In this document: in pieces, positions 1 through 39,586 of the stretch | How positions within the stretch are numbered: the stretch's first letter is position 1 | Layout: the number at the start of each line of letters is the position of its first letter | The notes under the pieces: model-generated | Told to the model about the DNA's origin: nothing | Databases searched by the model: none | Seen by the model: the letters and a program-made list of their open reading frames with translations, nothing else | Source: Methyloceanibacter sp. | GTDB taxonomy: Bacteria; Pseudomonadota; Alphaproteobacteria; Rhizobiales; Methyloligellaceae | Length of the DNA stretch: 39,586 nt | NCBI GenBank assembly: GCA_030669345.1 | Contig: DAOVDX010000003.1 | Coordinates: forward strand, 1 to 39,586 | Direction: 5' to 3' | Position numbers and translations under genes: made by a program

Positions 1-1
1 G

Positions 2-646
2 GGCGTGCGTGGCATCAAGTTGAACAGCGACGATCAGGTGATTTCCATGACCATCCTCGGTCATGTGGAGGCCGACGCGCCCGAACGCGCCGCCTATGTG
101 CGCCAAGCCAATCTCGTTCGCCGGGGAGGCGCCGACAGCGAACCGGAGGTCGAGCCGGAAGTTGAGGGTCAGGACACCGTGGCGCTCTCGACAGAACGTT
201 ATGCCGAGCTTGGAGCCCGAGAAGAGTTCGTGCTGACCATTTCCGAGAACGGTTACGGCAAGCGCTCGAGCGCTTATGAGTTCCGGGTGTCGGGTCGTGG
301 CGGCAAGGGTATCATCGGCATGGTCGTCAATCAGCGGAACGGTAAGCTCGTGGCGTCGTTCCCGACCGAGGAAACCGACCAGCTCATGCTGGTTACCGAC
401 CGTGGCCAGCTCATCCGTATTCCCGTCGCGGGCATCAGCATTGTGGGCCGCTCGACACAAGGCGTGAAAGTGTTCGACACCGCAGACGACGAGCGCGTGG
501 TCTCGGTGGAACATATTCCCGATGAGGGTGGTGACGACGAAGAGGGCGATGACGTCGAAGACGCCGAAGCCGGCGAGGATGACGTCCAAGACGGCGATCA
601 AGGTGACGGCGATCAGGACGATGGGGATGCGCCTGAAGAGGCGTGA
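2..646 (+). CDS. gyrA: DNA gyrase subunit A, C-terminal part (5' end outside window)
   Basis: GyrA is the breaking-and-rejoining subunit of DNA gyrase, which introduces negative supercoils using ATP. Only the last ~214 residues lie here: the end of the C-terminal DNA-wrapping beta-pinwheel. The opening GVRGIKL, the internal VSGRGGKGI and the stretch TDRGQLIRIPV followed by STQGVKV are typical GyrA pinwheel-blade sequences. An insertion rich in Glu/Val (about residues 40-60 of the fragment) separates blades, as I recall from other alphaproteobacterial GyrA. The protein ends in a strongly acidic tail of about 40 residues (Asp/Glu/Gly repeats) after VEHIPDE. It converges on the downstream regulator gene with a 56 bp gap, in which I see no clear terminator. 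Identity is secure; the missing N-terminal part with the active-site Tyr cannot be assessed. Confidence 0.95.
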   Translation, partial: GVRGIKLNSDDQVISMTILGHVEADAPERAAYVRQANLVRRGGADSEPEVEPEVEGQDTVALSTERYAELGAREEFVLTISENGYGKRSSAYEFRVSGRGGKGIIGMVVNQRNGKLVASFPTEETDQLMLVTDRGQLIRIPVAGISIVGRSTQGVKVFDTADDERVVSVEHIPDEGGDDEEGDDVEDAEAGEDDVQDGDQGDGDQDDGDAPEEA

Positions 647-702
647 TGCCTCCGGCGCCCCTGCGGTCCTACGCAATCTTAAAAATAGGCCGGGTTAGCG
701 AC

Positions 703-1482
703 TCAAACAGTCGAAAATGGCGACACTTCAGCCGTGCTCTGGCCATGCAGGGCCATGAGTGACCCTGCTGCCGGCGTCAGTTCGGCAAGGTCGGCGATCG
801 CAGGGACCAAGGCCCGGTGCCGTTCGGGATGGCTGAGCAGGCCACTCGCCCTAAGGCGCGACATCGTTCTCGACAGCATATCGGCATTGAGACCGAGATA
901 GTCGGCCATGTCGCTCCGGCCGAGCGGCACGTCGAAGATCAGGCCTCCGCATGAGGAGGGTGACCCGGTGCGCAAAGCGAGTTCCAGCAAAAAGGTCGCG
1001 ACGCGTTGCTGGCAATCGAACCGGCCAACGGCCGCCATGTGAATGGCTTGGCGTGCGTTCTGCTTGGCCACGGCGTTTTGCATATAGTTCGTGACTTTCG
1101 GTTCGGCTGCGGCTAATTCGGCGAACGCGCTCCACCGGAAACGAAGCACTTCACCTGGCCGCACGACAGAAAGAGTGGCGCCGGCATCGACTGGTGCGAA
1201 GGCTGATCGGAACAGATCGCCGGGGTAGAGCAGGGTGATGACCTGGCGCAAGCCATGGGGCAACGTCACAGTCAACATGAGCGCGCCGGAGCGTACGACA
1301 AACACCGCTTCGCTATCGTCGAAGGCGAGAGCAATCGTTTGTCCACGTCGTGTTCGAACGGTTGCGCCATGCGCTGCTAGATCGGCCGGTATTGCAACGG
1401 TCCCAAACGGCCGCCTCTCCATCCGGATCGCGCTTGCCGGTGGGGTCGGATCTTGGGTCTTCAAGCTCGCTGTCATCACCAT
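703..1482 (-). CDS. Crp/Fnr-family transcriptional regulator (FNR/FixK-like recognition helix)
   Basis: A 259-residue cytoplasmic regulator with an N-terminal cyclic-nucleotide-binding-like beta-barrel (about residues 35-125, including the turn LLYPGDLF), a dimerisation helix (about 130-155) and a C-terminal winged helix-turn-helix (about 185-220). The recognition helix contains D201, S204 and R205, matching the spacing of Glu-x-x-Ser-Arg that reads TTGAT half-sites in FNR/FixK, with Asp for Glu. No N-terminal Cys cluster for an iron-sulfur cluster is visible; the only Cys are at about 157 and 178, so oxygen sensing by a classical FNR cluster is unlikely. The ATG at 1482 has a strong GGGGGAG ribosome site 6 nt upstream. 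A perfect TTGAT-N4-ATCAA palindrome lies 63 bp upstream of the start, suggesting autoregulation. Divergent from ompW. The ligand is unknown. Confidence 0.88.
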   Translation of the reverse strand: MVMTASLKTQDPTPPASAIRMERRPFGTVAIPADLAAHGATVRTRRGQTIALAFDDSEAVFVVRSGALMLTVTLPHGLRQVITLLYPGDLFRSAFAPVDAGATLSVVRPGEVLRFRWSAFAELAAAEPKVTNYMQNAVAKQNARQAIHMAAVGRFDCQQRVATFLLELALRTGSPSSCGGLIFDVPLGRSDMADYLGLNADMLSRTMSRLRASGLLSHPERHRALVPAIADLAELTPAAGSLMALHGQSTAEVSPFSTV

Positions 1483-1545
1483 AGCGTGCTCCCCCGCACG
1501 AGGTTGTCGAAGCTTAAGCAGTTCTGCGAGGGGCCCTCTCGCGCT

Positions 1546-1559
1546 TTGATATTGATCAA
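1546..1559. promoter_or_regulatory. FNR/FixK-type box 1 (perfect)
   Basis: The sequence reads TTGAT-ATTG-ATCAA, an exact match to the anaerobox palindrome TTGAT-N4-ATCAA. It is the site nearest the regulator gene, centred about 70 bp upstream of its ATG on the minus strand. Autoregulation is an inference. Confidence 0.75.
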
Positions 1560-1653
1560 ATCGGTTAGGGAGTGCGACACCTAGTCCAAGTGGCGCGCCG
1601 CCCGCAACGGATTGGCCCCGTCAAAAGTCCGATATATGACCGCAAAAGCGGTG

Positions 1654-1668
1654 AATTGATACGTACAC
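1654..1668 (+). repeat. 15-bp direct repeat, copy 1 (AATTGWTACGTACAC)
   Basis: This copy reads AATTGATACGTACAC. It matches the copy at 1730-1744 in 14 of 15 positions and contains the palindrome TACGTA. The two copies are 76 bp apart, and each lies just upstream of an FNR-type box in the ompW promoter region. It may be a second regulator's site; that is inference. Confidence 0.55.
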
Positions 1669-1685
1669 GGCAGATCGCAGCCAAT

Positions 1686-1699
1686 TTGATCCAGATCAA
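1686..1699. promoter_or_regulatory. FNR/FixK-type box 2 (perfect)
   Basis: The sequence reads TTGAT-CCAG-ATCAA, a second exact anaerobox. It lies 187 bp upstream of the ompW ATG and about 103 bp upstream of the proposed ompW transcription start, a position where an upstream activator or repressor could act. Confidence 0.75.
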
Positions 1700-1729
1700 T
1701 GTTTTCGTTGCATGCCCGCAACAGTCGCA

Positions 1730-1744
1730 AATTGTTACGTACAC
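1730..1744 (+). repeat. 15-bp direct repeat, copy 2 (AATTGWTACGTACAC)
   Basis: This copy reads AATTGTTACGTACAC and ends 2 bp before the FNR-like box at 1747. It is paired with the copy at 1654-1668; the single difference is A/T at the sixth base. Confidence 0.55.
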
Positions 1745-1746
1745 AA

Positions 1747-1760
1747 CTGATTTCGATCAG
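1747..1760. promoter_or_regulatory. FNR-like box 3 (CTGAT-N4-ATCAG), proposed class II site of ompW
   Basis: The sequence CTGAT-TTCG-ATCAG is a perfect palindrome differing from the FNR consensus only in its outermost base pair. Its centre lies about 42 bp upstream of the transcription start expected from the -10-like TACACT at 1784-1789, the spacing used by FNR/CRP at class II activated promoters. Confidence 0.6.
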
Positions 1761-1783
1761 GAATTTCAGTCCATCGGCACTGG

Positions 1784-1789
1784 TACACT
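1784..1789 (+). promoter_or_regulatory. candidate -10 element of ompW
   Basis: TACACT matches TATAAT at four of six positions. There is no good -35 hexamer, as expected for an activator-dependent promoter with an FNR-type site overlapping the -35 region. The transcription start would be near 1796, giving a leader of about 90 nt. Confidence 0.4.
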
Positions 1790-1885
1790 CGCCCAGATCG
1801 TCTCAGGTTTAAGACAGCAAAGCCTGTCTCATATTTTAGGGAACAAGAACGAGGTCGATTGTCGCGGCCGCTGGGGGACTTCAAA

Positions 1886-2605
1886 ATGAAAAGGGTAGCA
1901 ACAGGGTTGGTCGCGGGCGCGTTTTTAGCGGCTTGCATCATGGGCGGGACATCGTCCGCTTCAGCTGGAAACGAGCACGGGGATTTTATGATCCGTGCTC
2001 TGGTGACAGGCGTGCAGCCTGAGACAGACGCCACGGTGACCGCGGGCGGCGCGCGCATTCCCGGTGCCAATGCCGATGTCAGCAACGAAATTATCCCGGC
2101 GACGACACTCACATATTTCTTCACCGATAATCTGGCGGTCGAGCTGTTCTGCTGCTTCGCGAAACTTGATATTGACGGCAAGGGCAGCATTGTGGGTCTT
2201 GGCCAGATCGCCGACACCTGGATCTTCCCGCCCGCGCTGACGGCCCAATATCACTTCACCGGGATGGGCGCTTGGAAGCCCTATGTGGGTGTGGGTCTTC
2301 AATACATCGCCTTCTTCGATGAAGGCACTGGGCGGAACGCGCTTGGCGCCACGAGCGTCGGCATTGACGATGCCTTGGGCCTCACGCTCCAGGCGGGTCT
2401 CGACGTCGATATCGGCAATAACTGGTATCTCAACGGCGACGTGAAGAAGACTTTTATGGATACGAAGATCCGTTGGAACGGTACTGGCGTCCGCGCCAAA
2501 GCCGACCTGGATCCTTGGATTTTCTCAGCCGGGCTCGGCTATCGCTTCAATCTTAGCGACGTGTTTGGTCATAGCGCGCAGACCGCCTCAGTACCCATAA
2601 AGTAA
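1886..2605 (+). CDS. ompW: OmpW-family outer membrane protein
   Basis: A 239-residue outer-membrane beta-barrel of the OmpW family, small eight-stranded channels implicated in uptake of hydrophobic compounds and in stress adaptation. The N-terminus MKRVATGLVAGAFLAAC... is a signal peptide, probably cut after SSASA. The family pattern is visible in alternating hydrophobic strands, the stretch NWYLNGDVKKTFMDTKI, and the terminal strand DPWIFSAGLGYRF followed by a short tail. I chose the ATG at 1886 because a GGGGGA ribosome site sits just upstream and it gives a proper signal peptide; a TTG at 1859 would add nine odd residues. The gene is followed by a strong terminator and stands alone. The upstream FNR-type boxes suggest oxygen- or nitrogen-oxide-linked control; E. 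coli ompW is also known to be FNR-controlled. Confidence 0.9.
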   Translation: MKRVATGLVAGAFLAACIMGGTSSASAGNEHGDFMIRALVTGVQPETDATVTAGGARIPGANADVSNEIIPATTLTYFFTDNLAVELFCCFAKLDIDGKGSIVGLGQIADTWIFPPALTAQYHFTGMGAWKPYVGVGLQYIAFFDEGTGRNALGATSVGIDDALGLTLQAGLDVDIGNNWYLNGDVKKTFMDTKIRWNGTGVRAKADLDPWIFSAGLGYRFNLSDVFGHSAQTASVPIK

Positions 2606-2626
2606 AGAAGAGAGTTGGGGTGGGAA

Positions 2627-2655
2627 GGGTCCGGCCCTGCCGGGCCCATTTTTTG
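2627..2655 (+). terminator. Rho-independent terminator of ompW
   Basis: A 9-bp GC-rich stem (2627-2635 with 2639-2647, one G-U pair) with a 3-nt loop is followed directly by ATTTTTTG. It lies 22 bp after the ompW stop codon. Confidence 0.85.
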
Positions 2656-2802
2656 TCTCGAGTTGCCCAGACAGCCAGCCTTTCTAGGAGCGATGCGGTC
2701 TTGCCGATTAAGGTGCCGCACGGCTAGAAGGGGCTGAAGATGCGCGGGCGCGCTTATCCATCGTGGATGACGGGCCGACTGGCGCATGGGAGTGTAGGCG
2801 CC

Positions 2803-3297
2803 ATGCGCGTTGGTCTTTATTCCGGCAGTTTCGATCCCGTCACGTTCGGGCATGTGGATATCGTGCGCCGGGCCGCGCATCTCGTCGACCGGCTGGTGAT
2901 CGCCATCGGCACCCATCACGACAAGCATCCGCTGTTTTCCGCCGAAGAACGGGTGAAGCTGGCTAATGAAGTGCTTCAGCCAATCGCCAAGGAAACGGGG
3001 ATGTCCCTTGAAGTGGGCACCTATGACAGCCTGACCGTCGACGCGGCCAAGGCAGCGAAGGCCACGGTCGTCATCAGGGGCCTGCGCGATGCCGGCGATT
3101 TCGACTACGAGATGCAGATGGCTGGCATGAACGCGGCTCTTGCGCCTGAGATCGAGACAGTGTTTTTGGCTTCGTCGCCCGGCACCCGCCATATCGCGGC
3201 GAGCCTTGTCCGTCAGATTGCCGCAATGGGTGGCGATGTATCGACCTTCGTGCCGCCCTTCGTTGCGGCAGCCCTCAAGCAGAAATTCACCCCCTAA
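2803..3297 (+). CDS. coaD: Phosphopantetheine adenylyltransferase
   Basis: CoaD catalyses the reversible transfer of AMP from ATP to 4'-phosphopantetheine, giving dephospho-CoA, the penultimate step of coenzyme A synthesis in the cytosol. The 164-residue protein has the nucleotidyltransferase signature [10 protein letters not shown] near the N-terminus (T14 and H17 of the T-x-G-H motif), the conserved [15 protein letters not shown] block, and the C-terminal SLVRQIA region corresponding to the ISSTxxR motif. The ATG at 2803 gives the usual [12 protein letters not shown] start and length; the frame stays open to an ATG at 2740 that has its own AGGGG site, but the extra 21 residues do not look like CoaD. 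It is followed after 30 bp by two cyclophilin genes, a frequent arrangement in Hyphomicrobiales. Confidence 0.95.
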
Positions 3298-3327
3298 ATC
3301 CGTGTTCAAAACTCGTGAGGAGACCCC

Positions 3328-3975
3328 ATGAAGATCAGGGCCATCGTCCTATTCAGTGCAGCGCTGCTTTTCGGCGCTTTGAGCGTTTTCGGTACGGCGC
3401 AGGCCGGAAATCTTGGCGATCCGTCATCGCTCAAAGAGAAGGCGCCTGCCGTCTATAAGGCCAAGTTCGACACCAGCAAGGGCACGTTCGTCATTGAGGT
3501 GCATCGTGCCTGGGCACCCAACGGCGCCGACCGTTTCTACAATCTGGTCAAGAGTGGCTTCTATAACGACGCGCGCTTCTTCCGGGTTCTCGACGGCTTC
3601 ATGGTGCAGTTTGGCATTAGCGGCAATCCGGATGTCTCTGCCGTGTGGCGCGATGCGCGCATCCCCGACGATGGCGTGAATGAGAGCAATCAGCGTGGAT
3701 ATGTGACTTTCGCCACTGGCGGGCCCAACACGCGGACCACGCAAGTCTTCATCAATTTCGGTAACAACCATGGCTTGGACGGCCAGGGCTTCTCGCCGTT
3801 CGGCAAGGTCGTGTCGGGCATGAAAGTCGTTGATGCCCTCTACAGCGGCTATGGCGAGGGCGCGCCGAGTGGCCGAGGGCCTGACCAGGGGCAAGTCCAG
3901 GCGAAAGGCAACACCTATCTCAACGCCAAGTTCCCCAAGCTCGATTACATCAAGAAAGCCACGATCGAGCAGTAG
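3328..3975 (+). CDS. Cyclophilin-type peptidyl-prolyl isomerase, exported
   Basis: A 215-residue cyclophilin that isomerises Xaa-Pro bonds during folding of exported proteins. Residues 1-26 form a signal peptide ending in GTAQA, so the enzyme is expected in the periplasm. The cyclophilin fold is seen in the KFDTSKGTFVIEV strand, the active-site segment FFRVLDGFMVQFG (catalytic-type Arg and Phe) and TTQVFINFGNN, where cyclophilins usually have SQFFI. A C-terminal extension of about 35 residues follows the core. A good GAGGAG ribosome site precedes the ATG. It lies 30 bp after coaD and 38 bp before a second, signal-less cyclophilin, so the pair probably serves periplasm and cytoplasm from one transcript. 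Confidence 0.92.
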   Translation: MKIRAIVLFSAALLFGALSVFGTAQAGNLGDPSSLKEKAPAVYKAKFDTSKGTFVIEVHRAWAPNGADRFYNLVKSGFYNDARFFRVLDGFMVQFGISGNPDVSAVWRDARIPDDGVNESNQRGYVTFATGGPNTRTTQVFINFGNNHGLDGQGFSPFGKVVSGMKVVDALYSGYGEGAPSGRGPDQGQVQAKGNTYLNAKFPKLDYIKKATIEQ

Positions 3976-4013
3976 CACCCGACAACATTAGACAGCACAT
4001 AAGGAGGCCCCAA

Positions 4014-4478
4014 ATGGCGGCAACCCCAGAAGACACGCTCATCCTCGAGACGAGCAAGGGCAATGTAGTGATTGAATTGCTTCCCGACCTCGCGCCCAAT
4101 CACGTGGCCCGTATCAAAGAGCTAGCCCGCCAGGGCTTTTACGACGGCGTTCCGTTTCATCGCGTGATCGACGGCTTCATGGCGCAGACCGGCGATCCGA
4201 CCGGCACTGGCACGGGCGGCTCCGGTCAGAAGCTCGGCGCCGAGTTTAACGCCGAGCCGCATGTCAGAGGCATTTGCTCCATGGCCCGGGCGCAGTCTCC
4301 GGACTCCGCCGACAGCCAGTTTTTCATCGTGTTCGACGATGCGGGTTTCCTCGATCGCAAATACACGGTCTGGGGCCGCGTGATCGAAGGCATGGACAAT
4401 GTCGATAAGATCAACAAGGGCGAGCCGCCGGCGAGCCCGGACACGATCGTTTCAGCCAAGATCGCCGCTGACGCATAG
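4014..4478 (+). CDS. Cyclophilin-type peptidyl-prolyl isomerase, cytoplasmic
   Basis: A compact 154-residue cyclophilin without a signal peptide, matching cytosolic bacterial PpiB-type enzymes in length. The active-site block FHRVIDGFMAQTGDP is intact, followed by the Gly/Thr-rich loop TGTGTGGSG and the conserved SADSQFFI and WGRVIEGMD segments. The AAGGAGG ribosome site upstream of the ATG is near perfect. It follows the exported paralogue by 38 bp and is likely co-transcribed with it and with coaD. Confidence 0.94.
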   Translation: MAATPEDTLILETSKGNVVIELLPDLAPNHVARIKELARQGFYDGVPFHRVIDGFMAQTGDPTGTGTGGSGQKLGAEFNAEPHVRGICSMARAQSPDSADSQFFIVFDDAGFLDRKYTVWGRVIEGMDNVDKINKGEPPASPDTIVSAKIAADA

Positions 4479-4509
4479 GGCTTAAGAGGCTCAGAGAAGG
4501 GGGCACGCC

Positions 4510-4965
4510 ATGTCGGTGCAGGCCGGTCTATTCACGCTTGTTGCGCTCATCGCCGGTGGCATGATTGCTTTGCAGGCCCCCATCAATGCCGAGGCTGCAG
4601 GCCGGCTCGGCAATCCTCTTGCCGCCGCGACCATGTCGTTCTGCGTTGGCACCATTGCGCTCGTGGCGTTGATGGCGCTCTTCGCGCGGCACAACACGGA
4701 TCTCGGCGCGCTGAAATCGATGCCCCTCTATATGCTTCTCGGGGGCGGGCTGCTCGGCGTGATCTATGTGACCGTCAATCTGATGCTGGTCCGCCATATC
4801 GGCATCGCCGCGGTCATGGCGCTCGGCATCGCCGGCCAACTCTTCGCCGCGCTGTTCATCGACCGCTGGGGCATGTTCGACATGGTGGAGCGCGAATTGA
4901 ACGCCGGCCGTGTCGGCGGCGCCGTGCTGGTGTTGGTTGGCGCCCTTATGGTGCGGCTCTTCTAG
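4510..4965 (+). CDS. DMT-family membrane protein (DUF606/YdcZ type)
   Basis: A 151-residue inner-membrane protein with about five hydrophobic helices: residues ~5-25, 36-58, 72-92, 97-118 and 133-150. The sequences [26 protein letters not shown] and ending [15 protein letters not shown] fit the DUF606/YdcZ group of half-size drug/metabolite transporters, which have a single repeat and are thought to work as dimers. Substrate unknown. A GAGAAGGGG ribosome site precedes the ATG. The stop codon is followed within 2 bp by the TTG start of queA, so the two are translationally coupled, but I see no functional link to queuosine. Confidence 0.8.
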
Positions 4966-4967
4966 TT

Positions 4968-6053
4968 TTGCGTACCGACCTTTTCGATTTCCATCTCCCC
5001 GAAGCGCTCATTGCGTTGCGCCCAGCGAACCCGCGCGATGCAGCGCGGCTTCTCGTGGTGGCCGGTGATGGGCGCGACGCACTTGCCGATAAGGTGATGA
5101 CGGACTTGCCCGCGCTGTTGCAGCCGGGAGATGCGCTGGTGCTCAACGATACGCGCGTGATCCCCGCCGCCCTGAAAGGCACCCGCACACGGGGCGAGGT
5201 TTCGGCTCAGGTGTCGGTGACGCTGGCCGAACGGCTCGACGACGCGCGCTGGCAAGTCTTGGCGCGTCCGGCCAAGCGCCTTGATGTGGGTGACCGCATT
5301 AAGTTTGGTGAAAGCGGCAATGTTTGTGGGCTCGGTGCACTGGACGCGACCGTCGAGGCCAAGGGCACGGAAGGCCAAGTGATGCTCGCGTTCGATCTCA
5401 GCGGTGCGGCACTGCACGACTCCGTCGAGGCATTCGGTGCCATGCCGTTGCCGCCTTACATCGCGGCGCGGCGTCCCGCCGACCAACAGGATCGCAGCGA
5501 CTACCAGACCATGTTCGCGCGTGAGGAGGGGGCCGTGGCGGCGCCGACCGCGGGTCTGCATTTCACCGATGCGCTGATGCAGGCCTTGGATGCGCGGGGC
5601 GTGTCACGTCATTTCGTGACGCTGCATGTGGGGCCCGGAACGTTTCTGCCCGTACGGGTCGATCAAACGGAAGGCCATAAGATGCACGCCGAATATGGTG
5701 TGATCAGTGCAGAGGTTGCGGAGGCTTTGAACGCGGTGAAGGCGAAGGGGGGACGCATCGTCGCCGTTGGGACCACCTCGCTTCGGCTGTTGGAAAGTGC
5801 GGCGGGCGAAGATGGAACGCTAAAACCTTTTTTGGGCGAAACGGACATCTTCATCACGCCAGGCTATCGCTTCCGTTTTATCGATCAGCTGTTGACCAAT
5901 TTCCATCTGCCGCGCTCTACCCTGTTCATGCTTGTCGCTGCCTTCTCAGGACTGGAAACCATGAAGCGTGCTTATGCCCATGCCGTCGAGGAGCATTACC
6001 GGTTCTACTCCTATGGCGACGCATGCTTGCTGAGCCCGCCAGAACGCGCATGA
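4968..6053 (+). CDS. queA: S-adenosylmethionine:tRNA ribosyltransferase-isomerase
   Basis: QueA transfers and rearranges the ribosyl group of S-adenosylmethionine onto 7-aminomethyl-7-deazaguanine in tRNA, giving epoxyqueuosine at the wobble position of GUN anticodons. The 361-residue product matches the family length. Family segments include [14 protein letters not shown] at the N-terminus, [12 protein letters not shown], the central [11 protein letters not shown] and [10 protein letters not shown] blocks, and [19 protein letters not shown] near the C-terminus. The only start giving the full N-terminus is TTG at 4968, two bases after the previous stop and without a clear ribosome site, so translation probably depends on coupling. 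The stop overlaps the tgt start (ATGA), forming a queA-tgt unit. Confidence 0.95.
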
Positions 6054-7183
6054 CCGACCTGTTCTCATTCGGGCTCAAGGCGCAAGACGGCGGTGCCCGG
6101 ACGGGCGTGATCTCGACGCCGCGCGGTGAAATTCGCACGCCCGCCTTCATGCCGGTGAGCACGGGCGCCACGGTGAAGGCAATGTTCCCGGAGGATGTTG
6201 CGGCAGCCGGCGCGGATATCCTTCTCGGCAACACTTATCATTTGATGCTCCGCCCCGGTGCCGAGCGCGTCGCCAAGCTCGGCGGCTTGTACAAATTCAT
6301 GCATTGGGAGCGGCCCATCCTCACCGATAGCGGTGGCTATCAAGTCATGTCGTTGTCCAAGCTTCGTCGCATCACCGAGGAAGGCGTCACTTTCCAGTCT
6401 CATATCGACGGCGCCAAAATCAAACTGACGCCAGAGCGGGCCATCGAAATTCAATGTCTGCTCGGTTCCGACATTCAGATGGTTCTCGATGAATGCACGC
6501 CGTTCCCGGCGACGCGCGAGGAGGCGAAATCCTCGCTCGATCTGTCCATGCGTTGGGCCGAACGGTCCAAGGCCGCGTTCACTGACATGAGCGCACCGGG
6601 CCAAGCACTGTTTGGCATCGTCCAGGGCAGTATCTATCCTGATCTGCGCGAGATGAGCGCAAGCGGGCTCACCGATATAGGCTTTCCTGGTTATGCGGTC
6701 GGCGGGCTGGCGGTGGGTGAGGGACAAGAGGCGATGTTCGAAATGGTCGAACTGACCACCGCGTTTCTCCCCGAAGACCGGCCGCGCTATCTGATGGGCG
6801 TGGGCACGCCGCAAGATATGCTGGGCGCCATCGCTCGCGGCATCGACATGTTCGACTGCGTGATGCCGACCCGTTCTGGCCGCCACTGCCAAGCCTTCAC
6901 CTGGGGCGGCAAGTTGAACATGCGCAACGCGCGCTTCGCCGAAGACATGAGCCCGCTCGACGCGGAGAGCCAATGCCCCGCTGCCCAGTATGAGCGCGCC
7001 TATTTGCATCATCTGGTGAAGTCAGGCGAGGCGCTTGGGTCGATGCTGCTCACCTACGCCAATGTGCAGTTCTATCAAGAACTCATGGGCCGCGCCCGCG
7101 AGGCCATCGCGCAAGGCAATTTTGCCGGCTTCGCCGAGGATGTGTGCCGTCGCTATGATACGAGCGGCGATAGCGAAGACTAA
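6050..7183 (+). CDS. tgt: Queuine/preQ1 tRNA-ribosyltransferase, with non-canonical zinc site
   Basis: Tgt exchanges guanine-34 in tRNAs with GUN anticodons for preQ1, the first tRNA-level step of queuosine synthesis; QueA acts next. The 377-residue protein has the substrate-pocket segments LTDSGGYQ and [10 protein letters not shown] and the nucleophile segment MFDCVMPTR. Near the C-terminus, where most bacterial Tgt proteins carry a C-x-C-x2-C zinc motif before YLHHL, this protein reads [18 protein letters not shown]. The first Cys is Ser, the third is absent with the segment one residue shorter, and only the middle Cys and the His remain. My recollection is that other Hyphomicrobiales Tgt proteins look alike, so the enzyme may still be functional. 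The start at 6050 overlaps the queA stop (ATGA). The stop codon overlaps that of the convergent EamA gene. Confidence 0.93.
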
Positions 7184-8121
7184 ACTGGGTCCACGTCGGA
7201 CGCGGGTCCACCTTTAGCCCCGCCCAGGCTCTTCCGCTCCCGCGCCAGCAGATAGAGACCCGCCACGATCACGATGGCGCCGCCGCCCAATGTCCAGGTT
7301 GTGGGGATGTCGCCGAACACCCAATAGCCGGCGAACGACATCCAGATCAGGCCGAGATACATGTAAGGCGCGAGCACAGGGGCAGGCGCGGCACGGTGGG
7401 CGAGGATCAACAGCCAGTGTCCGAGCCCACCCCAGAAGCCGAGCCCCGCGAACAGGATCCACAGCCACCACTCTTGCGGCCACTGCCAGGCCGCTAAGCC
7501 AAACGGCGTCATCACCAGCAGGCCGACGAGTGGCGTATAGGTCTGCGTCACCGCCGGTGGATCGAAGGCCGCGAGATAGCGCGTAGAAATATTGTAGAGC
7601 GCGAAGCCGAGCGTCGCGCCGAGTACGAGCAGCATGGCCCAATGAAATGAGCCGACGCCGGGATGCATGACCACCAGGACGCCAAGGAAGCCCGCGCCGA
7701 TCGCCAGCACGCGATGCCAACCAACCCACTCCCCAAGAATTGGCCCGGCCAATGCCGCGACGATCATCGGTGTGAGAAAGAAGATCGTGACGTTTTGATC
7801 GAGTTACAGATATTTCAGCGCGATGAAGTTCAACACCGTGGTCACAATCATGAAGCAGGAGCGGACCACCTGGATCAGTGGCTTGGCCGAGCGCAGTGAC
7901 GGCCGGAACGCGAATGGCCACAGCGCCACGGCGCTGAACACCACATGCGTGGCGAAACGGAGCCACGTCACTTGCGCCACGGGGACGTTTGTCTCGTCCA
8001 CCAGATATTTTGCCGTGGCGTCGAGCGCGGCGAAGCAGACCGATGCCAGAACCATCAGGCCAATTGCAATCAGCCTTTTGCGAGCATCGGAAGCTTCAGC
8101 GGTGGCGGGCTCAACTGTCAT
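7180..8121 (-). pseudogene. EamA/DMT-family transporter interrupted by an in-frame stop
   Basis: Reading the minus strand from ATG 8121, the gene encodes a typical ~313-residue ten-helix EamA permease (MVLASVCFAALDATAKYL..., first half), but codon TAA at 7804-7806 interrupts it after ...NFIALKYL. The same frame continues at once with LDQNVTIFFLTPMIVAALAG and the whole second EamA domain to the TAG at 7180-7182. There is no frameshift; a single change, for example CAA (Gln) to TAA, would explain the break. A restart at the ATG at 7767 would make only the C-terminal half. The gene overlaps the tgt stop and is divergent from the DHFR-like gene. It is either a recent nonsense mutation or a sequencing/assembly error; recoding is less likely. 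The substrate is unknown. Confidence 0.85.
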
Positions 8122-8198
8122 TCGCTTATGTGCACCAATCTTTGCCTCGGCGCCATCCGTCGATAAAAGGAAGGGGCGAGTTTTATGTGGAGGACAGC

Positions 8199-8606
8199 GT
8201 GGCTGACATTCGCGCCATTTGCGCCATAGGCCTGAGCGGCCAATTGGGACTGAACGGCCGTCTTCCCTGGGAGGGGAACAAGGACCGAGAGTTTGTCGCC
8301 GACGTCGCGCGATTCTTCGACGTGACGCGCGGTCACGTGATTATCGCGGGCCCGACCACCACCGCATCCTTCCCGGCATTCGCCCTGAAGGATCGCACCG
8401 TCTGCGAGATACGCTCCGACGACGCCCCAGAAGAGGTGCTGGCCCGGTTTCCCGACCGCGTGGTCTATGTGGGTGGTGGCCCGCCAGTCTGGGACGTCTA
8501 CGCGCCCTATATCCGCCATTGGGACATCAACAGGCTGCCTTATGACGGGGAGGCCGATCGCTGGTTCAATCCGGCCTGGCTGGTGGCATCGCTCAATGGT
8601 GAGTGA
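8199..8606 (+). CDS. Short dihydrofolate reductase-like protein
   Basis: A 135-residue protein with the dihydrofolate reductase fold pattern: N-terminal strand IRAICAIG, a Met20-like loop ending in NGRLPW, then FVADVARFF, whose Asp aligns with the catalytic acid of DHFR (Asp27 in E. coli), the NADPH-site strand HVIIAGPTT, and the glycine-rich VYVGGGPPVWD block followed by a terminal GEADRWFNP resembling GDTFFP. It is about 25 residues shorter than housekeeping DHFR, mostly in the middle. I chose GTG 8199, preceded by GGAGG at ideal spacing; a GTG at 8187 is also in frame. No thyA is adjacent. Whether it reduces dihydrofolate is unproven. It is divergent from the EamA pseudogene (77 bp apart), and the downstream gene overlaps or follows closely. 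Confidence 0.75.
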   Translation: MADIRAICAIGLSGQLGLNGRLPWEGNKDREFVADVARFFDVTRGHVIIAGPTTTASFPAFALKDRTVCEIRSDDAPEEVLARFPDRVVYVGGGPPVWDVYAPYIRHWDINRLPYDGEADRWFNPAWLVASLNGE

Positions 8607-8689
8607 CGCAACGATATCGCCGTATTCCTCGGCTATTGAGCCAGCGAATAGATGGTTCTCTGGTGCACAGTGAGGGCCAGCATTCGCCA

Positions 8690-9061
8690 ATGCGCGACCG
8701 GGGTCGGGCACCGTCCGGCGCAGCCGTGAAACCCAAATTTTTGACCGATCTGTTGGAATGCCCCACGCGGACGACCCGCAAGGAGATCGCTATCGCCGCC
8801 GCAGAACCAGAATTCTCGTCCGAACAAGTCGGATTGCGATTCGCGATTGGCACGATCCTGCTGGTCGGTGCCTATGCGGCTTGGCCGATGATTCCGTTTG
8901 TTTTGGCGGCTAATATCGATCCTGGCGTCAAAGCTTGGCTCTCGGGCCTACTTGGGGCGACGCCCTTCCTGTCCAAGTTCGTGGCGATCCTGATCATGGG
9001 CCGCCCCGCATACCATTTCCTCAAGCGCACGGTCTACGACCGCATTCGCCGAAGGTTTTAA
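8690..9061 (+). CDS. Hypothetical small membrane protein
   Basis: I do not recognise a family. The convincing part of the product starts near VKPKFLTDLLECPTRTTRKEIAIAAAEPEFSS and has two hydrophobic segments, VGLRFAIGTILLVGAYAAWPMIPFVLAA and WLSGLLGATPFLSKFVAILIMGR, ending in a basic tail YDRIRRRF. It is therefore probably an inner-membrane protein with two helices. The start is uncertain: the frame is open back to a GTG at 8603 that overlaps the previous stop (GTGA), but the first ~30 residues from there look non-coding. I list the ATG at 8690 (123 residues, GAGGG 13 nt upstream). Confidence 0.55.
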   Translation: MRDRGRAPSGAAVKPKFLTDLLECPTRTTRKEIAIAAAEPEFSSEQVGLRFAIGTILLVGAYAAWPMIPFVLAANIDPGVKAWLSGLLGATPFLSKFVAILIMGRPAYHFLKRTVYDRIRRRF

Positions 9062-9162
9062 CGCGAAAACGCCTGAGCCAATCAGACGGTGATTTTGCGT
9101 GCGCGGAGCAGGGTCCGCTCACGCTATAATTGCGCGTGGCCCCGTAAATCCTTCAAATAAAT

Positions 9163-9196
9163 GCAAATAACCCCGGCCGAGTAAACTCGACCGGGG
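9163..9196 (-). terminator. Rho-independent terminator (minus strand) of the small lipoprotein gene
   Basis: The inverted repeat at 9171-9181 and 9186-9196 gives an 11-bp stem with a 4-nt loop. Read on the minus strand the one imperfect pair is a G-U wobble and the stem is followed by TTATTTG, so it points leftward. It lies about 50 bp beyond the lipoprotein stop codon and also separates that gene from the convergent membrane protein. Confidence 0.7.
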
Positions 9197-9244
9197 CTGG
9201 CATTTGCCGGAGAGATAGATCCCAAAGGGCCATCTCGTAGTCAA

Positions 9245-9355
9245 TTAGCCGAGTTTCAGCGGCTCCATGACAGTGACCTGCTCGTGGTGGCCGAAGCAGC
9301 CGCCGAGACCGATGGTCGCCGAAACAATAATGGCAAGTGCAATAAACAGACGCAT
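9245..9355 (-). CDS. Small lipoprotein, 36 residues
   Basis: A short gene running leftward from ATG 9355 to TAA 9245. The product starts MRLFIALAIIVSATIGLGGC and then has only 16 more residues, FGHHEQVTVMEPLKLG. The N-terminus is a classic lipoprotein signal: two-residue basic n-region, hydrophobic core and lipobox LGGC with the modifiable Cys at position 20. The mature peptide would be 17 residues anchored by lipid. A GGGGGACTC ribosome site sits just before the ATG, and a terminator follows the stop, so the gene has its own expression signals. It resembles entericidin-sized lipoproteins in size only; I cannot assign a function. Confidence 0.75.
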   Translation of the reverse strand: MRLFIALAIIVSATIGLGGCFGHHEQVTVMEPLKLG

Positions 9356-9411
9356 GGTTGAGTCCCCCGTTTCTTTCTGTCGAATCTGTCCCTGACTATA
9401 TCCACTTCGTC

Positions 9412-9441
9412 GGAAAAAGCTGTGACGTTTGGGCCACAGCT
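9412..9441 (-). terminator. Candidate terminator downstream of tRNA-Lys (minus strand)
   Basis: The arms AGCTGTG (9418-9424) and CACAGCT (9435-9441) form a 7-bp stem with a 10-nt loop. On the minus strand the stem runs into TTTTCC. It lies 135 bp after the tRNA and before the lipoprotein gene, and would insulate the two. Confidence 0.5.
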
Positions 9442-9575
9442 ATGACCTAAAAAGGCACAAGGCTCAGATTTTGCCGACTTCCTGCAAAGTTAGTTTTTTG
9501 GCTTCAGGTCCGTCTGCGAGGCTACCGTATCGCACCGCAACGGTCGCCTCAAAGACCCTAAGGCCTTGATTAATA

Positions 9576-9651
9576 TGGTGAGCCCGCCGGGACTCGAACC
9601 CGGGACCCTCTGATTAAAAGTCAGATGCTCTACCGACTGAGCTACAGGCTC
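9576..9651 (-). tRNA. tRNA-Lys (anticodon UUU)
   Basis: On the minus strand a full cloverleaf is readable. The acceptor arm GAGCCTG pairs with CGGGCTC (one G-U pair). The D arm is GCTC/GAGC, the anticodon arm TCTGA/TCAGA has loop CTTTTAA (anticodon TTT), and the T arm is CCGGG-TTCGAGT-CCCGG. Discriminator A and the 3' CCA are encoded (9576-9578). The 76-nt length is standard. Confidence 0.97.
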
Positions 9652-9662
9652 TCCACGGCGTC

Positions 9663-9691
9663 CATATGGGCCGCTAACTTCGGCAGGTCAA
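9663..9691 (-). promoter_or_regulatory. Sigma-70-type promoter of tRNA-Lys
   Basis: On the minus strand TTGACC (-35, 9686-9691) is separated by exactly 17 bp from CATATG (-10, 9663-9668), which matches the consensus only moderately. The tRNA 5' end starts 11 bp after the -10, so the leader is a few nucleotides at most. Confidence 0.6.
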
Positions 9692-9830
9692 CAAAACTTG
9701 GGGCCGGTGAGCCCGGGCCCATTGCCGCGCCTTCGCTTTCCCGGGGGGATGGCCCAGAAATAGGCCGTCGCGCTTCGGTGTCGCTTTCAGTATTGTCGCG
9801 CCCGATCCAAGGAATGGGGCGGGGGAAGCG

Positions 9831-10106
9831 ATGGCCGATAAAACGAGAAAGGGAGGATTCGCGCGCTATTGGCCGCGATTCTTGCTGATCATCCCATTTC
9901 TGCTTGTGGTCTGGGTGCCGTTCTATAATCGAGTAGAGCCGACCCTGGCCGATATCCCCTTCTTCTATTGGTACCAGCTGGCCGCGATTCTCATCGGCGC
10001 GGCCGTTGCGATCATCGTCTATCGGCTGGAAATGAGAATCGAGGGGGCGAATTCTGAGGACCCCACCGACGCCGATAGCTCTGGGACGCCGGGGGATATC
10101 CTTTGA
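9831..10106 (+). CDS. DUF3311 small membrane protein, symporter partner
   Basis: A 91-residue protein with two hydrophobic helices (about residues 15-31 and 45-61) separated by PFYNRVEPTLADIPFFYWYQ, the signature of the DUF3311 family. Members are typically encoded directly before a sodium:solute symporter and are thought to be an accessory subunit, as here. The charged C-terminus (about 25 residues, Asp/Ser/Gly rich) faces solvent. A GGGGGAAGC ribosome site precedes the ATG. The stop codon overlaps the TTG start of the symporter (TTGA), indicating strict translational coupling. Confidence 0.88.
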   Translation: MADKTRKGGFARYWPRFLLIIPFLLVVWVPFYNRVEPTLADIPFFYWYQLAAILIGAAVAIIVYRLEMRIEGANSEDPTDADSSGTPGDIL

Positions 10107-11629
10107 ATTTCAACCCCGTCGCCGCCAGCGTCTTCGTGGCGTTGTTTCTGTTGGTCACTGGACTCGGCTTTGCCGCTGCTCGCTGGCGCAAAGCGGATCT
10201 TAACAAGCTCGATGAGTGGGGCTTGGGCGGCCGCCGGTTCGGCACGGTGGTTACGTGGTTCCTGCTCGGTGGGGATCTCTATACGGCCTACACGTTCATC
10301 GCCGTGCCGGCGCTGGTCTATGGCGCCGGCGCCGTGGGCTTCTTCGCCGTGCCCTATACGGTGATGATTTTTCCGATTCTCTACCTGATTTTCCCGAAAT
10401 TTTGGGCCATCGCCAAGGAACGCGGTCACATCACTGCCGCCGATTATGTGCGCGATCGCTTCGATAGCCGTCTTTTGGCGCTTGCCGTGGCTGTCACCGG
10501 CATCGTGGCGACCATGCCTTACATCGCCCTTCAGCTCGTCGGCATGGAAGTGGTGATTGGCGCATTGGGGTTTCCGTCCGGCGACATTATCGGCCATTTG
10601 CCGCTCATCATCGCGTTCGTCATCCTCGCTGCCTTCACCTATACGAGCGGCTTGCGGGCACCGGCGCTCATTGCCGTGGTCAAGGACATCCTGATCTTCG
10701 TGACGATCTTCGCGGCAATCGTCATTATTCCGGTGAAACTCGGTGGCTATGGCGCCATATTCGCCGCGGTACCCCCCGAAAAACTGACATTGAAACCGCC
10801 GTCTGGCGACACGCTGGGGAGCTATAGCGCCTACGCCACGTTGGCTTTGGGGTCGGCGCTGGCACTGTTTCTCTATCCTCACGCCATGACGGGCATCATG
10901 AGCGCCTCGAGTGGCAAGGTGATCCGGCGGAACGCCGCGGCGCTGTCGGCCTATTCCTTCGTGCTCGGTCTCATTGCGCTGCTGGGTTACATGGCCATCG
11001 CCGCCGGTGTTGAAAACAACCCGGCTTATGAGGCGGGATTCGTCCAATATGGCGCGACTTTCGCCGTACCGGCCCTGTTCCTCGACTCATTTCAATCGTG
11101 GTTTGTGGGCGTGGCCTTCGCTGCCATTGCTATTGGAGCGCTCGTTCCAGCCGCGATCATGTCCATCGCCTGCGCCAACCTCTTCACCCGCAATCTCTAC
11201 AAGGAGTATATGCAGCCGGACTGTACCGATGCCGATGAGGCGCGTGTGGCCAAGATCGTCTCGCTGGTCGTGAAGGTCGGCGCCGTGGTGTTCGTTCTGG
11301 CGATCCCCAAAGCCTATGCCATTCAGCTTCAGCTGCTTGGCGGCATTTGGATTATCCAGCTTCTGCCGCCGATCATCCTTGGCCTGTTCACGCGGAGTTT
11401 CAACGCTCGAGCATTGCTGTTGGGCTGGGTGGCGGGCATGGCGATCGGCACCTATATGGCCGCCTCGCAGGGGTTCATCTCATCGATCTACCCGTTCGAG
11501 ATCTTCGGCCTATCAATCCCCGGCTATGCCGCTCTATATTCCGTCGTGGTGAATTTCCTCGTGGCCGCAGCGCTGAGCCCGGTCTTCAATCGACCGTCGG
11601 AGCGGGGGCGGGCGTCCTCCGCCCAGTGA
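10103..11629 (+). CDS. Sodium:solute symporter family permease, MctP-like
   Basis: A 508-residue integral membrane protein with roughly 13 hydrophobic segments, of the solute:sodium symporter (SSS) family that uses the Na+ gradient to import small organic solutes. Family features include the N-terminal WGLGGRRFGTVVTWFLLGGDLYTAYTF, the segment ITAADYVRDRFDSR and the long central helix set around GALVPAAIMSIACANLFTRNLYK. With the DUF3311 partner upstream, the best match I can name is the rhizobial MctP-type monocarboxylate permease (lactate, pyruvate, some amino acids), but the substrate is inferred by analogy only. The TTG start overlaps the DUF3311 stop and has GGGGG upstream. No terminator is obvious after the stop. 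Confidence 0.85.
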   Translation: MNFNPVAASVFVALFLLVTGLGFAAARWRKADLNKLDEWGLGGRRFGTVVTWFLLGGDLYTAYTFIAVPALVYGAGAVGFFAVPYTVMIFPILYLIFPKFWAIAKERGHITAADYVRDRFDSRLLALAVAVTGIVATMPYIALQLVGMEVVIGALGFPSGDIIGHLPLIIAFVILAAFTYTSGLRAPALIAVVKDILIFVTIFAAIVIIPVKLGGYGAIFAAVPPEKLTLKPPSGDTLGSYSAYATLALGSALALFLYPHAMTGIMSASSGKVIRRNAAALSAYSFVLGLIALLGYMAIAAGVENNPAYEAGFVQYGATFAVPALFLDSFQSWFVGVAFAAIAIGALVPAAIMSIACANLFTRNLYKEYMQPDCTDADEARVAKIVSLVVKVGAVVFVLAIPKAYAIQLQLLGGIWIIQLLPPIILGLFTRSFNARALLLGWVAGMAIGTYMAASQGFISSIYPFEIFGLSIPGYAALYSVVVNFLVAAALSPVFNRPSERGRASSAQ

Positions 11630-11728
11630 GGCAGAACCTGTATTATTGAGGCTTGATGACCTCGACCGCTCCCTGATTCGCCGGTAGATTGTTCAAACCG
11701 CGCCGATTCCATGAGAGGGAGGGACTCC

Positions 11729-12100
11729 ATGGCAATGCACAATCCGGGCAGCCGGACATTTCTGGCCATCGTCATAGCTGGCATCGTGGTTGGGTTCGTG
11801 ATCGCTGCGTATTTCATGCATGGAGGCGATAGCGAGACGAAAGCCAAGATGGATGCGCCTGTTGCCAAGCAACCTGCCGCCGAAAAAGCAACAGATGACG
11901 TGACGCCGCCGGACGAAATGTCGGACGACATGACGCCACCCGACGAGATGTCGGAAGATGAGGCCATGGCTGATGACGGTTTTACGCCGCCAGACGAAAT
12001 GCCTGAAGAGGCCATGTCCGATGAAGCACCCGACGCGATGACGCCTGCGGAGAACCCAGAAGAAGCCGTAGCCGAGGATCCGCCCCCAGCGAATCCATAG
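11729..12100 (+). CDS. Acidic, single-helix membrane protein with TPPDEM repeats
   Basis: A 123-residue protein of no family I recognise. Residues ~10-34 (TFLAIVIAGIVVGFVIAAYFMH) form one transmembrane helix; the remaining ~90 residues are low-complexity and acidic, with three copies of TPPDEM spaced by Asp/Glu/Ser/Met/Ala stretches. The tail is probably periplasmic and disordered. I chose ATG 11729, preceded by GAGGGAGGGA; the frame also has an ATG at 11711 inside that purine run. The gene is monocistronic, about 100 bp after the symporter, and is followed by a small hairpin. The repeat composition suggests a cation-binding or spacer role, but that is speculation. Confidence 0.75.
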   Translation: MAMHNPGSRTFLAIVIAGIVVGFVIAAYFMHGGDSETKAKMDAPVAKQPAAEKATDDVTPPDEMSDDMTPPDEMSEDEAMADDGFTPPDEMPEEAMSDEAPDAMTPAENPEEAVAEDPPPANP

Positions 12101-12106
12101 GCGGTT

Positions 12107-12129
12107 TCACCAAGGGCGAACTTTGGTGA
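12107..12129 (+). other. Hairpin after the acidic-repeat gene
   Basis: TCACCAA (12107-12113) and TTGGTGA (12123-12129) form a perfect 7-bp stem with a 9-nt loop, 7 bp after the stop codon. There is no T-run, so it is either a weak or Rho-assisted terminator or a 3'-end stabilising structure. Confidence 0.4.
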
Positions 12130-12162
12130 CGCGGTGCGGTCTCGAATTTGTGGGGCGGTATG

Positions 12163-12199
12163 CAAAAGAAGAGCCCCGGCGCGGGGAGTGCCAGGGCTC
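12163..12199 (-). terminator. Rho-independent terminator (minus strand)
   Basis: The arms 12171-12180 and 12190-12199 pair over 10 bp on the minus strand with one G-U pair and a 9-nt loop, and run into TTCTTTTG. On the plus strand the same pair is a C/A mismatch and no T-run follows, so it acts leftward. It has no protein-coding gene upstream on its strand, which supports the candidate small RNA. Confidence 0.75.
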
Positions 12200-12300
12200 G
12201 TACGCTTTACACAGAACGCTTTAACAACCCAGACCGAACAAAACTGGGTTTGAGCACCATGCCACTACCCCATTGCAGTCCGATGACAGTTCCTTGTCAG
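12163..12300 (-). ncRNA. Candidate structured small RNA (three hairpins)
   Basis: No good open reading frame explains this 380-bp gap, yet the minus strand reads as an orderly chain of hairpins. These are TGACA-N6-TGTCA (12284-12299), AACCCAG-N11-CTGGGTT (12226-12250) and a GC-rich 10-bp terminator stem followed by TTCTTTT (12163-12199). A transcript of about 140 nt starting near 12300 would end exactly at the terminator. A -10-like AATACT (reverse complement of 12299-12304) is present without a convincing -35. I do not recognise the family. A strong terminator with no coding gene in front of it is the main evidence. Confidence 0.5.
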
Positions 12301-12478
12301 TATTCTGAATAGCAACAAGAAGTTGCGGGCCTGGTCTCATCCTCGGCGGGGAGGGCGTTCAACAAGTGTTTTGACGCGCGCGGCTGCGCTTGCCCATAGC
12401 CTTGTGTGGCGCTGTCCCCCATGCACAATGTTCGCAAGTTTCGGCATGCAGCACGAATTCTCGGCGGGGTCCTAATAG

Positions 12479-13474
12479 ATGCGGTGGCGCGGTCAAAAAC
12501 AAAGCCAGAATGTTGAGGACCGGCGCGGTCAACGCCGCGGTTTTGGTTTTCCATTTCCCGGGCATGGTGAGCGCGGCGGTGGCTTCCGCTTTCCGAGCAG
12601 GGGCGGCCCCCCGCGTCGTGGCGGCGGTATCGGCATCGTCGGCGTGCTCGTCATTGTGGGCCTTATGCTGTTCTTCGGCATCGACCCCTCGGTGCTCATG
12701 CAGGGCGGTGGATCGGGTGGGGGCGCTGGTTTCCCCGACATCACCATGCCCCAACAGAGGCCCGATGCGACGCGCGTTCCGCAAAGACGCGGACAGGCGA
12801 GCGACATTCAGCGGCCAAAGACCGGCGCCGACGACGATCTCAAAGGCTTCGTGGCCGTGGTGCTCGCCACCACCGAGGACAGCTGGGAACATATTTTCAA
12901 AGGCCTTGGTCAGCGCTACCGCGATCCAAAGCTGGTGTTGTTCACGGGCTCGGTGCGGTCTGCTTGCGGAACCGGCATGTCCGCCATGGGGCCGTTTTAC
13001 TGTCCTAGCGATGAGAAGGTTTATATCGATCTCGCCTTCTATCGTGAGTTGAAGAACCGCTTTCGCGCGCCAGGGGACTTCGCCCAGGCCTATGTCATTG
13101 CCCACGAGGTCGGTCATCACGTGCAGAATCTGCTCGGCATTGCCGACAAGGTCGACAGCGCGCGCCGCCGAATGGGCAAGACCGAGAGCAATGCGTTGCA
13201 AGTCCGTATGGAGCTGCAGGCTGATTGCTTCGCAGGAATCTGGGCCAACCAGATGCAAGCGGACAAGGGGCTCATCGAAAGCGGCGACATTGACGAAGCG
13301 ATCCGCGCGGCCGGTGCGATCGGCGACGACCGCATCCAAAAGCGGACACAAGGCTATGTGGTGCCGGATTCATTTACCCACGGTTCGTCGGCTCAACGTG
13401 TCCGTTGGTTCCGCCGTGGCTATGAAAATGGGAACCTGAAGCTCTGCGACACGTTCAACGTAGATAATCTGTGA
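12479..13474 (+). CDS. Neutral zinc metallopeptidase, YpfJ family
   Basis: A 331-residue membrane-anchored protein of the YpfJ/putative neutral zinc metallopeptidase family. It begins with the family-typical MRWRG, then a Gly/Arg/Phe-rich low-complexity stretch (residues ~5-50), one transmembrane helix (~51-67) and a periplasmic catalytic domain. The zinc-binding HEVGH motif is at 209-213, inside AQAYVIAHEVGHHVQ, and the likely third ligand E245 lies in ELQADCFAG. Four Cys in the domain (about 163, 175, 250 and near the C-terminus) could form disulfides. All catalytic residues are intact. Physiological substrates of this family are not established. The gene appears monocistronic; the upstream 170 bp shows no clear promoter. 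Confidence 0.9.
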   Translation: MRWRGQKQSQNVEDRRGQRRGFGFPFPGHGERGGGFRFPSRGGPPRRGGGIGIVGVLVIVGLMLFFGIDPSVLMQGGGSGGGAGFPDITMPQQRPDATRVPQRRGQASDIQRPKTGADDDLKGFVAVVLATTEDSWEHIFKGLGQRYRDPKLVLFTGSVRSACGTGMSAMGPFYCPSDEKVYIDLAFYRELKNRFRAPGDFAQAYVIAHEVGHHVQNLLGIADKVDSARRRMGKTESNALQVRMELQADCFAGIWANQMQADKGLIESGDIDEAIRAAGAIGDDRIQKRTQGYVVPDSFTHGSSAQRVRWFRRGYENGNLKLCDTFNVDNL

Positions 13475-13594
13475 TAGCGTGACAATTATCTGTGGACGGA
13501 CGGTCAACCTGCGCGCGTATGGCGTTGATGGACCTAGGGAAAGGCGTAAGCTGGCGCGCCTGACGGAATCTGGCTAGCGGCGGGGTTCTACCAC

Positions 13595-14830
13595 GTGGGG
13601 TCTATGAGAGGCTTTGTAGCGAGCCTGAGCTTTGTGCTGCTCGCATGTGGCGCTGACATTGCTGTCGGTGCCGATGACGCCGCAAATGATGACGTCATCA
13701 CCCTCGGCGCTGCCGTCTCGCTCACCGGAAAATACGCGCTGAACGGCGCCAACACCAAGAATGGCTACGATCTCGCGGTCCAGCAGATTAACAACAAGGG
13801 CGGTGTCAAAATTGGCGGCAAATCCTACGTGTTCGAGGTGCGCTACTACGACGATGAATCGACGCCGGCGCGCGGCACGGAACTGGTGGAGCGGCTGATC
13901 CAGCAAGACGGCGTCAAGTATATCCTCGGGCCCTATAGCTCGGGCCTGACCAAGGCAATTCTGCCGATCATTGAGCGGTATAAGGTGCCCATGGTCGAAG
14001 CCAATGGCGCGGCGCGCGAGCTGTTCACCAAGGGCTATCGTTACATTTTCGCCGTGTTGTCGACGTCCGACCAATATCTGACGCCAGCCATCAACCTGGC
14101 AGTGCAGAATGCGGAAAAACTCGGCAAGAAACCGTCCGAATTGACGGTGGCAATCGCCACCGAAAATGACCCGTTCGCACAAGATGTCCGTGCTGGCGTT
14201 CTGGCCGACTTGCAGCGGTTTGGCATGAATTGCTCGATTGACGACCAGCTACCGCCTGAGCTCAACGACATGACGGTGACCTTGGCCAAGATGAAGGCGC
14301 TTCAGCCCGACGTGCTTGTCGTTTCCGGCCATGAGAAGGGCGCGCTCACCGCGGTTACGCAGATCGAGGCCTTGCGCGTCAACGTGCCGGTCGTGGCGCT
14401 CACCCATTGCGACTCCGCGCAACTTGCCAAGAAGCTGAAGAAGGCGTCCCAGCATGTCTTCTGTGCCCAACAATGGCACCGATCGCTGGGCCATAAGGGC
14501 GCGCTATTCGGCTCGGCGGCGGATTTTGCCAAGCGTTTCGAGGCGGCCTATGGCTACGAGGCGCCTTATCAGGCGGCGCAGTCGGCAGCCGCCGTTTACG
14601 TATTTGCCGACGCCTTTTCACGCGCCGAGAGCCTTGACTCGGAAGCGGTTCGCGACGCCATCTCGGCCACCAATTTGAAGACCTTCTACGGGCCAATCAA
14701 GTTTGACCAAACGGGCAAAAACATCGCCAAGCCCATGGTGTTGACCCAAATTATCGACGGCGAGTATGTGGTCGTGGCGCCAAAAAAATGGGCGACGGCC
14801 GAGCCGGTGATTCCCCGCCCAAAATATTGA
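13595..14830 (+). CDS. ABC transporter substrate-binding protein (branched-chain amino acid type)
   Basis: A 411-residue periplasmic binding protein of the LivK/amide-binding (Peripla_BP_6) class that delivers ligand to the LivH/LivM permease encoded next. The N-terminus is a signal peptide; cleavage after AVGA or lipidation at the Cys of VLLAC are both conceivable. The mature part opens with ITLGAAVSLTGKYALNG and contains YYDDESTP, YILGPYSSGLTKAI and TENDPFAQDV, all typical of this class. The ligand cannot be told from sequence; leucine-type amino acids, short amides or urea are all served by relatives. GTG 13595 has CGGGG at good spacing; ATG 13604 is the alternative. It is the first gene of a five-gene uptake operon. 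Confidence 0.9.
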   Translation: MGSMRGFVASLSFVLLACGADIAVGADDAANDDVITLGAAVSLTGKYALNGANTKNGYDLAVQQINNKGGVKIGGKSYVFEVRYYDDESTPARGTELVERLIQQDGVKYILGPYSSGLTKAILPIIERYKVPMVEANGAARELFTKGYRYIFAVLSTSDQYLTPAINLAVQNAEKLGKKPSELTVAIATENDPFAQDVRAGVLADLQRFGMNCSIDDQLPPELNDMTVTLAKMKALQPDVLVVSGHEKGALTAVTQIEALRVNVPVVALTHCDSAQLAKKLKKASQHVFCAQQWHRSLGHKGALFGSAADFAKRFEAAYGYEAPYQAAQSAAAVYVFADAFSRAESLDSEAVRDAISATNLKTFYGPIKFDQTGKNIAKPMVLTQIIDGEYVVVAPKKWATAEPVIPRPKY

Positions 14831-14867
14831 GCCGTCGACAGCGGCGTGCTGGCTTTGTAAGCAGCTT

Positions 14868-14891
14868 GCGGACCGTATCGCGAAGGTCCGC
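14868..14891 (+). other. Intercistronic hairpin between binding protein and permease genes
   Basis: GCGGACC (14868-14874) and GGTCCGC (14885-14891) form a perfect 7-bp GC-rich stem with a 10-nt loop and no T-run, 37 bp after the binding-protein stop. Such structures often protect the upstream message from 3' decay, so that the binding protein is made in excess over the permease. Confidence 0.5.
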
Positions 14892-14906
14892 CATGGGTGC
14901 GGGGGC

Positions 14907-15809
14907 ATGACCAGCAATCTTCTCATTCTTTACGAAGCGCCGGCGCTTGGTCTGCAGCTTGCCATTGACGGCATTCTGATTGGCGCCGTGTTCGCGCTCG
15001 CCGCCTATGGCATGGCGCTGGTCTGGGGTGTCACCAACATCATCAATGTCGCTCAAGGTGAGTTCGTCATGCTTGGCGGGCTCATCTCCATTCTTGGAGC
15101 AGAGCATGGTCTGCCCCTGTGGCTCACGGTGCCGCTCGCCGCTGCGGCGCTCTACGCACTTGGTTGGTTGTTGTTCTACACGGTGATCGTGCATCTGCTC
15201 GGCCGGGACATGTTCAACTCGGTGCTCGCGACCTTCGGCATCGCCATCGTCATGCAGCAGGTCATGGCGCATGTCTTTGGCGCCGCCGACCGTATCGCCG
15301 CGAGCAGTCTCGGCAGCTGGTTCTTTCTCGACAACTTCGTGGTCATCAGCAAGATGAAGGTGGTGGTGTTCGCCGCCTGTATTGGGCTCGGGCTTACACT
15401 GGCGTGGTTTCTGTCGCGCTCGCGAAAGGGCCAGGCCATTCGCGCCGTGGCACAGAAGCCTGAAGCCGCCAGCATACTCGGCATTGAGACTCGTAAAGTC
15501 TATTGCCTGACATATTCTCTGAACGCCGCGATTTGCGGTGCTGCGGGTGCGCTTGCCGCCACCGCCTACACGATCCAGCCTTATGGCGGGCTGTCCTATA
15601 CCGTCCGGTCCTTCATGATCGTTGTGGTGGCGGGGCTCGGCAATCTCGGCGGCGTTATTTGGGCGGCGCTCGGGCTTGGCGTGGCGGAGAACTTCGCCGG
15701 ATTCATCCTCGGCACCCAATATCAGATCGCCTTTGTCTTCGGGCTGTTGGTCGCCGTGCTGGTGTTTCGCAATTGGCGCTTGCGCCGCCAACGTAAGCAT
15801 CTCGAGTAG
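14907..15809 (+). CDS. livH: Branched-chain amino acid-type ABC transporter permease, LivH family
   Basis: A 300-residue inner-membrane permease with about eight hydrophobic helices. The family signature is clear in QLAIDGILIGAVFALAAYGMALVWGVTNIINVAQGEFVMLGG near the N-terminus and in the cytoplasmic coupling loop RSRKGQAIRAVAQKPEAASILGIE (about residues 170-195), which docks with the ATPases. The last helix pair, GVAENFAGFILGTQYQIAFVFGLLVAVLVF, is also typical. It pairs with the LivM subunit encoded 5 bp downstream. A GCGGGGGC run lies directly before the ATG. The substrate is set by the upstream binding protein and is not known. Confidence 0.92.
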   Translation: MTSNLLILYEAPALGLQLAIDGILIGAVFALAAYGMALVWGVTNIINVAQGEFVMLGGLISILGAEHGLPLWLTVPLAAAALYALGWLLFYTVIVHLLGRDMFNSVLATFGIAIVMQQVMAHVFGAADRIAASSLGSWFFLDNFVVISKMKVVVFAACIGLGLTLAWFLSRSRKGQAIRAVAQKPEAASILGIETRKVYCLTYSLNAAICGAAGALAATAYTIQPYGGLSYTVRSFMIVVVAGLGNLGGVIWAALGLGVAENFAGFILGTQYQIAFVFGLLVAVLVFRNWRLRRQRKHLE

Positions 15810-15814
15810 GGACC

Positions 15815-16849
15815 ATGGCGGAATATCGCGCACTTACCCCAAAACGGCTCTTGTTGATCGCGAGCCTTCTCGCGGTTGGTGTTGCCGCACCTTTGGTGTT
15901 GCCCGCCTATCAATTGCAGCTCACCGAGCTTTTGCTGTTCATCGTATTCGCGCTCGCCTGGGATCTGGTCGGCGGACAGATGGGCTACAACTCATTCGGC
16001 AACGTGTTGTTTGTCGGCCTCGGCATGTATGGCGCGGCCATCGTCCAGGTCGGGTTGTTCTACGATGTGGGTCTCTATAACGCGGCGCGGGGCGGGGGTA
16101 CGCAGTTCGTATTTGACGTGCCCCAATTCATCACTGGGCTGGCGCTTGGCATTCCTGCCGCGGCGCTCATAAGCGCCTTTGCCGCCTGGCTGTTGGGCTC
16201 GCTCGTGCTCACCATGCGCGGGCATTATTTCGCCATCTGCACGCTGGGGCTCGGCATCGCCGCGGGTCAGATCGCAGCTGGTATTCCATGGATCGGCGCG
16301 GGCTCGGGCATGCTGACACCCAACCCGCCAGAAGCGCTCGGCGACGTAGCGCTTCTGCTCTATTACCTGGCGTTGGGCCTTGCTATTACCTGCGCCCTAA
16401 CTTTCGCCTGGCTATTGTCCACGCGCTTCGGCTTGGCGCTGAACGCCATCCGGGATGATGAGGACAAGGCGGAAGCGATGGGGCTCAAGACCCACGCCGC
16501 CAAGGTGACGGCCTGGGTCATCGCGGCAGGCTTTCTCGGCGCTGCCGGAGCGCTTTACGGCAATGTGGTCCGCTTCATCGATCCCGTTCAGACGGCCTTC
16601 GCCGGCGCCACCATCGGAGTGTGGATGATCCTGATGGCGTTGCTTGGGGGCAAGGGTACATTGGCTGGCCCCATCGTCGGCGCCATCGTGTTCCAGATCA
16701 TGAAGGAACTGTTCTGGACCTATCTCTTGGGTTGGCAGCGGGTCGCGCTCGGGCTTCTGATCATCGCCGTGGCCGTGTTCTTCCCGGCAGGCATTGTCGG
16801 TTTCATTCGCGAGCGCGGGAGCGCAAAGGCGAAGGAGCAGAACCAATGA
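15815..16849 (+). CDS. livM: Branched-chain amino acid-type ABC transporter permease, LivM family
   Basis: A 344-residue inner-membrane permease, second subunit of the translocation channel. Characteristic sequences are LFIVFALAWDLVGGQMGYNSFGNVLFVGLGMYGAAI near the N-terminus, AWLLGSLVLTMRGHYFAICTLGLG in the middle, and the coupling loop GLALNAIRDDEDKAEAMGLKTHAAKVTAWVIAAGFLGAAGALYG. The gene starts 5 bp after livH, and its stop overlaps the livG start (ATGA), so the subunits are translated as a coupled set. Confidence 0.92.
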   Translation: MAEYRALTPKRLLLIASLLAVGVAAPLVLPAYQLQLTELLLFIVFALAWDLVGGQMGYNSFGNVLFVGLGMYGAAIVQVGLFYDVGLYNAARGGGTQFVFDVPQFITGLALGIPAAALISAFAAWLLGSLVLTMRGHYFAICTLGLGIAAGQIAAGIPWIGAGSGMLTPNPPEALGDVALLLYYLALGLAITCALTFAWLLSTRFGLALNAIRDDEDKAEAMGLKTHAAKVTAWVIAAGFLGAAGALYGNVVRFIDPVQTAFAGATIGVWMILMALLGGKGTLAGPIVGAIVFQIMKELFWTYLLGWQRVALGLLIIAVAVFFPAGIVGFIRERGSAKAKEQNQ

Positions 16850-17589
16850 CGGCGATGCTTCAGGTCACCGATGTCACGAAGGCCTTTGGCGGTGTTGTCG
16901 CCAATGACGCCGTCAGCATCTCCGTGCCGCAAGGCGCCATTGTCGGGCTGATCGGGCCGAATGGTTCGGGCAAGACGACATTGTTCAATGCCATCACCGG
17001 GGCACAGGCCATCGATGCGGGTTCCATCCGTTTCGAGGGACAGGAGATTTCGCGGCTTCTCACTGGCGAGATCGCGCGGGCCGGAATCATCCGCACCTAT
17101 CAACAGCCGCGCATCTATGGCGGGCTCAGTACGCGCGACAACATGCTTGTGTCGGCGTCCATCAGGCGTGGGTCGTCCCCGAGCCTTTTCAGGCGCGCAA
17201 ACGCAAAAGCAATCGCCTGGGCCGATGAGTTGCTCGACTTCGTGGGGCTCATTGAGAAACGAGATATTCTCGCGGGCGATCTGTCCTTCGGTCAGCAGAA
17301 GCTTCTTGAGTTGGCCATGGCGCTTTCTAACGAGCCGCGCATGCTGCTGCTCGATGAGCCGACCGCAGGCATAAACCCGATTCTGATCGACAGCGTGATT
17401 GAACGCTTGAAAGTGGCCAATTCGAAGTTCGGCCTGACGCTTCTCGTCATCGAGCACAACATGCCGGTGATTATGGATCTGGCGCAGCACATCTACTGTC
17501 TCGCCCATGGCAGCCTCCTGGCGGATGGCACGCCGGAAGCCATCCAGAACGACGCAAATGTGCTCGATGCCTATCTTGGAGCGGCCTGA
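16846..17589 (+). CDS. livG: Branched-chain amino acid-type ABC transporter ATP-binding protein, LivG family
   Basis: A 247-residue ABC ATPase energising the uptake system from the cytoplasmic side. Walker A is GPNGSGKT (about residue 38), the signature region is LSFGQQKLLELAMAL (LSFGQ rather than LSGGQ, as usual in LivG), and Walker B is MLLLDEPTAGI; the switch His is in VIEHNM. The ATG at 16846 overlaps the livM stop; a longer open frame upstream lies inside livM and is a shadow. The stop overlaps the start of the second ATPase gene. Confidence 0.93.
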   Translation: MTAMLQVTDVTKAFGGVVANDAVSISVPQGAIVGLIGPNGSGKTTLFNAITGAQAIDAGSIRFEGQEISRLLTGEIARAGIIRTYQQPRIYGGLSTRDNMLVSASIRRGSSPSLFRRANAKAIAWADELLDFVGLIEKRDILAGDLSFGQQKLLELAMALSNEPRMLLLDEPTAGINPILIDSVIERLKVANSKFGLTLLVIEHNMPVIMDLAQHIYCLAHGSLLADGTPEAIQNDANVLDAYLGAA

Positions 17590-18377
17590 TGGTGGAGGCG
17601 CAGAACGCGAATCGCGTGAGACCTGCGGATCTCGACGAGCTTGCCGGTGGTGAAGGGTTCGTCGCCATTGACGATCTCCATGCGGGGTATGGCCGCATGC
17701 ACATTCTGCATGATTTCTCGTTGCGCATAGCGCGCGGCCAGTCGCTCTGTCTGGTTGGCCCGAATGGGGCGGGCAAGTCCACCGTGCTCAACGCCATCTA
17801 TGGCTTTGCCAAGATTTTCTCTGGCGCTATCACGCTTGGCGGGCGCGATGTCACGACGCTATCCGCCAGTGCGAAACTGAAGGCAGCCCGTATCGCCTAC
17901 GTGCTCCAGGGTGACTCCGTGTTTCCCGATATGACCGTGGAAGAAAATCTTCTGATGGGGGGATATCTGCTGGAGCATCGCGCTCAGGCGCGGACTGTTG
18001 CCGAAGCGGTGCTCGACAGCTACCCAGCGCTTCAGGCCCGCCGTAGCGAGAACGCGCGCGTTCTGTCTGGCGGCGAGCGGCGGGTGTTGGAAATCTCCCG
18101 CGCGCTCATCATGGACCCGGATGTGATCTTGATTGATGAACCGTCCATCGGCCTCGAGCCGCGCGCCATCGACATGGTGTTCGAGACTTTGCGCGACCTA
18201 CGCGATGAGCGCGGCAAGACACTCATTCTCGTTGAACAGAATGCCCGCAAAGGTCTCAGCTTCGCCGATGTCGGTTACGTGCTCGCGGCGGGGCGGCTGG
18301 TGAAGGCAGAGCCAGGCGGTGAGCTTCTCGATGACCCTGAGATGGGGCGTCTGTTCCTCGGCGGTCGTGCGAGCTAG
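17589..18377 (+). CDS. livF: Branched-chain amino acid-type ABC transporter ATP-binding protein, LivF family
   Basis: A 262-residue ABC ATPase, partner of LivG in the heterodimeric motor. It carries Walker A GPNGAGKS (about residue 58), signature LSGGERRVLEISRALI, Walker B VILIDEPSIGLEP, and the LivF-type ILVEQNARKGLSFADVGYVLAAGRLV block. It has an N-terminal extension of about 25 residues before the usual start, beginning MVEAQNANRVRP. The ATG at 17589 overlaps the livG stop (TGATG). It is the last gene of the operon and converges on a SPOR-domain gene, the stop codons overlapping at a CTAG. Confidence 0.93.
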   Translation: MVEAQNANRVRPADLDELAGGEGFVAIDDLHAGYGRMHILHDFSLRIARGQSLCLVGPNGAGKSTVLNAIYGFAKIFSGAITLGGRDVTTLSASAKLKAARIAYVLQGDSVFPDMTVEENLLMGGYLLEHRAQARTVAEAVLDSYPALQARRSENARVLSGGERRVLEISRALIMDPDVILIDEPSIGLEPRAIDMVFETLRDLRDERGKTLILVEQNARKGLSFADVGYVLAAGRLVKAEPGGELLDDPEMGRLFLGGRAS

Positions 18378-19330
18378 AGCGCGTCGCCCGCATAGACCGT
18401 CGCCGCGCATTTGCGGCCGGCCTTCTTGAACAGCGAGCAGGCGCCTTCGGCGTCTTGCGCATTTGCAAACGGGCCCGCGATCAGCCGCCATTTTTTATCC
18501 GGAGCGCGGATGCGCCGGGGCTGCAGGCCGGCGACAAGCGCCGCATGTTCGGTCAAGAGTTCCCGCCACAGGGGTCGCAGACCGTCTCGCTTGGAGACTG
18601 TGCCGAGTTCGATGCCATAGCGGGTCGAACCATCATTGGCGGTACGTGGCAACACGGCAGGATCGAGGACGGCAAGTTCCGCCGGTACAACCGGAGCCGC
18701 CTCAGGCTCGAGGTCTGGAGGCATCGGCGCAGAGACGACTGCAGGCGGAGCCACCAGGACCGGCGGTGGGGGCGGGGCCTCTGCGACAGGAGCCGCGTCT
18801 GGCATAACGAGCTCCGGCTCTGGCTTGGGTTCGGGTTCGCGTACTGGCAGGGGCTCAGGTTCGCGTACCGGCGTTGGGTCTGTGGCCGCGATCTGCACCG
18901 GCGCGGCGACGGTCTCCACAATTTCGGTCTCTTGGGTGACCACTTCCACAGGCACTTGTTCGGGCTCCGCCTCGGCGAGGGGCTGCGGCTCGGGCGGAGT
19001 TGCGTCTTCGGAGGCCTGCGGTGATGCCGTCTCGGCAGGCTTCTCAGGAATTTCAATCGCATCCAGGCGCGTATTGATCGCCGTCATCTGCTCGGAGAGA
19101 CTAGCAAGCGAACCCTTCAATCTCGCGACCTGGGCGGCGTTGAGTGGTCCGGTGCCCGATGGGAGGGAGACCCCGCGCGTAAGGCCGGCGGTATAGGCGC
19201 CAAGCGCCGAAGGGTCCGTGAACAGGGTAAAGAGATACAGGCTCGACAATCCGCCAAGCGCGATCCACATAAAGGCGAAGATGCCTCGCGCCCAGCTCCG
19301 CGCGCCTTTTCGGCGACTTTTGACGACCAT
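18374..19330 (-). CDS. SPOR-domain membrane protein with proline/glutamate-rich linker
   Basis: A 318-residue bitopic protein. A basic N-terminus (KSRRKGARSWAR) is followed by one transmembrane helix (about 16-37), then a short helical, probably coiled-coil segment (about 65-95), a ~140-residue linker very rich in Pro, Glu, Ala and Val, and a C-terminal SPOR domain (about 235-318, with ELGTVSKRDGLRPLWRELL and KKWRLIAGPFANAQDAEGACSLFKKAG). SPOR domains bind peptidoglycan lacking stem peptides, which concentrates proteins at division sites. A septal cell-wall role is thus likely but unproven. The linker is long enough to cross the periplasm. ATG 19330 has GGAGG upstream. It is divergent from glmU and convergent with livF. 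Confidence 0.85.
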   Translation of the reverse strand: MVVKSRRKGARSWARGIFAFMWIALGGLSSLYLFTLFTDPSALGAYTAGLTRGVSLPSGTGPLNAAQVARLKGSLASLSEQMTAINTRLDAIEIPEKPAETASPQASEDATPPEPQPLAEAEPEQVPVEVVTQETEIVETVAAPVQIAATDPTPVREPEPLPVREPEPKPEPELVMPDAAPVAEAPPPPPVLVAPPAVVSAPMPPDLEPEAAPVVPAELAVLDPAVLPRTANDGSTRYGIELGTVSKRDGLRPLWRELLTEHAALVAGLQPRRIRAPDKKWRLIAGPFANAQDAEGACSLFKKAGRKCAATVYAGDAL

Positions 19331-19593
19331 GGGCTTTCGAGCCTCCGGAATGCGAGGTTTTTTGGCGCAGAAGCGACGTGTATGAGGGCTTTCAGTCAGA
19401 TTACCAGTCGCTTGGATCGGAGATTACTCGCTTCGCACCCACGGTCAATTTCTGCGTAGCAATTTAGTGAGCGCCATAGCGGAAGGGCTCTGGCCCTGGA
19501 AGGCTGTTTGGACTAGACAGTCCGCGTTTAGGGAAAGTTGGTACAGCCATGCCACCTTCGGCTGAGGCTTAAAGAGGCAACATACAGAACCGA
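19331..19593. other. Divergent intergenic region, SPOR gene / glmU
   Basis: This 263-bp gap must hold the promoters for the leftward SPOR gene and rightward glmU. I see only a small imperfect palindrome (GGACT-N4-AGTCC) and short A/T-rich patches. I find no convincing promoter hexamers, operator, terminator or small gene. Confidence 0.4.
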
Positions 19594-20949
19594 ATGATGC
19601 ATTCATCTGCTCTCGCCATTGTCCTTGCCGCCGGCAAAGGCACACGAATGAAATCCGCGCTGCCCAAGGTGCTGCACCGCCTGGCGGGTGCGCCCATGCT
19701 GACCCATGTGCTGAACGCGGCTACTCAAGCCGGTGTTGGCCGAGGATGCGTGGTCGTGGGCCCCGGTATGGAAGAGGTCGGGGAGGCAGCGCTTGGGATT
19801 GATTCCAAGCTCAAAGTCTTCGTCCAGCCCGAGCAATTGGGCACGGCGGATGCGGTGAAGGCCGCCAGTCCTGCATTCGCGGGCTCAGATGGGCCCGTGT
19901 TGGTGCTGTATGGCGACACGCCGCTGCTCCGTGCAGAGACGCTGAAGGCTGTCTTGGGTGAGTTGGATGACGGCGCCGATGTGGTGGTGATTGGTTTTGA
20001 GGCGGCCGACCCGACCGGCTATGGGCGTTTGCTCTTCGACGACAAGGGTCGGCTCGCCGGTATCCGCGAGGAGAAGGACGCCAGTGACGCCGAGCGGACA
20101 CTGACACTCTGCAATTCCGGTATCATGGCGTTCCGCACGAGTGAGACGCTGACCTCGCTCCTCGGGAAAATCAGCAACGATAACGCCAAGGCCGAGTTCT
20201 ACCTGACAGACGCGGTGGCGTTGGCGCGGGATGGCGGGCTTGAGGCGCGTGTGGTGTTGTCGGACCCCGAAGAGGTTCTGGGCGTGAACTCTCGCGCCGA
20301 GCTGGCGATCGGCGAAGGCCTGATGCAGCAGCGTCTGCGTGAAGCTGTCATGGCTGGCGGTGCCACGCTGGTCGCACCCGACACTGTCTTCTTCAGCGGT
20401 GATACATCGGTGGGCCAAGATGTGCTGATCGAGCACAGTGTGGTGTTTGGCCCTGGCGTCACCATTGAAGATGGCGTCACCATCAAAGCTTTCTGTCATA
20501 TCGAGCAGGCAAAAATTGGTCCTGGCGCAACGGTGGGTCCGTTCGCGCGGCTCCGCCCCGGAGCGGCGTTGGCCAAGGATGCGCATGTGGGAAATTTCGT
20601 CGAGATCAAAAACGCCGAAGTCGCCGAAGGCGCCAAGGTCAATCATCTCACTTATATCGGTGACGCCGAGATCGGCGCGAAGGCGAATATCGGCGCGGGT
20701 ACCATCACCTGTAACTATGACGGCTTTGAAAAACATCGTACCGAGATCGGCGCTGGAGCTTTCATCGGCTCAAACAGTTCGTTGGTTGCACCAGTCAAGA
20801 TTGGCGCCGGGGCGTTTGTCGGTTCCGGCAGCGTGATTACCAAAGACGTGCCCGGGGATGCGCTGGCGGTCACGCGCGCCGACCAAAAAAACCTGGCCGG
20901 CTGGGCCGGCAAATTGCGGGCGCGGCGGACGCGCGACAAATTCAAATAG
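19594..20949 (+). CDS. glmU: Bifunctional UDP-N-acetylglucosamine pyrophosphorylase / glucosamine-1-phosphate acetyltransferase
   Basis: GlmU acetylates glucosamine-1-phosphate and then couples it to UTP, giving UDP-GlcNAc, the precursor of peptidoglycan and lipid A. The 451-residue protein has the N-terminal uridylyltransferase domain (about 1-230) with the signature LAAGKGTRMKSALPKVLHRLAG, YGDTPLL and NSGIMAF, and a C-terminal left-handed beta-helix of hexapeptide repeats (about 250-430) with the acetyltransferase block NFVEIKNAEVAEGAKVNHLTYIGDAEIG. All key segments are intact. The start ATGATG at 19594 fits the family N-terminus. The next gene, glmS, makes the pathway's amino sugar and is 106 bp away. 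Confidence 0.97.
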   Translation: MMHSSALAIVLAAGKGTRMKSALPKVLHRLAGAPMLTHVLNAATQAGVGRGCVVVGPGMEEVGEAALGIDSKLKVFVQPEQLGTADAVKAASPAFAGSDGPVLVLYGDTPLLRAETLKAVLGELDDGADVVVIGFEAADPTGYGRLLFDDKGRLAGIREEKDASDAERTLTLCNSGIMAFRTSETLTSLLGKISNDNAKAEFYLTDAVALARDGGLEARVVLSDPEEVLGVNSRAELAIGEGLMQQRLREAVMAGGATLVAPDTVFFSGDTSVGQDVLIEHSVVFGPGVTIEDGVTIKAFCHIEQAKIGPGATVGPFARLRPGAALAKDAHVGNFVEIKNAEVAEGAKVNHLTYIGDAEIGAKANIGAGTITCNYDGFEKHRTEIGAGAFIGSNSSLVAPVKIGAGAFVGSGSVITKDVPGDALAVTRADQKNLAGWAGKLRARRTRDKFK

Positions 20950-20985
20950 CGCCCCAAACTGCGGGACATGACCGCAATAAAGGGA

Positions 20986-21041
20986 CACAGCTCGTGAATT
21001 GCGACACAGAGCGTTGCCAGTTAGGCAAACGCGAAGCTGTG
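20986..21041 (+). promoter_or_regulatory. Nested hairpin in the glmS leader
   Basis: The outer arms CACAGCT (20986-20992) and AGCTGTG (21035-21041) enclose an inner imperfect hairpin GCGTTGCC (21011-21018) / GGCAAACGC (21024-21032). The outer arm ends directly before the GAGGGAG ribosome site of glmS, so folding could affect translation. It does not resemble the glmS ribozyme. Regulation is inferred only. Confidence 0.35.
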
Positions 21042-21055
21042 AGGGAGTAGGGACA

Positions 21056-22876
21056 ATGTGCGGCATCGTGGGCGCCCTGAGTAAGGGCCCAGTTGCAGAA
21101 TTGCTTGTCGATGCGTTGAAGCGCCTCGAATATCGCGGCTACGACTCCGCCGGCGTGGCGACGTTGGAGAACGGGCGCCTTGAGCGCCGGCGCGCCCAAG
21201 GTAAGCTGCGCAATCTCGAAGAACTCCTCAAAGCCGAACCGCTTCTCGGTAATACGGGCATTGGTCATACGCGCTGGGCGACGCACGGAAAACCCAGCGA
21301 GATCAACGCGCATCCGCATATGACGGACGATGTATCGGTCGTGCATAACGGCATCATTGAGAATTTTCGTGAGCTGAAGGCCGAGTTGATGGCCGAAGGC
21401 GCGCCCTTCACCAGCGACACCGACACCGAGGTCATCGCGCATCTCGTGACGCGTGAGCTGCGCGCGGGAAAAGACCCGGTCACGGCGGTCTTCCATATTC
21501 TGAATCGCCTGCAGGGCGCATTCGCTCTGGCGATGATTTTCCAGAACTACGACAACCTGATGATTGTCGCGCGCCAAGGCAGTCCGTTGGCGATTGGTTA
21601 TGGCGAGGGCGAAATGTTCGTCGGCTCCGACGCCATCGCGCTCGCGCCGTTCACCGACAAGATCGCTTATCTCGAAGACGGCGACTGGGCTGTCCTCACG
21701 CGGGAAGGCGTCGCTATTCGGGATCGAAAGGGTGCTGGTGTTGAGCGCCCCGTGGCGCGGTCGCAGATCGGCGGCCTTGTGGTCGACAAAGGCACCTACC
21801 GGCACTTCATGGCCAAAGAGACCCATGAGCAGCCGGAAGTCGTCGGGCACACCCTGGCGCATTATCTCGACCTGGCGAATTCTCAAGTCAATTTGCCGGC
21901 TCTGCCTGTCGATTTCTCGCAAATCAGCCGGTTGTCTCTGTCGGCCTGCGGTACCGCGTTCTATGCGTGCCTCGTGGCCAAATATTGGTTCGAGCGCTGG
22001 GCCAAGCTTCCCGTCGATATCGATATCGCATCAGAGTTCCGCTACCGCGAGACGGCGATGGAGCCTGGTGGCGTCGCGCTGTTCGTTTCGCAATCTGGTG
22101 AGACCGCCGACACGCTTGCCTCGCTGCGCTATTGTCGCGCGCAAAACCAACAAGTGCTGTCCATCGTCAACGTGCAGGAATCATCCATCGCGCGGGAGTC
22201 CGACGCGGTCCTGCCGACGCTTGGCGGGCCCGAGATCGGTGTTGCCTCCACTAAGGCCTTCACCTGTCAACTTACGGTGCTGGCCTGTCTCGCCATCGCG
22301 GCGGGTAAGGCGCGCGGAGTGATCGGGCCGGAACGTGAAGCTGAATTGGTCAAGGCGCTGGTCGAGGTGCCGCGTCACATGGCGACCATGCTGCATGACG
22401 AGCAGGCTTACGAGACTCTGGCGCACAGCCTGTCGAAGGCGCGCGACGTGCTCTATCTGGGGCGGGGGTCCAGCTACCCAATCGCGCTAGAAGGCGCGCT
22501 GAAATTGAAAGAGATTTCCTACATTCATGCCGAGGGCTACGCGGCGGGTGAGTTGAAGCATGGGCCCATCGCTCTGATCGACGAGGAAGTGCCGGTCATC
22601 GTCATCGCACCGCGCGACGATCTCTTCGACAAGACCGTTTCCAACATGCAGGAAGTGGCGGCGCGGGACGGCAAGATCATCTTCGTGAGCGATGCTGACC
22701 CTGCGACCACGGGTTGCGCCGACCAGACGGCGCTACCGGTTCCGACCGTGCACCCCTTCGTGACCCCGCTGGTTTATGCGGTTCCCGTCCAGCTTATCGC
22801 CTATCACACGGCGGTATTCATGGGCACGGACGTAGACCAGCCACGCAATCTCGCAAAATCCGTGACAGTAGAATAG
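21056..22876 (+). CDS. glmS: Glutamine--fructose-6-phosphate aminotransferase (isomerizing)
   Basis: GlmS makes glucosamine-6-phosphate from fructose-6-phosphate and glutamine, the committed step to amino sugars for the cell wall and lipopolysaccharide. The 606-residue protein has the N-terminal glutamine amidotransferase domain, whose catalytic Cys follows the initiator Met (MCGIVGA), then two sugar-isomerase (SIS) domains (about 290-420 and 460-590) with SACGTAFYACLVAKYW, VSQSGETADTLASLR and the C-terminal DQPRNLAKSVTVE. I chose ATG 21056 because the Cys must be residue 2; the frame is open further upstream, but that part is not family sequence. GAGGGAG precedes the start. It pairs functionally with glmU. 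Confidence 0.97.
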   Translation: MCGIVGALSKGPVAELLVDALKRLEYRGYDSAGVATLENGRLERRRAQGKLRNLEELLKAEPLLGNTGIGHTRWATHGKPSEINAHPHMTDDVSVVHNGIIENFRELKAELMAEGAPFTSDTDTEVIAHLVTRELRAGKDPVTAVFHILNRLQGAFALAMIFQNYDNLMIVARQGSPLAIGYGEGEMFVGSDAIALAPFTDKIAYLEDGDWAVLTREGVAIRDRKGAGVERPVARSQIGGLVVDKGTYRHFMAKETHEQPEVVGHTLAHYLDLANSQVNLPALPVDFSQISRLSLSACGTAFYACLVAKYWFERWAKLPVDIDIASEFRYRETAMEPGGVALFVSQSGETADTLASLRYCRAQNQQVLSIVNVQESSIARESDAVLPTLGGPEIGVASTKAFTCQLTVLACLAIAAGKARGVIGPEREAELVKALVEVPRHMATMLHDEQAYETLAHSLSKARDVLYLGRGSSYPIALEGALKLKEISYIHAEGYAAGELKHGPIALIDEEVPVIVIAPRDDLFDKTVSNMQEVAARDGKIIFVSDADPATTGCADQTALPVPTVHPFVTPLVYAVPVQLIAYHTAVFMGTDVDQPRNLAKSVTVE

Positions 22877-22920
22877 TCTACAGCCTCGGATTTGCCTGAT
22901 TTCTTTGATTGAGCAAGCAC

Positions 22921-24174
22921 ATGGCGGATCATCGGAAGTCCTTCCGGCCGCGCCGTCTTGCTTTTGACGGGCGCCTCCTTTCGCGCGGCTGCCTCTTGGG
23001 CGCCACGCTGGCGCTGCTGTGCGCACTGACGCCCGCGCAGGCCCAGAATGCCGGTCTGAGGAACGGCGCCTCCTCGCTAAACTCGGGCAATTACAACGCC
23101 GCAGTCCGGCAGCTCTCCGCCACGGTCAACGACAGGAATGCCTCGAAAGGCCAGGCGGCTAAGGCCCTGTATCTGCGGGGCGTCTCCTATCGCAAGCTGA
23201 ATCAGCAAGGCCGTGCCATCTCCGATCTCGGTGCAGCGATCTGGTTGGGTCTGCCACAGTCGGACAAGGTGAAGGCGTTGGTCAATAAGGGCATGGCCTA
23301 CAAGGCTGTGGGGCTCTCCAGTCAAGGTGATGCCGAGCTTGCCCGGGCCCGTAGCGCGTCAAGTGCCGCTACGGTCCGAAGGCTGATCTCCGAGGATGGC
23401 GGCGCTGGTGCAGCGACCGGCGATTCGGTGGAAGTCAGTTCCAGCAGCCAATCTCCATCGAGCGAGAGTATCTGGACCCGGTGGCTCCCGAGCTTCGGTG
23501 GCGAGGCGACGCCGAGGCCAACAGCAACAGCAACGCCGACACCGCCTCCAGCTGCGGCGCCTAAGCCATCTTCAACCAAGACCGCTGCAGCAGCGCCCAC
23601 CAGCGGATGGGGCGCCGACGTGAGCGACGGGGCGCCTAAAAAGAGCAGCTCTGGCGTGGGCCGCTGGTTTGAATCCATCACCGGCGACAGTGCATCGACT
23701 CCAACCGCAGCAGCGCCGTCCTCGACGACAGCCGCGGCACCGAAAAGCACGACAGCGCCAAAGAGGACCGTCGCTCCACCGACAGCCGCCAATTGGGCAG
23801 CCAATACGGAAACCCAAAAAGTGGCCTCGAAGAGTTCAGGTGGCGGTATCGGCGGATGGTTTGGGGGTTCGTCGAGTTCTAAGTCGAGCGCGCCCGCACC
23901 AGCGGCGGTACCGGCACGCGGTGGATACCGCGTACAACTGGCCAATAGCCGGTCGCAGGCCGATGCTAAGGCGTTGTGGAAACAAGTGCAGGCCAAGAAT
24001 CGCCAACTCGCCAGCGTTCAGCCTCAAATCCAAAAAGTTGAAATTGGCAGTTTCGGCACATTCTACAGCCTAAGAGTTGGGCCCTATGCCAGCCGGTCGC
24101 AAAGCACCAAGGTCTGCAACGCCCTGAAACGAAGCGGCACGGATTGCTCAGTCGTGTCGCCGGACGGGCCCTGA
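22921..24174 (+). CDS. Exported SPOR-domain protein with TPR-like N-terminal part
   Basis: A 417-residue secreted protein. The N-terminus has a basic region and a signal peptide (about 12-40) ending in PAQAQ. Residues ~45-165 are helical and TPR-like (ALYLRGVSYRKLNQQGRAISDLGAAIWLGL, VNKGMAYKAVGLSSQGDAELARAR). A ~170-residue low-complexity Ala/Pro/Thr/Ser linker follows, holding three Trp-containing islands (WTRWLPSFGGE, VGRWFESITGD, IGGWFGGSS). The C-terminal ~80 residues form a SPOR domain (YRVQLANSRSQADAKALWKQVQ ... YSLRVGPYASRSQSTKVCNALKRSGTDC). It probably binds septal peptidoglycan. ATG 22921 lacks a strong ribosome site; TTG 22909 is an alternative. It follows glmS by 44 bp and may be co-transcribed. 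Confidence 0.85.
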   Translation: MADHRKSFRPRRLAFDGRLLSRGCLLGATLALLCALTPAQAQNAGLRNGASSLNSGNYNAAVRQLSATVNDRNASKGQAAKALYLRGVSYRKLNQQGRAISDLGAAIWLGLPQSDKVKALVNKGMAYKAVGLSSQGDAELARARSASSAATVRRLISEDGGAGAATGDSVEVSSSSQSPSSESIWTRWLPSFGGEATPRPTATATPTPPPAAAPKPSSTKTAAAAPTSGWGADVSDGAPKKSSSGVGRWFESITGDSASTPTAAAPSSTTAAAPKSTTAPKRTVAPPTAANWAANTETQKVASKSSGGGIGGWFGGSSSSKSSAPAPAAVPARGGYRVQLANSRSQADAKALWKQVQAKNRQLASVQPQIQKVEIGSFGTFYSLRVGPYASRSQSTKVCNALKRSGTDCSVVSPDGP

Positions 24175-24323
24175 TTTTAAAAAACAGACGCGATCCGAAA
24201 GTAGGCTTGCCAGCGCGCCTGCATTCAGCCATGCCTCATCCCAAATCAGACCCGGCTGGAACGGGCGCACATCGAACCGTGTTAAATTGAGCACCCCTGT
24301 TTTCCAACATTTTCTAAGGCCGC

Positions 24324-25115
24324 ATGACCTCTAAAACGCCTCAAAACAAGGGCCCGAAGCCAGGGTCCAAGAAGCAAGACCCGAATCAAGACGACCCCGG
24401 CCTGTTCGGCGCGTTGGAGCCCACTTCGTCGCATCTGGGCGCGCGGCTGCGTGGCTATTTCCTGACGGGCCTCATCATTGTCGGGCCGGTGGCCATCACC
24501 GTCTATGTGGTTTGGTGGTTCATCAACCTGATCGACGGCTGGGTGAAACCGCTCATCCCGGAGGCCTATCTGCCGGAGAATTATCTGCCTTTCACGGTGC
24601 CAGGCGTCGGGCTGATCGTGGGCATCTTGGCCCTGATGCTCATCGGCGCGCTGATCGCCAATCTGTTTGGCCGCTCGATTGTCAGCTACGGCGAGATGAT
24701 GCTCGATCGCATGCCGGTCGTGCGCGGCGTCTATAAGTTGTTGAAGCAGATCTTCACCACCGTGTTCTCTAAGACGGGCACGTCGTTCAAGCGTGTGGGG
24801 CTGATCGAGTTTCCACGGCGGGGGCTCTTCGCGGTGGTGTTCGTCTCAAACGAGCCGCCGAACGAGGTGAAGGAGAAGGTGGGCAATGGCGAGGAGCTGA
24901 TGACCGTGTTCCTGCCGAATGCACCGAACCCAACCACAGGTTTCGTGCTGTTCATGCCGAAGAAGGACGTCACCCTGCTCGATATGTCTGTCGAGGACGG
25001 AGCTAAGCTCGTGGTTTCTGCGGGTCTTGTTGCGCCGCCTCAAGAGGCGCTTCAGAAGTTCGCGGAAAGCACCGAGGCGGACAAGCCTGCTCCTAAGCGG
25101 AGCCCCGCCTCCTAG
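24324..25115 (+). CDS. DUF502 family inner-membrane protein
   Basis: A 263-residue protein of the DUF502 family, widespread in bacteria but of unknown role. A hydrophilic, Lys/Pro/Gln-rich N-terminus (about 1-38) precedes two transmembrane helices (about 46-72 and 92-113) and a conserved domain with YGEMMLDRMPVVRGVYKLLKQIFTTVF, LIEFPRRGLFAVVFVS and FLPNAPNPTTGFVLFMPKKDVTLLDMSVEDGAKLVVSAGLV. The conserved part probably lies at the inner face of the membrane. The 149-bp gap before it shows no clear promoter. The tail after the domain is Pro/Ala/Lys rich. Confidence 0.88.
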   Translation: MTSKTPQNKGPKPGSKKQDPNQDDPGLFGALEPTSSHLGARLRGYFLTGLIIVGPVAITVYVVWWFINLIDGWVKPLIPEAYLPENYLPFTVPGVGLIVGILALMLIGALIANLFGRSIVSYGEMMLDRMPVVRGVYKLLKQIFTTVFSKTGTSFKRVGLIEFPRRGLFAVVFVSNEPPNEVKEKVGNGEELMTVFLPNAPNPTTGFVLFMPKKDVTLLDMSVEDGAKLVVSAGLVAPPQEALQKFAESTEADKPAPKRSPAS

Positions 25116-25177
25116 GCATGAGTTTATTTGGTGGTCAGTCCTGACGTCCGCAGCGTGTAGATGTAGATCGAAACGCC

Positions 25178-25194
25178 CGATCATGTCATGATCG
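25178..25194. promoter_or_regulatory. Perfect 17-bp palindrome just before the SH3-protein start
   Basis: CGATCATG-T-CATGATCG is an exact 8-bp inverted repeat with a 1-bp centre, ending 4 bp before the ATG at 25199 and occupying the place where a ribosome site should be. It could be a protein operator; the 1-nt centre makes an RNA hairpin less favourable unless the inner pairs open. Confidence 0.45.
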
Positions 25195-25198
25195 CGGC

Positions 25199-25951
25199 AT
25201 GGACCTAGGACCCACACAGAAATCCCGAGTGCACATTGCCGGGCTGTCTTCGAAGCAGTTCGTGTTCTTGGGCATCGTGGGCGTAATTGTGGTTGTGGGC
25301 GTCGTCCTCCGCAACGTCGATTTTTCTGGTGCGCCAGCCGGGGAGGAGACGGCGCCGGTTGCGGCCGAGGCTTCCCCACCCGAGGCTGACGCGCCTGAGG
25401 CCGCCACGGCGCCGATGGAAAAAACGAGCACCGAACGTCTTCCCGCGCCACCGCCCGTCACGCAAGAAGCCGCAATCCCTCCGAGCCCACAGGTTGAGCC
25501 GACGGGTGATGCCGCTGAGAAGCCTCTGCTGACCGGGGATGCGGCCGAGCCGTCGCTGCCAAGCTCCGACATGATCCTCGTCGCCAGAAGGCCCGTCGAA
25601 TTGCTGGCAGAGCCGTCAGCCGATGCGACGGTGATGTTCGGCTTCCCTGCCGGGCGGCCGTTCCGTGTGATCGGGGAGGAGGGAGGCTTCGTCCAAATCC
25701 GGGACGAGCAAAGTGGTGCGAGCGGCTGGATCGATAAGACCGCACTTGCGGCGCCGCCACCGCGTGCGCCTGTTGTCACGAGACGTTCGCCGTCGAAGCC
25801 GGGCGCAGCGGGGCGAGGGTCCTCACCGAGACGGAACGCGAAGCAGAGCGATTCGTCCATTACCGACGAGCTCGAGAGGAACGTCGAGCCGCCGAAACGT
25901 CCTGGCTTGTTCGGCGGACGTGGCCTCTTCGGCGGTCTTTTCCGCAACTAA
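25199..25951 (+). CDS. Membrane-anchored bacterial SH3-domain protein
   Basis: A 250-residue protein with one N-terminal transmembrane helix (about 21-39, FVFLGIVGVIVVVGVVL), a Pro/Ala/Glu-rich linker (about 45-118), and a bacterial SH3 domain (about 122-182: MILVARRPVELLAEPSADATVMFGFPAGRPFRVIGEEGGFVQIRD ... GWIDKTALA). A basic, disordered C-terminus follows, ending with RPGLFGGRGLFGGLF. Bacterial SH3 domains often contact peptidoglycan, so an envelope role fits the neighbouring SPOR and glm genes. There is no clear ribosome site before the ATG; a perfect palindrome sits there instead. It converges on recG with only 5 bp between stop codons. Confidence 0.75.
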   Translation: MDLGPTQKSRVHIAGLSSKQFVFLGIVGVIVVVGVVLRNVDFSGAPAGEETAPVAAEASPPEADAPEAATAPMEKTSTERLPAPPPVTQEAAIPPSPQVEPTGDAAEKPLLTGDAAEPSLPSSDMILVARRPVELLAEPSADATVMFGFPAGRPFRVIGEEGGFVQIRDEQSGASGWIDKTALAAPPPRAPVVTRRSPSKPGAAGRGSSPRRNAKQSDSSITDELERNVEPPKRPGLFGGRGLFGGLFRN

Positions 25952-25956
25952 CTCGC

Positions 25957-28074
25957 TCAGCCGGCTCGCATCAACCGAACAGCATCGTCACGCTCGAACA
26001 GATAGAGCAGGAGCCGCAACGACTCTGCGTCCTTCTCTTTGAGTGCAGGGTCGTGGGCGAGCTTCAGCCGTGCCGCGTCGCGCGCTCCTTCCAACAGATC
26101 GCGATGGTCCGGCAGGACGGCTATGCGAAATGCGGGTAGGCCGCTTTGCTTTGTGCCAAGCATTTCGCCGCCACCTCGGAGTCGCAAATCCTCCTCGGCA
26201 ATGACGAAGCCATCCTCTGTCGTTCGCATCACCTTCAGCCGCTCGTGCACATTGTCGGACAGAGGCGAGCGATAGAGCAGGATGCAAGAGGACACCGCCG
26301 CGCCACGGCCGACGCGACCACGCAATTGATGAAGCTGCGCTAAGCCAAAGCGCTCCGCGTGTTCGATAATCATGATGGTGGCGTTGGGAACATCGACGCC
26401 GACCTCGATGACCGTGGTGGATACGAGAATGGAAAGTTCGCCGGACGCGAAGCCCGCCATCACCGCGTCTTTGTCCTTGCCGGAAAGCTGGCCGTGCACG
26501 AGGCCGACTTTGTCTCCGAACTTAGCGTGGAGCGTGGCGTAGCGCTCCTCCGCTGCGGCAGCGTCGATCAGCTCGGATTCGGCGACGAGCGGACAGACCC
26601 AATAGACCTGGGCGCCCTCGGCCACGGCGCGCCCCACGCCATCGACCACCTCGTCGAGACGTTCGAGGGGCACAGTGCGGGTGACAATCGGCTTCCGTCC
26701 TAGTGGCTTCTCGTCGAGCCTCGATACGTCCATGTCGCCATAGCTCGTCAACAAAAGCGTACGTGGGATCGGCGTCGCCGTCATTACCAAAAGTTCGGCG
26801 CCAGTTCCGGTGGCTTTGGCTTGCAGCGCCAAGCGTTGATGCACGCCGAAGCGGTGTTGCTCGTCAATCACAGCAAAGCCAAGATCCCGGAACTGGATGG
26901 TCTCTTGGAACAGCGCATGGGTGCCGATGAGGATGTCGATGTCGCCAGCCTTCAAGGCTTTCAGGATCGCCTCGCGCCCCCGCCCACGCTCCCGGCCCGT
27001 GAGTAGCGCCACGCGCAAATTCGCCGTCTCGGCGAAGCTGCTGATCGTTGCGAGATGCTGCCTCGCCAGAAGCTCGGTCGGCGCCATGAGGGCAGTTTGG
27101 GTGCCTGCTTCAATCGCGTTGGCCATGGCCAACAGTGCGACCACGGTTTTGCCGCTTCCCACGTCACCTTGCAGTAGCCGAAGCATACGGTCGGGGCTGG
27201 TAAGATCGCCATCAATCTCGGCGAGAGCATTCTCTTGCGCGCCCGTCAGGGCAAAGGGCAGGGCGTCTTGGATGGCCTTGCGTAGTTTGCCAGACGCTTT
27301 CAGTTCCCGGCCAGCGCGTTTCTTCAGGCGCTGACGAATGATGGCGAGTGCAAGCTGGTTAGCCAGAAGTTCGTCATAAGCCAGCCGCGCCCGTGCTGGC
27401 GCCGAAGGCAAAAGGTCGGCCTCGGTTTCTGGTGCATGAAGCGTCTTGATGGCTTGCGCGAAAGTCGGCCATTCGTTCTTGGCGAGGAAATCTGCATCGA
27501 TCCACTCAGGTAGATCGGGGATCTGGGCTAGAGCGCCGGCAATCGCCTTCCGCAAAGTCGCATTGGTGAGCCCCGCAGTCAGCGGGTAGATGGGCTCAAT
27601 GGGTGGCAACGTGTCGGAGCCATCCGCCACCGCCACGTGATCGGGATGAGGTATCTGCAAAGAGCCGTCATAGGATTCGATCCTGCCGGAGATGATGCGC
27701 TTGGCGTCCACCGGCAGCAGACGCTTCAAATATGAATGATCGGCCCTGAAATAGGTGAGCTCCAGCGCGCCGGAGTCGTCCTCGACCAACACCCGGTAGG
27801 GCGCCCGAGAGTTCCTTCGACTACCGCCAGGGCGATGCTCGGTGACCGTCACTTCAAGAGTCGCCAGCTCCCCAACCGTGGCATCGGCGATTCGCGGAAT
27901 GAGCGCCCGGTCCACCAGGCTCACGGGCAAATGCCACAGAAGATCGACTGTCCGGGCATGGGCGCCCTGGTAGCGTGGTGCCACCAAGCGGTTGAGCAGC
28001 CCTTCGATACGGGGGCCTACGCCCTTCAGAGCGCGGGCGGAGGCGAATAGAGGGGCTAACCGGGGTGGACGCAT
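25957..28074 (-). CDS. recG: ATP-dependent DNA helicase RecG
   Basis: RecG is a double-stranded DNA translocase that remodels stalled replication forks and Holliday junctions and unwinds R-loops. The 705-residue protein matches the family length. It has an N-terminal wedge/OB domain (about 50-150), then the SF2 helicase core. Motif I is GDVGSGKT (about residue 303), motif Ia APTELLARQH, motif II DEQHRFGVHQR, motif III TATPIPRTL, motif V STTVIEVGVDVPNA and motif VI QLRGRVGRG. All are intact. It is divergent from sdhE-mfd. No terminator is seen between its stop and the SH3 gene. Confidence 0.97.
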   Translation of the reverse strand: MRPPRLAPLFASARALKGVGPRIEGLLNRLVAPRYQGAHARTVDLLWHLPVSLVDRALIPRIADATVGELATLEVTVTEHRPGGSRRNSRAPYRVLVEDDSGALELTYFRADHSYLKRLLPVDAKRIISGRIESYDGSLQIPHPDHVAVADGSDTLPPIEPIYPLTAGLTNATLRKAIAGALAQIPDLPEWIDADFLAKNEWPTFAQAIKTLHAPETEADLLPSAPARARLAYDELLANQLALAIIRQRLKKRAGRELKASGKLRKAIQDALPFALTGAQENALAEIDGDLTSPDRMLRLLQGDVGSGKTVVALLAMANAIEAGTQTALMAPTELLARQHLATISSFAETANLRVALLTGRERGRGREAILKALKAGDIDILIGTHALFQETIQFRDLGFAVIDEQHRFGVHQRLALQAKATGTGAELLVMTATPIPRTLLLTSYGDMDVSRLDEKPLGRKPIVTRTVPLERLDEVVDGVGRAVAEGAQVYWVCPLVAESELIDAAAAEERYATLHAKFGDKVGLVHGQLSGKDKDAVMAGFASGELSILVSTTVIEVGVDVPNATIMIIEHAERFGLAQLHQLRGRVGRGAAVSSCILLYRSPLSDNVHERLKVMRTTEDGFVIAEEDLRLRGGGEMLGTKQSGLPAFRIAVLPDHRDLLEGARDAARLKLAHDPALKEKDAESLRLLLYLFERDDAVRLMRAG

Positions 28075-28167
28075 GGAATTCCCGTGTATAACGGCACGGC
28101 GGAGCCGAGCTTTGAATCGGTAGGCCCGCTTGTTCTAACCCACCGCTTAAGACTGAAAGCATGGATC

Positions 28168-28440
28168 ATGTCGAGTGATCTTGGAATGCGCCGGCGCCGG
28201 GCAGTATGGCGGGCGACTCACCGGGGCTCTAAGGAGATGGATCACTTGCTTGGTGGCTATACCAAGCAAGCCATCGACAGCATGAATGGTGACGAAATCG
28301 CCGTGCTCGAGCGTCTGATTGAGACGGCGGACCCGCAGATTGAGCTTTGCTTATATGAGGGCTACTCGCTAGACGACGCCGAGCTCGACGCGCTCATGGT
28401 GCGCATGCGGAGCTTCCACGGCCTGCCCAAAGCCAGCTAG
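28168..28440 (+). CDS. sdhE: Succinate dehydrogenase assembly factor SdhE
   Basis: SdhE is a small cytosolic protein that promotes covalent attachment of FAD to the SdhA subunit of succinate dehydrogenase. The 90-residue product starts MSSDLGMRRRRAVWRATHRGSKEMD and contains the RGxxE motif (R19-G20-S-K-E23) needed for flavinylation, followed by the helical-bundle segments LDHLL-like and LYEGYSLDDAELDALMVRMR. The frame is open upstream to 28084, but family comparison and length favour the ATG at 28168. mfd starts 26 bp downstream. The sdhE-mfd pairing next to divergent recG is, to my knowledge, a conserved alphaproteobacterial arrangement rather than a functional link. Confidence 0.93.
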   Translation: MSSDLGMRRRRAVWRATHRGSKEMDHLLGGYTKQAIDSMNGDEIAVLERLIETADPQIELCLYEGYSLDDAELDALMVRMRSFHGLPKAS

Positions 28441-28466
28441 AGACGAGCTAAACCGACAATCCCGCC

Positions 28467-31400
28467 ATGAGTGCTGTGCCCAATCTTCCATCCTTGCCGG
28501 TCGACCGCCTCCTAAAGGGTCCCCGCACGATTGCGAGCGGCGTGCCGGAGGGCTTTGACGCGGTTCTGCTTGGTGAGCTAGCGCGGCAAGCGGGGGCGCC
28601 GATCCTGCATGTGGCCCGAGACGGCAATCGGCTCGCGACCCTGGCAGACGCGATTTCGTTCTTTGGCCCGGACGTCATGGTGCTGAACTTCCCAGCCTGG
28701 GACAGCGTGCCCTATGACCGCGTTGCGCCAAACGCCGAGATCATCGCCACAAGGATCGAGACGCTTGCGGCGCTGACTGAACGCGGCGCGGACGATAAAT
28801 CACCATTGGTGCTGCTCACCTCCGTCAACGCCGTGCTCCAGCGGGTGCCGCCGCCCGCCTTCATCTCTGGCGCCAATCTCAATCTCAAGGCCGGCAGTGT
28901 CCTATCGATGCAGGACCTCATTGGGCGACTCGAAACGTCGGGCTATGGCCGCGCCGGTACCGTGACGGACCCTGGCCAATATGCCGTGCGCGGCGGCATC
29001 GTCGATCTCTATCCGCCGGGCGGCCAGCCGGTGCGCCTCGACTTCTTTGGCGACACGCTAGAGTCCTTGCGGGCCTTCGATCCGGACACCCAGCGGACAG
29101 AAGCAAAACCGGAGTCGATCCAATTTCTGCCCATGAGCGAGGTTTCGTTGACGCCGGACGTCCGGGCCAATTTCCGTCAACGCTATGTGGAGCTGTTCGG
29201 CACTGTCAAAGGCGACGATCCGCTCTATGAGGCGATCTCGGTGGGGCAGCAACATCAAGGCATGGAGCATTGGCTGCCGCTGTTCCACGAGAAGCTCGCC
29301 ACGCTGTTCGATTATCTGCCCGATGCGGTGGTGACGCTCGACCCGCTTGTCGACGACGCGCGGGAGAGCCGGAGCGAACAGGTCGCCGACCATTACGACG
29401 CGCGCGCAGATGCGCTCGAACGTAAGGCCTTCGGCGCGCCGCCCTACCATCCCGTGCCCGCCGACAGCATGTTTTTGACCGATGCAGACTGGCAGGCCGC
29501 ACTGAGCAGCCGCCATGTCGTCGCGTTCTATAATTTTGAACGGCCGGAAGAGGGGGCTGCGAACATCGTCTCGTTCGGCGGGCGGCAAGGACGCACCTTC
29601 TCAGCCGAACGGCAGACCGAGGACGCCAATGTCTTCGATGCGGTTGTCGCTCATGCAAAGAGCCTGATCGCTAAACATAAGCTGGTGATTGTTGCGTGCT
29701 GGAGCGTTGGCGCGCGCGAACGGCTCGCGACATTGCTCACCCAGCACGGCTTGGACGATACCGTGCGCGTGGAGAATTTTACTGAAGCCGTCGCCGCGCC
29801 GCGTAACGCCACATCCGTGGCCGTGTTGCCGCTAGAGACGGGCTTCGAGGGACCCGGCATCGCCGTCATCGGCGAGCAGGACATTCTCGGTGACCGTCTG
29901 GTTCGCAAAGCGCGCGTCAAAAAGGCGAGCGATGCTCTGACCGAGGCCTCGAGCCTCAGCGTCGGCGACCTCGTGGTTCATGCTGATCATGGCATCGGAC
30001 GCTTCACTGGATTGACGACAATTGAGGCAAATGGTGAGCCCCATGACTGTCTGGAGCTGCACTATCACAACAGCGACAAGCTCTATCTGCCGGTGGAGAA
30101 TATCGAACTACTGACGCGCTACGGGTCGGACCAGTCCGGTGTACAACTGGACAAGCTCGGTGGCGTGGCCTGGCAGTCGCGTAAGGCCAAGCTGAAGAAG
30201 CGCATTCTCGAAATGGCCGAGAAGTTGATCGAGGTTGCTGCCGCGCGTCAGTTGCGCAAAGCTCCGGTCCTCGAAGCGCTGGATGGAACCTATAACGAGT
30301 TTGCGGCGCGTTTCCCCTATGAGGAAACCGAGGATCAGATGACCAGCATCAACGCGGTGCTGGAGGATTTGGCGAGCGGGCGACCCATGGACCGGCTGGT
30401 CTGCGGTGATGTGGGTTTTGGCAAGACCGAGGTGGCGTTGCGCGCCAGTCTGATCGCGGTGCTCGCAGGCAGGCAGGTGGCGCTCGTTGTGCCCACAACA
30501 TTGCTGGCCCGGCAGCATTTCCACACATTCATCGAACGCTTCCGCGGGCTGCCGGTAAAGATCGCCCAAGCCTCGCGGCTCGTCAGCGGCAAGGAACTTC
30601 TTGAGGCGAAAGACCAGATCAAAACTGGCGATGTCGATATCATCATTGGCACCCACGCGCTGCTCGGGAAGGGCATCGAGTTTGCCGATCTCGGGCTGCT
30701 GATCATCGACGAAGAACAGCATTTCGGCGTGAAGCACAAAGAGCGGCTGAAGCAATTGCGCGAAGATGTGCATGTGCTGACGCTGACGGCGACGCCGATT
30801 CCGCGCACGCTGCAGCTCGCGTTGTCAGGCGTACGGGAGATGTCTCTGATCGCCACGCCGCCGGTCGATCGCTTAGCAGTGCGGACCTATGTGACGCCGT
30901 TCGATCCCATGACCTTACGCGAAGCCTTGCTGCGTGAACGCTTCCGGGGCGGGCAGGCGTTCTACGTCGTGCCGCGCGTTTCCGATCTTGACGAGGCGGC
31001 TGCCTTCCTGAAGGAACACGTGCCGGAACTGCGTGTGGGACGCGCTCACGGCCAAATGCCGAGCAGCGAACTCGACCAAGTCATGAACGCCTTTTACGAC
31101 CGCAAATACGATGTGCTGCTGTCCACCACGATCATTGAGTCCGGCCTCGATATCCCGTCGGCCAATACGCTGATTGTCTATCGCGCTGACATGTTTGGAC
31201 TGGCGCAGCTCTATCAACTGCGTGGCCGCGTCGGCCGCTCGAAGATCAGGGCCTATGCCTATTTCACTATTCGCGCGGACTCGAAGCTGACACCCGCGGC
31301 CGCGAAGCGCCTCAAAGTGCTTCAGTCGTTGGATACCTTAGGTGCGGGCTTTATCCTGGCGAGCCATGACCTCGACCACAGAGGTGCGGGCAATCTCTTG

Positions 31401-31976
31401 GGCGAGGAACAGTCGGGGCACATTCGCGAAGTGGGCTTCGAGCTTTACCAGTCGATGCTGGAAGAGGCGGTGGCTACGCTCAAGGGCGGGGACGGGGACG
31501 TGGAGGACCAGTGGTCGCCGCGCATCAATCTCGGCACGTCGGTTCTGATCCCCGAAGACTATGTGCTCGACCTGCAAGTGCGACTTGGGCTCTATCGCCG
31601 CTTGGCGACGGTGGAGAGTGCCGAAGCCATCGAGGCCTTCGCGGCGGAACTAATCGATCGTTTCGGGCCATTGCCGGAAGAAGTGCATCATCTTCTCAAC
31701 GTGGTCGAGATTAAGGGGCTGTGCCGTCAGGCGGGGATCGAGCAGATCGACGCCGGGCCGAAGGGCGCCGTCATCGCCTTCCGCGAAAATAATTTCGCCA
31801 ATCCCGAAGGTCTGATCCGCTTCATCAGTGAGGCCGGCAAGAAGGTGAAGCTGCAGCCCGATCATCGGCTGATCTACTACCACAACTGGTCGATCCCCGA
31901 AGATCGCCTGGCGGGCACGCGCGACCTGCTGAAGCGTCTGGTAGCGATCGCCAATGCGGGGAAGCAGGCAGCTTAG
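28467..31976 (+). CDS. mfd: Transcription-repair coupling factor Mfd
   Basis: Mfd removes RNA polymerase stalled at DNA lesions and recruits UvrA for nucleotide excision repair. The 1169-residue protein has the full set of modules. The UvrB-homologous N-terminal region (about 1-350) includes NFPAWDSVPYDRVAPN and the GRAGTVTDPGQYAVRGGIVDLYPPG block. The RNA polymerase interaction domain (about 490-560) has GDLVVHADHGIGRFTGL. The RecG-like translocase has Walker A GDVGFGKTE near residue 647, DEEQHFGVKHKERLK near 748, TATPIPRTLQLALSGVREM and STTIIESGLDIPSANTL. The C-terminal TRCF domain follows. Everything appears intact. It is co-directional with sdhE and ends 11 bp before the remnant of the convergent acyl-CoA-synthetase-like gene. 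Confidence 0.97.
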   Translation: MSAVPNLPSLPVDRLLKGPRTIASGVPEGFDAVLLGELARQAGAPILHVARDGNRLATLADAISFFGPDVMVLNFPAWDSVPYDRVAPNAEIIATRIETLAALTERGADDKSPLVLLTSVNAVLQRVPPPAFISGANLNLKAGSVLSMQDLIGRLETSGYGRAGTVTDPGQYAVRGGIVDLYPPGGQPVRLDFFGDTLESLRAFDPDTQRTEAKPESIQFLPMSEVSLTPDVRANFRQRYVELFGTVKGDDPLYEAISVGQQHQGMEHWLPLFHEKLATLFDYLPDAVVTLDPLVDDARESRSEQVADHYDARADALERKAFGAPPYHPVPADSMFLTDADWQAALSSRHVVAFYNFERPEEGAANIVSFGGRQGRTFSAERQTEDANVFDAVVAHAKSLIAKHKLVIVACWSVGARERLATLLTQHGLDDTVRVENFTEAVAAPRNATSVAVLPLETGFEGPGIAVIGEQDILGDRLVRKARVKKASDALTEASSLSVGDLVVHADHGIGRFTGLTTIEANGEPHDCLELHYHNSDKLYLPVENIELLTRYGSDQSGVQLDKLGGVAWQSRKAKLKKRILEMAEKLIEVAAARQLRKAPVLEALDGTYNEFAARFPYEETEDQMTSINAVLEDLASGRPMDRLVCGDVGFGKTEVALRASLIAVLAGRQVALVVPTTLLARQHFHTFIERFRGLPVKIAQASRLVSGKELLEAKDQIKTGDVDIIIGTHALLGKGIEFADLGLLIIDEEQHFGVKHKERLKQLREDVHVLTLTATPIPRTLQLALSGVREMSLIATPPVDRLAVRTYVTPFDPMTLREALLRERFRGGQAFYVVPRVSDLDEAAAFLKEHVPELRVGRAHGQMPSSELDQVMNAFYDRKYDVLLSTTIIESGLDIPSANTLIVYRADMFGLAQLYQLRGRVGRSKIRAYAYFTIRADSKLTPAAAKRLKVLQSLDTLGAGFILASHDLDHRGAGNLLGEEQSGHIREVGFELYQSMLEEAVATLKGGDGDVEDQWSPRINLGTSVLIPEDYVLDLQVRLGLYRRLATVESAEAIEAFAAELIDRFGPLPEEVHHLLNVVEIKGLCRQAGIEQIDAGPKGAVIAFRENNFANPEGLIRFISEAGKKVKLQPDHRLIYYHNWSIPEDRLAGTRDLLKRLVAIANAGKQAA

Positions 31977-31987
31977 CTAGTCGCGAG

Positions 31988-33252
31988 CTATCTACACGTG
32001 TTCGAGGATCGCAGCACTTCAAGCGACACAGGCGCATTCGGTAACGGTGCGACGGCGGCGAAGATGCGGTCGCCAATGATTGGATCCGGCAGCACGAAAC
32101 ACGCGGCATCCAGAAATCCCGGGAAGGCCTGATAGAGTCCATCGAGTTCCGCCGCAGCGACGGTGAAGCCGCCATGGTGAACCAGCTCAGGATCACGGAA
32201 GAGTTTCATGCCGCCGTGACCGTTGGCCTGCCCATGTAGCCCGGTTGCGACAAAGCCATCTTCATCGCGCAGCACCGGGCCATCTGTTCTGCCTTCAGGC
32301 ACCACGGATCCGCGCAATAGGATTTCGCCCGTGTCATTTTCGGCGAGGCTCGTTTCGGCGAAGACCGCGCCGCCGCCATCCTCGCCGAGATGCACCGTAC
32401 CCAACGGTAGAAGCGGCCGAGCCTCTACGTTTTCGGCGCGCACGATGAGACAGGCGAGATCGCCGAGCGGGTAGACGTCAAAGGCGGATGGGTTCACGTC
32501 GTCTGTCTCTATAGCTACCAATGAGGCTCCCCGGTCCGCAAGCGCGGCTGCTGACCAAACGAGACCGACGCGCCTCAATTTGCATTGAGGGTCATCCAAC
32601 ACGCCGTCTTCGGTGAGTTGATCGAGAAAGGCCCCAGGCAGGGCGGTAACCGTCGCGCCCGAGTCATAGAGTTGCTCCACGAACGTTCCGGAGTCGAAGG
32701 GATCATATTGCACCAGCGTGCCACCACCAATGAGCCAAGGCGCAAAGCCAAGCGCCAAGCCGATTGGGCCGGTTAGCGGATAGGCGTTGAGAATCGTATC
32801 GCTGCGCAAGAGCGACAGGGCCAACACAGCCATGGCCCCTTGCGCCAAGACTTCTTTCTCGTGGCGTAGCAGTGGTACGAGTGGCGCATTGGCGCGCGCG
32901 GTGAAGGTGATAAGCGAGGGACCGGCTGGGGTGCGCGTCGGAAACTCGTCACTTGAGGGGCGCCCGGCGCCGATCACGTTGTCGAGCGAAAGAACCCCTT
33001 CGGGAAGGCTGAGACCATAGCCGAGCACGATACGCACCGAACGGCGGGTCGCGGCGACATCGCGCAGCATCTCGGCGGGCTTTCCGTCAGCGAAATGCGA
33101 AGCGCCAATCAAGGCCTTCGGTTCGAGCAGATCGTAAACCTTGGCGATCTCCATGGCCCGCCACAGCATGGGCACGCGCGACGGCGCAACAACCCTTCGG
33201 CGGTGATGGGGCCACTGTCATCGTTTGCGTCATTGCTAGTGGGCGCGCTCAT
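31988..33252 (-). pseudogene. Acyl-CoA synthetase-like (AMP-binding) pseudogene, internally deleted and C-terminally truncated
   Basis: The minus strand from GTG 33175 encodes 395 residues resembling the middle of an AMP-forming acyl-CoA synthetase (LLEPKALIGASHFADG, TGPIGLALGFAPWLIGGGTLVQYDPF, DTGEILLRG, HHGGFTVAAAELDGLYQAFPGFLDAACFVLPDPIIGDRIFAAV). The usual P-loop SGTTGxPK is replaced by ITFTARANAPLVPLLRHEKE. A start for the original gene is visible at ATG 33252, overlapping the upstream stop (ATGA) and reading MSAPTSNDANDDSGPITAEGLLRRRA, but this is in another frame and leads into the middle domain without the ~80 residues expected between. At the 3' end the frame stops after SLEVLRSSNTCR, before the C-terminal lid with its catalytic Lys. 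I infer an internal deletion with frameshift plus loss of the 3' end next to mfd. Confidence 0.72.
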
Positions 33253-35120
33253 GGGATCACGGCGTGGCGCTCTCTGCCGCTCTCAACTTGGTCAACAGAC
33301 TCTAACCACCACGTGTCGAGTTGGTAGCCATAGAGCGGAATCTTCTCGGGTCTCTTCAACATGTCCCAATGCGCCACCCATTGGCGTGGCAAATAGAACA
33401 GGGGCACCACGTAGTCCCCCGAGACGAGCACGCGATCAAGCGCGCGGACCGCCGAGATGAAGCTTTTGCGATCCTTCGCCCTCAGCATCGCCTCGATCAT
33501 AGCGTCGGCTGCCTCGCTCTTAACGCCGGGATAATTGAACGAACCTTCGGTCGCCGCGGCCTGGCTGCCCCAGCGGAACGATTGTTCGTTTCCCGGTGAG
33601 AGCGACACGCCCCAATAATTCTGAATCATGTCGTAGTCATAGGTCTGTTTGCGGCGCTGATATTGAGCGGAGTCCACCTGCCGGATTTTGGCCTCGATCC
33701 CCACTTGCTTGAGCGCCCGCGCATAGGTGAGGAGAAGCCTTTCTTGGGCACGAGTGGCGGCGAGAATTTCGAAGGCAAAGGGTTCGCCCGTCGCCTTGTT
33801 GACGAGCGTGCCATTCCTAAGCTCGTAGCCGGCGTCTTGGAGGAGCTTCAGCGCTTCGACACGGGCCTTGCGGTTCTGCCCGGTGTCGTCGCTGACTGGG
33901 AATGAAAAATCGCCGTCCATGACGGAAGGCTTCACTGCGTCGGGGAAGGGCGCCAGCAGCGCCCGCTCGGTCGCATCGGCGGGATGCCCATGGGAGGACA
34001 GCTCGGAGCGTGCAAAATAGCTTTCGGTCCGGGCATATTGAGCGTGATAGAGCGTGCGGTTCACCCATTCGAAGTCGAACAGCCGGATCAAGGCTTGGCG
34101 CACGCGTGGGTCGGCAAAGATTGGCCGCCGTGTATTGAACACCAGCGCTGACATGCCGGCCGGCGTCTCGACCGGCAGCGACTCTTTGATCACGCGGCCG
34201 TCGCGCATGGCAGGAAAGTCATAGCCCTCAGTCCAGCGCGTCGGGTCGCTCTCTTTGCGAAGCTGCACCAGTCCGGACTTGAACGCCTCGAACATGCTGC
34301 CGGTGTCGCGATAATAGTCGTAGCGGACCTGGTCGAAATTATAGAGGCCACGATTGACCGGCAGGTCGCGTCCCCAATAGTTGGGATCGCGCTTGTAGGT
34401 GATGGTCTTGCCGGGATCGAGCGTTTCAATCACGTAAGGCCCGCTGCCGATGGGTGCCTCAAGCGTTGTCTTCTCAAACGTCTCGGCGCTGAGCAGGTGG
34501 CTCGGCAGGACCGGCATCAAGCCCATGATCAACGGCATCTCACGGTCGCCAGACCCGTCAAAGGTGAAGCGGACCTTCCGCTCACCCGTCTTCTCCACCT
34601 TGGCGACCTTCTTGTAATAGGAGCGATGGTTTGGCCGTCCATGCTCGCGCAGGATGGCATGGGAGAAAATCACGTCATCGACGGTGATGGGCGCCCCATC
34701 TGAAAACTTGGCATCCGGGTTGAGTGTGAACTCCACATAGGTCCGGTCTGGCGGTGTCTCGACGTCCTCGGCGATGAGGCCATAAAGCGTGAAGGGCTCG
34801 TCATTGGCCCGAGCCAGCAGGCTCTCATAGAGATATTCGCGCACGCCATCCGCAGAAACACCTTTGACAATCAATGGGTTGAGGCTGTCGAAGGAGCCCC
34901 GGACGGCAAATGTCGCGCGGCCGCCTTTGGGCGCATCGGGGTTGGCATAGGGAAAATGTGTGAAATCCTCAGCCTCGCGAGGCACGCCGTGCATGGCAAG
35001 CCCGGACGCAGCCTCTGCTGGTCCACCGGCAGCGAACAGCGCCAGTGCCAGGGCGTGCAATAAAATTCGGGCTTTCAACCGCGACCTGGCATGGCTATAG
35101 ATGCCCTCGAATTGCACCAT
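33249..35120 (-). CDS. YejA-like peptide/oligopeptide ABC transporter substrate-binding protein
   Basis: A ~620-residue periplasmic binding protein of the SBP_bac_5 family, closest in pattern to YejA of the YejABEF peptide importer. After the signal peptide (cleavage near GGPAEA) the mature protein shows HGVPREAEDFTHFPYANPDAPKGGRATF, SLNPLIVKG, the LYGLIAEDVE segment, GSGPYVIETLDPGKTITYKRDPNYWG and the C-terminal YLPRQWVAHWDML. The start is uncertain: ATG 35120 gives the best signal peptide, while ATG 35138 and GTG 35150 are alternatives. No YejB, E or F subunits follow; instead its stop overlaps the start of the acyl-CoA-synthetase pseudogene. It must use a permease encoded elsewhere or be an orphan. 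Confidence 0.87.
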   Translation of the reverse strand: MVQFEGIYSHARSRLKARILLHALALALFAAGGPAEAASGLAMHGVPREAEDFTHFPYANPDAPKGGRATFAVRGSFDSLNPLIVKGVSADGVREYLYESLLARANDEPFTLYGLIAEDVETPPDRTYVEFTLNPDAKFSDGAPITVDDVIFSHAILREHGRPNHRSYYKKVAKVEKTGERKVRFTFDGSGDREMPLIMGLMPVLPSHLLSAETFEKTTLEAPIGSGPYVIETLDPGKTITYKRDPNYWGRDLPVNRGLYNFDQVRYDYYRDTGSMFEAFKSGLVQLRKESDPTRWTEGYDFPAMRDGRVIKESLPVETPAGMSALVFNTRRPIFADPRVRQALIRLFDFEWVNRTLYHAQYARTESYFARSELSSHGHPADATERALLAPFPDAVKPSVMDGDFSFPVSDDTGQNRKARVEALKLLQDAGYELRNGTLVNKATGEPFAFEILAATRAQERLLLTYARALKQVGIEAKIRQVDSAQYQRRKQTYDYDMIQNYWGVSLSPGNEQSFRWGSQAAATEGSFNYPGVKSEAADAMIEAMLRAKDRKSFISAVRALDRVLVSGDYVVPLFYLPRQWVAHWDMLKRPEKIPLYGYQLDTWWLESVDQVESGRERHAVIP

Positions 35121-35176
35121 GAGGCTTAAGGGTAACATCCCTGACAACACAAACCGACGCCGCAGCCTATCTCCAA

Positions 35177-35196
35177 TCTAACGAAAAAACGTTAGA
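35177..35196. promoter_or_regulatory. Palindrome TCTAACG-A6-CGTTAGA in the yejA-like / ialB-like divergent region
   Basis: A perfect 7-bp inverted repeat separated by six A residues lies 57 bp upstream of the yejA-like ATG and 152 bp upstream of the ialB-like ATG. The arm spacing would suit a dimeric repressor of either gene. The A6 spacer contributes no pairing. I do not recognise the regulator. Confidence 0.45.
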
Positions 35197-35347
35197 ACTC
35201 TGGAGGAGCGGTTCAGAAACACCTGGGGCTCATCTGTAAAGCCATTTCTACGCCGCATTTCGGGTATTGACCCTAGTACAATGAGGCGGGCATGGGGTGT
35301 TTCTGGCAGGTCTGAGCTAGCCCGCAAATTAAGAGGAAGGTCGATTG

Positions 35348-36109
35348 ATGATCAGGTCCAAGGATCGTTGGAACACGCTGAGCCGCAGCGCGGGTCGTTG
35401 GATGCTCGGCGCTGGCGCTGGTGCGCTGGCCCTTGCCCTCGTGGCTCCCGTAACACTCGCCCAACAGGCGCAGCCCAAGTCCACGGTAGCGCCGAAGATA
35501 CCGCATTTGCCTCCCTCCCAGCCGTCCGCTGGACAGACGGCAGAGGATGCTTGGGTCAAGCTCTGCATGAAGAACGATAAGACAGGCGCCAAGGAAATTT
35601 GTCTGGTCAATCATGAGGGGCTCGAACCGAACACGGGCATGGTTCTCATCGCCGCCGCCGTTCGCAAGGCCGAGGGCGACGACAAGCAGCAGCTTCTTAT
35701 CAGGGTGCCGACCGCCTACGCGTTGGTGATCCCAGCCGGTGTGCAGCTCCGCATCGATGAAGAAAAGCCAATCCAGCTGCAATACTCGATCTGCTTCCCG
35801 ACGAGCTGTCAGGTGCAGATGGAGCTGACCGACGAGCTCTTTAAGAAAATGCGCTCTGGCAAGCGGATGGTCATCGCCGCCATGAACATTCAGCAGAAGA
35901 CCATGGGCTTCCCCGTGCCGCTGACTGGGTTCAGCAAGGCTTATGATGGCCCGCCGGTCGACAACGCTAAATATGAGGCTCAGCGCCGTCAGTTGATGGC
36001 GATGTTCCGCAAGCGTCAGGCCGATCTGGCCGCCAAGGCGAAGCAGGGGCAGCCGGCAGCTGGAGCGCCTGCCAGCGCACAGCCGAAGAAGGCTCCCGCG
36101 CCGCAGTAA
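35348..36109 (+). CDS. Invasion-associated locus B (IalB) family protein
   Basis: A 253-residue exported protein of the IalB family, common in Hyphomicrobiales; in Bartonella IalB contributes to red-cell invasion, but most members are in free-living bacteria and have unknown roles. A long n-region and hydrophobic core (about 17-37) form the signal peptide, cut near TLAQQ. The IalB domain (about 65-205) shows WVKLCMKN, EICLVNHEGLEPNTGMVLIAAAVRK, the LRIDEEKPIQLQYSICFPTSCQVQMELTDELFKKMRSGKRM block and TMGFPVPLTGFSKAYDGPP. Its four Cys probably form disulfides. The C-terminus is Lys/Ala/Gln/Pro-rich. ATG 35348 follows GAGGAAGG; a TTG directly before it is unlikely to be used. A terminator follows. 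Confidence 0.87.
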   Translation: MIRSKDRWNTLSRSAGRWMLGAGAGALALALVAPVTLAQQAQPKSTVAPKIPHLPPSQPSAGQTAEDAWVKLCMKNDKTGAKEICLVNHEGLEPNTGMVLIAAAVRKAEGDDKQQLLIRVPTAYALVIPAGVQLRIDEEKPIQLQYSICFPTSCQVQMELTDELFKKMRSGKRMVIAAMNIQQKTMGFPVPLTGFSKAYDGPPVDNAKYEAQRRQLMAMFRKRQADLAAKAKQGQPAAGAPASAQPKKAPAPQ

Positions 36110-36137
36110 GCGCCTGGGTCTCAGAAGTTTAAAGTTT

Positions 36138-36171
36138 AAAGGTCGCGTCGGTAGCCCGGGGCGGCCTTTTT
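36138..36171 (+). terminator. Rho-independent terminator of the ialB-like gene
   Basis: The arms 36138-36146 and 36161-36169 pair over 9 bp, with one G-U pair, and run into TTTTT. It is 28 bp after the stop codon. It also separates the gene from the convergent hspQ. Confidence 0.8.
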
Positions 36172-36202
36172 GCATGTCGTGACGGCGTCGCCTGTGAGCG
36201 TC

Positions 36203-36535
36203 CTAGTGCTCCGGCACGTAGCGGAAGCGATACACGCCACCCTGCAGTTCTTCGAACATCTCCGGCACTTGCGGATGACGAAGGGGCTCGTCGGAAGGGT
36301 CGGGCACAAGGTTCTGCTCCGACACATAGGCGACATACTCGCTATCCGAGTTTTCGGCGAGCAGATAGTAGAAGGGCTGATCCTTCGCCGGCCTGACATC
36401 CTTCGGGATGGACGCGTACCACTCATCGGAGTTGGAGAAGATGGGATCGACGTCAAAGATGACACCACGGAACGGATAGAGCCGGTGGCGCACCACCTGG
36501 CCGATCTGAAATCTAGCGTTACGGGTCGTAGACAT
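36203..36535 (-). CDS. hspQ: HspQ family heat-shock / hemimethylated-DNA-binding protein
   Basis: A 110-residue cytosolic protein of the HspQ (YccV-like) family. E. coli HspQ binds hemimethylated DNA and acts as a specificity factor for the Lon protease. The whole domain is visible: ARFQIGQVVRHRLYPFRGVIFDVDP, SNSDEWYASIPKDVRP, DQPFYYLLAENSDSEYVAYVSEQNLVPD and the C-terminal GGVYRFRYVPEH. ATG 36535 is preceded by AGGGA; a GTG just upstream at 36538 is an alternative. It lies 73 bp downstream of the acyltransferase gene on the same strand. I see no sigma-32-type promoter. Confidence 0.92.
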   Translation of the reverse strand: MSTTRNARFQIGQVVRHRLYPFRGVIFDVDPIFSNSDEWYASIPKDVRPAKDQPFYYLLAENSDSEYVAYVSEQNLVPDPSDEPLRHPQVPEMFEELQGGVYRFRYVPEH

Positions 36536-36608
36536 CACGCGTTTCCCTACTCTTTGGGTCGATATGAACGCTGGCGATAGAGGCTGTCAACGCAGTTAAG
36601 CGTGCGCC

Positions 36609-37526
36609 TCAGAGCCATCGCCGGTTGGACCACATAAATTGCTCGGGCTTCTCCCGGATCCACGTTTCGAAGCAGCGTTGGATCGACGCAGTGATGGCCC
36701 GGATGTCTTCCGCCTGATTGGCAGTGCGCGGAATGCGAAGTTCGTTGACGCTGACATCGAAACAAGCCCGGTTGCCGATGCGCACGCAACGCCCGATCCA
36801 AATGCGCGCGCCGACGCGTCTGGCAATCATCGCGGCGATGGGCATGCTCTTGGCCGGATAGCCGAAGAACGGCACCGCGACGCCGTTGGCGTCATAGAGA
36901 TCGGAAATGAAGCCCAGGCGGCCACCTTGGCGCACATAGTCCATGATCAGGCGCGCGGTCTTCTGGGTCTCGTCCTGGCCCGCGGAACGGCCCCGGCCAA
37001 ACAGGCCTCCAGGATAAAGCGCTTCGCGCTGGCCCCGCAGATAACGGTCCACATAGGGGTTCTTCACCTGGCGATAGACGCCGGCTGGGTTTACGCCGGC
37101 CAAGGTCACCGGCCACATGCCGATCTCCCAATTACCCATATGCATGGTGACAATCAGGGCTGGCCCCATCTTGCCTTTGTAGCGGGCGATCCAATCGGCG
37201 TTGGTCACGTGGAGCCGGCTGGGGTCTTTCAGAATGCGATCGATATTCATGGTCTCGACCATGACCCGGCCGAGATTGTCCCAAGCACCAAGCGCGATGC
37301 GCTCGCGCTCCTCGTGCGTCTTGTCCGGGAAGGCGCGCTCAAGATTCATCATCGCGCGCTTGTGGCGCCGGTTGCGCTTGCCGAAGAAGCGCCAAGCCTT
37401 GGCCGAGATACTGCCGCCGACATCGATGGGGAACAGGCGCACGATGCCAATCAGGGTTCGCAAGCCCGCATATTCGAGCCGGTACCGCATATCCAGAGCA
37501 AATGGCAGGTTGAAACTATTGGCCAC
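36609..37526 (-). CDS. Lipid A biosynthesis-type lauroyl acyltransferase (LpxL/HtrB family)
   Basis: A 305-residue inner-membrane acyltransferase of the LpxL/HtrB family, which adds a secondary fatty acyl chain to Kdo-lipid A, or to related lipids, using acyl-ACP. The catalytic HX4E motif is H129-M-G-N-W-E134 within LIVTMHMGNWEIG. The segments VYRQVKNPYVD, GGRLGFISDLYDANGVAVPFFGYPA and the C-terminal NPEQF-like REKPEQFMWSNRRW are typical. Amphipathic/hydrophobic N-terminal residues (about 17-34) anchor it. The start is GTG 37526 with AAAGGA upstream. It follows the UbiH-type gene by 79 bp. The precise acyl chain and acceptor cannot be told. Confidence 0.88.
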   Translation of the reverse strand: MANSFNLPFALDMRYRLEYAGLRTLIGIVRLFPIDVGGSISAKAWRFFGKRNRRHKRAMMNLERAFPDKTHEERERIALGAWDNLGRVMVETMNIDRILKDPSRLHVTNADWIARYKGKMGPALIVTMHMGNWEIGMWPVTLAGVNPAGVYRQVKNPYVDRYLRGQREALYPGGLFGRGRSAGQDETQKTARLIMDYVRQGGRLGFISDLYDANGVAVPFFGYPAKSMPIAAMIARRVGARIWIGRCVRIGNRACFDVSVNELRIPRTANQAEDIRAITASIQRCFETWIREKPEQFMWSNRRWL

Positions 37527-37605
37527 TAAGGCATCCTTTATTGGCTCTTCTTGGGGCTGGCGCGGCGGCAGGCGCCCATCGTCATGGCCAAACTGGCGGT
37601 CACCG

Positions 37606-38859
37606 TCAAGCGCCGAGATTTGGCGCCTCGGTCATGGGTCGCATCAGGCTTGGGAGCGCCGCTGGTGGCGCGAGACCGGCTCGCATGACCATGCGCCGCA
37701 GGGGAGGCAACGCATTCAGCCCAGCGAGAACCAATCCACGGGCCGCCTGAATGGGGGGCAGGCTCGTCAGCAGTGAGCGGTTCAGAAGATCGACCCCGAC
37801 GGTGCGCGACAGGATGTCGAGTTTGCGAGCCCGGGCGTAGGATGAGAGCACCACCTGGCTGCCGGGGTCCTGGCCGCGGCGGAGCGCACCTGCCACACAG
37901 TCGGCAAGAGCGGCGGCGTCACGCAGCCCGAGATTGAGACCTTGTGCGCCGATCGGGGGCATGATGTGGGCAGCTTCGCCGACGAGCGCGGTGCGGTTAT
38001 GGGCGAGCTGTTTGGCGCTGAGCCCGCCAACGGGAAACTGCGCGCGGGGCCCGACATCGGAAACAATCCCAAGGACATCGCCGAGGCGGCTTTGGAGCAC
38101 GACGGCGAAGCCAGAGTCGTCTGATGCCATCAGCTCTTCTATCTCGGTCGTACTGGCCACCCAGATTAGGCTCGACGTGAAAGCGTCCGGCGTTGGCACC
38201 GAAGTCACCGAGCCTAGCTCTCGATGCAGCTCTGTCGATGTGCCGTCATGAGGCAGCGAGTGGCGGAAGCTCGTGGCGATGGCGCCTTGATCGTAGAGCT
38301 TTGTGTCGACCTCGATGCCCGCAGCGGCGCGGCAGACCGACTTTCGCCCGTCGGCGCCAGCCACAAGCTGCGTCGACAGACAGGTATCGTCGCCAAGTTC
38401 GAGCCGCGCCTCGCGCTGGCTCAGCGTGATCTCCTTGACGGTGGTCGAGAGCACCGAGGGCAAGACTGCGCGCGCGCGCGCGTAGAGCCTATCCACCAGC
38501 ACGGTGTTGGCGACGTTGTAGCCGAACGCCTCAAGTCCGAGTTCGCTTGCCCTGAACGTGATGTCTGGCGAGCGAAGCAGGCTGCGCGAGGCATCGACAA
38601 TGCGGATGACCTTCAGTGGTGCGGCGTGGGGAATAAGTGCGTCCCACACTTCCAACCGCTTCAGGAAATCGACTGAGCTAGTGAGAAGTGCCGCCGTCCT
38701 GGTTTCTGGGCGCGCGCCTTCAAACTTGACGGGGGCTGGCCCCACAAGCGCAACCTTGGCACCCACGTGGGCAAGGGCCAGCGCTGCGGCGATCCCAGCA
38801 GGGCCTGCACCGACGACGGCGACATCAGAATGCAATTCACCAGTCTTGAGGTCGTTCAT
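37606..38859 (-). CDS. UbiH/UbiF/COQ6-type FAD-dependent monooxygenase
   Basis: A 417-residue flavoprotein hydroxylase of the UbiH family, which hydroxylates the ring of ubiquinone precursors. The N-terminal dinucleotide-binding motif is GAGPAG at 17-22; the second FAD motif region is GADGRKSVCR, and the ribityl-phosphate site is seen in LVGEAAHIMPPIGAQGLNLGLRDAAALAD near residue 290. These are hallmarks of the ubiquinone-ring hydroxylases; which position it hydroxylates cannot be deduced. A (GC)n run of 15 bp at 38468-38482 encodes an Ala-Arg repeat and could be slippage-prone. Transcription is leftward, divergent from modA, and the lipid acyltransferase gene follows. Confidence 0.88.
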   Translation of the reverse strand: MNDLKTGELHSDVAVVGAGPAGIAAALALAHVGAKVALVGPAPVKFEGARPETRTAALLTSSVDFLKRLEVWDALIPHAAPLKVIRIVDASRSLLRSPDITFRASELGLEAFGYNVANTVLVDRLYARARAVLPSVLSTTVKEITLSQREARLELGDDTCLSTQLVAGADGRKSVCRAAAGIEVDTKLYDQGAIATSFRHSLPHDGTSTELHRELGSVTSVPTPDAFTSSLIWVASTTEIEELMASDDSGFAVVLQSRLGDVLGIVSDVGPRAQFPVGGLSAKQLAHNRTALVGEAAHIMPPIGAQGLNLGLRDAAALADCVAGALRRGQDPGSQVVLSSYARARKLDILSRTVGVDLLNRSLLTSLPPIQAARGLVLAGLNALPPLRRMVMRAGLAPPAALPSLMRPMTEAPNLGA

Positions 38860-38946
38860 ATGGCGTCTATTGTCTCTTGGATTTGATTGAGCCCTTAGCG
38901 TAGCCCGGTTCGAGGGCAGTCGCTATCGGTGCGAGGAGTATCTTGA

Positions 38947-39586
38947 TTGCCTGAGAGACCTAGATCAGAGCTTGGTTTGTTGGCCGTCATGGCCATAGCC
39001 GTTTGTGTCCTGGTAGCGCCTCACAACGTATTTTCCGGCGATAAGAGCCCGACCGTGTTCGCCGCCGCGAGCCTCAAAAACGCGCTCGATGCGGTCGCCA
39101 GTGATTGGCAGGTGGAGAATGGCCAGTCAGTGGTGATCTCCTATGCCGCTACGTCGGCTCTGGCGAAGTAGATCGAGCAGGGGGCCGAGGCCGATATTTT
39201 CATCTCCGCCGACCAAGCCTGGATGGACTATGTCGCCAAGCAGGGCCTGATCGACCAGGGCTCGCGCTTCGACATGGTCGGCAACCGCCTCGTTCTGATT
39301 GCTTCCAAGGGCTCGGATTTGAAGGTTAGCCTTAAGCCGGGCGTTCCGTTTGCCGCATGGCTCGGGGACGGACGTCTCGCCATCGCCAATGTGCGCTCGG
39401 TCCCGGCCGGAAAATACGCCAAAGCCGCGCTTGAGAGCCTTGGCGTATGGGATGAGGTCAAGGGCAGGCTGGCGCAAGGGGAGAACGTCCGTGCCGCGCT
39501 GCGCCTCGTTTCTCGCGGGGAAGTGGCTTTGGGGATCGTTTACGCCAGCGACGCGAAGGCGGACCCCAACGTCAAAGTCCTGGCGC
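38947..39586 (+). pseudogene. modA: Molybdate ABC transporter substrate-binding protein, interrupted by a stop; 3' end outside window
   Basis: ModA binds molybdate in the periplasm for the ModBC importer. From TTG 38947 (GAGGAG 8 nt upstream) the frame encodes a signal peptide (LAVMAIAVCVLVAP) and VFAAASLKNALDAVASDW, then stops at TAG 39169-39171 after ATSALAK. The same frame continues IEQGAEADIFISADQAWMDYV, LVLIASKGSDLK and VRSVPAGKYAKAALESLGVWD through the window end, all ModA-like. In homologues the interrupted residue lies in an AKQIEQGAPAD-like stretch, so CAG-to-TAG is the simplest explanation. There is no frameshift. The first half alone cannot bind ligand. The gene is divergent from the UbiH-type gene. 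A sequencing error remains possible. Confidence 0.85.

Follow-up and report, generated by a model that had tools for sequence, protein, structure and literature searches.

A predicted family-specific small RNA gene in Methyloceanibacter, possibly under PhoB, with a conserved candidate partner site

The window analysed here, a stretch of 39,586 nucleotides from Methyloceanibacter sp., contains a leftward intrinsic terminator (12163-12199, minus strand) with no protein gene upstream of it on its strand. Both neighbours are plus-strand genes, an acidic-repeat gene at 11711-12100 on one flank and a zinc peptidase gene (PF04228) at 12479-13474 on the other. The terminator is real by direct reading: its 10-bp stem, which includes one G-U pair, is formed by arms 12199-12190 and 12180-12171, and encloses the loop ACTCCCCGC (12189-12181); the U tail at 12170-12163 reads TTCTTTTG, given also as UUCUUUUG. 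The stem is paired in every cell of the alignment of relatives (100%), and the loop sequence UCCCCGC is invariant across Methyloceanibacter and Methyloligella. A sequence-only reading of the DNA had proposed an independent small RNA of 140 nt with three hairpins; its coordinates are correct, and the comparisons described below uphold the independent RNA and shorten it. ARAGORN calls a single RNA on the window, a tRNA-Lys at 9576-9651. The acidic-repeat gene encodes a fast-evolving, membrane-anchored protein in which acidic TPPDEM motifs recur and to which no Pfam family matches; in most genomes the gene has stayed beside the small RNA.

BLAST of the minus strand finds the block in 15 of the 16 other Methyloceanibacter genomes and in two Methyloligella genomes; unlike the region itself, its flanks are not conserved. 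The genus mean of the majority-base frequency is 0.83-1.00 over 12250-12171 and 0.84 in the tail, compared with approximately 0.45 outside the conserved region. Upstream it is 0.85-0.92 over 12300-12271 and about 0.77 over 12330-12301. The zinc peptidase gene adjoins the small RNA in 17 of 18 aligned loci, the eighteenth (L007) beginning at a contig end where this neighbour cannot be seen. Run against 398 genomes of the order, a covariance model scores Methyloceanibacter at 97-120 bits, Methyloligella at 68-71 bits, and a locus from a third genus of the family (L112, genome G019) at 42 bits; strong scores are confined to the Methyloceanibacter/Methyloligella family, with one strong copy per genome. 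The search returned 120 nominal matches; those inspected below approximately 40 bits are ordinary GC-rich terminators, and no credible match was seen beyond the family among those inspected. No Rfam family reaches its gathering score across the whole window, in the local region at a loose threshold, or in four relatives, and the weak matches at the locus are of the kind expected by chance. Plasmid matches to the small RNA were not found, and inspection of the alignment revealed no conserved open reading frame within it.

The structure is conserved together with the sequence. The 5' hairpin P1 (12226-12250, minus strand), already recognized from the sequence, has arms 12250-12244 and 12232-12226; 87% of its cells are paired in the alignment and three of its seven pairs show changes on both sides. 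Folding of 12163-12253 gives a z-score of -3.6 with none of 200 shuffles equally good, and the RNAs of relatives give z-scores from -1.8 to -5.4. Between P1 and the terminator lies a linker (12200-12225) that is nearly invariant, with conservation of 0.86-0.98; its core in the window is GCGTTCTGTGTA at 12219-12208, and in most species the linker reads GGUAGUGCGUUCUGUGUA. Noncoding sequence and structure conserved across species, in an intergenic gene with a terminator of its own, are features of a trans-encoded small RNA. Taken with its single copy and constant location, the conservation, fold and terminator of the locus strongly support an independent small RNA on the minus strand, and the locus reads as a single-copy, family-specific small RNA gene.

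The start of this RNA is placed by a conserved element, CATGGT at 12261-12256 of the minus strand (CATnnT in relatives), which resembles a -10 hexamer; a -10 in this position would put the start close to 12250, where the 5' hairpin begins, so that the RNA, running from 12250 to 12163, is probably about 88 nt long and not 140. Upstream of the hexamer, at 12300-12272, three direct repeats resembling a PHO box (CTGACAA-N4-CTGTCAT-N4-CTGCAAT) end 10 bp before it. Relatives keep this arrangement, in which the three 7-mers recur every 11 bp and exactly 10 bp separate the last of them from CATnnT; most relatives carry CTGACAA-N4-TCGTCAC-N4-CTGCCAC. Promoters activated by PhoB have tandem 7-mers at 11-bp spacing that end approximately 10 bp before the -10, and the box here likewise has tandem CTGTCAY-like 7-mers at that spacing and takes the place of a -35 element; the region 12256-12300 is most likely a PhoB-type promoter. 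A further conserved block, GCAAATCcTTGTtGcTATTAA (12308-12334, minus strand), lies just upstream of the repeats and is not a box repeat unit. In relatives, a plus-strand CTTGTG...ACAAT pair (CAAAAT in some) at approximately 12402-12428 is probably the promoter of the zinc peptidase gene.

The regulator itself is encoded in the genus: phoU and phoB, whose products score above cut-off for TIGR02135 and TIGR02154 respectively, are the last genes of the pst operon, which carries 11-bp repeats of its own; phosphate-selective porin genes (PF07396) of the same genus show the same layout, for example GTGTCAC-ACAC-CCGTCAT-N10-ATAGAAC. The pst/pstS promoters of the genus are of two types (L085, L086 versus L087-L096): one carries strong PHO boxes, the other CTGTCAT-AATA-GAGAATC-ATCA-GCGTCAT repeats. 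A PHO-box matrix trained solely on the porin and pstS boxes scores the small RNA boxes of Methyloceanibacter at p values of 6e-6 to 1.3e-4 per position (pooled matrix), with location and spacing constant throughout, and those of other genera more weakly; orthologous boxes are not independent observations. Most of the boxes score 13-15 bits, below the training sites (19-28) but within the range of the pst-operon boxes (8-15). In Sinorhizobium meliloti the distance from PhoB box to downstream transcription start is 22-25 nt for 16 of 33 boxes (PMC3616915); the distance predicted here is 22. Taken as a whole, the layout makes control of the small RNA by PhoB probable.

Three other accounts of the locus have to be weighed. 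The RNA gene may be real while its promoter answers to another regulator of the OmpR family, or is constitutive, the likeness to a PHO box being one of architecture only; other OmpR-type regulators bind tandem repeats at the same spacing, and the box has several mismatches to the CTGTCAY consensus, is weaker than the porin PHO boxes of the genus, and fades in several loci (L004, L006, L007, L013, L016, L017 and L112). Against this, nearly all Methyloceanibacter loci have the best box of the searched region at one and the same position and spacing, the window has an exact CTGTCAT, and the spacing matches the PHO promoters of the genus, which leaves an account that is unlikely, though not to be neglected. 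A 140-nt RNA starting near 12304, with a third hairpin at 12284-12299, is far less probable. The palindrome on which that hairpin was based, TGACAAGGAACTGTCA, is present in the window; however, in 14 of 18 relatives the inner (fifth) pair of its five is broken, so that the compensatory changes expected of conserved stems are found in P1 but not here, and it reads better as part of the direct repeats that take it in than as an RNA stem. The -10 then proposed, AATACT at 12304-12299, is not conserved, the stretch between palindrome and RNA is poorly conserved, and the fold of the whole 145-nt stretch (z = -1.9) is less exceptional than that of the short RNA.

Equally remote is the reading in which there is no RNA gene at all, and the block is a conserved terminator beside regulatory DNA, for example that of the zinc peptidase gene, or marks where a longer antisense transcript ends. 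A divergent plus-strand gene does begin at a distance of 180 bp, with a promoter region that is conserved as well; the linker, however, is the most conserved part while being neither promoter nor terminator, and pairing in P1 is kept through changes on both sides. The reading preferred here is that of a trans-acting small RNA gene of about 88 nt, specific to the Methyloceanibacter/Methyloligella family, started by PhoB and pairing through its linker with the help of Hfq; we assign it a probability of roughly 0.68.

If the RNA acts in trans, the linker is the part most likely to pair with other RNAs. Of the sites matching ACGCATTACAC and ACAGAACGCAC, just one came up at the same location in many genomes, 3' of a PotD-like solute-binding gene (PF13416). 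The site, UACACAGAAYGCAC(C/G)AYC, precedes a conserved hairpin and is complementary to the linker over 12-17 nt in the 12 genomes tested; similar sites lie near or downstream of the PotD-like operon in G007 and G015. For nine representatives the pairing reaches p values of approximately 5e-6 to 2e-5 per position, while the controls score much lower, and in 7 of 11 cases the duplex energy is better than that of shuffled sequences (0.02 or less). Because A and C abound in the site, its complementarity is only moderate evidence. Its interior changes are all A-to-G or C-to-T, by which pairing is kept through G-U. The RNA changes in G003 and G016 each break one pair and are uncompensated; no double compensatory change between the RNA and its proposed partners was seen in the PotD-like sites of the 12 genomes or in hfq. 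In G002 the intergenic site is gone, with 70 bp left, and the RNAs of G002 and of the window are without the 5' part of the pairing region; the window's own contig ends inside the PotD-like gene. Downstream of the PotD-like gene in Methyloligella (L242), no corresponding site was apparent by eye.

A reading of the PotD-like element as another copy of the linker, lying on the other strand, was set aside, complementarity and identity being the same fact; the wobble direction of the site changes is the sole point that favours pairing over such a copy. A hairpin, GCACTGCCGG(A/G)GCGGGGCCGGCAGTGC (L230:9132-9158 in G014, and its equivalents), lies between the convergent PotD-like and BcsS-like genes; it is nearly identical across the genus and has a strong U tract on neither side. 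A search for targets of the terminator loop (GCGGGGAGT near ATG) gave 11 scattered matches, fewer than its backward control. Among the possible partners the 3' region of the PotD-like transporter operon ranks first, and it could be a target or a sponge.

A second complementarity is found at the start of hfq, a gene present in all 17 genomes (17/17): codons 3-6 (ACAGARCGCACG or close variants; L256-L272) are complementary to the linker core over 9-11 nt in most of the 17. At codon 3 the third base A is kept through a Thr/Ala exchange; the RNAs of G003 and G016 pair poorly with the hfq start. Since the match falls within a conserved stretch of coding DNA, and a ranking across the genome would probably not single it out, the hfq start is treated as a lead only and as a weaker candidate than the PotD-like 3' region.

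The preferred reading, that of the PhoB-started small RNA, suggests a course of events which we infer from these comparisons, from transcription to the effects on partners; the comparisons themselves show the conservation, the stems, the box with its spacing and the complementarity. Under phosphate scarcity, the three 7-mers at 12300-12272 would be occupied by phosphorylated PhoB, which would stand in for a -35 element, and minus-strand transcription would start near 12250. The 5' hairpin would protect the RNA and leave the fixed linker GCGUUCUGUGUA exposed, and the 3' end would be formed by the terminator with its C-rich loop and U tail. Together with Hfq, on which the RNA is predicted to depend, the linker may pair with other RNAs; the PotD-like transporter transcript could be repressed or stabilised, or its 3' region could titrate the RNA. 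A more speculative extension, which we consider improbable, is that the PhoB-induced RNA pairs with both the PotD-like 3' region, as a decoy, and the hfq start, such that phosphate starvation would retune the supply of Hfq and, through it, the small-RNA network of these methylotrophs.

Small RNAs directly under PhoB are, to our knowledge, rarely documented. EsrL of enteropathogenic E. coli and the phosphate-responsive small RNAs of S. meliloti are linked to phosphate starvation, as this RNA is predicted to be through a PHO-type box in place of its -35; no sequence relation to them was seen. The reported PhoB site of EsrL is unbound in ChIP-seq of E. coli K-12 (PMC10294691), and the S. meliloti RNAs are known from expression changes (PMC8829014). 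The Hfq-associated trans small RNAs of Alphaproteobacteria (the alpha-r families, AbcR, SisA-D and CrfA) are likewise short stem-loop RNAs that end in a terminator and have a C-rich loop; pairs of small RNA and sponge occur among them, CrfA being a sponge in Caulobacter and SisA-D being alphaR8 siblings (PMC12559287). This RNA differs from the alpha-r/AbcR/alphaR8 class in that it has no Rfam match, one strong copy per genome, and a distribution within a single family. The CCUCCUCCC-type loop motif of cuckoo/alphaR8 RNAs is absent here (A1), and with one strong copy per genome there are no siblings. SroC is a sponge of GcvB derived from a 3'UTR of an ABC-transporter operon; the proposed partner here is likewise found 3' of a solute-binding gene of an ABC transporter and might serve as a sponge if it forms a stable RNA.

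A literature search found no small-RNA work on this methylotroph lineage. What is new is a family-specific small RNA, possibly under PhoB, with a conserved candidate partner site in another RNA; the lineage thereby gains a concrete candidate for a small RNA of phosphate stress whose start site, regulator and pairing region are all predicted, and the conserved candidate partner would make the circuit testable with few experiments.
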